Shown here piece after piece: positions 1 to 36,434 of a stretch of DNA of 36,434 nucleotides. Origin of the DNA: Mesotoga infera (lineage in GTDB: Bacteria > Thermotogota > Thermotogae > Petrotogales > Kosmotogaceae); NCBI GenBank assembly GCA_011045915.1, contig DSBT01000082.1, positions 1 through 36,434 of the forward strand, given 5' to 3'. A model generated the notes under the pieces. The model made no database searches. It saw only the letters and a list, made by a program, of their open reading frames with translations, and had not been told where the DNA came from. Position numbers and translations under genes: made by a program. The stretch's first letter is position 1, and the number at the start of each line of letters is the position of its first letter.

Positions 1-1436
1 CCGGTGGACTAACAGACAGAGCTGCAACCAACATCAAGATTAGTGATCATGACAGGGAGATTTTTTGGCTTGATCTTGTCGAAGGAAACGACGTCCCATT
101 AACCGGCGGTCAAACTGTTTACGTGGCTGGAGATGATCGTTTCATATATGTCAGTGGTGAGGTCAACTCACCGGGCAAATACGAATTTGCATTAGAAGAG
201 GAAATAACGATTCTGAGGATACTGGCAAGAGCCGGCGGGGAAAAGCCCTCTGCTTCTGATCAAATAAGGGTTTTGCTGCCGTCTGGAGAAATTCTCCCAA
301 TGAGTCTTTCTCAGATCAAGAACGAAGGAAAGGATGCCTCTATTGAAGCTGGCAGTACAGTTTTGGTGCCAAAACAGGTAATACGAGTCACCGTACTGGG
401 CGCAGTTAACAACCCCGGCCTGTACACTTTCAATCTCGATGAGAGGCACTCTCTATCTGACGCACTGGCGAGGGCCGGAGGACTTATAGATGAGAACATC
501 GTCGACAAGATAGCGGTTCAGGACGGCAAGCTCTATAGTGAATTCTCTACATCTGTCTTGCAGAGGCGAGGAGATTCACTTTCAGACAACTCGTTTGTCT
601 ATGTATCAAGCAAATCATCGATTTCTGTTACGATCCTCGGAGAAATCGCAAGGCCCGGAAAGTACGAAATCACTGGTACCAGGCCTTCTATAGCAACGGC
701 AATTGCAGTATCGGGAGGACTTGATCAATCAGTGACTACGCTGAGCCTTGTGGGAAGTGATGGAAGGGTGCAGTTAATCGATGCGCGTAAAACTGAGGAG
801 TTGGCCAGAAGCTACCTGGAAGATGAGGATACTATAGTTGCACTGAAGAACTATGAGTCTTTCATCACGGTGATCGGCGACGTGAAGTCACCAGGAGTGT
901 TTTCGGTCTCGGAGTATGGGGATCTTTCACTTGCCGAACTTCTAAGTCTTGCTGGCGGCCTATCCAACTTCGAAACGAGCGGACGAATATTCATTTCTTC
1001 GGCAGGAAAAACCGAAGAAGTTGCCACTACACCAGAGGACTTCATCTCACTTGCTAGAAAGGTCGTTTCTCCGGGATCCACTATCTACGTGCCCTATTTA
1101 GAACCGGCCAGAGTATACGTTTTCGGTGAAGTACAGAGGCCGGGAGTAGTAAGATTCTATGAAGGAATGACTGCGATCGAAGCGGTCATAGAGGCAGGGG
1201 GTCCGACAAGCTATGCCGTGCTCGGTAACGCATTGCTATTCCAGAATCTTGAAGAGCAACCCCTTGTTCTTGACCTCGATCAGCAAAAAGGAAAGCCCGC
1301 CAAGGGCAGTGTCCCTCTTCTGCCAGGCAATATCATATTCGTTCCTCAATCATCGATCGTCAACATAAAAGATATAATGTCGATTGTTGCTTCATCCCTC
1401 AGCATAGTGAATTCTGCTGTTGGCATTTTCAAGTGA
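1..1436 (+). CDS. Multi-SLBB polysaccharide export protein, 5'-partial
   Basis: Likely a periplasmic or outer-membrane polysaccharide export component of the Wza/SLBB class. The reading frame is open from the first full codon at position 3, so the gene begins upstream of the window; the internal GTG at 123 is not its start. Five SLBB-type repeats are visible, each with a G-x(2)-xxPG core followed about 20 residues later by an 'AGG' or 'SGG'. They begin near nt 144, 384, 621, 864 and 1110, at a spacing of about 80 residues. The residues before the first look like the end of a sixth repeat. The C-terminus has 'PGNIIFVP', typical of export-protein ends, then a hydrophobic stretch. The CpsB-type phosphatase and BY-kinase downstream fit a capsule or exopolysaccharide export operon. 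The missing N-terminus, which should carry the signal peptide and Poly_export domain, cannot be judged here. Confidence 0.85.
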   Translation, partial: GGLTDRAATNIKISDHDREIFWLDLVEGNDVPLTGGQTVYVAGDDRFIYVSGEVNSPGKYEFALEEEITILRILARAGGEKPSASDQIRVLLPSGEILPMSLSQIKNEGKDASIEAGSTVLVPKQVIRVTVLGAVNNPGLYTFNLDERHSLSDALARAGGLIDENIVDKIAVQDGKLYSEFSTSVLQRRGDSLSDNSFVYVSSKSSISVTILGEIARPGKYEITGTRPSIATAIAVSGGLDQSVTTLSLVGSDGRVQLIDARKTEELARSYLEDEDTIVALKNYESFITVIGDVKSPGVFSVSEYGDLSLAELLSLAGGLSNFETSGRIFISSAGKTEEVATTPEDFISLARKVVSPGSTIYVPYLEPARVYVFGEVQRPGVVRFYEGMTAIEAVIEAGGPTSYAVLGNALLFQNLEEQPLVLDLDQQKGKPAKGSVPLLPGNIIFVPQSSIVNIKDIMSIVASSLSIVNSAVGIFK

Positions 1437-1448
1437 GGTTGAGTTGTA

Positions 1449-2111
1449 TTGAACATTGATTCCCATTGTCATCTGCTTCCGGCAGTCGATGACGGTGTCG
1501 AAAGTATTCAGGAGTCAATTGCGCTCCTGAAAGAGATGAAAGCAAAAGGAGTCGAGAGACTATACTTGACGCCACATTTCTTGTCTCCAAGGAGTCAGAC
1601 AGACACATCGGAGATCATGAAAAGGTGGAATGAATTTGAATCTGAATTGAACGCTCATTCAGTCGAGGTGATGCTTGGCTCTGAAATATTCCTACGACCC
1701 GAGGTTCTTGAATGCAACCTGATTTCTATGGGTGAATCAAATATCATTCTGGTTGAGCTGCCGACTCAGCAAAAACCTCATTACCTTTTCGAAGTGATAG
1801 AGAAGCTTCAAGTGAGAGGTTTCAGGGTTTTGCTCGCTCATGTGGAAAGGTATGAATACTTCTTCAAGAAAAGAGGATTCCTCTTAGGAAAGACGAAGGT
1901 TACAGAGGATATCTCAAAGCTTCGGGACATGGGAGTTCTATTTCAGGTAAACTGGAGCAGTCTTGATAGAGATCCAAAAGCCAAAGCTCTTGTAGAAGAG
2001 AGAATTGCCGACGTCACCGGAAGTGATAAACACAGAATGAACGACGGAAGACTACTTATCGATTTCAACGATGAGCGATACGGATTTTTTCTGAATCACT
2101 ATTACCTGTAA
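1449..2111 (+). CDS. CpsB/YwqE-type PHP-domain protein-tyrosine phosphatase
   Basis: Probable manganese-dependent phosphotyrosine phosphatase that dephosphorylates the tyrosine cluster of the BY-kinase encoded next. The start is TTG at 1449, about 10 nt after a GAGGT ribosome binding site that overlaps the end of the export gene. PHP-domain metal-binding motifs are visible: HCHLLPAVDDG at residues 6-16, LTPHF, GSEIFLRPE, LLAHVERYE, and a C-terminal GSDKHR where the family has SDAHN. At 220 residues it is shorter than typical family members of about 250 residues; most of the loss is after the last metal motif. Gene order (export, phosphatase, kinase, polymerase) matches bacterial capsule operons. 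CpsB/Wzb-type regulation of the kinase is a family-based inference. Confidence 0.85.
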   Translation: MNIDSHCHLLPAVDDGVESIQESIALLKEMKAKGVERLYLTPHFLSPRSQTDTSEIMKRWNEFESELNAHSVEVMLGSEIFLRPEVLECNLISMGESNIILVELPTQQKPHYLFEVIEKLQVRGFRVLLAHVERYEYFFKKRGFLLGKTKVTEDISKLRDMGVLFQVNWSSLDRDPKAKALVEERIADVTGSDKHRMNDGRLLIDFNDERYGFFLNHYYL

Positions 2112-2125
2112 ATGGAGGTGCTTTC

Positions 2126-4336
2126 GTGAGCGAGTTCGAGGGTAGCGATTATAGGGAACTAACTCTTGAAGACATTTTTAGAATGTTTAAGAAACGAATG
2201 GTTCTTTTCGTTTCAATTGTACTGGCCGTGGTTGTTGTCACAGGAATTTACCTAATTTTCGCTACACCCATATATGAAGCAAGCGTCACCATCAAGGTTG
2301 ATCCCACCTCTCAATCTTCAGTAGGTGATCTTTTCAGTAGCTCACTTACAGGAAGCTCAGGATCAAACATCTCTACGGAAGTTGAACTGATCAAGAGCAG
2401 AACAAATATTGAAGAGATAATTGAAGTTTTGGGTCTGGTTGACAGGGTTTATTCAGAAGAGACAAAGGCACGGCTACTATCGGAAGGATATTCAGAGCAC
2501 GATCTTGTTACCTCGCTCACTCGGAATATTTCTTCAATGATCACCGTGTCACCTGTCAAGGACACCAGGATTGTCAGAGTCTCCGTACAAAACAAGGATC
2601 CCATTCTTGCAAGGGACATCGCAAATACCCTTGCAGATGTTTACAATACTAAATTGGCCGAACTGTCAAAAAGAGACCTGACAAGGAAACGAGAATTCAT
2701 TGAAGCACAGATTCCACTTCTGGAGAGCGATTTGAATGAGGCTACCGATAAGATAAAGCAGTTCAAAGAGCAGACAGGCATCTATGTCCTGGACAAACAT
2801 GCCGATCAACTCTTTCAAATGCTCAGCGGCTATGACAATCAATACAACGAACTTATGATCTCTGCTCAAGAGAAGAAGGCTGAAATCGAGACTTATCAGA
2901 GTATGCTCGATGACTTCGATAGTGATGATTCCAAAAGCATAAAGGCGCTTTGGGTGCAGACATCTGAGAGCTTTTCCGTCAATCCTGTGCTGACCAGTCT
3001 AAGGCAGAACCTTGCTACTCTTCAAGTTGAGCTCGCTTCGTTGGAGGAACAGTATCCAAAAACCGATCCAAGAGTGAGATCGAAAATCACGGAAATTTCG
3101 AAGACTGAAAGCCTGATTGAAGAGCAAATTCAGAATGAGTTCATAGTCTCCGGTCAGGGTATGACGTTGAATCCCGCGTACCAGCAGATAATTACCGGCG
3201 TCATCAGTTCAGAAGCTGGATTTCAAATCCTTCAAGCTTCAATTCAGGCCGTTGGACTTCTCAGGGATCAGTATCAGTCTGAACTGAGAAACCTGCCCGC
3301 AAAGGAGCAACAGCTACTCGATCTGGAGAGGCAAATAGCGGTCAAAGAGAGCCTGTACACTCTGCTTCTTGAGAGACTTGAAGAAGCAAAGATCAGTGAA
3401 GCTGCCGTAGTTGGAAACGCAGTTATTGTCGACCCTGCGACAGTGCCTCAGTCGCCTATGAAACCCAACAAGAAACTATCTCTGGCCATTGGAGGAGTTT
3501 TGGGGATCTTTCTTGGAATGCTTATGGTCTTCCTTGCCGAGTATCTCGACAAGACTCTCAAAACTGAGGAAGAAATCGAGAGATTCAGCAGGCAACCGAT
3601 TATCGGTCGAATTCCAAATATTGAAGGCACAAGGGAAGAGATGTATGTCGAGAAGAACCCAACGGCGCCTTCTTCAGAGTCGATAAAGCTCGCGGCAAGC
3701 AACCTTTCTTTCACGATGGGCGAGGGAAAAACAGTGGCGGTTACATCGGTCCTTCCTACTGAGGGAAAGAGTTTTGTAATTGCGAATATTGCCTATTCAA
3801 TGGCAAACAGCGGTCAGAGAGTAGTTCTGCTTGACCTTGATCTGCGTCGCCCCAGGGTCGAAAAGATACTTAAAGCTGGCAAGAGAACCAAGGGCGCAGT
3901 AGATGTAATAATGGGAACTGCATCGATTGATGACGTTGTCGAGAAATATGCTGAAAACATGGACTTCATAGGAGTGGGCAGTATTCCCCCGAATCCCACA
4001 ATTGTTCTTTCATCGAAAAAGATCGACACTCTACTTTCTGAACTGAAGCAGAGATATGACAGGGTTCTTATAGATATGCCTCCTGCAGTTGTCACTTCCG
4101 ACGTATCTCTGGTTGGGAACAAGCTCGATGGAATTGTACTTGTGGTGAGACCAGGAAGAGCGATAAAGGATGGTTTGAGGATAGTCGTCGAGAACTTGAA
4201 GACAGTCGGAGTCAAGATTCTTGGGGTAATAGTCAATGGAGTAGATGAGAAGAATTCAAGCTATTACTACCACTACTATTACTATTACAACGAAGAGGGA
4301 AAGAAACAGAAAAGAAGAAAGCGCAAAGAGAAGTAA
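2126..4336 (+). CDS. Wzz/BY-kinase (polysaccharide co-polymerase fused to tyrosine kinase)
   Basis: Inner-membrane chain-length determinant and autophosphorylating bacterial tyrosine kinase for surface polysaccharide assembly. The GTG start at 2126 follows GGAGGTG. Order of parts: a first membrane helix at about residues 25-47, a periplasmic Wzz region with coiled coil at about 180-420, a second membrane helix at about 451-471, then a cytoplasmic P-loop kinase. Walker A (SVLPTEGKS) is at 541-549, Walker A' (LLDLDLRRP) at 568-576 and Walker B (VLIDMPP) at 647-653. The tail has eight tyrosines within residues 713-721, the expected autophosphorylation cluster, then a strongly basic end rich in Lys and Arg. 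The fused single-chain form is the Wzc type of proteobacteria, unlike the split CapA/CapB of Bacillota. The phosphatase gene just upstream is its likely partner. Confidence 0.92.
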   Translation: MSEFEGSDYRELTLEDIFRMFKKRMVLFVSIVLAVVVVTGIYLIFATPIYEASVTIKVDPTSQSSVGDLFSSSLTGSSGSNISTEVELIKSRTNIEEIIEVLGLVDRVYSEETKARLLSEGYSEHDLVTSLTRNISSMITVSPVKDTRIVRVSVQNKDPILARDIANTLADVYNTKLAELSKRDLTRKREFIEAQIPLLESDLNEATDKIKQFKEQTGIYVLDKHADQLFQMLSGYDNQYNELMISAQEKKAEIETYQSMLDDFDSDDSKSIKALWVQTSESFSVNPVLTSLRQNLATLQVELASLEEQYPKTDPRVRSKITEISKTESLIEEQIQNEFIVSGQGMTLNPAYQQIITGVISSEAGFQILQASIQAVGLLRDQYQSELRNLPAKEQQLLDLERQIAVKESLYTLLLERLEEAKISEAAVVGNAVIVDPATVPQSPMKPNKKLSLAIGGVLGIFLGMLMVFLAEYLDKTLKTEEEIERFSRQPIIGRIPNIEGTREEMYVEKNPTAPSSESIKLAASNLSFTMGEGKTVAVTSVLPTEGKSFVIANIAYSMANSGQRVVLLDLDLRRPRVEKILKAGKRTKGAVDVIMGTASIDDVVEKYAENMDFIGVGSIPPNPTIVLSSKKIDTLLSELKQRYDRVLIDMPPAVVTSDVSLVGNKLDGIVLVVRPGRAIKDGLRIVVENLKTVGVKILGVIVNGVDEKNSSYYYHYYYYYNEEGKKQKRRKRKEK

Positions 4337-4361
4337 TCAGAAGGATCAATAATAAAGGCAG

Positions 4362-4415
4362 TCTCAAATTGGTTTTGTCGACGGAAGTCAACATAATCAG
4401 CCGTCCCATTTGAGA
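4362..4415 (+). repeat. Interrupted inverted repeat between kinase and polymerase genes
   Basis: The 110-bp gap between the BY-kinase and the polymerase gene holds TCTCAAAT at 4362-4369 pairing with ATTTGAGA at 4408-4415. Inside it, GACGG at 4380-4384 pairs with CCGTC at 4401-4405. No T-run follows, so it is not a classical terminator. It may be an RNA structure, an operator or an attenuator that adjusts polymerase expression relative to the kinase. I saw no convincing promoter in the gap. Confidence 0.45.
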
Positions 4416-4446
4416 GCCGATTAAGTGGCTTAATGAGGTGGTCTAG

Positions 4447-7221
4447 ATGACAGAGAAGAAACATCTGATAGATTTCGAAACCCTTGTTTATTTGATTTTG
4501 ACATTATTCATCCCTTTATTTGTGACCAAGGGATTTACGCATGAGCCTTCAACCGGAAAACACCTTTTCTACGTTGTGGGCTTCGCTATCATCTTTCTTT
4601 CTATGGTGCTGAAAAAGAAAGAAATTTCCATCGAATTCGGGTTCGTCCATCTGGCGTTTTTCGGGATCGGAATCGCTGCTCTGCTCTCGCTGATTGTTGT
4701 GTCGATTGACAATCCTCAATACTTCAGGTATTCTCTGGAGATCGCTCTCTACATTGTCTTCCTCTCATTCACAGCCGTTTACATTTCTAACAAATGGGAT
4801 ACGGTTGAGAAAATCGAAATTGTAATGCTGTTCTTTGTCATTGGAGCGGCTGTTGTTGCCATAGATGCGCTGCTCAACTTCTATCTGGGATACGATATCT
4901 TTCTGGGAAAAGTGGGGGAACCATTTGCAAGAGCCTCCGCAAGATCAACAATTGGCAATCCAAACTTCGTATCCGATTATATGGGGATGACAATTCCCAT
5001 GATATTCTATTTCATAATCTCTAGAAAACCACTTGGCCTGTTGCTCAAGAAACCTTCTGGACAGCTGATTCTAAAGAGCGTCATGGTGACTTTTCTGGTC
5101 CCGATGGTCGCTTCTGTATTTGTTTCTCAGACTAGAACTGTGATAACTGCAATATTCTTCGGAAACCTTCTCTTCTTGCTTCTCTATTTCTTTTTGAGGA
5201 GGGGAAAGAGACCTGAACCGCTTGACGATAATGAAAGCAAGAGATTCAAAAGACTTTCGCTGGTCTTCCTCCTAATAGCTTTGATAATCATTGCAGTGCT
5301 TTCGTATATGTATTTGACGCCTTCTCCTCTGTCTGGCGAGGGGAGAATCAATATTACTGCCAGGCTGGAATATGCGCTGACTTCATCGGGATCGTGGAAT
5401 GAGAGGTTTTCGGCCTGGTACAACTCAGTATTTCAGTGGCTGGACGACAGTAACAAGTTGAGAATTCCCTTCGGTTCTGGAATCGGCACGTTCCAGCTCT
5501 ACCATCTACTGTACAGCCCTCAGGTGCTGGAACATAACCCCGACTACATGCTTGTCTGGAACAATTTCAAGAGGACTCATAATGATTACGTTCAGGGTTT
5601 GGGAGAGATGGGAATTATAGGTCTCCTCTTCATCGTATTGATGGTCGGTCTGCTGGTCTTCAGGTACGTGAAGAATTTGTTCAGAATAGACAATAAGAAA
5701 GATCTACTGCTGTATGGCTCCCTGGGAGCGGGGATATTTTCCCTGGCAGTTCATAGCTTCTTCGAATTTCCTCTTCATATGCAACCGAATCTCATGCTCG
5801 CGATCTTTCTGGGATCAGTCGCTGTAGGGAAGTACTTCAATCCAGATCTCAAGAAGAAAAAAGCATCGAAGACTCTGACTACAGTTTTGCTTTTTGCTTT
5901 AGCGGCCAGCTTAATCTTTCTTAAGACTACAGCGTTTCTTGGGGAGGGGTTCTTCCGGACCGGACAGACCAATCAACAGTATTATCTTGCTTACTTCAAT
6001 CAGGCGCAAAGTCTGAATCTTAATGCTCTCCAGCAAGCCAAGAGTGAAATTGCCAATTCTACTGGCAATTACTCATATCTGGCGGACGTTTCCAGCTATA
6101 TGAATGTTAAGGGTACTGAGATCCGATCGAAGTATCCCGGCGCAAATCAAATAGAGCTTCTTGAGCAAGCAGAGAAAGAACGTCAGAATGAGATTAGGAG
6201 ATTAACGGACGAAGTAGATAATCGTATCAACCAGTACAACTTCTACATTTCGAGATCAGCCGAATATTATGAACAGGCTATTGCGGATTTCAAACTTTCA
6301 AATAGACTGTATCCTGTATTTGGCAAACCCTTATGGTATATAGCTGGCCTGGGAACAAAGGCACAGCGACTTGAGACGGCTAGAGACAATTCGGAGCTCA
6401 TGAAGTCGATCCTGACTGGGAAGGATGAGTACTCCTCTGACATAATACTTGAGTTCAAGGGAGATCCAGAAATAATCCCGGTTCATAGAACAAGCATTAG
6501 AACTCTTCCGTTCGCTGAGTTCTTCGAAAAGCACGCCTCGGTTTTCGATGATCCTGAACTTGTATCGGACTTGCAGCTTTACTTCATTACACAGATTCAG
6601 ATGATACTCGACGCTGCCGACTACTATGAATCCTCAACAATATTATTTAGTGAGCGCCAAACCCCGAGGATTCTTGGACGACTCTACACTAGCATAAATA
6701 GTGAGCTTAAAAAATACTACAACTTCATAAATTCAAGAGAGAGCGTTATCAACTCGGCCTTCGGGGAGAGCGAAGAGTTCCGGCAGATTATTATTGATCT
6801 GGTATACGAAAGTAGCAATAGAGCTACGTACTGGTTTGATCTGGGAATTCATCTCCTTCCTGGCACTTGGAACAGATATCCAGATTGGGAGGACATTTAC
6901 ATCGAATACTTGAATTCGATCCCCTCTATCCTTGACACAGTTGAAGAAAGGAAACTGAAGATCCTCTCTATTGCAGGAAAACACGTTTGGGCCTGTGAGA
7001 ACATGGGACCGGCAACTCCAGACGAGACACTGCAGTTCGCAGTTCAGTGGGGCAAATCGAATCTCTCTGGAGAAGAATTAAGTAGCTTCGAGCAAAATCT
7101 GAAAGATGTTTTCGAAAGAGTGGTCAATCTAAATAGGGATCTGATTGAGAAGTCGCCCAATCTTCCGGAAAATACTGTTGATCAGATACAAAGCTTAATC
7201 TCGCTCTTCGAAACGCTTTGA
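4447..7221 (+). CDS. O-antigen ligase/polymerase (Wzy-type) membrane protein with large C-terminal domain
   Basis: Predicted polysaccharide polymerase or ligase in the inner membrane. The ATG at 4447 follows GAGGTGG. Roughly the first 500 residues hold about a dozen hydrophobic segments. A long loop carries the signature of the O-antigen ligase family, including TRTVITA and a RTHNDYVQGLGEMGIIG segment just before a late membrane helix. The remaining 420 or so residues are soluble, helical and rich in acidic residues, with a run of coiled-coil character; this resembles the TPR-like C-terminal regions of some WaaL/Wzy relatives, but I cannot assign a domain. At 924 residues it is roughly twice the size of a minimal ligase. 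Its context (SLBB exporter, phosphatase, Wzz/BY-kinase) favours polymerase over lipid A ligase, but the sequence alone does not decide. Confidence 0.82.
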   Translation: MTEKKHLIDFETLVYLILTLFIPLFVTKGFTHEPSTGKHLFYVVGFAIIFLSMVLKKKEISIEFGFVHLAFFGIGIAALLSLIVVSIDNPQYFRYSLEIALYIVFLSFTAVYISNKWDTVEKIEIVMLFFVIGAAVVAIDALLNFYLGYDIFLGKVGEPFARASARSTIGNPNFVSDYMGMTIPMIFYFIISRKPLGLLLKKPSGQLILKSVMVTFLVPMVASVFVSQTRTVITAIFFGNLLFLLLYFFLRRGKRPEPLDDNESKRFKRLSLVFLLIALIIIAVLSYMYLTPSPLSGEGRINITARLEYALTSSGSWNERFSAWYNSVFQWLDDSNKLRIPFGSGIGTFQLYHLLYSPQVLEHNPDYMLVWNNFKRTHNDYVQGLGEMGIIGLLFIVLMVGLLVFRYVKNLFRIDNKKDLLLYGSLGAGIFSLAVHSFFEFPLHMQPNLMLAIFLGSVAVGKYFNPDLKKKKASKTLTTVLLFALAASLIFLKTTAFLGEGFFRTGQTNQQYYLAYFNQAQSLNLNALQQAKSEIANSTGNYSYLADVSSYMNVKGTEIRSKYPGANQIELLEQAEKERQNEIRRLTDEVDNRINQYNFYISRSAEYYEQAIADFKLSNRLYPVFGKPLWYIAGLGTKAQRLETARDNSELMKSILTGKDEYSSDIILEFKGDPEIIPVHRTSIRTLPFAEFFEKHASVFDDPELVSDLQLYFITQIQMILDAADYYESSTILFSERQTPRILGRLYTSINSELKKYYNFINSRESVINSAFGESEEFRQIIIDLVYESSNRATYWFDLGIHLLPGTWNRYPDWEDIYIEYLNSIPSILDTVEERKLKILSIAGKHVWACENMGPATPDETLQFAVQWGKSNLSGEELSSFEQNLKDVFERVVNLNRDLIEKSPNLPENTVDQIQSLISLFETL

Positions 7222-7231
7222 GCGTTTTTTT
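7211..7231 (+). terminator. Rho-independent terminator overlapping the polymerase stop codon
   Basis: The stem AAACGCT (7211-7217) pairs with AGCGTTT (7221-7227) around a three-base loop and runs into a T-tract ending at 7231. The polymerase stop codon TGA (7219-7221) lies in the loop and the first base of the 3' arm, so the last codons form the left arm. It closes the polysaccharide operon just before the metG promoter. Confidence 0.75.
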
Positions 7232-7234
7232 AGG

Positions 7235-7263
7235 TATACATTTAGCTAAGCAAGTGATATAAT
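7235..7263 (+). promoter_or_regulatory. Promoter of the metG-gyrA-lexA-rpiB operon
   Basis: The -35 candidate TATACA (7235-7240, 4 of 6 consensus bases) is separated by 17 bp from a perfect -10 TATAAT (7258-7263). TG at 7255-7256 makes it an extended -10 element. It lies between the polysaccharide-operon terminator and the GGAGGTG site of metG, leaving a very short leader. Confidence 0.8.
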
Positions 7264-7280
7264 ACTTCTGGAGGTGTCCT

Positions 7281-9188
7281 GTGAAGAAGTTCTATGTTAC
7301 CACGCCAATATACTACATAAATAGCGAGCCTCACATTGGTTCTGCCTATTCGACAATAATTGCAGATGTGATTGCCAGATACAAGAGACTCTCCGGCTAT
7401 GAAGTATTCTTCCTCACTGGCACAGATGAGCACGGTCAAAAGGTCTTAAATGAAGCTTTAGCGAGAAATATCAATACTCAGGAATACTGCAATATGATGG
7501 CCGACAAATTCAGAAAACTCTGGAAAGAGCTTGAATTGACGAACAATGGGTTCGTGAGAACTACTGATGAGAATCACATGAGAACCGTGCAGGAATTCGT
7601 CTCACGGCTGAAGCAAAACGGTGATATATATAAGGGAAGATATGAAGGGTGGTACTGCATACCAGATGAGACTTTCTGGAATGAGGAAGATCTGAAGGAA
7701 GGAAAGACCTGCCCAGAATGTGGTCGCGAAGTGAAATGGGTGAGTGAAGAGAACTACTTCTTTAGACTTTCGAAGTACAATGATCCTCTTCTCAAACTCT
7801 ACAAAGAGAATCCCGAGTTTGTCCAACCGGATTTCAGAAGAAATGAAATGCTGAGAATTCTCGAATCCGGCCTGAAGGATTTGAGTATAACGAGAACGTC
7901 TTTCAATTGGGGAGTACAGATGCCTGATGATCCAGAACACGTAATCTATGTTTGGGTGGACGCCCTAATCAATTACCTCAGCGCCATCGGTTTTCCTAAT
8001 GACAATGAGACTTTCGAACGGTTTTGGCCTGCCGATGTACATCTCATTGGAAAAGAGATCAATCGTTTCCACTCTATTATCTGGCCCGCAATGCTCATCT
8101 CTGCGGGGATACCTCTGCCAAAACAGATTTATGCACACGGATGGCTGACGGTAAACGGTCAGAAGATTTCAAAATCACTTGGTAACGCTGTCAGCCCAAT
8201 GGCTTTTGTAAATATCTATGGAAACGACTCTTTGAGATATTACCTGTTGCGAGATATCCAGTTCGGTAGAGACGGTGACTTCTCTGAGGACAATCTAATA
8301 GGAAGAATCAATGCAGATCTTGCAAACGATCTGGGAAATCTTCTACATCGAACAGTTGTAATGATTCAGAAGTTCAACAAGGGCCGTGTTCCTGAAATGG
8401 GTATCGAAGATCCAATAGACGACACTCTTAGAGAGCTTGCTGAGCGCACATTTTCGACTTATACGGAGTCAATGGATCAGCTGAAGTTTACTCAAGCTCT
8501 GGAAGGAATTTGGGAGCTTATTCGATTTGGCAACAAATATATAGACTTGACCGAACCTTGGAAGCTCGGAAAGAATATTGAGAATAAAGAACGGCTAGAC
8601 TCTGTTTTGCACAATCTGGTTCGTGTTCTGAAAAATGTGTCTCTTATGATAGAGCCCGTGATGTTCAAAACCGCTGGCGAGATTAGGAAGAGACTGGCTC
8701 TTGATGAGAAAATGACTCTCAAAGATCTCAATTGGGCAGACTTGCCTGCCGGAAGTGAAGTTCGTCATGGCGAGCCGATCTTTCCAAGAATCGATACTGA
8801 AAAACACAGGAAGGTGACAGAAGTGGAAAACGAACACAAACTGACAGAAGCTAAGGATAATGTTTTGATAAGCATAGACGATTTCTCGAAGGTTGAGCTA
8901 AGAGTGGCAAGTGTTGTTGATGCGGAGATTGTTCCCAAGTCGAGAAAGCTCTTGAGATTGCAGCTTGATTTGGGAGAATTCGGAAGGCGACAGGTAGTTG
9001 CTGGCATCGCTCAGTTCTACAGTCCAGACGAGCTAATTGGCATGAAAATAGTTGTCGTTGCAAATCTGCAGCCCGCCAAGTTGATGGGGATCGAGTCAAA
9101 CGGGATGATTCTCGCTGCGAAGATTGGGGACTCGCTTTCGTTGCTTACTGTTCATAAGGATCTACTTCCCGGCGCAAAAGTTTCTTAA
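7281..9188 (+). CDS. metG: Methionyl-tRNA synthetase
   Basis: Charges tRNA-Met with methionine in the cytoplasm (class I aminoacyl-tRNA synthetase). The GTG start at 7281 follows GGAGGTG. The N-terminus has the class I signature PHIGS (His18), and the KMSKS loop appears as KISKS near residue 296. A single knuckle CPECG lies in the connective-peptide region, next to the EENYFFRLS segment typical of MetRS. The last 100 or so residues form the EMAP/Trbp-type tRNA-binding OB fold (FSKVELRVASV ... SNGMILAA). At 635 residues it is normal for the bacterial long form with a fused tRNA-binding domain. It is the first gene of a five-gene operon, with gyrA starting 22 bp after its stop. Confidence 0.97.
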   Translation: MKKFYVTTPIYYINSEPHIGSAYSTIIADVIARYKRLSGYEVFFLTGTDEHGQKVLNEALARNINTQEYCNMMADKFRKLWKELELTNNGFVRTTDENHMRTVQEFVSRLKQNGDIYKGRYEGWYCIPDETFWNEEDLKEGKTCPECGREVKWVSEENYFFRLSKYNDPLLKLYKENPEFVQPDFRRNEMLRILESGLKDLSITRTSFNWGVQMPDDPEHVIYVWVDALINYLSAIGFPNDNETFERFWPADVHLIGKEINRFHSIIWPAMLISAGIPLPKQIYAHGWLTVNGQKISKSLGNAVSPMAFVNIYGNDSLRYYLLRDIQFGRDGDFSEDNLIGRINADLANDLGNLLHRTVVMIQKFNKGRVPEMGIEDPIDDTLRELAERTFSTYTESMDQLKFTQALEGIWELIRFGNKYIDLTEPWKLGKNIENKERLDSVLHNLVRVLKNVSLMIEPVMFKTAGEIRKRLALDEKMTLKDLNWADLPAGSEVRHGEPIFPRIDTEKHRKVTEVENEHKLTEAKDNVLISIDDFSKVELRVASVVDAEIVPKSRKLLRLQLDLGEFGRRQVVAGIAQFYSPDELIGMKIVVVANLQPAKLMGIESNGMILAAKIGDSLSLLTVHKDLLPGAKVS

Positions 9189-9210
9189 CGACTAGAGGAG
9201 GATAACGTCT

Positions 9211-11637
9211 TTGCCTGAAGAGATAATTCACAAGAACATTGACGATGAACTGATTAATTCATATATGCTCTATTCAATGAGCGTAATCGTGGGTAGAGCT
9301 ATTCCTGACTTGCGCGACGGTTTGAAGCCAGTACAAAGAAGAATACTCTTCGGAATGTCAGAGCTTGGTCTTCGCCATAACCAAAGTTTCAAGAAGAGCG
9401 CTCGTATCGTTGGGGAGGTCATGGGGAAGTTCCATCCTCACGGTGATGCTGCGATATACGATGCCCTTGTCAGAATGGCTCAATCTTTTTCAATGCGTTA
9501 TCCCCTTGTAGAGGGACAGGGTAACTTTGGATCAATTGACAGAGATCCACCCGCTGCAATGAGGTACACCGAAGCAAGGATGCAATCCTTGTCTGAAGAA
9601 CTGCTCCAGGATATCGATAAGAATACTGTCCCAATGCTGCCAAACTTTGACGGGTCTCTTTCTGAACCAGATGTGCTTCCAACCAAGATTCCCAATCTAC
9701 TACTCAACGGTACGTCGGGAATCGCTGTCGGAATGATGACCAGCATTCCTCCGCACAATCTCATCGAGATTATTGAAGCCGTGAATCTACTAATTAGCGA
9801 TCCTGAATGCACGGTTTCCGACCTCCTCAAATATGTCAAGGGACCTGATTTTCCGACTGGTGGCATGATAATGGACGCAGGATCAATCCCATCGATTTAT
9901 CAGGAGGGAAAGGGCCGCATAACTGTCAGGGCAATTGCAGAGATTGAGGAGTCATCGGGAAGTTCTCAAATTGTAGTTCATGAGATACCTTACAACACAT
10001 CGAAAGCAGATCTCATACAGCAAATCGTTAATGCCACTCAAAACCATCGCGATCTCCAGATAAGGAATATCAGGGACGAATCTGATCAAAAGGGACTAAG
10101 AGTAGTAATTGAGTTGAAACGAGGAGCCGACCCTAATGTCGTTCTCAATCTCCTGTTCAAGCACACCCAGCTGCAGACGACGTTCAGCGTTAACATGCTG
10201 GTTATTGACGAGAAGAAGCGCCCAAGAGTGATGAATCTCAAGCAAATTCTTCAGGGCTTTCTTTCTCACCGGTTCAATGTAATTAGAGCAAAGACTGAGT
10301 ACGATCTTGAGCAGGCATCCAGAAGAGCACACATTGTTGAGGGTTTGACAAAGGCCACAAGGTCCATCGATACAGTTGTCGATATTATTCGCAATTCGGC
10401 AAATGCTGAGGAAGCTTCGAAGAATCTTATGGAGACTCTTGAAGTAACCCAGGAGCAAAGTTCTGCCATTCTTGACATGCGAATGGGAAAGCTGACAGGA
10501 ATGGAAATCGAAAAGCTTCTCGGTGAATACAGAGATTTGGTTTCTAGAATCAACGAGTACAGATTGATTCTCGCGAGCGATGAGAAGGTTTACGAGATTA
10601 TTCAGAAGGAACTCGGCGAGATTAAAGAGAAGTATGGTGATCCAAGGCGAACCAAAGTAGATCTGGGAAACGGAACGGATTTCAACATAGAAGATGTCAT
10701 CCCCGATGAAGAAATCGTTCTTATGGTGACAAAGAAGGGCTACATAAAGTCAACTCCTCTCGAAAGTTACAGAAAACAAGGCAGAGGCGGTAAGGGTGTC
10801 ATAGGAGTACGAACGGGTGAAGAAGATTTCGTGGTCAATATTCTGACGACTACGAGACTTAGCAAGACTGTTATCATAACTTCAAAGGGTAAAGCATACG
10901 TACTGAGCAATCACATAATTGATCACTCTTCGAGAGACTCAAAGGGAAAGCTCCTTGCAAATTACATAAAGATCGACCCCGACGAAAATGTCCAGGCCGT
11001 TCTTTCTACAAGAAGGGAAGAGGTTCAAGGAAAGTATCTCGTCATTACAACCCGTTCGGGCAAGATTAAGAAGACAGAATTTGAGGCCTTTCTTAATGTC
11101 CGTGTGTCCGGAATAAAGGCCATAGGGTTGAACGAAAGCGACAGGGTCATAGATGCATCGCTTACAACAAAAGAGAACGACACAATCATAATCTCTACGA
11201 AAAATGGGATGGTTATTAGATTCTCCCTTGAACAGGTACGTTCAATGGGCAGGAGCGCCGCGGGAGTGATGGGAATCAGGTTGAAGAAAAACGATGAGGT
11301 CGTCGGAGCAAACATCGTAGCGGCAGAAGATGAGAGGTATCTTCTCACTGCAACTCAGAAGGGCGGCGGCAAGAGGACTCACATTCCGGAATACAGATGT
11401 CAGAATCGGGGCGGCTTGGGAGTAAAGAACATTTATGGGCTGGAAAAGATCGGTCAAGTTATCGGAACTCTTGTGGTTACTGGGGATGACCAAGTGATAC
11501 TTGCTACTAAATCAGGGATGTCAATAAGAATCCCCATTTCCCAGGTTAGACCAACTGGAAGAGTGACCAAGGGAGTCAGGATAGTGGATCTAAAGGAAAA
11601 TGATATCGTTGCGACAATGGCTGTAGTAGTTGACTGA
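9211..11637 (+). CDS. gyrA: DNA gyrase subunit A
   Basis: Breakage-reunion subunit of the type IIA topoisomerase gyrase, working with GyrB, which is not in this window. The TTG start at 9211 follows GAGGAGG and matches the family N-terminus. The catalytic tyrosine is Tyr119 in AAMRYTEAR. The quinolone region reads [10 protein letters not shown]: Ala80 sits where E. coli has Ser83, and Asp84 corresponds to Asp87. The C-terminal half has the repeated beta-pinwheel blades, and the GyrA-box region reads QGRGGKG, which differs slightly from the usual QRRGGKG. At 808 residues it is full length. The presence of a GyrA box favours gyrase over topoisomerase IV ParC. It is cotranscribed with metG and lexA. 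Confidence 0.95.
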
Positions 11638-11668
11638 GATCCCGGCCGAGAATAGGGGGTGTCATGAA

Positions 11669-12295
11669 TTGACGCTGACGGAGAAACAGAAGAAAATTCT
11701 GGAGTACATCGAGAACTTCATTAAGCTCTATGGTTACCCTCCAAGCATCAGAGATATCTGCAGAGATTTCGACATTTCTTCTCCACGCGGAGTGGCTAAG
11801 CATCTTGAGTCTCTGGAGAAGAAGGGCTACATCGAAAGAACAGGTGTCTCTCGTGGAATAAGAGTTCTTAAAAGTCCAGACGGCTCTTCATTGACACCTG
11901 GCGAAGATGTGGTAATGCTCCCTGTCATCGGCAATGTTGCTGCGGGCGAAGCAGTACAGGCTGTCCAAACGGAAGAAGAGAAGATACCAGTACCGCTTTG
12001 GATGATCAGAAGAGGATTTGAGTACTACATGCTGAGAGTCACCGGCAACAGCATGATTGAATCCCACATAGTAAATGGAGACTTCGTGATCATAAGAAAG
12101 CAGGAGTGGGCAAATAATGGTGATATTGTGGTGGCTTTGATAGATGATGAGTATGCTACTCTTAAGAAGTACGAAAATGAGGGACCGAAGATTCGACTTG
12201 TGCCTTCAAATCCGGAGATGCTTCCCATCGTCGTAGAAGCGAACAGAGTGAAGATACAGGGCCGGCTTTCCGGAGTCCTCCGCTGGTACAAGTAA
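11669..12295 (+). CDS. lexA: LexA repressor (SOS regulator)
   Basis: Transcriptional repressor of the DNA-damage response that self-cleaves on RecA activation. I chose TTG at 11669 (208 residues, MTLTEKQ...) because GGGGGTG at 11655-11661 sits 7 nt before it and the family starts here. A TTG at 11630 is in frame but overlaps the gyrA stop and adds 13 unrelated residues. The winged HTH (PPSIRDICRDFDIS...) occupies about residues 24-70. Cleavage site Ala92-Gly93 (NVAAGEAV), nucleophile Ser128 (GNSMIES) and general-base Lys166 (ATLKKY) are all present, so autoproteolysis should be intact. I found no GAAC-N4-GTTC box upstream of the operon; the operator in this group may differ. Confidence 0.93.
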   Translation: MTLTEKQKKILEYIENFIKLYGYPPSIRDICRDFDISSPRGVAKHLESLEKKGYIERTGVSRGIRVLKSPDGSSLTPGEDVVMLPVIGNVAAGEAVQAVQTEEEKIPVPLWMIRRGFEYYMLRVTGNSMIESHIVNGDFVIIRKQEWANNGDIVVALIDDEYATLKKYENEGPKIRLVPSNPEMLPIVVEANRVKIQGRLSGVLRWYK

Positions 12296-12318
12296 TTTCA
12301 CAATTGAGGAGTCATAAG

Positions 12319-12780
12319 ATGAAGATTGCGATTGGTTCTGATCACGCTGCATATGAGCTGAAATCCTATCTTGTAAGCGACTTAGAGAAAAAGGGTCACA
12401 CAGTATATGATCTCGGTCCTGAATCAGGCACCTATTCGGTAGACTATCCTGACTTTTCTGAAAAGGTATGCGGATTAGTAACGAATGGAGAAGCTGATTT
12501 TGGTATTTTGCTTTGTGGAACTGGAATTGGGATGTCGATTGCGGCAAACAAGCACAGAGGAATTCGTGCAGCTCTATGCTTTTTCCCCGAGATGGCAGAG
12601 CTTGCCAGGAGACATAACCACGCAAACGTTCTTGTTCTCGGAGGCAGATTGATAGGTAGCGAACTGGCCAGTTGGATTGTCGATGCTTTTCTCAGTTCGT
12701 CAGAAGAAGGCGGCCGTCATAAGAAAAGAGTAGAAAAACTTGAAATTGAGGTCGATGAGAATCGGGTGACAGACAGTTGA
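12319..12780 (+). CDS. rpiB: Ribose-5-phosphate isomerase B
   Basis: Interconverts ribose 5-phosphate and ribulose 5-phosphate in the pentose phosphate pathway. The ATG at 12319 is preceded by TTGAGGAG at 12304-12311; an in-frame TTG at 12304 lies inside this ribosome binding site and is rejected. RpiB/LacAB family motifs are DHAAYELK, YPDFSE, the active-site cysteine loop LLCGTGIGMSIAANK, and RRHNHANVLVLGGR. At 153 residues it is the usual length. LacA/LacB galactose-6-phosphate isomerases share the fold, but no partner subunit or tagatose pathway gene is near. The stop codon overlaps the start of the next gene (TGATG), so the two are translationally coupled. Confidence 0.93.
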   Translation: MKIAIGSDHAAYELKSYLVSDLEKKGHTVYDLGPESGTYSVDYPDFSEKVCGLVTNGEADFGILLCGTGIGMSIAANKHRGIRAALCFFPEMAELARRHNHANVLVLGGRLIGSELASWIVDAFLSSSEEGGRHKKRVEKLEIEVDENRVTDS

Positions 12781-13739
12781 TGGTATTTTACGATAGAAGA
12801 CATCTCTTTCATCTGCCAATGAAAGAGCTTGAAGATGGGATATGGATTGAGAACCCAGACAAACCGGAGAGAATTGAGGCAATTCGGAGTGCACTGGAAT
12901 CCTCTGGATTTCAGATTAAGGAACCGCGTGACTATCATTGTTCTCATGTATACCAGGTTCATACCCCTGAATATGTTGAATGGTTGAAAGAAAAGAGCCT
13001 CTCGGTATCGAAGGACAGAGAATACTTTCCAGAGGTTTTTGGATATGATAAGCTTTTTGACACAGGGACCCCAGTTACTTCGGGCTGTTACCTTGGAGCC
13101 CTTGCATCCGTCTCTACAGCCCTGAATGCTGTTGATTCTATTCTTGAAAGCGAAGCTGTCTCCTACGCGTTATGCAGACCGCCCGGACATCATGCGGGGA
13201 TATCGACTGGTGGAGGTTATTGCTACTTCAACAACGCCGCAATTGCAGCCAGGTATTATCAGAAACACACAAGGGGTTTTGTTGCGATTCTGGATGTTGA
13301 TTTTCATCACGGCAACGGGACCCAGGAGATCTTCTATTATGACGACACAGTCTTCTATGTCTCAATCCATGGTGATCCAAAGATATTCTATCCTTGGATA
13401 AGCGGTAATCCATGGGAGATAGGTTCAGATTCCGGAGAAGGATTTAACATGAATTTCCCCCTTGCCGGTGGAACAGAAGGTCCTGAATACATGCGAACAC
13501 TTTCAAAGGCCCTTCAGGAAATAGATGACTTTGCTCCAGACTTGCTCATTGTTTCCTTGGGAATTGACGGTCACAAGAACGACGGCATTGGCCACTTCAA
13601 TTTGAACGATGAAGACTTCTCAATGATGGGTAGGCTCATCGGTGAAATTGACGTTCAGAAACTGATAGTTCAAGAAGGCGGATACAATCCAGTTGCCAAC
13701 TCGTCTTCTGTTCTGAACTTCCTTCGCACAATAAGATGA
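12780..13739 (+). CDS. Histone deacetylase-family (AcuC/acetylpolyamine amidohydrolase-like) zinc hydrolase
   Basis: Probable zinc-dependent deacetylase acting on an acetylated small molecule or protein; the substrate is not determinable from sequence. The ATG at 12780 shares its A with the rpiB stop. An in-frame TTG one codon earlier is possible but unnecessary. Deacetylase motifs are intact: the His pair in RPPGHHAG (137-138), the zinc ligands Asp174 and His176 in LDVDFHHGNG, Asp263 in GIDGHKND, and the catalytic tyrosine in QEGGYNP near the C-terminus. At 319 residues it matches bacterial AcuC and polyamine-deacetylase relatives. No acetoin or polyamine gene lies nearby, so the symbol is left empty. 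It is the last gene of the metG operon, with the terminator 8 bp after its stop. Confidence 0.87.
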   Translation: MVFYDRRHLFHLPMKELEDGIWIENPDKPERIEAIRSALESSGFQIKEPRDYHCSHVYQVHTPEYVEWLKEKSLSVSKDREYFPEVFGYDKLFDTGTPVTSGCYLGALASVSTALNAVDSILESEAVSYALCRPPGHHAGISTGGGYCYFNNAAIAARYYQKHTRGFVAILDVDFHHGNGTQEIFYYDDTVFYVSIHGDPKIFYPWISGNPWEIGSDSGEGFNMNFPLAGGTEGPEYMRTLSKALQEIDDFAPDLLIVSLGIDGHKNDGIGHFNLNDEDFSMMGRLIGEIDVQKLIVQEGGYNPVANSSSVLNFLRTIR

Positions 13740-13747
13740 TTGTATAG

Positions 13748-13777
13748 AAAGAGCGCGGCTCCCGCCGCGCTCTTTTT
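13748..13777. terminator. Bidirectional terminator between converging operons
   Basis: AAAGAGCGCGGC (13748-13759) pairs with GCCGCGCTCTTT (13764-13775) around a four-base loop, with a T-run through 13777 on the + strand. The minus-strand side carries only a short T-run, so it is stronger for the + operon. It sits in the 44-bp gap between the deacetylase gene and bamA and probably ends both operons. Confidence 0.9.
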
Positions 13778-13783
13778 CCTCTA

Positions 13784-16255
13784 TCAGAAGGCAGGCCCGA
13801 AACCAAAGAACGGTGTCCCATAGTAAGGTTTTCCACTTGTCGAACTCTGATCGGCCAGATGGGTATTATATCCGTAACCCAGCCTAACCAGTCCTATCAT
13901 CGGTATTGAGATATCCAAACAAAGACCGAAGTCCGCAAGGAAGTTGCCTCCAATAACATCTCCACCAGAGGTATTACGATAGAAAAGCAAGTCGCCAAAC
14001 CCTACAATGTCTACAGGTATTGATGAAGCTTCTGGCGTAAGCGGATATCTTAATTGTGCAGAACCGACGGTTACCCCGTACGCGTTTTGGCCTATACTCT
14101 GTGAACCTCTTACCCTAATATATGTGTCGGGGCTCAACAAATAGCTCCTGAAGACCCCCTGCGGAGAAAGAGGAAACAACTGCTGAGTCCTTATTCTGAA
14201 TCCGAGAACTGGATCTCCTATAGACATGAAGTTCCTGTATTCTGCATAACCAGATACAAATAACTTGTTTCCCTTTCCAAATATCCCTCTTACGTTCAAG
14301 CCTGCAAGGTACTCGCTTCCCATCGTCGGCCTCATAAGATCATCACGCGTCGTAAGCTCGTAGCTCAAACCCGTGAAGAGACCGTCAAAACTTTCGGATA
14401 TGCTGCCAGTCTCCGTTCCCGTTGATGCCTTAGTCGCTGTGGAAACCTGACTCTCGGACATCAAGTATTCATAACCGGCAGTGAATCCGACTTTCTGTCC
14501 TGGTGAGATATTGTAGATAGGAGTCAAGGAAAACATGAACTCCGTTTCCTGCGATGACTTTTCAACTAGAGTATCCGTTGAATCGACAGTCGTATTGAAT
14601 CCGGTAAACTTCAGTTTGAAGGCTGTATCGAGATCAAGACGAGAGTCGGCGATCTTCGGTATTGAATAACCGATCGTGGCATCGAAGGCAGGTCTTCTTG
14701 TAGTTGTTTCAGTTGCACCGTCGGTGACAACTATTTCTTTATTATTAGGCATGGGGAGCGTGACGCTGAGAGTAGTCGAAATGTTCTGACCGTAGCCCCA
14801 AACATTGAGAAGACCGAGATCCAGATAGAGATTCAGTCCATTCTGCCAGCCTCCTCCGCCGCCAATCTTGTTGTTCTTGTCGGTTTCCTTGAGCGTGATA
14901 TTGACATCTAGCGCATCCGTACCCACAGGCACAGGAACGATGTCCACTTTGGAAAAATAGCCTGTATTGTTCAAGAATGCATAGGTGTTCCTGAGTTCAT
15001 CTAAGGATAAAACCTTGCCCTTTTCTATAACTATCTTCTCGCTAATCAGATAGTCCTGTGTCTTCTTTGGACCGTCAAACTCGACCGTGATGTCTCTGAC
15101 TTGCGGCTCCGTAATCTTGAGACTGAAGAAACCTATCTTCTCATCAATTGCCGGCTCGATTCTCATGAAGGGATACCCACTGTCGCTGTACATATCCTGA
15201 ACAGCCTGGACAGCCTTCGTTGCGACTTCGTTGTCAACCTTCTGACCTTCGATAAGTCCTGTCTCCCGAAGAATTTCGCCTTTCTGGAGATTGACGTTTC
15301 CTTCAACAAAAACACTCCTGAGATTGAATTCAGACTTCACATATTCAACAGGTGTAAAGGTTATGCTCATCGACAACGCACTGTTTTCCTTGACCTCTTC
15401 GGGAAGAGTTACCTGCCTCACACTTTTCAAAGCATTGTTTAATGTCATGATCATTGCTTGGTATGTTAAGTCGTCAAGTCCCCACTGCCCATTCCGGTTG
15501 GCATAGTAAGTACTGTAAATTGTCTGAACAGCTGTGTTTATGTCTTCTATCTTGGGGACGTACTTTTTCTTTGAATTAATCCACCTTATGAGAATTGAAG
15601 TATCATAGTACTTCTTCAGGTAATCCATTTGCAACTTACTAGCAAGATAGGATTTTGCGTCATCGGAAATAGGTGCATCTATCGTAATTTCCCAGAGGAA
15701 GGACACTTTGACTTTGAAAGTTACCTTCACCCTGTCAGAAATGTTGCCTGAAAAGATGTCTGATCTGCTCTTGTCTGTTTCCCAATCCACTTTGACAAAC
15801 GGTTCTATGTAACCATTTTCCCTTAGTTCAACTTCAATGGCTTCCAAAGTGAGCGGAATATCGTACATCAGTCTGGAGGGATTCATAGGCTTGCCACTTT
15901 TAATAACTGAGACAGACTCCAGAACAGATTCTTCAACGATTTTTGGTCCATCGAACGCGACTACAACATCCACTACGGGATACTCTTTTACCTGTATTGA
16001 TAAAAGGTTAGACGATTCATCAAAAGAGTAGTAAACGTCGGAAAAATAGCCACTGCTCTTTACTCTTTCCAAAGCATCCCTGATTTCGGAATCGCTGATC
16101 TCTTTACCACGTTGAATGTTCAGCATCCCAAGAATTTCATTGTCTGAGATAACTCTGTTGTCAAGAATTGCTATTCTTGTGGGAATCATACCTGCTGCTA
16201 CAAAAGCAGAGATCAGAACCAATGCAAAAATTACAAACAGTCTTCTAGTAGACAT
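13784..16255 (-). CDS. bamA: BamA/Omp85-family outer-membrane assembly protein
   Basis: Outer-membrane beta-barrel insertase of the BAM machinery, here for the thermotogal outer envelope. The ATG at 16255 follows GGGAGG at a spacing of 8. A signal peptide (Arg-rich start, hydrophobic residues 6-22) is followed by several POTRA repeats with the usual ...GYFSDV..., ENGYIEPFVK, SGYPFMRI and NTGYFSKVDI endings over about residues 27-460. The barrel follows, beginning with KIGGGGGWQNG, and the chain ends in a C-terminal Phe, the classic barrel insertion signal. At 823 residues it has the expected length, with a long insertion between POTRA-like segments at about residues 180-290. It is the last gene of the 20-gene minus-strand operon and overlaps the HATPase gene by 11 nt. 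No other Bam subunit is nearby. Confidence 0.93.
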   Translation of the reverse strand: MSTRRLFVIFALVLISAFVAAGMIPTRIAILDNRVISDNEILGMLNIQRGKEISDSEIRDALERVKSSGYFSDVYYSFDESSNLLSIQVKEYPVVDVVVAFDGPKIVEESVLESVSVIKSGKPMNPSRLMYDIPLTLEAIEVELRENGYIEPFVKVDWETDKSRSDIFSGNISDRVKVTFKVKVSFLWEITIDAPISDDAKSYLASKLQMDYLKKYYDTSILIRWINSKKKYVPKIEDINTAVQTIYSTYYANRNGQWGLDDLTYQAMIMTLNNALKSVRQVTLPEEVKENSALSMSITFTPVEYVKSEFNLRSVFVEGNVNLQKGEILRETGLIEGQKVDNEVATKAVQAVQDMYSDSGYPFMRIEPAIDEKIGFFSLKITEPQVRDITVEFDGPKKTQDYLISEKIVIEKGKVLSLDELRNTYAFLNNTGYFSKVDIVPVPVGTDALDVNITLKETDKNNKIGGGGGWQNGLNLYLDLGLLNVWGYGQNISTTLSVTLPMPNNKEIVVTDGATETTTRRPAFDATIGYSIPKIADSRLDLDTAFKLKFTGFNTTVDSTDTLVEKSSQETEFMFSLTPIYNISPGQKVGFTAGYEYLMSESQVSTATKASTGTETGSISESFDGLFTGLSYELTTRDDLMRPTMGSEYLAGLNVRGIFGKGNKLFVSGYAEYRNFMSIGDPVLGFRIRTQQLFPLSPQGVFRSYLLSPDTYIRVRGSQSIGQNAYGVTVGSAQLRYPLTPEASSIPVDIVGFGDLLFYRNTSGGDVIGGNFLADFGLCLDISIPMIGLVRLGYGYNTHLADQSSTSGKPYYGTPFFGFGPAF

Positions 16256-16808
16256 TCGATAAACCTCCCAGTGATATTTCTGCCTCTTGAAGAATACCTA
16301 GAATCATCTTCATTTTGACTGGAAAAGTGAAACAGTCGTTCCCCAAAGCTTCTCTAAACTGAGATGAAGAGAATGTGTAGCCATCTTCATCGAGGACTCT
16401 CTCTACTGTCCAGTCTACATCATCATTCATAGTAATTACAGCAAATAGAGTCGAAGGGATATCTCCCACAGGCTGACAATCAAAACTAGAGAGCAAGAAA
16501 GACGCAGTTATTTCCGTACCCGATCCCATTTTTGAGTCAATTAGGAATCTTCCTCCAGTAGCCTCCGCTGCAAATTTCAGCATTGGGAGTCCTAGTCCGA
16601 ATTTCACTTTCTTTCTCTTCTCTGTAAAGAAGGGATCCAAAACAGCCTCAAGCAATTCAGAAGGAATTCCCTTACCCCAATCAAGTACTGAAAAAGAGAA
16701 ACTACTTCCTCTCTTCTCCTGGATTCTTAGTTCAGCCTTCTTAGTTCCGGAATCTACTGCATTTTGAGCAATGTCAAGTATGTGATCGCATATTGTTCTC
16801 AGTCCCAT
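16245..16808 (-). CDS. Stand-alone histidine-kinase-type HATPase protein
   Basis: An ATP-binding GHKL domain without a dimerisation/phosphoacceptor (HisKA) domain, sensor or membrane segment. N-box HILDIAQNAVDSG (9-21), G1 box DWGKGIP, F-box-like DPFFTEK and G2 box KFGLGLPM are all present, so ATP binding looks intact. About 70 residues after the HATPase fold are unassigned. The ATG at 16808 overlaps the end of the PHP gene by 10 nt, and the stop overlaps bamA. With the four preceding genes it forms a compact signalling module. From memory, such DRTGG/CBS-HATPase/PHP/HATPase genes are often found beside [FeFe]-hydrogenase genes in Clostridia and Thermotogota; no hydrogenase gene is present here. 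Its target is unknown. Confidence 0.8.
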   Translation of the reverse strand: MGLRTICDHILDIAQNAVDSGTKKAELRIQEKRGSSFSFSVLDWGKGIPSELLEAVLDPFFTEKRKKVKFGLGLPMLKFAAEATGGRFLIDSKMGSGTEITASFLLSSFDCQPVGDIPSTLFAVITMNDDVDWTVERVLDEDGYTFSSSQFREALGNDCFTFPVKMKMILGILQEAEISLGGLSNVY

Positions 16809-17518
16809 ATTATTTCCAACGCCTTTCCAAAAGAAAAAATCGCCGCCTGAAACTCTTTAAAACTCCTTGTATTCGCCGAAATGAACACAGTGGGTGCAAT
16901 TACATTCAAACTGTGAGCATCGCTTGAATGAAGGATGTTTCTTGACTCAAAGCCTTTAGTTAAGGTCTTTCTAAAAGAGATCTCCATCGGTACCTCTCTA
17001 TACTCCTCGGGGATAACTCCGAGCTGAGTTATAAGGCCCATCTTCCTGTCAACATGAGCCATAACTGATATCCCCCCGTTATCATGAACAGTTTCTAGAG
17101 TTTCTGAGATGCTCAGAGTAGTTGGTTGGCCAAGCCAGAATTCTTCCACTCCGGTAAAGGAATCATCATCATCGACGAACAACTGATAACCAGATATTTC
17201 TGGATCTACTGCAATATGCGGAAGCCTCTCCTTTCTAATCCAGTCAGAATAAGCCTCGGCCAGCGAAACCTCAGGAAAATACGCCAAAACATGAACGTCT
17301 TCAACTGTATGTACTTCTATACCAGGAATGAAAGACACTCCAGCTCTACTCAGAACTCTACTGAAAACCCTAACATTCCCGGCACTGTTGTGATCAGTAA
17401 TTGAAACCCAATCGATCCCCTTTGACACGCATACTGATGCTATCTCGCGAGGAGTCATCGTGATATCTGCACAGGGAGATAGGCAACTATGAATATGAAA
17501 ATCACAAAGAAATGGCAA
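16799..17518 (-). CDS. PHP-domain metal-dependent phosphoesterase
   Basis: Predicted trinuclear-metal phosphoesterase of the PHP/YciV-like group. The TTG start at 17518 gives MPFLCDFHIHSC, and a GAAAGG site lies about 10 nt upstream. Metal motifs are FHIHSCLSP (about residues 7-15), ITDHN (about 40-44), GIEVHT, a central MAHVDRK and the late SSDAHS. At 239 residues it is the size of other single-domain PHP proteins. It sits 5 nt after a DRTGG gene and overlaps the HATPase gene, so it is part of the five-gene signalling module. Substrates in this group include nucleotides and 5'-phosphorylated oligonucleotides; none can be assigned here. Confidence 0.85.
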   Translation of the reverse strand: MPFLCDFHIHSCLSPCADITMTPREIASVCVSKGIDWVSITDHNSAGNVRVFSRVLSRAGVSFIPGIEVHTVEDVHVLAYFPEVSLAEAYSDWIRKERLPHIAVDPEISGYQLFVDDDDSFTGVEEFWLGQPTTLSISETLETVHDNGGISVMAHVDRKMGLITQLGVIPEEYREVPMEISFRKTLTKGFESRNILHSSDAHSLNVIAPTVFISANTRSFKEFQAAIFSFGKALEIIWD

Positions 17519-17523
17519 ATCGC

Positions 17524-17859
17524 TCAGCCTTTCAAACCACTTTTCATTAGTTTCAAAGCAAGATTGAAGGTTGTTTCATCACTTTCAAGAAGCACAACTC
17601 CCGTCTCGTCGGCTTTTCTTATCGTAGTTTCCTCAAAATGCAGACCATTACAGAGAACTATCGCTCTTGCTCCGACAATTGTTGCTACGGCAAGTATGTT
17701 CATATGAGACTGAACAGTCAACCAGATTGACTCCGACGGGGCGTTCCCCATTACGTCGCTAAGCAAATCTCCGATGTAAGCGTCTGATATGTCTGCCTCT
17801 AGAGGCAAGCTAGTGATCACTCTAAGTTCGCACTTTTCAACTAGTTTGTTCAGCTTCAT
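17524..17859 (-). CDS. DRTGG-domain protein (second copy)
   Basis: A 111-residue single-domain protein. The DRTGG fold is recognisable from ISDAYIGDLLSDVMG, then a hydrophobic strand and the ATIVGARAIVLCNG segment with a conserved ETTIRKADETG region. ATG at 17859 was chosen because GGGAGG lies 7 nt before it and the CBS-HATPase stop (17861) is one base upstream. An in-frame extension to 17928 would run back into the CBS gene. DRTGG domains occur in phosphotransacetylase N-termini and in CBS-type pyrophosphatases, where the role is regulatory and ligand-binding. It is a diverged paralogue of the gene at 18813-19175, so two DRTGG proteins flank the CBS-HATPase. Its ligand is unknown. Confidence 0.8.
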   Translation of the reverse strand: MKLNKLVEKCELRVITSLPLEADISDAYIGDLLSDVMGNAPSESIWLTVQSHMNILAVATIVGARAIVLCNGLHFEETTIRKADETGVVLLESDETTFNLALKLMKSGLKG

Positions 17860-17860
17860 A

Positions 17861-18820
17861 TCATTTCCTCCCATTCTGATAAAAGTGCATTTCCACGACG
17901 ACCCCTTTTCCTGCTTCAGAGACCACAACCATCTTGTCCGAATATCTCCTCATGTTTGGCAGACCCATTCCAGCACCAAAACCAAGTTCACGAACATGAT
18001 CTGAAGCAGTTGAGAACCCTTCCTTCATCGCCTGTTCAACATTATCTATTCCTCTTCCATAATCCTCAACCCTTACTCTAGCAACGTCTTCATCGTACCA
18101 GGCAAAGATGTACCCTTCACTTCCGCTATGGATCACAACATTGACTTCAGCTTCGTAACAAGCAATCGAAACCCTTCTTATGAGGGTATCATCGTCTGTC
18201 AATGTCTTCAAATAACTCTTTAGCTTGGCAGACCCGACTCCCGCCGTGTCAATATCGGTATAATCAATGTGGTAGACGAAATCTGCACTGGTTTTTTCAA
18301 CATAGTCACCTGAAATCAAAGACTTGTCAAACCAGTCAACGCTTCTTTCCAGCACTTCTCTTCTTCTCGTATCGTGAACGTAAATAAGCCTAAATTTGTC
18401 AAGAATCGCCCCGATTATGTCCTTCTTGGAAATTATGCCGAGAAGCTTTCCGTTAGAATCCACCACCGGAAATCTTCCGTACCTGTAACGGTTGAATCGC
18501 TCGATTAGCATCTCGAGATTAGTCTCCGGTGAGAAAGTTATTAGGTCTCTGGTCATGTGCTTTTCTATTGGATCTGTAATGTAGTTACCTTCCAGAGCAA
18601 CAATTATATCTTCTATGCTGACTATTCCTTCAAGCTGATTGTCAACATCGGTAATGGGGACACCCGAAATCTTACAGATTCTCATGAGTTCCTTAGCCTG
18701 CCACATCGTTCTATCTTTAGTGAGAGTTACAACGCTTCTTATCATTATGTCTTCTGCCGTAATATCGGCGAACAATCCCCTCAGTTTGTCAAGAAGCTCA
18801 TCAACATTTCTTTCAGCCAA
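17861..18820 (-). CDS. CBS-pair protein fused to an anti-sigma-type (RsbW-like) HATPase domain
   Basis: A soluble regulator with an adenosyl-sensing CBS pair at about residues 31-150 (motifs include ISGVPITD, GIVSIEDII, GRFPVVD and GIISKKDIIGAI). After a linker comes a GHKL domain of the RsbW/SpoIIAB type at about 215-315, with N-box EAEVNVVIHS, G1 DYGRGI and GAGMGLPNMRRYSD. The start is taken as TTG at 18820, 8 nt after GAGGAAGG. Upstream in-frame codons run deep inside the preceding DRTGG gene, which it overlaps by 8 nt. An RsbW-like kinase normally acts on an STAS anti-anti-sigma partner, but none is encoded nearby. The fusion suggests that adenine-nucleotide state controls the kinase domain. 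Confidence 0.8.
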   Translation of the reverse strand: MAERNVDELLDKLRGLFADITAEDIMIRSVVTLTKDRTMWQAKELMRICKISGVPITDVDNQLEGIVSIEDIIVALEGNYITDPIEKHMTRDLITFSPETNLEMLIERFNRYRYGRFPVVDSNGKLLGIISKKDIIGAILDKFRLIYVHDTRRREVLERSVDWFDKSLISGDYVEKTSADFVYHIDYTDIDTAGVGSAKLKSYLKTLTDDDTLIRRVSIACYEAEVNVVIHSGSEGYIFAWYDEDVARVRVEDYGRGIDNVEQAMKEGFSTASDHVRELGFGAGMGLPNMRRYSDKMVVVSEAGKGVVVEMHFYQNGRK

Positions 18821-19175
18821 GATGTTTGCCTTCCTCAAGAGAATCTCCGAGACCCTCTCTGAATAGAATCCCACAGGCTCTATACATCGACATCTTTGCA
18901 TGGACAAGGGGCATGTCGAGTTCCCGAGCAAGCTCAATAGTGGTCTCAGGAACATTCCTCTTCCTAATAATGACTACTGCTGCAGCTCCAACCACAGAAG
19001 CTGTTCTAACACATTGAGGAGAGTTCAAACCCGTCACTAGAATCATTCCGGGGCCTCCAAAAGCAAGTACGTCACTCATCAGGTCGGCCGCACCCACTGA
19101 CTCTATCTCAGGATCTTCATCTTTGATGATGAGAACTTCACATTCGAGTAACTGGATGATTTTAGATAACCTCAT
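18813..19175 (-). CDS. DRTGG-domain protein (first copy)
   Basis: A 120-residue protein with one DRTGG domain ([17 protein letters not shown] ... [14 protein letters not shown] ... [15 protein letters not shown]). The ATG at 19175 overlaps the thyX stop as ATGA, with GGAGG about 6 nt upstream. It lies first in the DRTGG, CBS-HATPase, DRTGG, PHP, HATPase run. It is similar in layout to the second DRTGG protein but clearly diverged, which suggests an old duplication and possibly a heterodimer. Family knowledge gives only a regulatory, ligand-binding role. Confidence 0.8.
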
Positions 19176-19864
19176 CCCCTAACCTCCTTGTTCAGAAGAT
19201 CACCCGCGTAGTTGTGCTGAATGAAGGCGTCAAACGTCACCGGACAACTTGTCTTCAGAATCTCTGCAATCGCGATTGCATACTGCTGGATTTCCACTTG
19301 AGCATGTGAATCTGCCCTCTGGTTGAGGAAGTTCATCATCGACCTGACGTTTATGGTCCAGTAAGCCTCTGTGTACATTGAAGTTGGTAGAACGACTCGC
19401 GCTACCTCTCTCGCAACCCCAATTTCGAGAAGCTTTGAATATGCGTCAAAGGAATTTTTATAGGCTTTGCTGATAATTTCGATCGCCGTGTTGTTCAGCT
19501 TCGTGTCGTCACTAACAACCGAACCCTGCCTGTTGTCTCTGTCGGGAGTCCTTATTTCGCTCGGCAGATACCACTCTTCAGAGAACTCTGTATATCTACC
19601 ACTCCGCTCGTTGATAGACGCGATCCTGTGACGGACAAGCTGTCTCATCACAAAAATTGGAAGTTTCAAATGAAACTTGAACACAATATGTTCAAAGGGC
19701 GAATGATGCCCGTTCTTCATCAAGTAATGGATAAGGCGATCGTCTCTTTCTTTGTTTGTTAAACCCTTGCCGTAGCTAGTTCTCGCAGCTTGGACCGCAG
19801 AATAGTCATCACCCATCTGATCCACTAGCTCAACAAAACCTTTATCTAGAACATCAATCCTCAT
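19172..19864 (-). CDS. thyX: Flavin-dependent thymidylate synthase ThyX
   Basis: Makes dTMP from dUMP using methylene-tetrahydrofolate, FAD and NADPH. The signature RHRX7S is intact at residues 78-88 ([11 protein letters not shown]), followed by GRY. Other ThyX features are the N-terminal AARTSYGKG segment, HHSPFEH at 53-59 and the late [15 protein letters not shown]. The ATG at 19864 follows GGAGG and overlaps the TPR gene by 11 nt. At 230 residues it is the usual length. It shares the operon with trmFO, the other enzyme here that uses methylene-tetrahydrofolate and FAD. Confidence 0.96.
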
Positions 19865-21026
19865 TGTTTCCTCCGTCTTCTCTCATTGCCTTCCGCTCTT
19901 GTGAACTCTTTCTCTTTCTACTAACGTATTCTAACAGAAAGAGTCCTACAACTACTACCACAGTCAGCGGAACCACTGTGACAAGTGCCAGCTCAAATAT
20001 CGCTCTTCTTCTTAACTCGCTCAAGGCCGACTTCACTTCAGTATCGAAATCCTCATAGCCACTCAGCTGTAGATAGAATCTCGCAAGATCGTAGTAGTCT
20101 CGATCCTTGGTCTTATAGTATGCCATTCCAAGATTTCTGATAGCTCGCGAATTGTTGGACCAGAATCTTACTGATTCTTGATATCGCTCAATGGCTCTGT
20201 CAAAATCGCCTTCTTCAAGTTTCAAGTCTCCAATTACCAAGGAGGCATTGGAAGCTAATCTAGGCGGAATCTTATTCAAATCAAGATCTTCAAGGATCTC
20301 AAAACCTGCCGCAGATTCTCCAGTTTCAATGTACGACATTGCAGCGTAGTATCTCGATAGAGGATCCTCTGATCCCAGCCTCACAAAATCGTCTATCACA
20401 AGTTCTTCTAGTCCTGACACAAATTCACTTTGTATCAGATCATCTCCAAGCAATCCCTCAATATTCTCAGAAAATATTCTCTCACGAATTTCCAGGAGTC
20501 TCTGGCCGTCCATTGAACCGCCGCTAGAATATAGCTCCAAAAGAGCTTTGTAAGGAAAATACTGACCGGGTCGGTCATCAATAAGCTCGTTGGCAGTCTC
20601 TTCTATCTGTCTCGCCGACCTGGGATCCCTTGTGTCGATCCAGTCGTAGAAGAAAGCTCTCAACGAAATCGCTTTGATCAGATCATCATTGCTCATAGTT
20701 GAATAAAGCATATTTAGTGCCGAGACAGTGGATACGAAAACCAGTTCTTCTACTATCTGTAGACCTTCCTGCAGCTGAGGAGAAAGAAGATTCACTTCAA
20801 GACCTGAATAGAGGTTGGTGAACCACACTTTGTAATTTGGTTGAATTGTCTCTCTATATTTGAGCCCGATTGCTATGGCCAGGAAGGCTTCTGCTTCCGG
20901 ATCATGACTATTTTGTGACTGCAATTCAACCAAGTACTCTTTCGAAAGGAGAAGGTCGATGTTGTCAATCGCAAAGACGAGAGCCAAAACGGTCAAAGTA
21001 ATCACAACTGCCACCAAACGCTTCAT
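19854..21026 (-). CDS. TPR-containing membrane protein with N- and C-terminal hydrophobic segments
   Basis: No specific family is recognised. The ATG at 21026 follows GGGGTGGGG and overlaps the manA stop (ATGA); a start at 21041 would sit inside that ribosome binding site. A hydrophobic segment at residues 4-19 may be a signal peptide or an anchor. The middle is helical, with tetratricopeptide-like repeats best seen in [15 protein letters not shown] and [20 protein letters not shown] at about residues 270-310. Another membrane helix lies near residues 345-365, then a basic, charged tail predicted to be cytoplasmic. The repeat region would face the periplasm. It may be a scaffold for envelope assembly given bamA in the same operon, but that is only contextual. 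Confidence 0.75.
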
Positions 21027-21817
21027 ATAGCCCCACCCCAAAACGGACCAAGAGTAACCGCCAGAAACTCAGTCTCCATTTCCAACAGGTCATCAATAAC
21101 AACGTACAAAGTTGGCTTATCTCCGATTGTTATACAGATTCCCTTTCCGGAGAAAGAATCGGTCTTCTCGATTGAGAAATACTCCCACTCGAAATGATTC
21201 ATTTTCTTCTCAAGCTTGGGCATGAGCGAGGGTTTGCTAACATTCAACGCTCTATCGAGGTTTAGGTCCCGTCCCCTATTCCAGTCAAAGAGCCTGTAAG
21301 TAATATCGCTGTTCTGCTGAATCTCTATGAGCTTCGAACCGGGTCCTATTGCATGTACAATGCCGGCAGGCAGTGACAAGAGATCTCCTCGTCTCAGGCG
21401 AATGTAGTTCAGGTCTTCTTCTCTGACGTCAGGGAATGACTTTTCTCTTTCCTTCAGTCCTGCAAGAACCTGACCTTCGCCCAGGAAGTACCAGCACTCG
21501 CTTTTCCCCCAAGGCTCTCCTTCATAGATTTTAGCAAGTTCATCGTCAGGGTGGACCTGCACTGATAGCCATTCATTTGCAGAGATATACTTCACCATCA
21601 GTGGAAATCTCGGCAAAGCGTGTCCCACTAATTCCTCCACAATACTCTCTGGGTAAACTGTTGTTGAGTCCGCAGTCAAGCGCGTCTTCATGTCTTCAAT
21701 ATCAGACAGAAGCCAGACCTCACCAATGGGTTCCTTAGATGCAATCCCGTAAAGTCTGTTCAAGTTCCGGTTGCCCCACGGCCTTGGCGAAAAAACCGGC
21801 TGACTGATGAGAATCAT
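21023..21817 (-). CDS. manA: Class I mannose-6-phosphate isomerase
   Basis: Zinc-dependent cupin that interconverts fructose 6-phosphate and mannose 6-phosphate, feeding GDP-mannose and glycan synthesis. Type I PMI motifs are QVHPDDE at 87-93, GKSECWY at 104-110, PAGIVHAIG at 150-158 and EIQQNSDITYRLFDWNR at 165-181. At 264 residues it is shorter than the 300-320 typical of the bacterial form; the C-terminal beta domain is abbreviated. The ATG at 21817 overlaps the trmFO stop. Its product could supply the surface polysaccharide made by the genes at the start of this window, although it lies in a different operon. Confidence 0.9.
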   Translation of the reverse strand: MILISQPVFSPRPWGNRNLNRLYGIASKEPIGEVWLLSDIEDMKTRLTADSTTVYPESIVEELVGHALPRFPLMVKYISANEWLSVQVHPDDELAKIYEGEPWGKSECWYFLGEGQVLAGLKEREKSFPDVREEDLNYIRLRRGDLLSLPAGIVHAIGPGSKLIEIQQNSDITYRLFDWNRGRDLNLDRALNVSKPSLMPKLEKKMNHFEWEYFSIEKTDSFSGKGICITIGDKPTLYVVIDDLLEMETEFLAVTLGPFWGGAI

Positions 21818-23112
21818 CTCTCCACCCCTTCCAGGAAGCGCTGTATTTCCTCTTGCGCTCTAATTACCTTCACTCTGTTCTTTTCTCTTTTGTTCCTTAT
21901 CCTAATTTCGGGAAGCAAACCGAAATTTGCATACACAGGTTTCAGAGGACTTCTGCCCGAGACTGTGACATGCTGGATTAGTCCGCCTATCATAGTCTCA
22001 GTTGGGGGAATAAGGGTCCGGCAACCATGAACGAAACGATTCACATTCATCGCAACAATCCTACCGGAGACTATTGCCTCAACGTATCCCTCGAGGCCAC
22101 TGATCTGTCCTGCGAAGAACAGCCCCTTCTTGATTTTGGATTGTAAATCTTGCTTTAGAAGCCTCGGCGAGTCAAGAAATGTGTTTCTGTGCATTACACC
22201 GTACCTAACAATTTCAACGGCTCTCAGGGCGGGTATAAGCGAGAGTATTCTCTTCTGTTCATTCCACCTGAGTCTTGTTTGAAAACCCACAATGCCCAAC
22301 AAGGAACCAGAAACGTTTTCCTTCCTGAGTTGCACTACTGCATACGGTTCTTTACCTGTAACGGGCTCGATCAATCCGACAGGCTTCATAGGGCCGTATC
22401 TAAGCGCATCGATCCCGCTTCGAGCAATCTCTTCAAAAGGTTGACATCTTTCAAAGAGAAAACGATCCGAAAAATTCTCAACCTCTGCCACTTCCGCCAT
22501 CACCAGTTCTTTCCAAAACACCTCGTAATCCTCCCTGGAAAGCGGACAATTCACATAATCACCTTCTAATGCGTATCGATCCGCGACAAACGCCTGCGAA
22601 AAATCAACTGAGTCCGCCGCAACTATTGGAGCAACTGCATCAAAAAAGAAGAGCGAATCTCCAAACAACTCAGTAAGAAACTCTCCGAGACAACCAGAAG
22701 TTAGAGGGCCGGTACAGACGACATTGACCGAGTCATCCAGGGAAAGTGAACAGATCTCCTGTCTTTCAATTCTGATCAAAGGATGGTTTTCCATTCTATT
22801 GGAGACTTCTTCAGAAAATGTCTCCCGGTTCACTGCGAGCGCCTTCCCTGCAGGGACTCTGTGATGATGAGCAATCTGGAGAAGTCGGGATCCCAACTTA
22901 TATCCTTCTTCTTTAAGCAGACCCGATGCGTTTTCCAGTGATTCAGATTTTAACGAGTTACTGCAGACTAATTCAGCAAAGTTTCCCGTGTGATGAACCT
23001 CCGTATTCTTGGCAGGCCTCATCTCGTAAAGAACCACTTCATTCCCAAAATCGGCAAGGCTTAGCGCGGCTTCAGAACCGGCGAGTCCTCCCCCGATAAC
23101 ATTAATTCTCAC
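21814..23112 (-). CDS. trmFO: Folate- and FAD-dependent tRNA (uracil-54-C5)-methyltransferase TrmFO
   Basis: Methylates U54 of the tRNA T-loop using methylene-tetrahydrofolate and FAD. The GTG start at 23112 overlaps the glycosylase stop as GTGA. The dinucleotide-binding GGGLAGSEAA is at 7-16, the GidA-like MRP motif at 31-33 and the family cysteine in ELVCSNSLKS is Cys50. A second conserved cysteine lies in FERCQPFE. The KPVGL segment and the C-terminal GGLIQHV region support TrmFO rather than MnmG, which is about 620 residues against 432 here. It is linked to thyX and queH, giving this operon a tRNA-modification and folate theme. Confidence 0.95.
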   Translation of the reverse strand: MRINVIGGGLAGSEAALSLADFGNEVVLYEMRPAKNTEVHHTGNFAELVCSNSLKSESLENASGLLKEEGYKLGSRLLQIAHHHRVPAGKALAVNRETFSEEVSNRMENHPLIRIERQEICSLSLDDSVNVVCTGPLTSGCLGEFLTELFGDSLFFFDAVAPIVAADSVDFSQAFVADRYALEGDYVNCPLSREDYEVFWKELVMAEVAEVENFSDRFLFERCQPFEEIARSGIDALRYGPMKPVGLIEPVTGKEPYAVVQLRKENVSGSLLGIVGFQTRLRWNEQKRILSLIPALRAVEIVRYGVMHRNTFLDSPRLLKQDLQSKIKKGLFFAGQISGLEGYVEAIVSGRIVAMNVNRFVHGCRTLIPPTETMIGGLIQHVTVSGRSPLKPVYANFGLLPEIRIRNKREKNRVKVIRAQEEIQRFLEGVER

Positions 23113-24005
23113 TTAAGATCTCTTCCCAGTTTATGCGTTCTGTAATATCTGAAGAGTGCTTCTTGATAGTATCCTCCATACGGAGAAAATGAATCCATTC
23201 CAAACTGCATCAACTTCTTTGTGGAACCACAAAAGGCAAACAAATCCTTCATAACCCTGCTAATCCAAATATCAACTGGAAATGCACCAAGTTCGCCATA
23301 AGAAAAGAGAATTACGCAGCTTCCCACTTTGTAACCGATACCATCGTGTTTTGTCAGTTCTTCAAGCTTCTCTTCAACTGTCAAAGTTGAAAGCTCCGAA
23401 AAGTATGATTCTGTCTCTACTTTTGAGAAGAGCTTCAGGAGCCACGGAACTCTGAAGCCAATCTTCAGGCCGATTAAAGCTTCCTCCGAAATTCTCTTCA
23501 ACTGACTCAAAGAAGGAAAGGCATAGAAGCTTTCTCCACAGAAATCAATCCTGTTCTCAGGGAAGAGTTCAGATAATCTGTCGCTCATCCAGCGAATCAT
23601 TGGTATGCTGTTACGAGTTGAAAGGATGTATTCAACAACCATTTCAAATGAATCCTGTCTGAGAATACGTAGGCCAGAAGCTTCTGCCAGAGCCTTTTCA
23701 GAGACAGTTCTGACTTTCAGGTCGAAGGCTCGAAGTCTCCTTTCCAGAGTTGAATGAATCACATGCAGATCATCTTCAAGACCAAGATAGTACTCAATCC
23801 CCTGGTGGACGTCTCTTCCCAACAGAGATTCCGAAGAGGATCTCACTGTGATACCCTCTGAATCTTCTTTCAAGAAAATAACGGTATCACGAACGACACC
23901 CTTCCACCACTCTCCGTCCTTTAGCCAGCGAAAAGTCTGACCACAATCCAGCGTTGAATCAAGATCGATCTGTCGTCCTGTATTACGCAAGAAAAATTCA
24001 ATCAT
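23109..24005 (-). CDS. OGG1/AlkA-like HhH-GPD DNA glycosylase
   Basis: Probable 8-oxoguanine DNA glycosylase/AP lyase of the OGG1 type. The N-terminal domain has LDCGQTFRW (19-27), the OGG1 signature for the base-recognition domain, and LRQDSFEMVVEYILS (115-129) follows. The helix-hairpin-helix is at 217-230 (LTKHDGIGYKVGSC) with Lys226 in the catalytic lysine position. PVDIW at 243-247 supplies the catalytic Asp245. Presence of both Lys and Asp argues for a bifunctional glycosylase/lyase rather than monofunctional AlkA. At 298 residues it is close to OGG1 of clostridia and Thermotoga relatives. ATG at 24005 overlaps the upstream stop (ATGA). Confidence 0.87.
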   Translation of the reverse strand: MIEFFLRNTGRQIDLDSTLDCGQTFRWLKDGEWWKGVVRDTVIFLKEDSEGITVRSSSESLLGRDVHQGIEYYLGLEDDLHVIHSTLERRLRAFDLKVRTVSEKALAEASGLRILRQDSFEMVVEYILSTRNSIPMIRWMSDRLSELFPENRIDFCGESFYAFPSLSQLKRISEEALIGLKIGFRVPWLLKLFSKVETESYFSELSTLTVEEKLEELTKHDGIGYKVGSCVILFSYGELGAFPVDIWISRVMKDLFAFCGSTKKLMQFGMDSFSPYGGYYQEALFRYYRTHKLGRDLK

Positions 24006-24307
24006 AGATCGCCCTCATAGAGCTTTATTACTGTTCTTAAAAGCCTGTATGCATTGTCCTCAAGGAACTCTCCAAGCACCATCAAGTAGCACTTCTCTCT
24101 ACTATCTTCCAGATAAAGAGCGGTAATCTGGATTCCATCAACCACCGTTGAACTTCTTGAACCTGTGGCTTTCGAAAGAGCAAGAACAAGCTTAGGAACT
24201 TCGAAATCGATTTTTCCATCGTAAGGAACTCCATTCTCGTCCACAAGGCGAAAGATCATGCCGCACTCTTCTCCCAGTGTTCTGATCCTTTTAGCTAAAG
24301 CTTCCAT
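24002..24307 (-). CDS. Small protein of unknown function (101 residues)
   Basis: I do not recognise this family. The ATG at 24307 follows GAAGGAG and shares one base with the queH stop (TAATG). A start nine codons upstream lies inside queH and is rejected. The sequence has an N-terminal amphipathic helix (MEALAKRIRTLGEECG), a central strand-rich part (IFRLVDENGVPYDGKIDFEV), and a C-terminal helix rich in charged residues (DNAYRLLRTVIKLYEGDL). There is no signal peptide or membrane segment. It is tightly coupled to queH upstream and a DNA glycosylase downstream. Coding is supported by the flanking overlaps rather than by homology. Confidence 0.7.
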   Translation of the reverse strand: MEALAKRIRTLGEECGMIFRLVDENGVPYDGKIDFEVPKLVLALSKATGSRSSTVVDGIQITALYLEDSREKCYLMVLGEFLEDNAYRLLRTVIKLYEGDL

Positions 24308-25086
24308 TACTCCTTCTCCCTGATTATTCGGCAATTGTAGCTACCAGTCTTCAGCCATCTTCTGTCCCCAAGTTCCGCGTCTCGGATATCATCGAAAAGC
24401 GCGGAGGGTTTGACTATCGCAACTAACTTTTTCAAATCCGAAATCTCCTCGAGATGAATCCTGCTCCTAGGAATCACGCTACCTCTGAAATCCCATAGAT
24501 CGACGAATTTCTTGAAATCTTTCTCAAGCCTTTCGCGATCCTTTGAATCGGTGATCTCTCTCTTCCTTATTGCTTCATTTCTGCTGGGCAGACAACCGCA
24601 GTAATTCTGCCTGTAGACACCTTTTAGAAGATCTCTTAACTCATCTCTATCTGCTCTAAAATTGCCGGAAACAAACTCAATATCAAACTCTGCGGCCAGC
24701 TTCTCTCCTATCAGAGTCACTTGGGCGATTGACTTCATGGGACTTGCCAGAAGCGTTGTGGTGAAACTTGAAGCACCAATCGATTTTGCTAAAATAGCGG
24801 TCTTTCTAAGCCTGAGTTCTATACATTTTACGCATCTCATCCCGCCTTCCCGCTCGGCACCAAATGAATCTAGAACATCCGAGAAGTCTTCAGGAAAGTA
24901 ATATTGTTCCGGGAGATCAAGAGACATTTCTGCACATACCTTTCTCAAAGCATCGTATCTCCTGAGGAATTCTTCAACTGGAAAGATATTAGGATTATAG
25001 AAGAATAGCTCGGATTTTCTGAGTTCGGCTCTCTTAACAACAGCGCTCACAAGATCAGGCGCGCAGCAGACATGAAGTAGGTTCAA
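24307..25086 (-). CDS. queH: Epoxyqueuosine reductase QueH
   Basis: Reduces epoxyqueuosine to queuosine at position 34 of tRNA (DUF208 family, the non-cobalamin alternative to QueG). The TTG start at 25086 overlaps the ComEA-like stop (TTGA). Cysteines expected for the Fe-S and metal site are visible: Cys7-Cys8 in HVCCAPD, Cys85 and Cys88 in RCVKC, and Cys163/Cys165 in YCGC. At 259 residues it is slightly longer than the Thermotoga homologue as I recall it. No other queuosine genes (queA, tgt, queC-F) occur in the window, so they must lie elsewhere or the precursor is salvaged. Confidence 0.92.
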   Translation of the reverse strand: MNLLHVCCAPDLVSAVVKRAELRKSELFFYNPNIFPVEEFLRRYDALRKVCAEMSLDLPEQYYFPEDFSDVLDSFGAEREGGMRCVKCIELRLRKTAILAKSIGASSFTTTLLASPMKSIAQVTLIGEKLAAEFDIEFVSGNFRADRDELRDLLKGVYRQNYCGCLPSRNEAIRKREITDSKDRERLEKDFKKFVDLWDFRGSVIPRSRIHLEEISDLKKLVAIVKPSALFDDIRDAELGDRRWLKTGSYNCRIIREKE

Positions 25087-25853
25087 AATTCGATCAGCTC
25101 CTCAAGCCTTACAACAGTCTTTTCGCCAATGCCGCTAACCTTTGTCAGATCATCATATGAGCGAAATGGTCCGAAACTCTCCCTAAAATCAACAATTCTC
25201 TGGGCAATGGCTGGGCCGATGCCGGGTAGGCGGCAAAGCTCTTCCAAGTCAGCGGCGTTGATATTCACCTTCTTTGAACCTTCCTGTTTCTCACATTCAG
25301 GAAGGGGAAGAATGTGGGCCAGAACCTCACTAAGTATTGAGGGACCAATGCCCGGTATTTTTAGAAGATCTTCCTCATTATCTATCAATCCATTGAGTTC
25401 TCTAAATTCAATTATCGCGGCTGCTTTGGCTTCACCGATCCCTGGAATGCTTTGTAAGGCAATTGCATCGGCCGCGTTTATGTCAATTAAGGTAGCTCCA
25501 TGTGTTGATTCGGCAGACACACCTGAGACAGATACCATTTCTCTGAAAGCGTTTAATGTCTTCTCACCTATACCTCTTACCAGTAGAAGATCATCAACTG
25601 AACTGAATGAACCTACCGAGGTTCTGTAGTCTATAATCGCTTTGGCCTTTGCCGGACCAATTCCAGGAAGCAACTCAAGCTCCTTCCCGCTACAGGAGTT
25701 TAGATCAATCGGGAAATCTACGGACTCCTTTTGATCGACTCTATCTTCTTGAATCTCTGTCCCTCTATAACCCGTAAGTGCAACAAAGCCCATGAGAACA
25801 AGTACTAGAATCGATCCGGTTACCTGCAGCTCTTTAGCAGTTAGCTTTCTCAT
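25083..25853 (-). CDS. Membrane-anchored ComEA-like protein with three helix-hairpin-helix repeats
   Basis: DNA-binding protein of the ComEA type. An N-terminal membrane helix (about residues 11-27) precedes three tandem ComEA-style HhH units. Each has an INAAD/LNSC start and a (L/I)PGIG core plus a second GIG: units at about residues 50-108, 122-180 and 196-256. Most ComEA proteins carry a single unit of this kind. The ATG at 25853 overlaps the SPOR gene stop (ATGA). Roles could be DNA uptake, as in competence, or DNA binding at the envelope. No comEC or pilus gene is in the window, so competence is inferred only from the family. Confidence 0.88.
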   Translation of the reverse strand: MRKLTAKELQVTGSILVLVLMGFVALTGYRGTEIQEDRVDQKESVDFPIDLNSCSGKELELLPGIGPAKAKAIIDYRTSVGSFSSVDDLLLVRGIGEKTLNAFREMVSVSGVSAESTHGATLIDINAADAIALQSIPGIGEAKAAAIIEFRELNGLIDNEEDLLKIPGIGPSILSEVLAHILPLPECEKQEGSKKVNINAADLEELCRLPGIGPAIAQRIVDFRESFGPFRSYDDLTKVSGIGEKTVVRLEELIEF

Positions 25854-26590
25854 TTCAATTGCCTCGGAAATCTATCTGTGATGTTCCAGCCGGTTGTTCT
25901 CTGGAGAGCCTCGACATCAACTGTTGAAGAATACTCTCGTGCAGCTGTCGCATCAGGAAAAACTCCAAGAATCGCCGCATAGAATGTCCTTCCATCAGCA
26001 GTGACTGATTTATACACAAAAGCGGGAAACCCTGCACTCCTTAGGTCCATTACTTGCGGAGCAATTCCATCGGACACTGTATGAGAAACCAGCTGAATTC
26101 CGTATGCGGTTTTCGAATCATAGAGCCCAGCAAGAGGATTTTCACCCAGAAACATCACACCAAAACCGTCTCCCACTCTTGTAATGAAATACTTGCCGAG
26201 ACCCTTTTCCACGCACAACTTGAATGCAGTCCCTTCTTCCACAACCACGTATCCAAATTCCGAGCCTTCAGCCAGGAAGTCAAACGAGTTGATTATCAAC
26301 CTTCGGTAATCGAAAGTCTCAAGGAAGAAGTTCTGGGTTTCAGGAATTGGTATTGTCTCCCTAATGACCTGCGTGCCCGTTGGAAGACTTACGGGGTTCT
26401 CTTCCATTTCAGGCTGATCAACTATTGGAGAAAGAACCGAATTGCGGATTTCTTCAATTATGAGTTCCGATCTCTTGTTTTCTTCCCTGAGTACTATCGC
26501 GTAACCACCGAGCGTGAGAACTATCGCAGACAGACCAAGGACGACAACAATCAGAGCCTTCAAAACATAATCGTGCGATCCTTCATTCAT
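25850..26590 (-). CDS. Single-pass membrane protein with C-terminal SPOR-like domain
   Basis: A 246-residue protein with one membrane helix (about residues 10-32), a Glu/Pro-rich linker and a C-terminal SPOR-like fold. The last 80 residues carry YGIQLVSHTVSDGIAP, AGFPAFVYK and AAILGVFPDATAAREY, the alternating pattern of SPOR repeats that bind denuded peptidoglycan at division sites. ATG at 26590 is chosen because GGAG lies upstream and it overlaps the preceding stop (ATGA); an in-frame ATG at 26614 lies inside the upstream gene. A division role would fit the minC gene at the head of the operon, but the SPOR call rests on pattern only. Confidence 0.72.
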   Translation of the reverse strand: MNEGSHDYVLKALIVVVLGLSAIVLTLGGYAIVLREENKRSELIIEEIRNSVLSPIVDQPEMEENPVSLPTGTQVIRETIPIPETQNFFLETFDYRRLIINSFDFLAEGSEFGYVVVEEGTAFKLCVEKGLGKYFITRVGDGFGVMFLGENPLAGLYDSKTAYGIQLVSHTVSDGIAPQVMDLRSAGFPAFVYKSVTADGRTFYAAILGVFPDATAAREYSSTVDVEALQRTTGWNITDRFPRQLK

Positions 26591-27576
26591 ACAAAGCTCT
26601 CCAATCCCCTCCAAGTCTTTTCTCTAACAAACCTTTCAAACACTTTGGATCCAACGAAGAGCGTTTTATCAAGTCCTTCGTCGGGCATGCTGATTCTCAC
26701 ACCGCCCTTTTGATCAATCACATCCACTAGAGAAGACATGTCGATCCTTGAAGTCCAATCCTCTTTCCATAGTAGCCTGACAGACCGAAAGAAATCCTCG
26801 GCAATTTTGTTGTCATTTGCTCCCAATTCTTCAGCAAGGCGCAATTCGATCATTGCTCCGACGATCAGAGAAACTTGATTTCCTGCCCTCAGTCTCGAAG
26901 CTGTTTCAATGTGCCTCGCAATTTCCCCGCCAACAACTGATTTCCCAATCTCTATTCCAGTCAAATAAGCTTTTGCCGAGGAGAAAATCACATCATCCCA
27001 AAGCTCAGCTGATACTTCGCTGCCGGCAACTAAATGATTAAAGAGATACTTGAACAACCTCTTGTCGAAGGAAAGCGCAACTAGCAGGGGAAAGAGAAAA
27101 TTGCTGCGCGACAAGTGGCTGTAAGACCAGAAGCTGATAGATGAATCGATAAAGACTTTGTTGGGCAGTCCTTTTGACGAAAGTAAGTCTTTCACGAACT
27201 CGAAATTCACTCCGAATCCATTCACAGCAGGCATTATTTGACTTACAGTAGTCGTGGGAAAAAGGAAGAGCTTCTCAACTTCTGCATGACCTGCAGATGC
27301 GTAGCCTACAAGATCGATAATTGAACCTCCACCAATTACGGTAATAGCTTTGCTCTTGGACGTCCTTATCAGCTGATAGATTTCGAACACTCTATCAACT
27401 GACTTTATGTGTTCACCGCCAGGCATCAGATATTCGTCTTCCAAACTCTTTCCAAAAAACTTCCTGAATCCCGAGTCGACTATTCTTACAGACTGAGGAA
27501 GCCTGTCAATTAGATCCTTCCCAAAAATCAGCTGACATCTGTCTGCCGACTCCTTTGTGAAAGCAATTCTTCTCAT
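26587..27576 (-). CDS. Divergent 3-dehydroquinate-synthase-like protein, likely catalytically altered
   Basis: The fold of the AroB/glycerol-dehydrogenase superfamily is visible: GGEHIKS (53-59), the NAD-binding IGGGSIIDLVGYAS (81-94) and FPTTTVSQ (106-113). At the place of the AroB motif DSSVGGK there is MPAVNGFGV (115-123), and the AEVIKYG and NFGHTxGH zinc and active-site motifs are not recognisable. The remaining C-terminal segment (VGAMIELRLAEELG) aligns with the GMxxE helix of AroB. At 329 residues it is near normal AroB length. It therefore looks like a non-canonical paralogue. It may have a new substrate or a structural role. No other shikimate gene is present. ATG at 27576 overlaps the M42 stop (ATGA). 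Confidence 0.7.
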   Translation of the reverse strand: MRRIAFTKESADRCQLIFGKDLIDRLPQSVRIVDSGFRKFFGKSLEDEYLMPGGEHIKSVDRVFEIYQLIRTSKSKAITVIGGGSIIDLVGYASAGHAEVEKLFLFPTTTVSQIMPAVNGFGVNFEFVKDLLSSKGLPNKVFIDSSISFWSYSHLSRSNFLFPLLVALSFDKRLFKYLFNHLVAGSEVSAELWDDVIFSSAKAYLTGIEIGKSVVGGEIARHIETASRLRAGNQVSLIVGAMIELRLAEELGANDNKIAEDFFRSVRLLWKEDWTSRIDMSSLVDVIDQKGGVRISMPDEGLDKTLFVGSKVFERFVREKTWRGLESFV

Positions 27577-28583
27577 TCTACTCCTTCTTCTGCAAGCGCC
27601 TTCAGCAGTCGGACGGCATTGAGAACATCATCGTAGTCAACCATTTCGTGTGGAGAATGCACATATCTACACGGAATCGAGACGGTTCCCGAAGCTATGC
27701 CTCTTCCTGTCGTCTGATATCCTCTCGCATCTGTGCCTCCAAATATCAAGACTTCGTACTGAGTAGGGATGTCCCTTTTCTCTGCTACTTCCTTTAGCCT
27801 GGAAACGACTCTCGAAGAGCTAATGCTTCCACGATCCTTAATTTTTATGGTCGGACCTCCTCCAAGCTTAAAGCCCATTCGCTTGAAGGATTTGGGAGTA
27901 TCCGGTCCCGCAGTTACATCTATTGCAACTGCCATATCAGGCATAATATCAAAAGCGGCGACACTGGCTCCTACGATTCCCACTTCTTCCTGGACCGCAA
28001 AGACAAAATAAACATCGTCTTCGGGTTGCTCCAGTTCCTTCAGCACCTGAATCATTATTGCACATGCAATCCTGTCGTCCATTGATTTCGAAACTAGTCT
28101 CTTTCCGAGATCAACGAATGTTGAATCATATGTCCCAAAGGTACCAACTGGAGCTCTTTTCTCGGCGTCGTCTTTATCAGTAGCGCCAATATCAACGAAG
28201 ATGTGGTCGTAGTCGAGACTTTTCATTGTTTCTCCAAAATCCTTGATTGTCTCCCCTTCAACATCTACAACTCCTGAAGCACCGGTTTCAAAGACCAGCC
28301 TGGAACCCAGAAGCATGTACGGGGAGAGACCTCCTATTGAATCTACTCTCAGAAAACCCTTAGAATCTACGTGAGTAACAACCACACCAATTTCGTCCAT
28401 ATGACCATCAAACAACAGCTTTCTGCCGCTCCTCCCTTTCTTAAGAGCAACAAGATTTCCCAGAGGATCTATCTTCATCTCATCAATATAGGGTTTGATC
28501 TCTCCAGCTATTGCTTCTCTTATTGCATTCTCTCTGCCGCTGGGAGAACTAATCGTGACCAGCTTTTCAATTAGACTTTTCAT
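27573..28583 (-). CDS. M42-family aminopeptidase (third of three in tandem)
   Basis: Dinuclear-metal aminopeptidase of the M42 (TET/DAP, formerly 'endoglucanase') family that degrades peptides in the cytoplasm. Metal and catalytic residues are visible: FDGHMDE (His61, Asp63), SMDDR (Asp169/Asp170), VQEEVG (Glu199/Glu200), AIDVTAG (Asp222) and CRYVHSP (His309). At 336 residues it is full length. The ATG at 28583 overlaps the preceding stop (ATGA). It has 'AIDV' where the middle copy has 'VFEN', so the three copies differ near one metal ligand. Thermotoga maritima carries a comparable three-gene M42 cluster as I recall (TM1048-1050), so the arrangement is conserved. Confidence 0.92.
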   Translation of the reverse strand: MKSLIEKLVTISSPSGRENAIREAIAGEIKPYIDEMKIDPLGNLVALKKGRSGRKLLFDGHMDEIGVVVTHVDSKGFLRVDSIGGLSPYMLLGSRLVFETGASGVVDVEGETIKDFGETMKSLDYDHIFVDIGATDKDDAEKRAPVGTFGTYDSTFVDLGKRLVSKSMDDRIACAIMIQVLKELEQPEDDVYFVFAVQEEVGIVGASVAAFDIMPDMAVAIDVTAGPDTPKSFKRMGFKLGGGPTIKIKDRGSISSSRVVSRLKEVAEKRDIPTQYEVLIFGGTDARGYQTTGRGIASGTVSIPCRYVHSPHEMVDYDDVLNAVRLLKALAEEGVE

Positions 28584-29620
28584 CTAGACAGCACCTTCCC
28601 TTCCTTAACTAATATACTGGCAAGTTTGGCAACTCCAAGAAAATCGTTGATGTTTATTATTGAGGTTGGAGAATGAATGTATCTCGAAGGAGTGGAGATT
28701 ACTCCCGAAGGTATGCCAGAAACGACTCTTGCAAGTCTCGCTGCGTCAGTACCTCCAGCTATTCTGCTTTTGTACTGAAAACTTAGTGAGTTGGACTTCG
28801 CGGTTTCTACAACAGTATCAAGGATCTTCTTGTCAAGAACGAGCCCACTATGGGCGAATGTCAACACCGGTCCTCTTCCAAGACTTGTGGCCCATCTGTA
28901 GTCAGGAAGCTCCGGATTGTCTCCGGCAGTAGTGTTTTCAAAGACCAGAGCAACATCCGGCTTTATCTGATTTGCAGCGACTCCGCTGCCCCTTAGACCT
29001 ACCTCTTCCTGAACAACCCAGGCAAAATAGAGATCGAAATCAGTCGAAATTCCATCAAGACTTTCAAGCACTCTTATGAGAACCTCACAACCAGTTCTGT
29101 CGTCAAGGGATTTTGCAAATGCGTAGTCGCCTATTTCATTATATGGAGTATCGAAAAACACCGGATCTCCAATTCTATGGCTCTTAGAAGCCTCATCTCT
29201 CTTGGAATAGCCCAAGTAGATCCTCAATTTACCCATACTGGGCGTTTTTAGAATCGATGACGGATCTTGAGTATGTATCGCTTCAAATCCGATTACTCCA
29301 GGAGTAAGGCTTTCCCCCACCAAGACTTTCTTACCCATTAGCACTCTAGGATCGACTCCTCCAATATTGGTGAAAGACAGTGTGCCATCTTCATTGATCT
29401 TCTTTACCATTAGTCCGACTTCGTCCGTGTGAGCCAGAAGCATTAGTTTCTTCGAAGTCTTCCCATTTCCCTTCTTAAGGGCAATCAAGTTTCCAACTGT
29501 GTCTATCCAGATGTCGTCAACCCTGTCTTCAACGATCTCCTTAATGAAAGAGGAAACTTTTTCCTCAAATCCGGAAATCCCTGGTAATTCACACAGCTTC
29601 TTCAGTCTCTCAAGTTTCAT
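28580..29620 (-). CDS. M42-family aminopeptidase (second of three)
   Basis: Second M42 peptidase of the tandem set, 346 residues. Ligands are seen in LLAHTDEVG, SLDDRTGCE, VQEEVGLRGSG and SRYIHSP. The fourth ligand position reads VFENTTAGD, with Glu in place of the Asp of the neighbouring copies; Glu is tolerated in some M42 enzymes. The ATG at 29620 overlaps the first copy's stop, with GGCGGAGG upstream. Paralogues with differing pockets are expected to have different substrate preferences and may form mixed dodecamers, as described for archaeal TET peptidases. Confidence 0.92.
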   Translation of the reverse strand: MKLERLKKLCELPGISGFEEKVSSFIKEIVEDRVDDIWIDTVGNLIALKKGNGKTSKKLMLLAHTDEVGLMVKKINEDGTLSFTNIGGVDPRVLMGKKVLVGESLTPGVIGFEAIHTQDPSSILKTPSMGKLRIYLGYSKRDEASKSHRIGDPVFFDTPYNEIGDYAFAKSLDDRTGCEVLIRVLESLDGISTDFDLYFAWVVQEEVGLRGSGVAANQIKPDVALVFENTTAGDNPELPDYRWATSLGRGPVLTFAHSGLVLDKKILDTVVETAKSNSLSFQYKSRIAGGTDAARLARVVSGIPSGVISTPSRYIHSPTSIININDFLGVAKLASILVKEGKVLSR

Positions 29621-30630
29621 AGGCTCTCGCCTCCGTTCAGCGAGATAAAGAAACCTGCAAGCAATCGTGCTGTGCCCGCAACATCGCTAATCTGAACGAC
29701 TTCAACCGGGGTGTGCATGAACATTTGTGGAAGGGAAAGAAGCAGTGTTGGAACACCACTTCCGGCTATCTGGACGTTGTCTGCATCGGTTCCCGTTCGT
29801 CCCGATCCGAACTCATATTGAACTTTGAATTCCTTATCCTTCGCGTAATCATCAAGCAATTTGAAATATCCCTTGTGAATGTTTGGACCGCCAACAGATA
29901 GAGCCGGCCCCTTCCCGATCTCAATATCGCTCTCTTTATCATGATGAGTTACATCCATTGCAACTCCGAGATCTATTTCCAGCAATTCGGCGGCGCCCTT
30001 AGCTCCAATTGCTCCAACTTCTTCCCTTGTGGTAAACACGAAGTAGACCGTAGGAGTTGAGAGATACTTCGAAAGCTCTTTCGCAGTCTCTATGCTGATG
30101 GCTGCGCAGGCTCTATCATCTAGAGCTTTTCCGGATATTTTTCCGTTCATCTCAAATGCCGAAAAATCTACAACTGCAAGATCACCAATGTCGATCTTTG
30201 AATAATCGGGGTTGATTGAAGCATCGATGAATAGCTCGTCGAATGAAGGCACTTCTCCTCTAGACTCCTTCTTCTGGAGATGCGGAGCGAGCATCCCGAT
30301 AACTCCGTATCTTTCCTTTCCGTCTCTGCTCTTTATTCTCACCCTTTGAGAAATAAGAACCTTTGGATCTATACCTCCAAGTTCTTCAAATCTGGCGAAG
30401 CCTCTTTCATCGATTTTGGAAATCACCAGAGAGACTTCATCTACATGAGTAAATATCCCTATTCTCTTCCCTGTTCCTTTTTTGACTGCAACGAGATTTC
30501 CAATCTGATCTGTAAAGATCTCATCAACAAAGGGACCTATTTCTCGTCTAATCACTGAATGTACTTCATCTTCATATCCCACAGGTCCAAAAGCATCGGA
30601 GAGATCCATTAACAAACGGGCTAAACTCAA
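29617..30630 (-). CDS. M42-family aminopeptidase (first of three)
   Basis: First M42 peptidase of the tandem set, 337 residues. The start is TTG at 30630 after GGGGGAGG, overlapping the minC stop as TTGA; an ATG seven codons later is the alternative. Ligands are in GIFTHVDE, ALDDRA, TTREEVGAIGAKG, AMDVTHHD and MFMHTP. It is the most divergent of the three at the C-terminal metal His motif, having QMFMHTP where the others have RYxHSP. It is placed directly after minC in the operon. Confidence 0.9.
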   Translation of the reverse strand: MSLARLLMDLSDAFGPVGYEDEVHSVIRREIGPFVDEIFTDQIGNLVAVKKGTGKRIGIFTHVDEVSLVISKIDERGFARFEELGGIDPKVLISQRVRIKSRDGKERYGVIGMLAPHLQKKESRGEVPSFDELFIDASINPDYSKIDIGDLAVVDFSAFEMNGKISGKALDDRACAAISIETAKELSKYLSTPTVYFVFTTREEVGAIGAKGAAELLEIDLGVAMDVTHHDKESDIEIGKGPALSVGGPNIHKGYFKLLDDYAKDKEFKVQYEFGSGRTGTDADNVQIAGSGVPTLLLSLPQMFMHTPVEVVQISDVAGTARLLAGFFISLNGGESL

Positions 30631-31286
30631 CTCGCCTCCCCCTTTACTTCAAACTTGACATCATCTGCCTCTTCAACTACAATCCTGCCGGTCCTGACGT
30701 GAGCCACCGCAGGGCCATCAAAATGATCGTATTCCTGAGTTAAGAAATTGCCTATCTGAATTAGCGAAGGCTGCAAATCAATTGCAGCAATGATTCCCGT
30801 CTCACCCTGAGAGTAACCAGCTCTGAGTACACCTTTTGCACTCCCAAATATGACTACGCTACCACCTGCAATAACTTCCGCACCGGGATGAACATTCCCA
30901 ACAACCACTACATCGTAGTTATGAACAACTATTTGTCCCGATCTCAGATTCCTTCTGATAATTTGTGCTCCCCGCACCTCTGTGATCTTTTCTCTAACAA
31001 GATCGTACTTCTGACCGACCTTTACATCCTTCTGCTCCATACTCCCCACAAGAATATCTTTAACGTGTACTCCTAGGTCGCTCAATAAAGAAACAATCTT
31101 CACTATATCGTCCGGTTTGCTAGTATCCTGAGTGAGCATCAAGGAAATTTCATCGCCCTCCGAGAAAAAGTCCTTTGCGTCGGCAAACTTTTTCATGATA
31201 TCCTGCCTCAGTTCATCGACGCTCCTGTACGAATCAATTAGAAGTATCAGCCCCTTCTTCGTCATTCTGAAGTCAATCGGCACCAT
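30627..31286 (-). CDS. minC: Septum-site-determining protein MinC
   Basis: Inhibitor of FtsZ ring assembly. ATG at 31286 was chosen because GGGGTG lies about 5 nt before it and the N-terminal MVPIDFRMTKKGL matches the family; an upstream in-frame extension to 31370 runs through the promoter. The N-terminal FtsZ-inhibiting domain is at about residues 1-100. The C-terminal right-handed beta-helix at about 105-205 includes VVVVGNVHPGAEVIAGG and GVLRAGY, and this domain binds MinD. At 219 residues it is typical. No minD or minE is in the window. It is the promoter-proximal gene of the 20-gene operon and is transcribed divergently from the tRNA cluster. Confidence 0.93.
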   Translation of the reverse strand: MVPIDFRMTKKGLILLIDSYRSVDELRQDIMKKFADAKDFFSEGDEISLMLTQDTSKPDDIVKIVSLLSDLGVHVKDILVGSMEQKDVKVGQKYDLVREKITEVRGAQIIRRNLRSGQIVVHNYDVVVVGNVHPGAEVIAGGSVVIFGSAKGVLRAGYSQGETGIIAAIDLQPSLIQIGNFLTQEYDHFDGPAVAHVRTGRIVVEEADDVKFEVKGEAS

Positions 31287-31305
31287 GATCACCCCTTTCT
31301 TCAAG

Positions 31306-31334
31306 ATTCTATCATGAAAAAACCCTCCCCAAAG
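31306..31334 (-). promoter_or_regulatory. Probable promoter of the minC-bamA operon
   Basis: On the minus strand an extended -10 TGATAGAAT has its hexamer TAGAAT at 31306-31311 and TG at 31313-31314. The -35 region around 31329-31334 (CTTTGG) is a poor match, so the TG extension probably carries the promoter. The transcript would start only about 13 nt before the minC ATG, at the ribosome binding site itself. No better site was seen upstream. Confidence 0.5.
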
Positions 31335-31388
31335 CTCGTTGAACATCAGAAACTGGTATGCTGCGACCACGAAAGAAACTTCGACCTC

Positions 31389-31417
31389 TTGACCGTGAGG
31401 AGTTTATAGTGTAATAT
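31389..31417 (+). promoter_or_regulatory. Promoter of the tRNA-Glu-Val-Phe cluster
   Basis: TTGACC at 31389-31394 is separated by 17 bp from TAATAT at 31412-31417. The first tRNA begins 16 nt after the -10 element. It is divergent from the minC promoter. Confidence 0.65.
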
Positions 31418-31432
31418 AAAATACGTGCTTCG

Positions 31433-31508
31433 GCCCTCATCGTCTAGTGGCCTAGGACACTGGCCTTTCACGCCGGCGACCGGGGTTCAAATCCCCGTGA
31501 GGGCGCCA
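31433..31508 (+). tRNA. tRNA-Glu (anticodon TTC)
   Basis: A 76-nt cloverleaf. The acceptor GCCCTCA pairs with TGAGGGC, the anticodon stem is CTGGC/GCCGG with loop CTTTCAC and anticodon TTC at 31467-31469, and the T-arm is CGGGG TTCAAAT CCCCG. The discriminator is G, and the terminal CCA (31506-31508) is encoded. Confidence 0.95.
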
Positions 31509-31513
31509 GCGGT

Positions 31514-31588
31514 GGAAGCGTAGCTCAGAGGAAGAGCGTCTGCCTTACAAGCAGAAGGCCACAGGTTCGACCCCTGTCGCTTCCACCA
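31514..31588 (+). tRNA. tRNA-Val (anticodon TAC)
   Basis: The acceptor GGAAGCG pairs with CGCTTCC, and the anticodon stem TCTGC/GCAGA holds loop CTTACAA with anticodon TAC at 31546-31548. The T-arm is ACAGG TTCGACC CCTGT. The discriminator is A, and CCA is encoded at 31586-31588. It starts 5 nt after tRNA-Glu. Confidence 0.95.
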
Positions 31589-31595
31589 GATTGAT

Positions 31596-31671
31596 GGCGA
31601 GGTAGCTCAGCAGGTAGAGCAGCGGACTGAAAATCCGTGTGTCGACGGTTCGATTCCGTCCCTTGCCACCA
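31596..31671 (+). tRNA. tRNA-Phe (anticodon GAA)
   Basis: The acceptor GGCGAGG pairs with CCTTGCC (one G-T pair), the anticodon stem is GCGGA/TCCGT with loop CTGAAAA and anticodon GAA at 31629-31631, and the T-arm is GACGG TTCGATT CCGTC. The discriminator is A, and CCA is encoded at 31669-31671. Confidence 0.95.
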
Positions 31672-31689
31672 GCTTTATTGAACTCTTTA

Positions 31690-31716
31690 ATGTGCCCTTC
31701 GGGGCATATTTTTTTT
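31690..31716 (+). terminator. Terminator of the tRNA cluster
   Basis: An 8-bp stem ATGTGCCC (31690-31697) pairs with GGGCATAT (31702-31709; one G-T pair) around a TTCG tetraloop, followed by a run of T to 31716. The niaR promoter begins four bases later. Confidence 0.92.
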
Positions 31717-31719
31717 GGA

Positions 31720-31749
31720 TTGAACTTGCTGTAAAGTAGCTGCTATAAT
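31720..31749 (+). promoter_or_regulatory. Promoter of niaR-niaP with candidate operator
   Basis: TTGAAC (31720-31725) and a perfect TATAAT (31744-31749) are separated by 18 bp, with a TG at 31741-31742 forming an extended -10. The imperfect palindrome TAGC-T-GCTA at 31737-31745 overlaps the -10 and could be part of a NiaR operator, but the NiaR motif of this group was not verified. Confidence 0.75.
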
Positions 31750-31772
31750 GTGACCGTTGCAGGAGGTGAAAG

Positions 31773-32282
31773 ATGGAGAAGCTCGAAAGACAACGTTTCA
31801 TTATTGAAGTCTTGAAACGTTCAACCAGTCCCGTAAAGGGACAGGCTCTCTCTCTAGAGACCGGCGTCAGCAGACAGATGATTGTGAAGGACATTGGAGA
31901 ACTGAGACAAAGAGAATTCAACATATCGTCGACTGCAAGAGGGTACGTTCTCAATGGAAAAAAGAGTTGCAAAATGGTCGTTTCGGTGAAACACTCAGAA
32001 AAGGAAATTTATAGAGAGCTTTCGGAGATAATTAGAGCAGGTGGACGCGTTATCGATGTAAGCATAATTCATGCCGTATATGGGGAACTGAAAGGGAAAT
32101 TGAACCTGTCGAACATGGACGATCTTAACAGATTCATCGCAGCTTTGAAAGCATCTCATGCGGTACCACTTCTTAGCCTTTCGAAGGACGGTGTTCATCT
32201 TCACACAATAGAGGCAGATACAGAAGAGACTCTTGGAAGAATAAGAGGCAAATTGGAAAGAAATGACTTTTTGGCTACCTGA
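31773..32282 (+). CDS. niaR: NiaR-type niacin-responsive repressor (HTH_11 plus 3H domain)
   Basis: Transcriptional repressor of NAD synthesis and niacin uptake genes that responds to nicotinate. The ATG at 31773 follows GGAGGTG. The N-terminal winged HTH (about residues 6-60) contains LETGVSRQMIVKDIGELR. The C-terminal 3H domain has the metal-binding histidines His74, His100, His129, His142 and His144 in VKHSEKE, VSIIHAVYG, ASHAVPL and VHLHTIEA. At 169 residues it matches the Thermotoga maritima protein of this family (TM1602 from memory). It lies 11 bp before a transporter gene, matching the niaR-niaP pairing. It probably represses this operon. Confidence 0.9.
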   Translation: MEKLERQRFIIEVLKRSTSPVKGQALSLETGVSRQMIVKDIGELRQREFNISSTARGYVLNGKKSCKMVVSVKHSEKEIYRELSEIIRAGGRVIDVSIIHAVYGELKGKLNLSNMDDLNRFIAALKASHAVPLLSLSKDGVHLHTIEADTEETLGRIRGKLERNDFLAT

Positions 32283-32293
32283 AGGAGGCTCTC

Positions 32294-33571
32294 ATGAACA
32301 TTGACGAAGTAATTCAGAAGTATGTAACTTCTGCCAGAAGAACCAGGCTGCTTATCTTGACTTCACTTGAGTGGATGCTCGTGGCCGGTGGAGTAATGAT
32401 CACTTCATTAACGCTTCCATCGATTATAGTTGATCTTACGGGCACTGCTGGAAATCAAGACATGATGGCCAGCTCAGTCTTTGCAGGAATGTTATTAGGC
32501 GCACTCTTTTCCGGTGCTATTTCCGATAGATTTGGAAGAAAATGGACAAACCTCTTTCTTCTATTGATTGCCGGCCTCGCAACAGGGATTACGGGAACTT
32601 CTCTTTCAATGAGAATGTTCTCCCTAGGAAGGTTTATTTCTGGTTTCGGTTATGGTGGCCTTCTGCCCGTAGTAAATGCCTACTTGACTGAGTTTTCGTC
32701 AATAAGAATCCGAGGTCTCTATCTTGCTCTTCTCGAATCTAGCTGGGCAATTGGAAGCATTGTTACCGGGGGATTCACGATGATCACATTGGACATTCTC
32801 GGATGGCGCTGGTCATATTATTTCCTCGCAATATTCAGCATTCCACTTCTAATAATTACCTTCTTCCTTCCAGAAAGTCCAAAATACGAGTTCATGAAGA
32901 AGGGAAAGTCTGCACTTGAGAGAATACTTGGAAGGAACATTGACGAAGAGATTGAAATGCATGCGATGTCAAAGCAACCGCTTCTTGGTCTTTTCAGGAG
33001 TGGCCTTGCCAGAAGAACTATCATGATCTGGACAAGCTGGTTTGCTGTAAGCTTCGTCTATTATGGAATTTACACTTGGGCGCCTAAGATCTTCATGTCA
33101 AAAGGTCTGACTCCCGTCTCATCGCTCTGGTACACTTTTTTCATGTTGATTATGCAGATTCCCGGGTATATGGCCGCAGCACTGCTTATTGAAAAGATCG
33201 GAAGAAAGCCCTCCCTCATATTCTTCTTCGGCGGGATGGCAGTTTCCTCAATTATCATCGCCTTTGTAAGCAGCTCAGGGCTTCTCTTGTTCGCAAGCGT
33301 CTTAATTTCTCTTTTTGTTCTTGGAGCATGGGGAATGGTTTACGCCTATACGCCCGAGTTATATCCCACGGAGATGCGTGCACTCGGAAATGGAACGTCA
33401 GGAGTCATGGCAAGAGCGGCCGGGATAGTCGCACCATACTTCACAAGCTTGATTATGGGAATCACCGGAAGTGTACTTGTCGTAATGGTATTCATGTCTT
33501 CTCTTAGCATATTCGCGGCGATAATTGTATCAAAGTTTGGCATAGAGACCAAACAGACGATCATTGAATAG
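32294..33571 (+). CDS. niaP: MFS transporter, probable niacin transporter NiaP
   Basis: A 425-residue major facilitator superfamily permease with about twelve hydrophobic helices. The first cytoplasmic loop motif is ISDRFGRKWTN, the TM4-5 region has GRFISGFGYGG, and the central loop PESPKYEFMKKGK is typical of the sugar-porter/AAHS-like branch to which NiaP belongs. The second-half loop repeats as LIEKIGRKPS and the last loop has TPELYPTEMRALGNG. ATG at 32294 follows GGAGG. Substrate assignment rests on its position directly after niaR, so it is an inference; an aromatic-acid or sugar-type MFS transporter is the alternative. Confidence 0.8.
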   Translation: MNIDEVIQKYVTSARRTRLLILTSLEWMLVAGGVMITSLTLPSIIVDLTGTAGNQDMMASSVFAGMLLGALFSGAISDRFGRKWTNLFLLLIAGLATGITGTSLSMRMFSLGRFISGFGYGGLLPVVNAYLTEFSSIRIRGLYLALLESSWAIGSIVTGGFTMITLDILGWRWSYYFLAIFSIPLLIITFFLPESPKYEFMKKGKSALERILGRNIDEEIEMHAMSKQPLLGLFRSGLARRTIMIWTSWFAVSFVYYGIYTWAPKIFMSKGLTPVSSLWYTFFMLIMQIPGYMAAALLIEKIGRKPSLIFFFGGMAVSSIIIAFVSSSGLLLFASVLISLFVLGAWGMVYAYTPELYPTEMRALGNGTSGVMARAAGIVAPYFTSLIMGITGSVLVVMVFMSSLSIFAAIIVSKFGIETKQTIIE

Positions 33572-33780
33572 ATAACCGGCTGTTGCTTCTCGAAATACAA
33601 TTATTACATGGGTTCCAGAGAACTTCTAATAAGGTCCCCTCAGAAAGCAAACATTGAGGATTTCCGGCTTCGCTTTGCACGATCTCACTGATCAAGAATC
33701 TGCAGAGATGAAATCCCGATGGTTGTTGGCAAATACTGCATTTTTTACAATCCAAGAATCAAATATTGTTATTTATGTAT

Positions 33781-33797
33781 CCACTTTTATTAAGTGG
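33781..33797 (+). repeat. Short hairpin CCACTT-TTATT-AAGTGG
   Basis: A perfect 6-bp stem with a 5-nt loop, no following T-run. It lies 10 bp before a second, longer palindrome, so the two may form a paired binding region. Confidence 0.5.
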
Positions 33798-33806
33798 AGG
33801 ACTAAA

Positions 33807-33825
33807 ATATGGAACTCTTCCATAT
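33807..33825 (+). promoter_or_regulatory. Perfect palindrome ATATGGAA-CTC-TTCCATAT, candidate operator
   Basis: Two 8-bp half-sites with a 3-bp spacer end 16 bp before the -35 of the promoter for the DUF2089 gene. The position suits an activator or an upstream operator. It may be bound by the HTH protein encoded downstream. Confidence 0.5.
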
Positions 33826-33841
33826 ATTGGTCTCTTTTCCA

Positions 33842-33871
33842 TTGACTTTTTGCTGGTCAAGCTGATATCAT
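33842..33871 (+). promoter_or_regulatory. Promoter of the DUF2089 gene
   Basis: TTGACT (33842-33847) and TATCAT (33866-33871) lie 18 bp apart, with TG at 33863-33864 giving an extended -10. The start codon at 33919 is about 47 nt downstream of the -10. Confidence 0.65.
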
Positions 33872-33918
33872 TTTTTATCGGGGGAGTGATCTTTTTGCTA
33901 CAGGATGGAGGGAGCTCA

Positions 33919-34293
33919 ATGAAGAAACGACTTGACAAGTGTCCTAGCTGCGGTGGAGTTCTAGCAATCACGGAGTATACCTGTCAGAAATGCAAGACCA
34001 GAATAATCGGAACGTTTTCGCAAGACGAACTGCTTTCCCTTCCTGACGAGCTACTGGACTTTCTCAAGATTTTTGTCAAGAACAGAGGCAATCTTTCAGA
34101 ACTTCAGAAAGAGCTGAATATCTCTTATCCAACTGCAAGGAGCAAACTGGAAGAACTGGTGACGAGTCTGGGATTCGAACTTGCAAATCGTCAGATTCAA
34201 GAGGCTTCAAAGATCATCAGAAAACTCGAAGAGGGTAATTTAAACCCGGAACAAGCAGCTGAACTTCTTGGTAAGATGAAAAAGAGAAAATAG
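33919..34293 (+). CDS. DUF2089-family zinc-ribbon/HTH protein
   Basis: A 124-residue protein with a four-cysteine zinc ribbon at the N-terminus: Cys8, Cys11, Cys22 and Cys25 in KCPSCGG and CQKCKTR. A helical region follows (LPDELLDFLKIFVKNRGN), then an HTH-like SELQKELNISYPTARSKLEELV at about residues 60-82. The C-terminal helix (EGNLNPEQAAELLGKMKKRK) is also typical of the family. ATG at 33919 follows GGAGG; the upstream in-frame hydrophobic stretch is not included because it spans a good promoter. DUF2089 proteins are thought to be transcription regulators; the targets are unknown, and autoregulation through the palindrome at 33807-33825 is a guess. Confidence 0.88.
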   Translation: MKKRLDKCPSCGGVLAITEYTCQKCKTRIIGTFSQDELLSLPDELLDFLKIFVKNRGNLSELQKELNISYPTARSKLEELVTSLGFELANRQIQEASKIIRKLEEGNLNPEQAAELLGKMKKRK

Positions 34294-34384
34294 TAGTGGT
34301 TCACCGATTTTTTGAGCGATTTCTTGCAGGGTTTTGTTGATGAAAGCGTATTGAATCAATGGCTTTTGTATCAAAGCTTCGAAA

Positions 34385-34413
34385 TTACCTTCATAACAAA
34401 AAAATGGTATATT
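34385..34413 (+). promoter_or_regulatory. Weak promoter candidate for the alpha/beta hydrolase gene
   Basis: TTACCT (34385-34390) and TATATT (34408-34413) lie 17 bp apart in the 158-bp gap after the DUF2089 gene. The -35 match is poor. No terminator was seen in the gap, so read-through from the DUF2089 gene is possible. Confidence 0.35.
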
Positions 34414-34451
34414 ATTGTTACTTCAGAACTTCCCGAAAAGGGGTGTCCCGG

Positions 34452-35366
34452 ATGAAAGTATTTAAGGCTCTCTTTTTTATTCTGCTCATCGGTTTGGCGC
34501 TTTTAGTGGTGAACAGTATTTTCAGTGTGACGATGGCAAGGATCTACTTTAACCGGATAGAAAGAGACGGAAGGTATTTAAAAGTAGATGAAGAGGAGCT
34601 TTTCTTGAAGATCGTTGGAGAAGGCAAGCCGATCTTGATGATTCATGGATTCCCGGGATCTCATATCGAATTTCAAGAATTGGCAGAGCTTCTCTCAGCA
34701 AATAGAAGAATCTACATTATAGACCTGCCCGGGTTTGGTTTGTCTACTGCTTCCAACAAAGGCGATTATTCAGTAAAAGGGTACGCCGACCTTACTGTTG
34801 ATTTGATGGACCTTCTGAACATTGAAAAGGCTGATATTATTGGCCATTCATTGGGAGGAGAAATAGGTTTGAACATAGCGTATTATTACCCGGAAAGAAT
34901 TGAAAGTCTTGTTTTAATAGATGCCTCTCCATATGGTGAGAGAGATTTTTTGCCCGACTTTCTGTCGAGCAGCAAAATTCTCACCTGGACCGTAATGAGG
35001 TTCTTTTATCAAACATATCCAATTCAAAGATTCATCTATCTAAAAAAACTTGGAGATAGAAACAACTTCGAGTCTGAGGAGTTTGGGAAGTACTTTGCGC
35101 TGGTAGATCGTATGACCGCCTCTTTCTTGTATGAATTCATGAGGGGCAATGACAGAGGTCCCTTTTCACAATCACTTGTTGAGATCGACTGCAGCGCACT
35201 GATTCTATGGGGAGAGTTAGACGAGATTTCTCCTCTGGATTATGGAGAAAAGCTAACTAGAGAGCTTTCAAACAGCGTTCTAAAAGTAATTGAGGGCGCG
35301 GGGCACGCTCCCTTTATCGAGTTTCCCATGAGAGTAGCTGAAGAGATTACTGGATTTCTAGAGTGA
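34452..35366 (+). CDS. Membrane-anchored alpha/beta hydrolase
   Basis: A serine hydrolase of the alpha/beta fold, anchored by an N-terminal hydrophobic helix (about residues 5-24), so the catalytic domain probably faces outside. The oxyanion segment is IHGFPGS (64-70), the nucleophile elbow GHSLGGE has Ser133, the acid is probably Asp257 in WGELDEISP and the catalytic His is His285 in GAGHAPF, so the triad looks complete. ATG at 34452 follows GGGGTG; an upstream in-frame ATG at 34359 crosses the candidate promoter. At 304 residues it is of normal size. The substrate (ester, lactone, peptide or other) cannot be told from sequence. The next gene starts 17 bp after its stop. Confidence 0.87.
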   Translation: MKVFKALFFILLIGLALLVVNSIFSVTMARIYFNRIERDGRYLKVDEEELFLKIVGEGKPILMIHGFPGSHIEFQELAELLSANRRIYIIDLPGFGLSTASNKGDYSVKGYADLTVDLMDLLNIEKADIIGHSLGGEIGLNIAYYYPERIESLVLIDASPYGERDFLPDFLSSSKILTWTVMRFFYQTYPIQRFIYLKKLGDRNNFESEEFGKYFALVDRMTASFLYEFMRGNDRGPFSQSLVEIDCSALILWGELDEISPLDYGEKLTRELSNSVLKVIEGAGHAPFIEFPMRVAEEITGFLE

Positions 35367-35383
35367 AAAGGGAGGCCACTTAG

Positions 35384-36352
35384 TTGCCGCAAATCAGACC
35401 GGAAGTTGTAGTAAGTAGATGTCTGGGATTCGAAAGCTGCAGATACAATGGGCAGATGATTCCCAGCAAATTCGTGAGTAGGTTGGGCAAATATGTAAAC
35501 TACTTAACAGTATGTCCCGAGTTTGATATTGGGCTCGGTGTTCCCCGGGCACCCATAAGAATGGTTTCAAAAGCAAATGGAATAAGACTTATTCAGCCAC
35601 TGACAGGCATCGACGTTACTGAAAGACTCTCGGTCTTTGCAAGTGAATTTCTCGACAGCCTGGAGAGAGTAGACGGATTTGTTCTCAAAGCAGCTTCACC
35701 TACATGTGGAGTAAAGGATGTCAAGATTTATCCAGCAGAAGGCAAAGTTGTATCCTCAGGCAGAGACGCTGGATTCTTTGGAGCAGCTGCACTTGCAAAA
35801 TACGACTGTCTTCCGATCGAAGACGAAGGAAGATTATCCAATTACATCATAAGAGAACATTTCTTGACAACTCTCTTCACCGTCACGCGTTTCAGGGATC
35901 TTTCTGGCAAGCTTACCAGAAAGGGCCTGGTTGAATTTCAATCTGAAAACAAGCTGCTGTTCATGTCCTACAATCAGAATGAAATGAGAATTATGGGAAG
36001 GATCATTGGAAATATGGACTCAAGAGAACTTAGGGACGTTTATGATGATTATGCCTCTCACTTCTACAAGACGATGTCCACCCCACCAAAACACACTTCG
36101 CATATAAATGTTTTGATGCACGGACTTGGCTACTTTTCAGACTACATATCCTCTTCGGAAAAGCGATTCTTTCTGGATACTCTCGACAGATATCGAGAAG
36201 GAATGATACCTCTTAGCGTTCCTCTTTATATTCTTCGTTCATACGTCGTTGCCTTTGAAAGCGAGTATCTATCCACTCAAACATTCTTTGAACCGTATCC
36301 ATCGGAGCTTGTTGAGATAACTGATTCGGGTAAAGGAAGATCGGGGAAATGA
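35384..36352 (+). CDS. DUF523-DUF1722 fusion protein (TudS-like plus YbgA-like)
   Basis: The N-terminal DUF523 domain (about residues 6-145) has the cysteine motifs SRCLGFESCRYNG (Cys13, Cys19), VCPEFDIGLGVPR (Cys44) and ASPTCGV (Cys108). From family knowledge some DUF523 proteins bind a [4Fe-4S] cluster and act as thiouracil desulfurases (TudS). The C-terminal DUF1722 domain (about residues 155-285) corresponds to E. coli YbgA and has the usual LVEFQSENKLLFMSYNQ segment; its function is unknown. The TTG start at 35384 follows GGGAGG. The stop overlaps the photolyase start (ATGA), so the two are coupled, as ybgA is linked to phrB in E. coli. Confidence 0.87.
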   Translation: MPQIRPEVVVSRCLGFESCRYNGQMIPSKFVSRLGKYVNYLTVCPEFDIGLGVPRAPIRMVSKANGIRLIQPLTGIDVTERLSVFASEFLDSLERVDGFVLKAASPTCGVKDVKIYPAEGKVVSSGRDAGFFGAAALAKYDCLPIEDEGRLSNYIIREHFLTTLFTVTRFRDLSGKLTRKGLVEFQSENKLLFMSYNQNEMRIMGRIIGNMDSRELRDVYDDYASHFYKTMSTPPKHTSHINVLMHGLGYFSDYISSSEKRFFLDTLDRYREGMIPLSVPLYILRSYVVAFESEYLSTQTFFEPYPSELVEITDSGKGRSGK

Positions 36353-36434
36353 AGACAGAAAGGATTCACAGGCTCAATGAAAAAACCAGTGGGAGCGGAG
36401 AGTTCGTTTTGTACTGGATGCAGGCCTCTCAAAG
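36349..36434 (+). CDS. Class II deoxyribodipyrimidine photolyase, 3'-partial
   Basis: Only 28 full codons are visible, cut by the window end. They read MKTERIHRLNEK, then EFVLYWMQASQ, which is the N-terminal class II CPD photolyase pattern (RIxxLN ... YVLYWMQASQR). The ATG at 36349 overlaps the DUF523-DUF1722 stop. The product would use blue light and FADH- to repair pyrimidine dimers. Class II rather than class I is judged from this short stretch only, so confidence is moderate. Confidence 0.72.
   Translation, partial: MKTERIHRLNEKTSGSGEFVLYWMQASQ

Follow-up and report, generated by a model that had tools for sequence, protein, structure and literature searches.

Five adjacent minus-strand genes on a Mesotoga infera contig (DSBT01000082.1) encode two small DRTGG proteins, a CBS pair fused to an RsbW-like ATPase, a PHP phosphoesterase and a separate kinase-type ATPase, and lie between thyX and bamA. 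A sequence-only reading of the 36,434-nucleotide stretch that holds them (the window) took them for a phosphorylation or nucleotide-sensing circuit, placed similar genes beside [FeFe]-hydrogenase operons in Clostridia and Thermotogota, and suggested that this set, with no hydrogenase next to it, may control something else or act in trans. The locus raises the question of whether the five genes belong together and, if so, what they act on.

Gene order and domain content of the module

This part of the window reads thyX, DRTGG-1, CBS-CBS-RsbW-like ATPase, DRTGG-2, PHP, HATPase and bamA, each on the minus strand, and the five open reading frames between thyX and bamA were all recovered where they had been placed from sequence. 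The end of thyX (19172..19864), a gene that keeps this upstream position in most of the Thermotogota families sampled, is overlapped by 4 bases by the ATG of DRTGG-1 (120 aa, 18813..19175). The next gene (17861..18820) encodes a CBS-CBS-RsbW/SpoIIAB-like GHKL ATPase of 319 aa (CBS-RsbW); its mechanical open reading frame (17861-18955) starts at ATG 18955, 143 bases inside DRTGG-1, and the true start is most likely TTG 18820, because of homology and a Shine-Dalgarno-like GAGGAAGG. DRTGG-2 (111 aa, 17524..17859), recognized from residue conservation and predicted fold, starts at ATG 17859, a mechanical TTG at 17928 having been set aside. It is followed by the PHP-domain phosphoesterase gene (239 aa, 16799..17518; TTG start), by the gene for a HATPase_c protein without a phosphoacceptor domain (187 aa, 16245..16808), which starts at an ATG within the 3' end of the PHP gene, and by bamA/Omp85 (13784..16255), whose ATG overlaps the HATPase gene. 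Given the few-base overlaps between several of these genes, the module is probably co-transcribed and translationally coupled.

Pfam matches above the curated cut-offs confirmed HATPase_c in the small ATPase (1.8e-12), PHP in the phosphoesterase (3.1e-6) and, in CBS-RsbW, two CBS stretches (2.9e-29) together with HATPase_c/HATPase_c_2 (3e-8/3.4e-7). CBS-RsbW also matches spIIAB (4.2e-13) and 1til anti-sigma F (5.1e-9), and its model has a mean pLDDT of 86.8 and is good per domain, with an uncertain domain arrangement (pTM 0.58). The catalytic Glu stands four residues before the Asn, the SpoIIAB-type spacing, and E226, N230, DxGxG and GFGAGMG are invariant in 32 aligned relatives; ExxxN, DxGxGI and GFGAGMG show little or no variation among 32 and 104 relatives, and the CBS [ST]xxD motifs (S71-D74 and S134-D137) are 88-94% conserved, residue numbers counting along a 322-residue stretch (17864-18829). 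Residues N16, D43, G45, G47, G71, G73 and D110 of the small HATPase are invariant in 63 relatives. The PHP protein keeps its metal ligands and an invariant C16 within the motif HxHSCLSPC (H8, H10, S14, C16, D42, H43, E68, E73 and H155 at 100%, D200 and H202 at 99%, 75 relatives).

The two small proteins fall short of the DRTGG gathering score in Pfam (18.4 and 15.3 bits against 25.2; E-values of 0.002 and 0.018), and DRTGG-1 also matches PucR (1.5e-4). The assignment of both is nevertheless supported: a profile from one DRTGG protein detects the other, and the predicted DRTGG-2 fold (pLDDT 96.5) most closely resembles, among PDB entries, AF1212, a DRTGG protein (2ioj, E 2.7e-6), and the CBS-DRTGG part of the Clostridium perfringens pyrophosphatase (3l2b/3l31), whereas a PDB sequence search with DRTGG-2 gave no useful match. 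The predicted structure thus supports a DRTGG fold for DRTGG-2, and DRTGG-1 is assigned to the family by homology only. Both share a DxxS motif, with Ser34 conserved at 99-100%; D31, S34 and L37 (99%) and Q54 (98%) stand out in DRTGG-1 (82 relatives), and D31, S34, T48, H52 and N54 are invariant in DRTGG-2 (57 relatives).

CBS-RsbW resembles the SpoIIAB/RsbW partner-switching kinases in its GHKL fold, ExxxN catalytic pair and G boxes, but differs from them in its fusion to a CBS pair, in being accompanied by DRTGG proteins instead of STAS partners and in having no SpoIIE or sigma factor gene adjacent to the module. The same two domain types, CBS and DRTGG, make up the regulatory region of the family II pyrophosphatases that the DRTGG-2 model matches, although in the module they are on separate polypeptides, coupled to GHKL ATPases, and there is no pyrophosphatase domain. 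The conserved motifs would fit a sensor–kinase–acceptor–phosphatase chain and equally a nucleotide-binding complex, because an invariant Ser or Thr can serve either. As a nucleotide-sensing metabolic circuit with no phosphorelay, the CBS and DRTGG domains would bind AMP, ADP, ATP or Ap4A as in the CBS-DRTGG pyrophosphatases, the PHP enzyme would hydrolyse a nucleotide or other small phosphoester, and the ATPases would be nucleotide-gated chaperones. The C. perfringens pyrophosphatase region does bind nucleotides, the [ST]xxD motif for ribose binding is retained in each CBS half, and the PHP protein resembles the nucleoside-bisphosphate phosphatase, TrlF and RNase Rnm families. However, such a circuit leaves unexplained both the presence of two different GHKL ATPases and the loss of the CBS pair from a hydrogenase-containing version of the cassette (see below), and we think it unlikely, while taking it seriously.

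Linkage to NuoE–[2Fe-2S]–NuoF complexes

When species genomes were scanned with an alignment of CBS-RsbW, 80 loci were recovered, of which 77 lie outside the Thermotogota (Chloroflexi, Spirochaetes, Planctomycetes, Cloacimonadota, Aminicenantes, Delongbacteria, Verrucomicrobia, Kiritimatiellae and others). Among these 77, a DRTGG gene is upstream in 59 and downstream in 60, PHP is present in 58 and HATPase in 45, and 38 loci hold all five genes. The five families co-occur in many phyla besides the Thermotogota. At one Chloroflexi locus (L149), the genes beside DRTGG-1–CBS-RsbW include one that, by its motifs, encodes the large subunit of a [NiFe]-hydrogenase.

A NuoF gene, normally as part of NuoE–[2Fe-2S]–NuoF, lies within 10 kb of the cassette at 46/77 of the non-Thermotogota loci and at 21 of the 31 whose flanks each extend for 8 kb or more, so that about a third of the well-flanked loci have no NuoF nearby. 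By a rough estimate, chance would place NuoF in a given 20 kb of a genome of 3 Mb that carries two NuoF genes about 1-2% of the time, and the linkage was not selected for, because the query that retrieved the loci was CBS-RsbW. We are confident that the cassette is linked to NuoE–[2Fe-2S]–NuoF complexes. Their NuoE/NuoF-type core is of the kind seen in the HydABC/Bfu electron-bifurcating family (PMC9304861), in the description of which a text search found no mention of CBS, PHP, kinase or ATPase. The third subunit beside this core varies between FeFe-HydA, a molybdopterin/NuoG type and a flavin-type Pyr_redox/ferredoxin protein (Pfam on the large subunits), and a strong FeFe-HydA match was obtained at only 6/77 non-Thermotogota loci. 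The cassette is not hydrogenase-specific: its relatives do accompany [FeFe]-hydrogenase operons, as the sequence-only reading stated, but that association was too narrow.

Within the Thermotogota, a full-length CBS-RsbW protein was found in 78/101 genomes, with two further partial copies. At the loci read in families f1, f2, f3 and f8, the five-gene order is kept, nearly always with thyX before and bamA after. Only thyX–DRTGG-1–CBS-RsbW remain at this place in f9 and f10, the module-bearing f5 genomes that were read have no HATPase at the locus, and in f4 the CBS-RsbW gene is alone, in one genome directly upstream of an Rnf operon. In f6 it is beside [2Fe-2S]/NuoF genes in 8/8 genomes having CBS-RsbW; elsewhere in the phylum the module is usually between thyX and bamA, or near other genes, and the suggested hydrogenase linkage in Thermotogota thus applies mainly to f6. 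Complete same-genus genomes have the module about 60-62 kb from NuoEF and about 88 kb from hydA.

We also compared phylogenetic profiles in 82 Thermotogota genomes at least 90% complete, using the window genome's stand-alone [2Fe-2S] subunit as query. At E<1e-28, a cut-off chosen after seeing the data, the subunit is present in 66/66 genomes with full CBS-RsbW and in 0/16 without. The Fisher p value of 2e-17 overstates the evidence, because the cut-off is post hoc, 9/16 negatives (family f2) have a more distant subunit and the 16 negatives fall into only about three clades. Alongside this distant subunit, the f2 genomes encode a shortened NuoF (485 aa in the two read) lacking about 110 N-terminal residues, which, from what is known of NuoF/HydB, we take to be the Trx-like [2Fe-2S] domain; loss of the C-terminal ferredoxin domain was considered and rejected, as the sequences show the N-terminal part to be missing. 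The f5 negatives that were read have no stand-alone [2Fe-2S] subunit. Among less complete genomes, G077, G092, G096 and G098 have the subunit without a CBS-RsbW gene, and in G086 the module is present and the [2Fe-2S] subunit gene is frameshifted. We regard the profile as supportive of a connection between module and subunit, not as proof.

These data bear on a second alternative, in which the GHKL ATPases and the PHP enzyme would be maturation or repair factors that assemble or insert the Trx-like [2Fe-2S] arm of the complex, with no signalling involved. At 23 loci (22 of the 77 plus the Subdoligranulum locus L092, described below), the HATPase gene is flanked by NuoE and the [2Fe-2S] gene, and at 7 it comes directly before NuoE; judging from the negatives examined (f2 and f5), presence of the module tracks possession of a NuoF N-terminal domain together with the stand-alone [2Fe-2S] subunit. 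On the other hand, regulation is the more usual setting for CBS domains, an RsbW-type kinase and an inserted sensory hydrogenase, some non-Thermotogota loci carry only DRTGG-1 and CBS-RsbW, and genome G074 (88% complete) has NuoE–[2Fe-2S]–NuoF, with a more distant subunit, and no module. We consider a pure maturation role rather improbable.

Possible partners elsewhere in the Mesotoga infera genome

A PF02906 search of the window genome gave no hydrogenase match, and the same domain was found in 9/9 same-genus genomes searched. A same-genus hydA region matches contig C57 at its end and contig C277 at its start, and over the final 97 codons of C57 identity to the HydA start is 94%. Because hydA is cut at the end of C57, the gap belongs to the assembly and not to the genome, and true absence of a hydrogenase was rejected; the description of the module as without hydrogenase is accurate beside thyX and bamA and wrong genome-wide. 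Contig C178 holds NuoE–[2Fe-2S]–NuoF followed by a second NuoE–NuoF pair, and the module is on C82, so that module and complex are not linked in the window genome as assembled. With hydA truncated at a contig end and NuoE–[2Fe-2S]–NuoF on a separate contig, action in trans becomes the better-supported half of the original suggestion.

The sequence-only reading had also pointed to the lack of a STAS partner and a PP2C phosphatase, which is correct for the module; elsewhere in the genome there are single STAS and SpoIIE phosphatase genes and a second gene for an RsbW-like protein. Together with the RsbW/SpoIIAB-like domain, the STAS and SpoIIE proteins would allow classical partner switching, in which CBS-RsbW is the anti-sigma factor and kinase of a STAS protein encoded elsewhere. 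However, the sole STAS gene found sits in a REC-SpoIIE–STAS–RsbW set of its own (contig C315) and was rejected as the partner; with its own SpoIIE and RsbW neighbours, it leaves CBS-RsbW with no obvious STAS partner, and there is none within the module, which makes this explanation very doubtful. That the five are unrelated housekeeping genes brought together by chance, as their position between thyX and bamA in most Thermotogota might suggest, can be dismissed almost entirely, since the same families cluster in the same order and content in many phyla with different flanking genes.

A sensory hydrogenase variant and the proposed role

Both loci seen in Clostridia/Bacteroidota lack the CBS pair and have a group D hydrogenase inserted ahead of DRTGG-2. 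L091 (a Parabacteroides record) reads DRTGG–RsbW-like protein without CBS–459 aa hydrogenase-like protein–DRTGG–PHP–HATPase, and L092 (a Subdoligranulum record) reads DRTGG–RsbW–small protein–424 aa hydrogenase-like protein–DRTGG–PHP, with NuoE–HATPase–[2Fe-2S]–NuoF–HydA on the opposite strand; their RsbW parts are 42% and 47% identical to that of the window. Both inserted proteins gave no PAS match; they carry a Cx2Cx4Cx16C motif, with PF04060 following the H-domain, in agreement with the published account of group D HydS (PMC8163306), which likens these loci to those of group D (M2e) sensory [FeFe]-hydrogenases such as TamHydS (PMC8163306, PMC3561251). The window cassette differs in having the CBS pair and no hydrogenase with this C-terminal motif. 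Kinase-like genes beside such hydrogenases were noted earlier (PMC3561251; PMC8163306), group D genes are reported to precede trimeric bifurcating hydrogenases and to lie close to kinase-like ATPases (PMC8163306, PMC3561251), and how the signal leaves these sensors is stated to be an open question (PMC8163306). A scan of viral contigs found no further group D loci, and the apparent mutual exclusion of CBS pair and group D hydrogenase is based on a comparison of two loci with about 80.

A regulatory or assembly role for the cassette seems to us reasonably probable. On balance, and with slightly more reserve, we favor the fuller proposal that it is a regulatory/assembly module for NuoE–[2Fe-2S]–NuoF NADH-dependent (electron-bifurcating) oxidoreductases, displaced from them in most Thermotogota, where it would act in trans; the lack of linkage between module and NuoEF in most of that phylum counts against it, as do the loci elsewhere that lack a nearby NuoF or carry only DRTGG-1 and CBS-RsbW, and genome G074 with its complex but no module. 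As a possible mechanism, the CBS pair would read energy or redox state and control the RsbW-like ATPase, with the group D sensory hydrogenase as the sensor in its place at the two Clostridia/Bacteroidota loci. The RsbW-like kinase would act on the DRTGG proteins, in the role of STAS in classical partner switching, the PHP enzyme would undo their modification, and the small HATPase would pass the signal to the NuoE–[2Fe-2S]–NuoF part. The invariant SpoIIAB Glu/Asn spacing, the DRTGG Ser34 and the invariant PHP metal ligands are consistent with these steps. Known DRTGG domains bind ligands and we know of none that is a kinase substrate; a phospho-switch with DRTGG as substrate is a tentative suggestion from conserved residues. 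Still more speculative is the complete scheme of an undescribed phospho-switch in which DRTGG replaces STAS, PHP replaces PP2C and interchangeable CBS or group D sensors would set bifurcating electron flow.

The whole DRTGG/PHP/RsbW cassette is not described in the literature that we searched. It occurs in many phyla beside NADH-linked bifurcating enzymes, with a group D hydrogenase within it at two Clostridia/Bacteroidota loci, and probably tunes electron routing in anaerobes. Regulation of electron-bifurcating complexes in these organisms is poorly known, and the cassette names candidate partners; if the proposed mechanism is true, a widespread protein phospho-switch would set the electron flow of NADH-linked bifurcating enzymes.

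A hydrogenase gene at an assembly gap

In the genome of the window, hydA is divided by an assembly gap between two loci, L189 at the end of contig C57 and L190 at the start of contig C277, and because the gene is cut off in this way, family searches score this genome as being without a hydrogenase.

Electron-transfer and hydrogenase loci

At L173:11041-15922 an operon encodes NuoE-2Fe2S-NuoF and, after it, a further NuoE-NuoF pair, but it lacks a gene for a catalytic subunit. A HydA-NuoF-NuoE locus of the Thermotoga-like kind is present at L083:8773-15786; it also encodes a HydS-like protein, and the 379-aa product of another of its genes resembles, by eye, a SpoIIE/PP2C phosphatase.

Other genes and loci

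Three related ORFs in tandem (window 27573-30630) resemble, by eye, M42-type aminopeptidases. L191:2424-4345 carries a complete partner-switching set of its own, comprising REC-SpoIIE, STAS and RsbW-like genes. In a genome of the Thermotogota family f4, a lone CBS-RsbW gene has a CoA-binding-type gene on one side and an Rnf operon on the other (L058:9573-16112), and in a Chloroflexi locus DRTGG-1 and CBS-RsbW adjoin putative [NiFe]-hydrogenase genes, their motifs judged by eye (L149:9549-14993).
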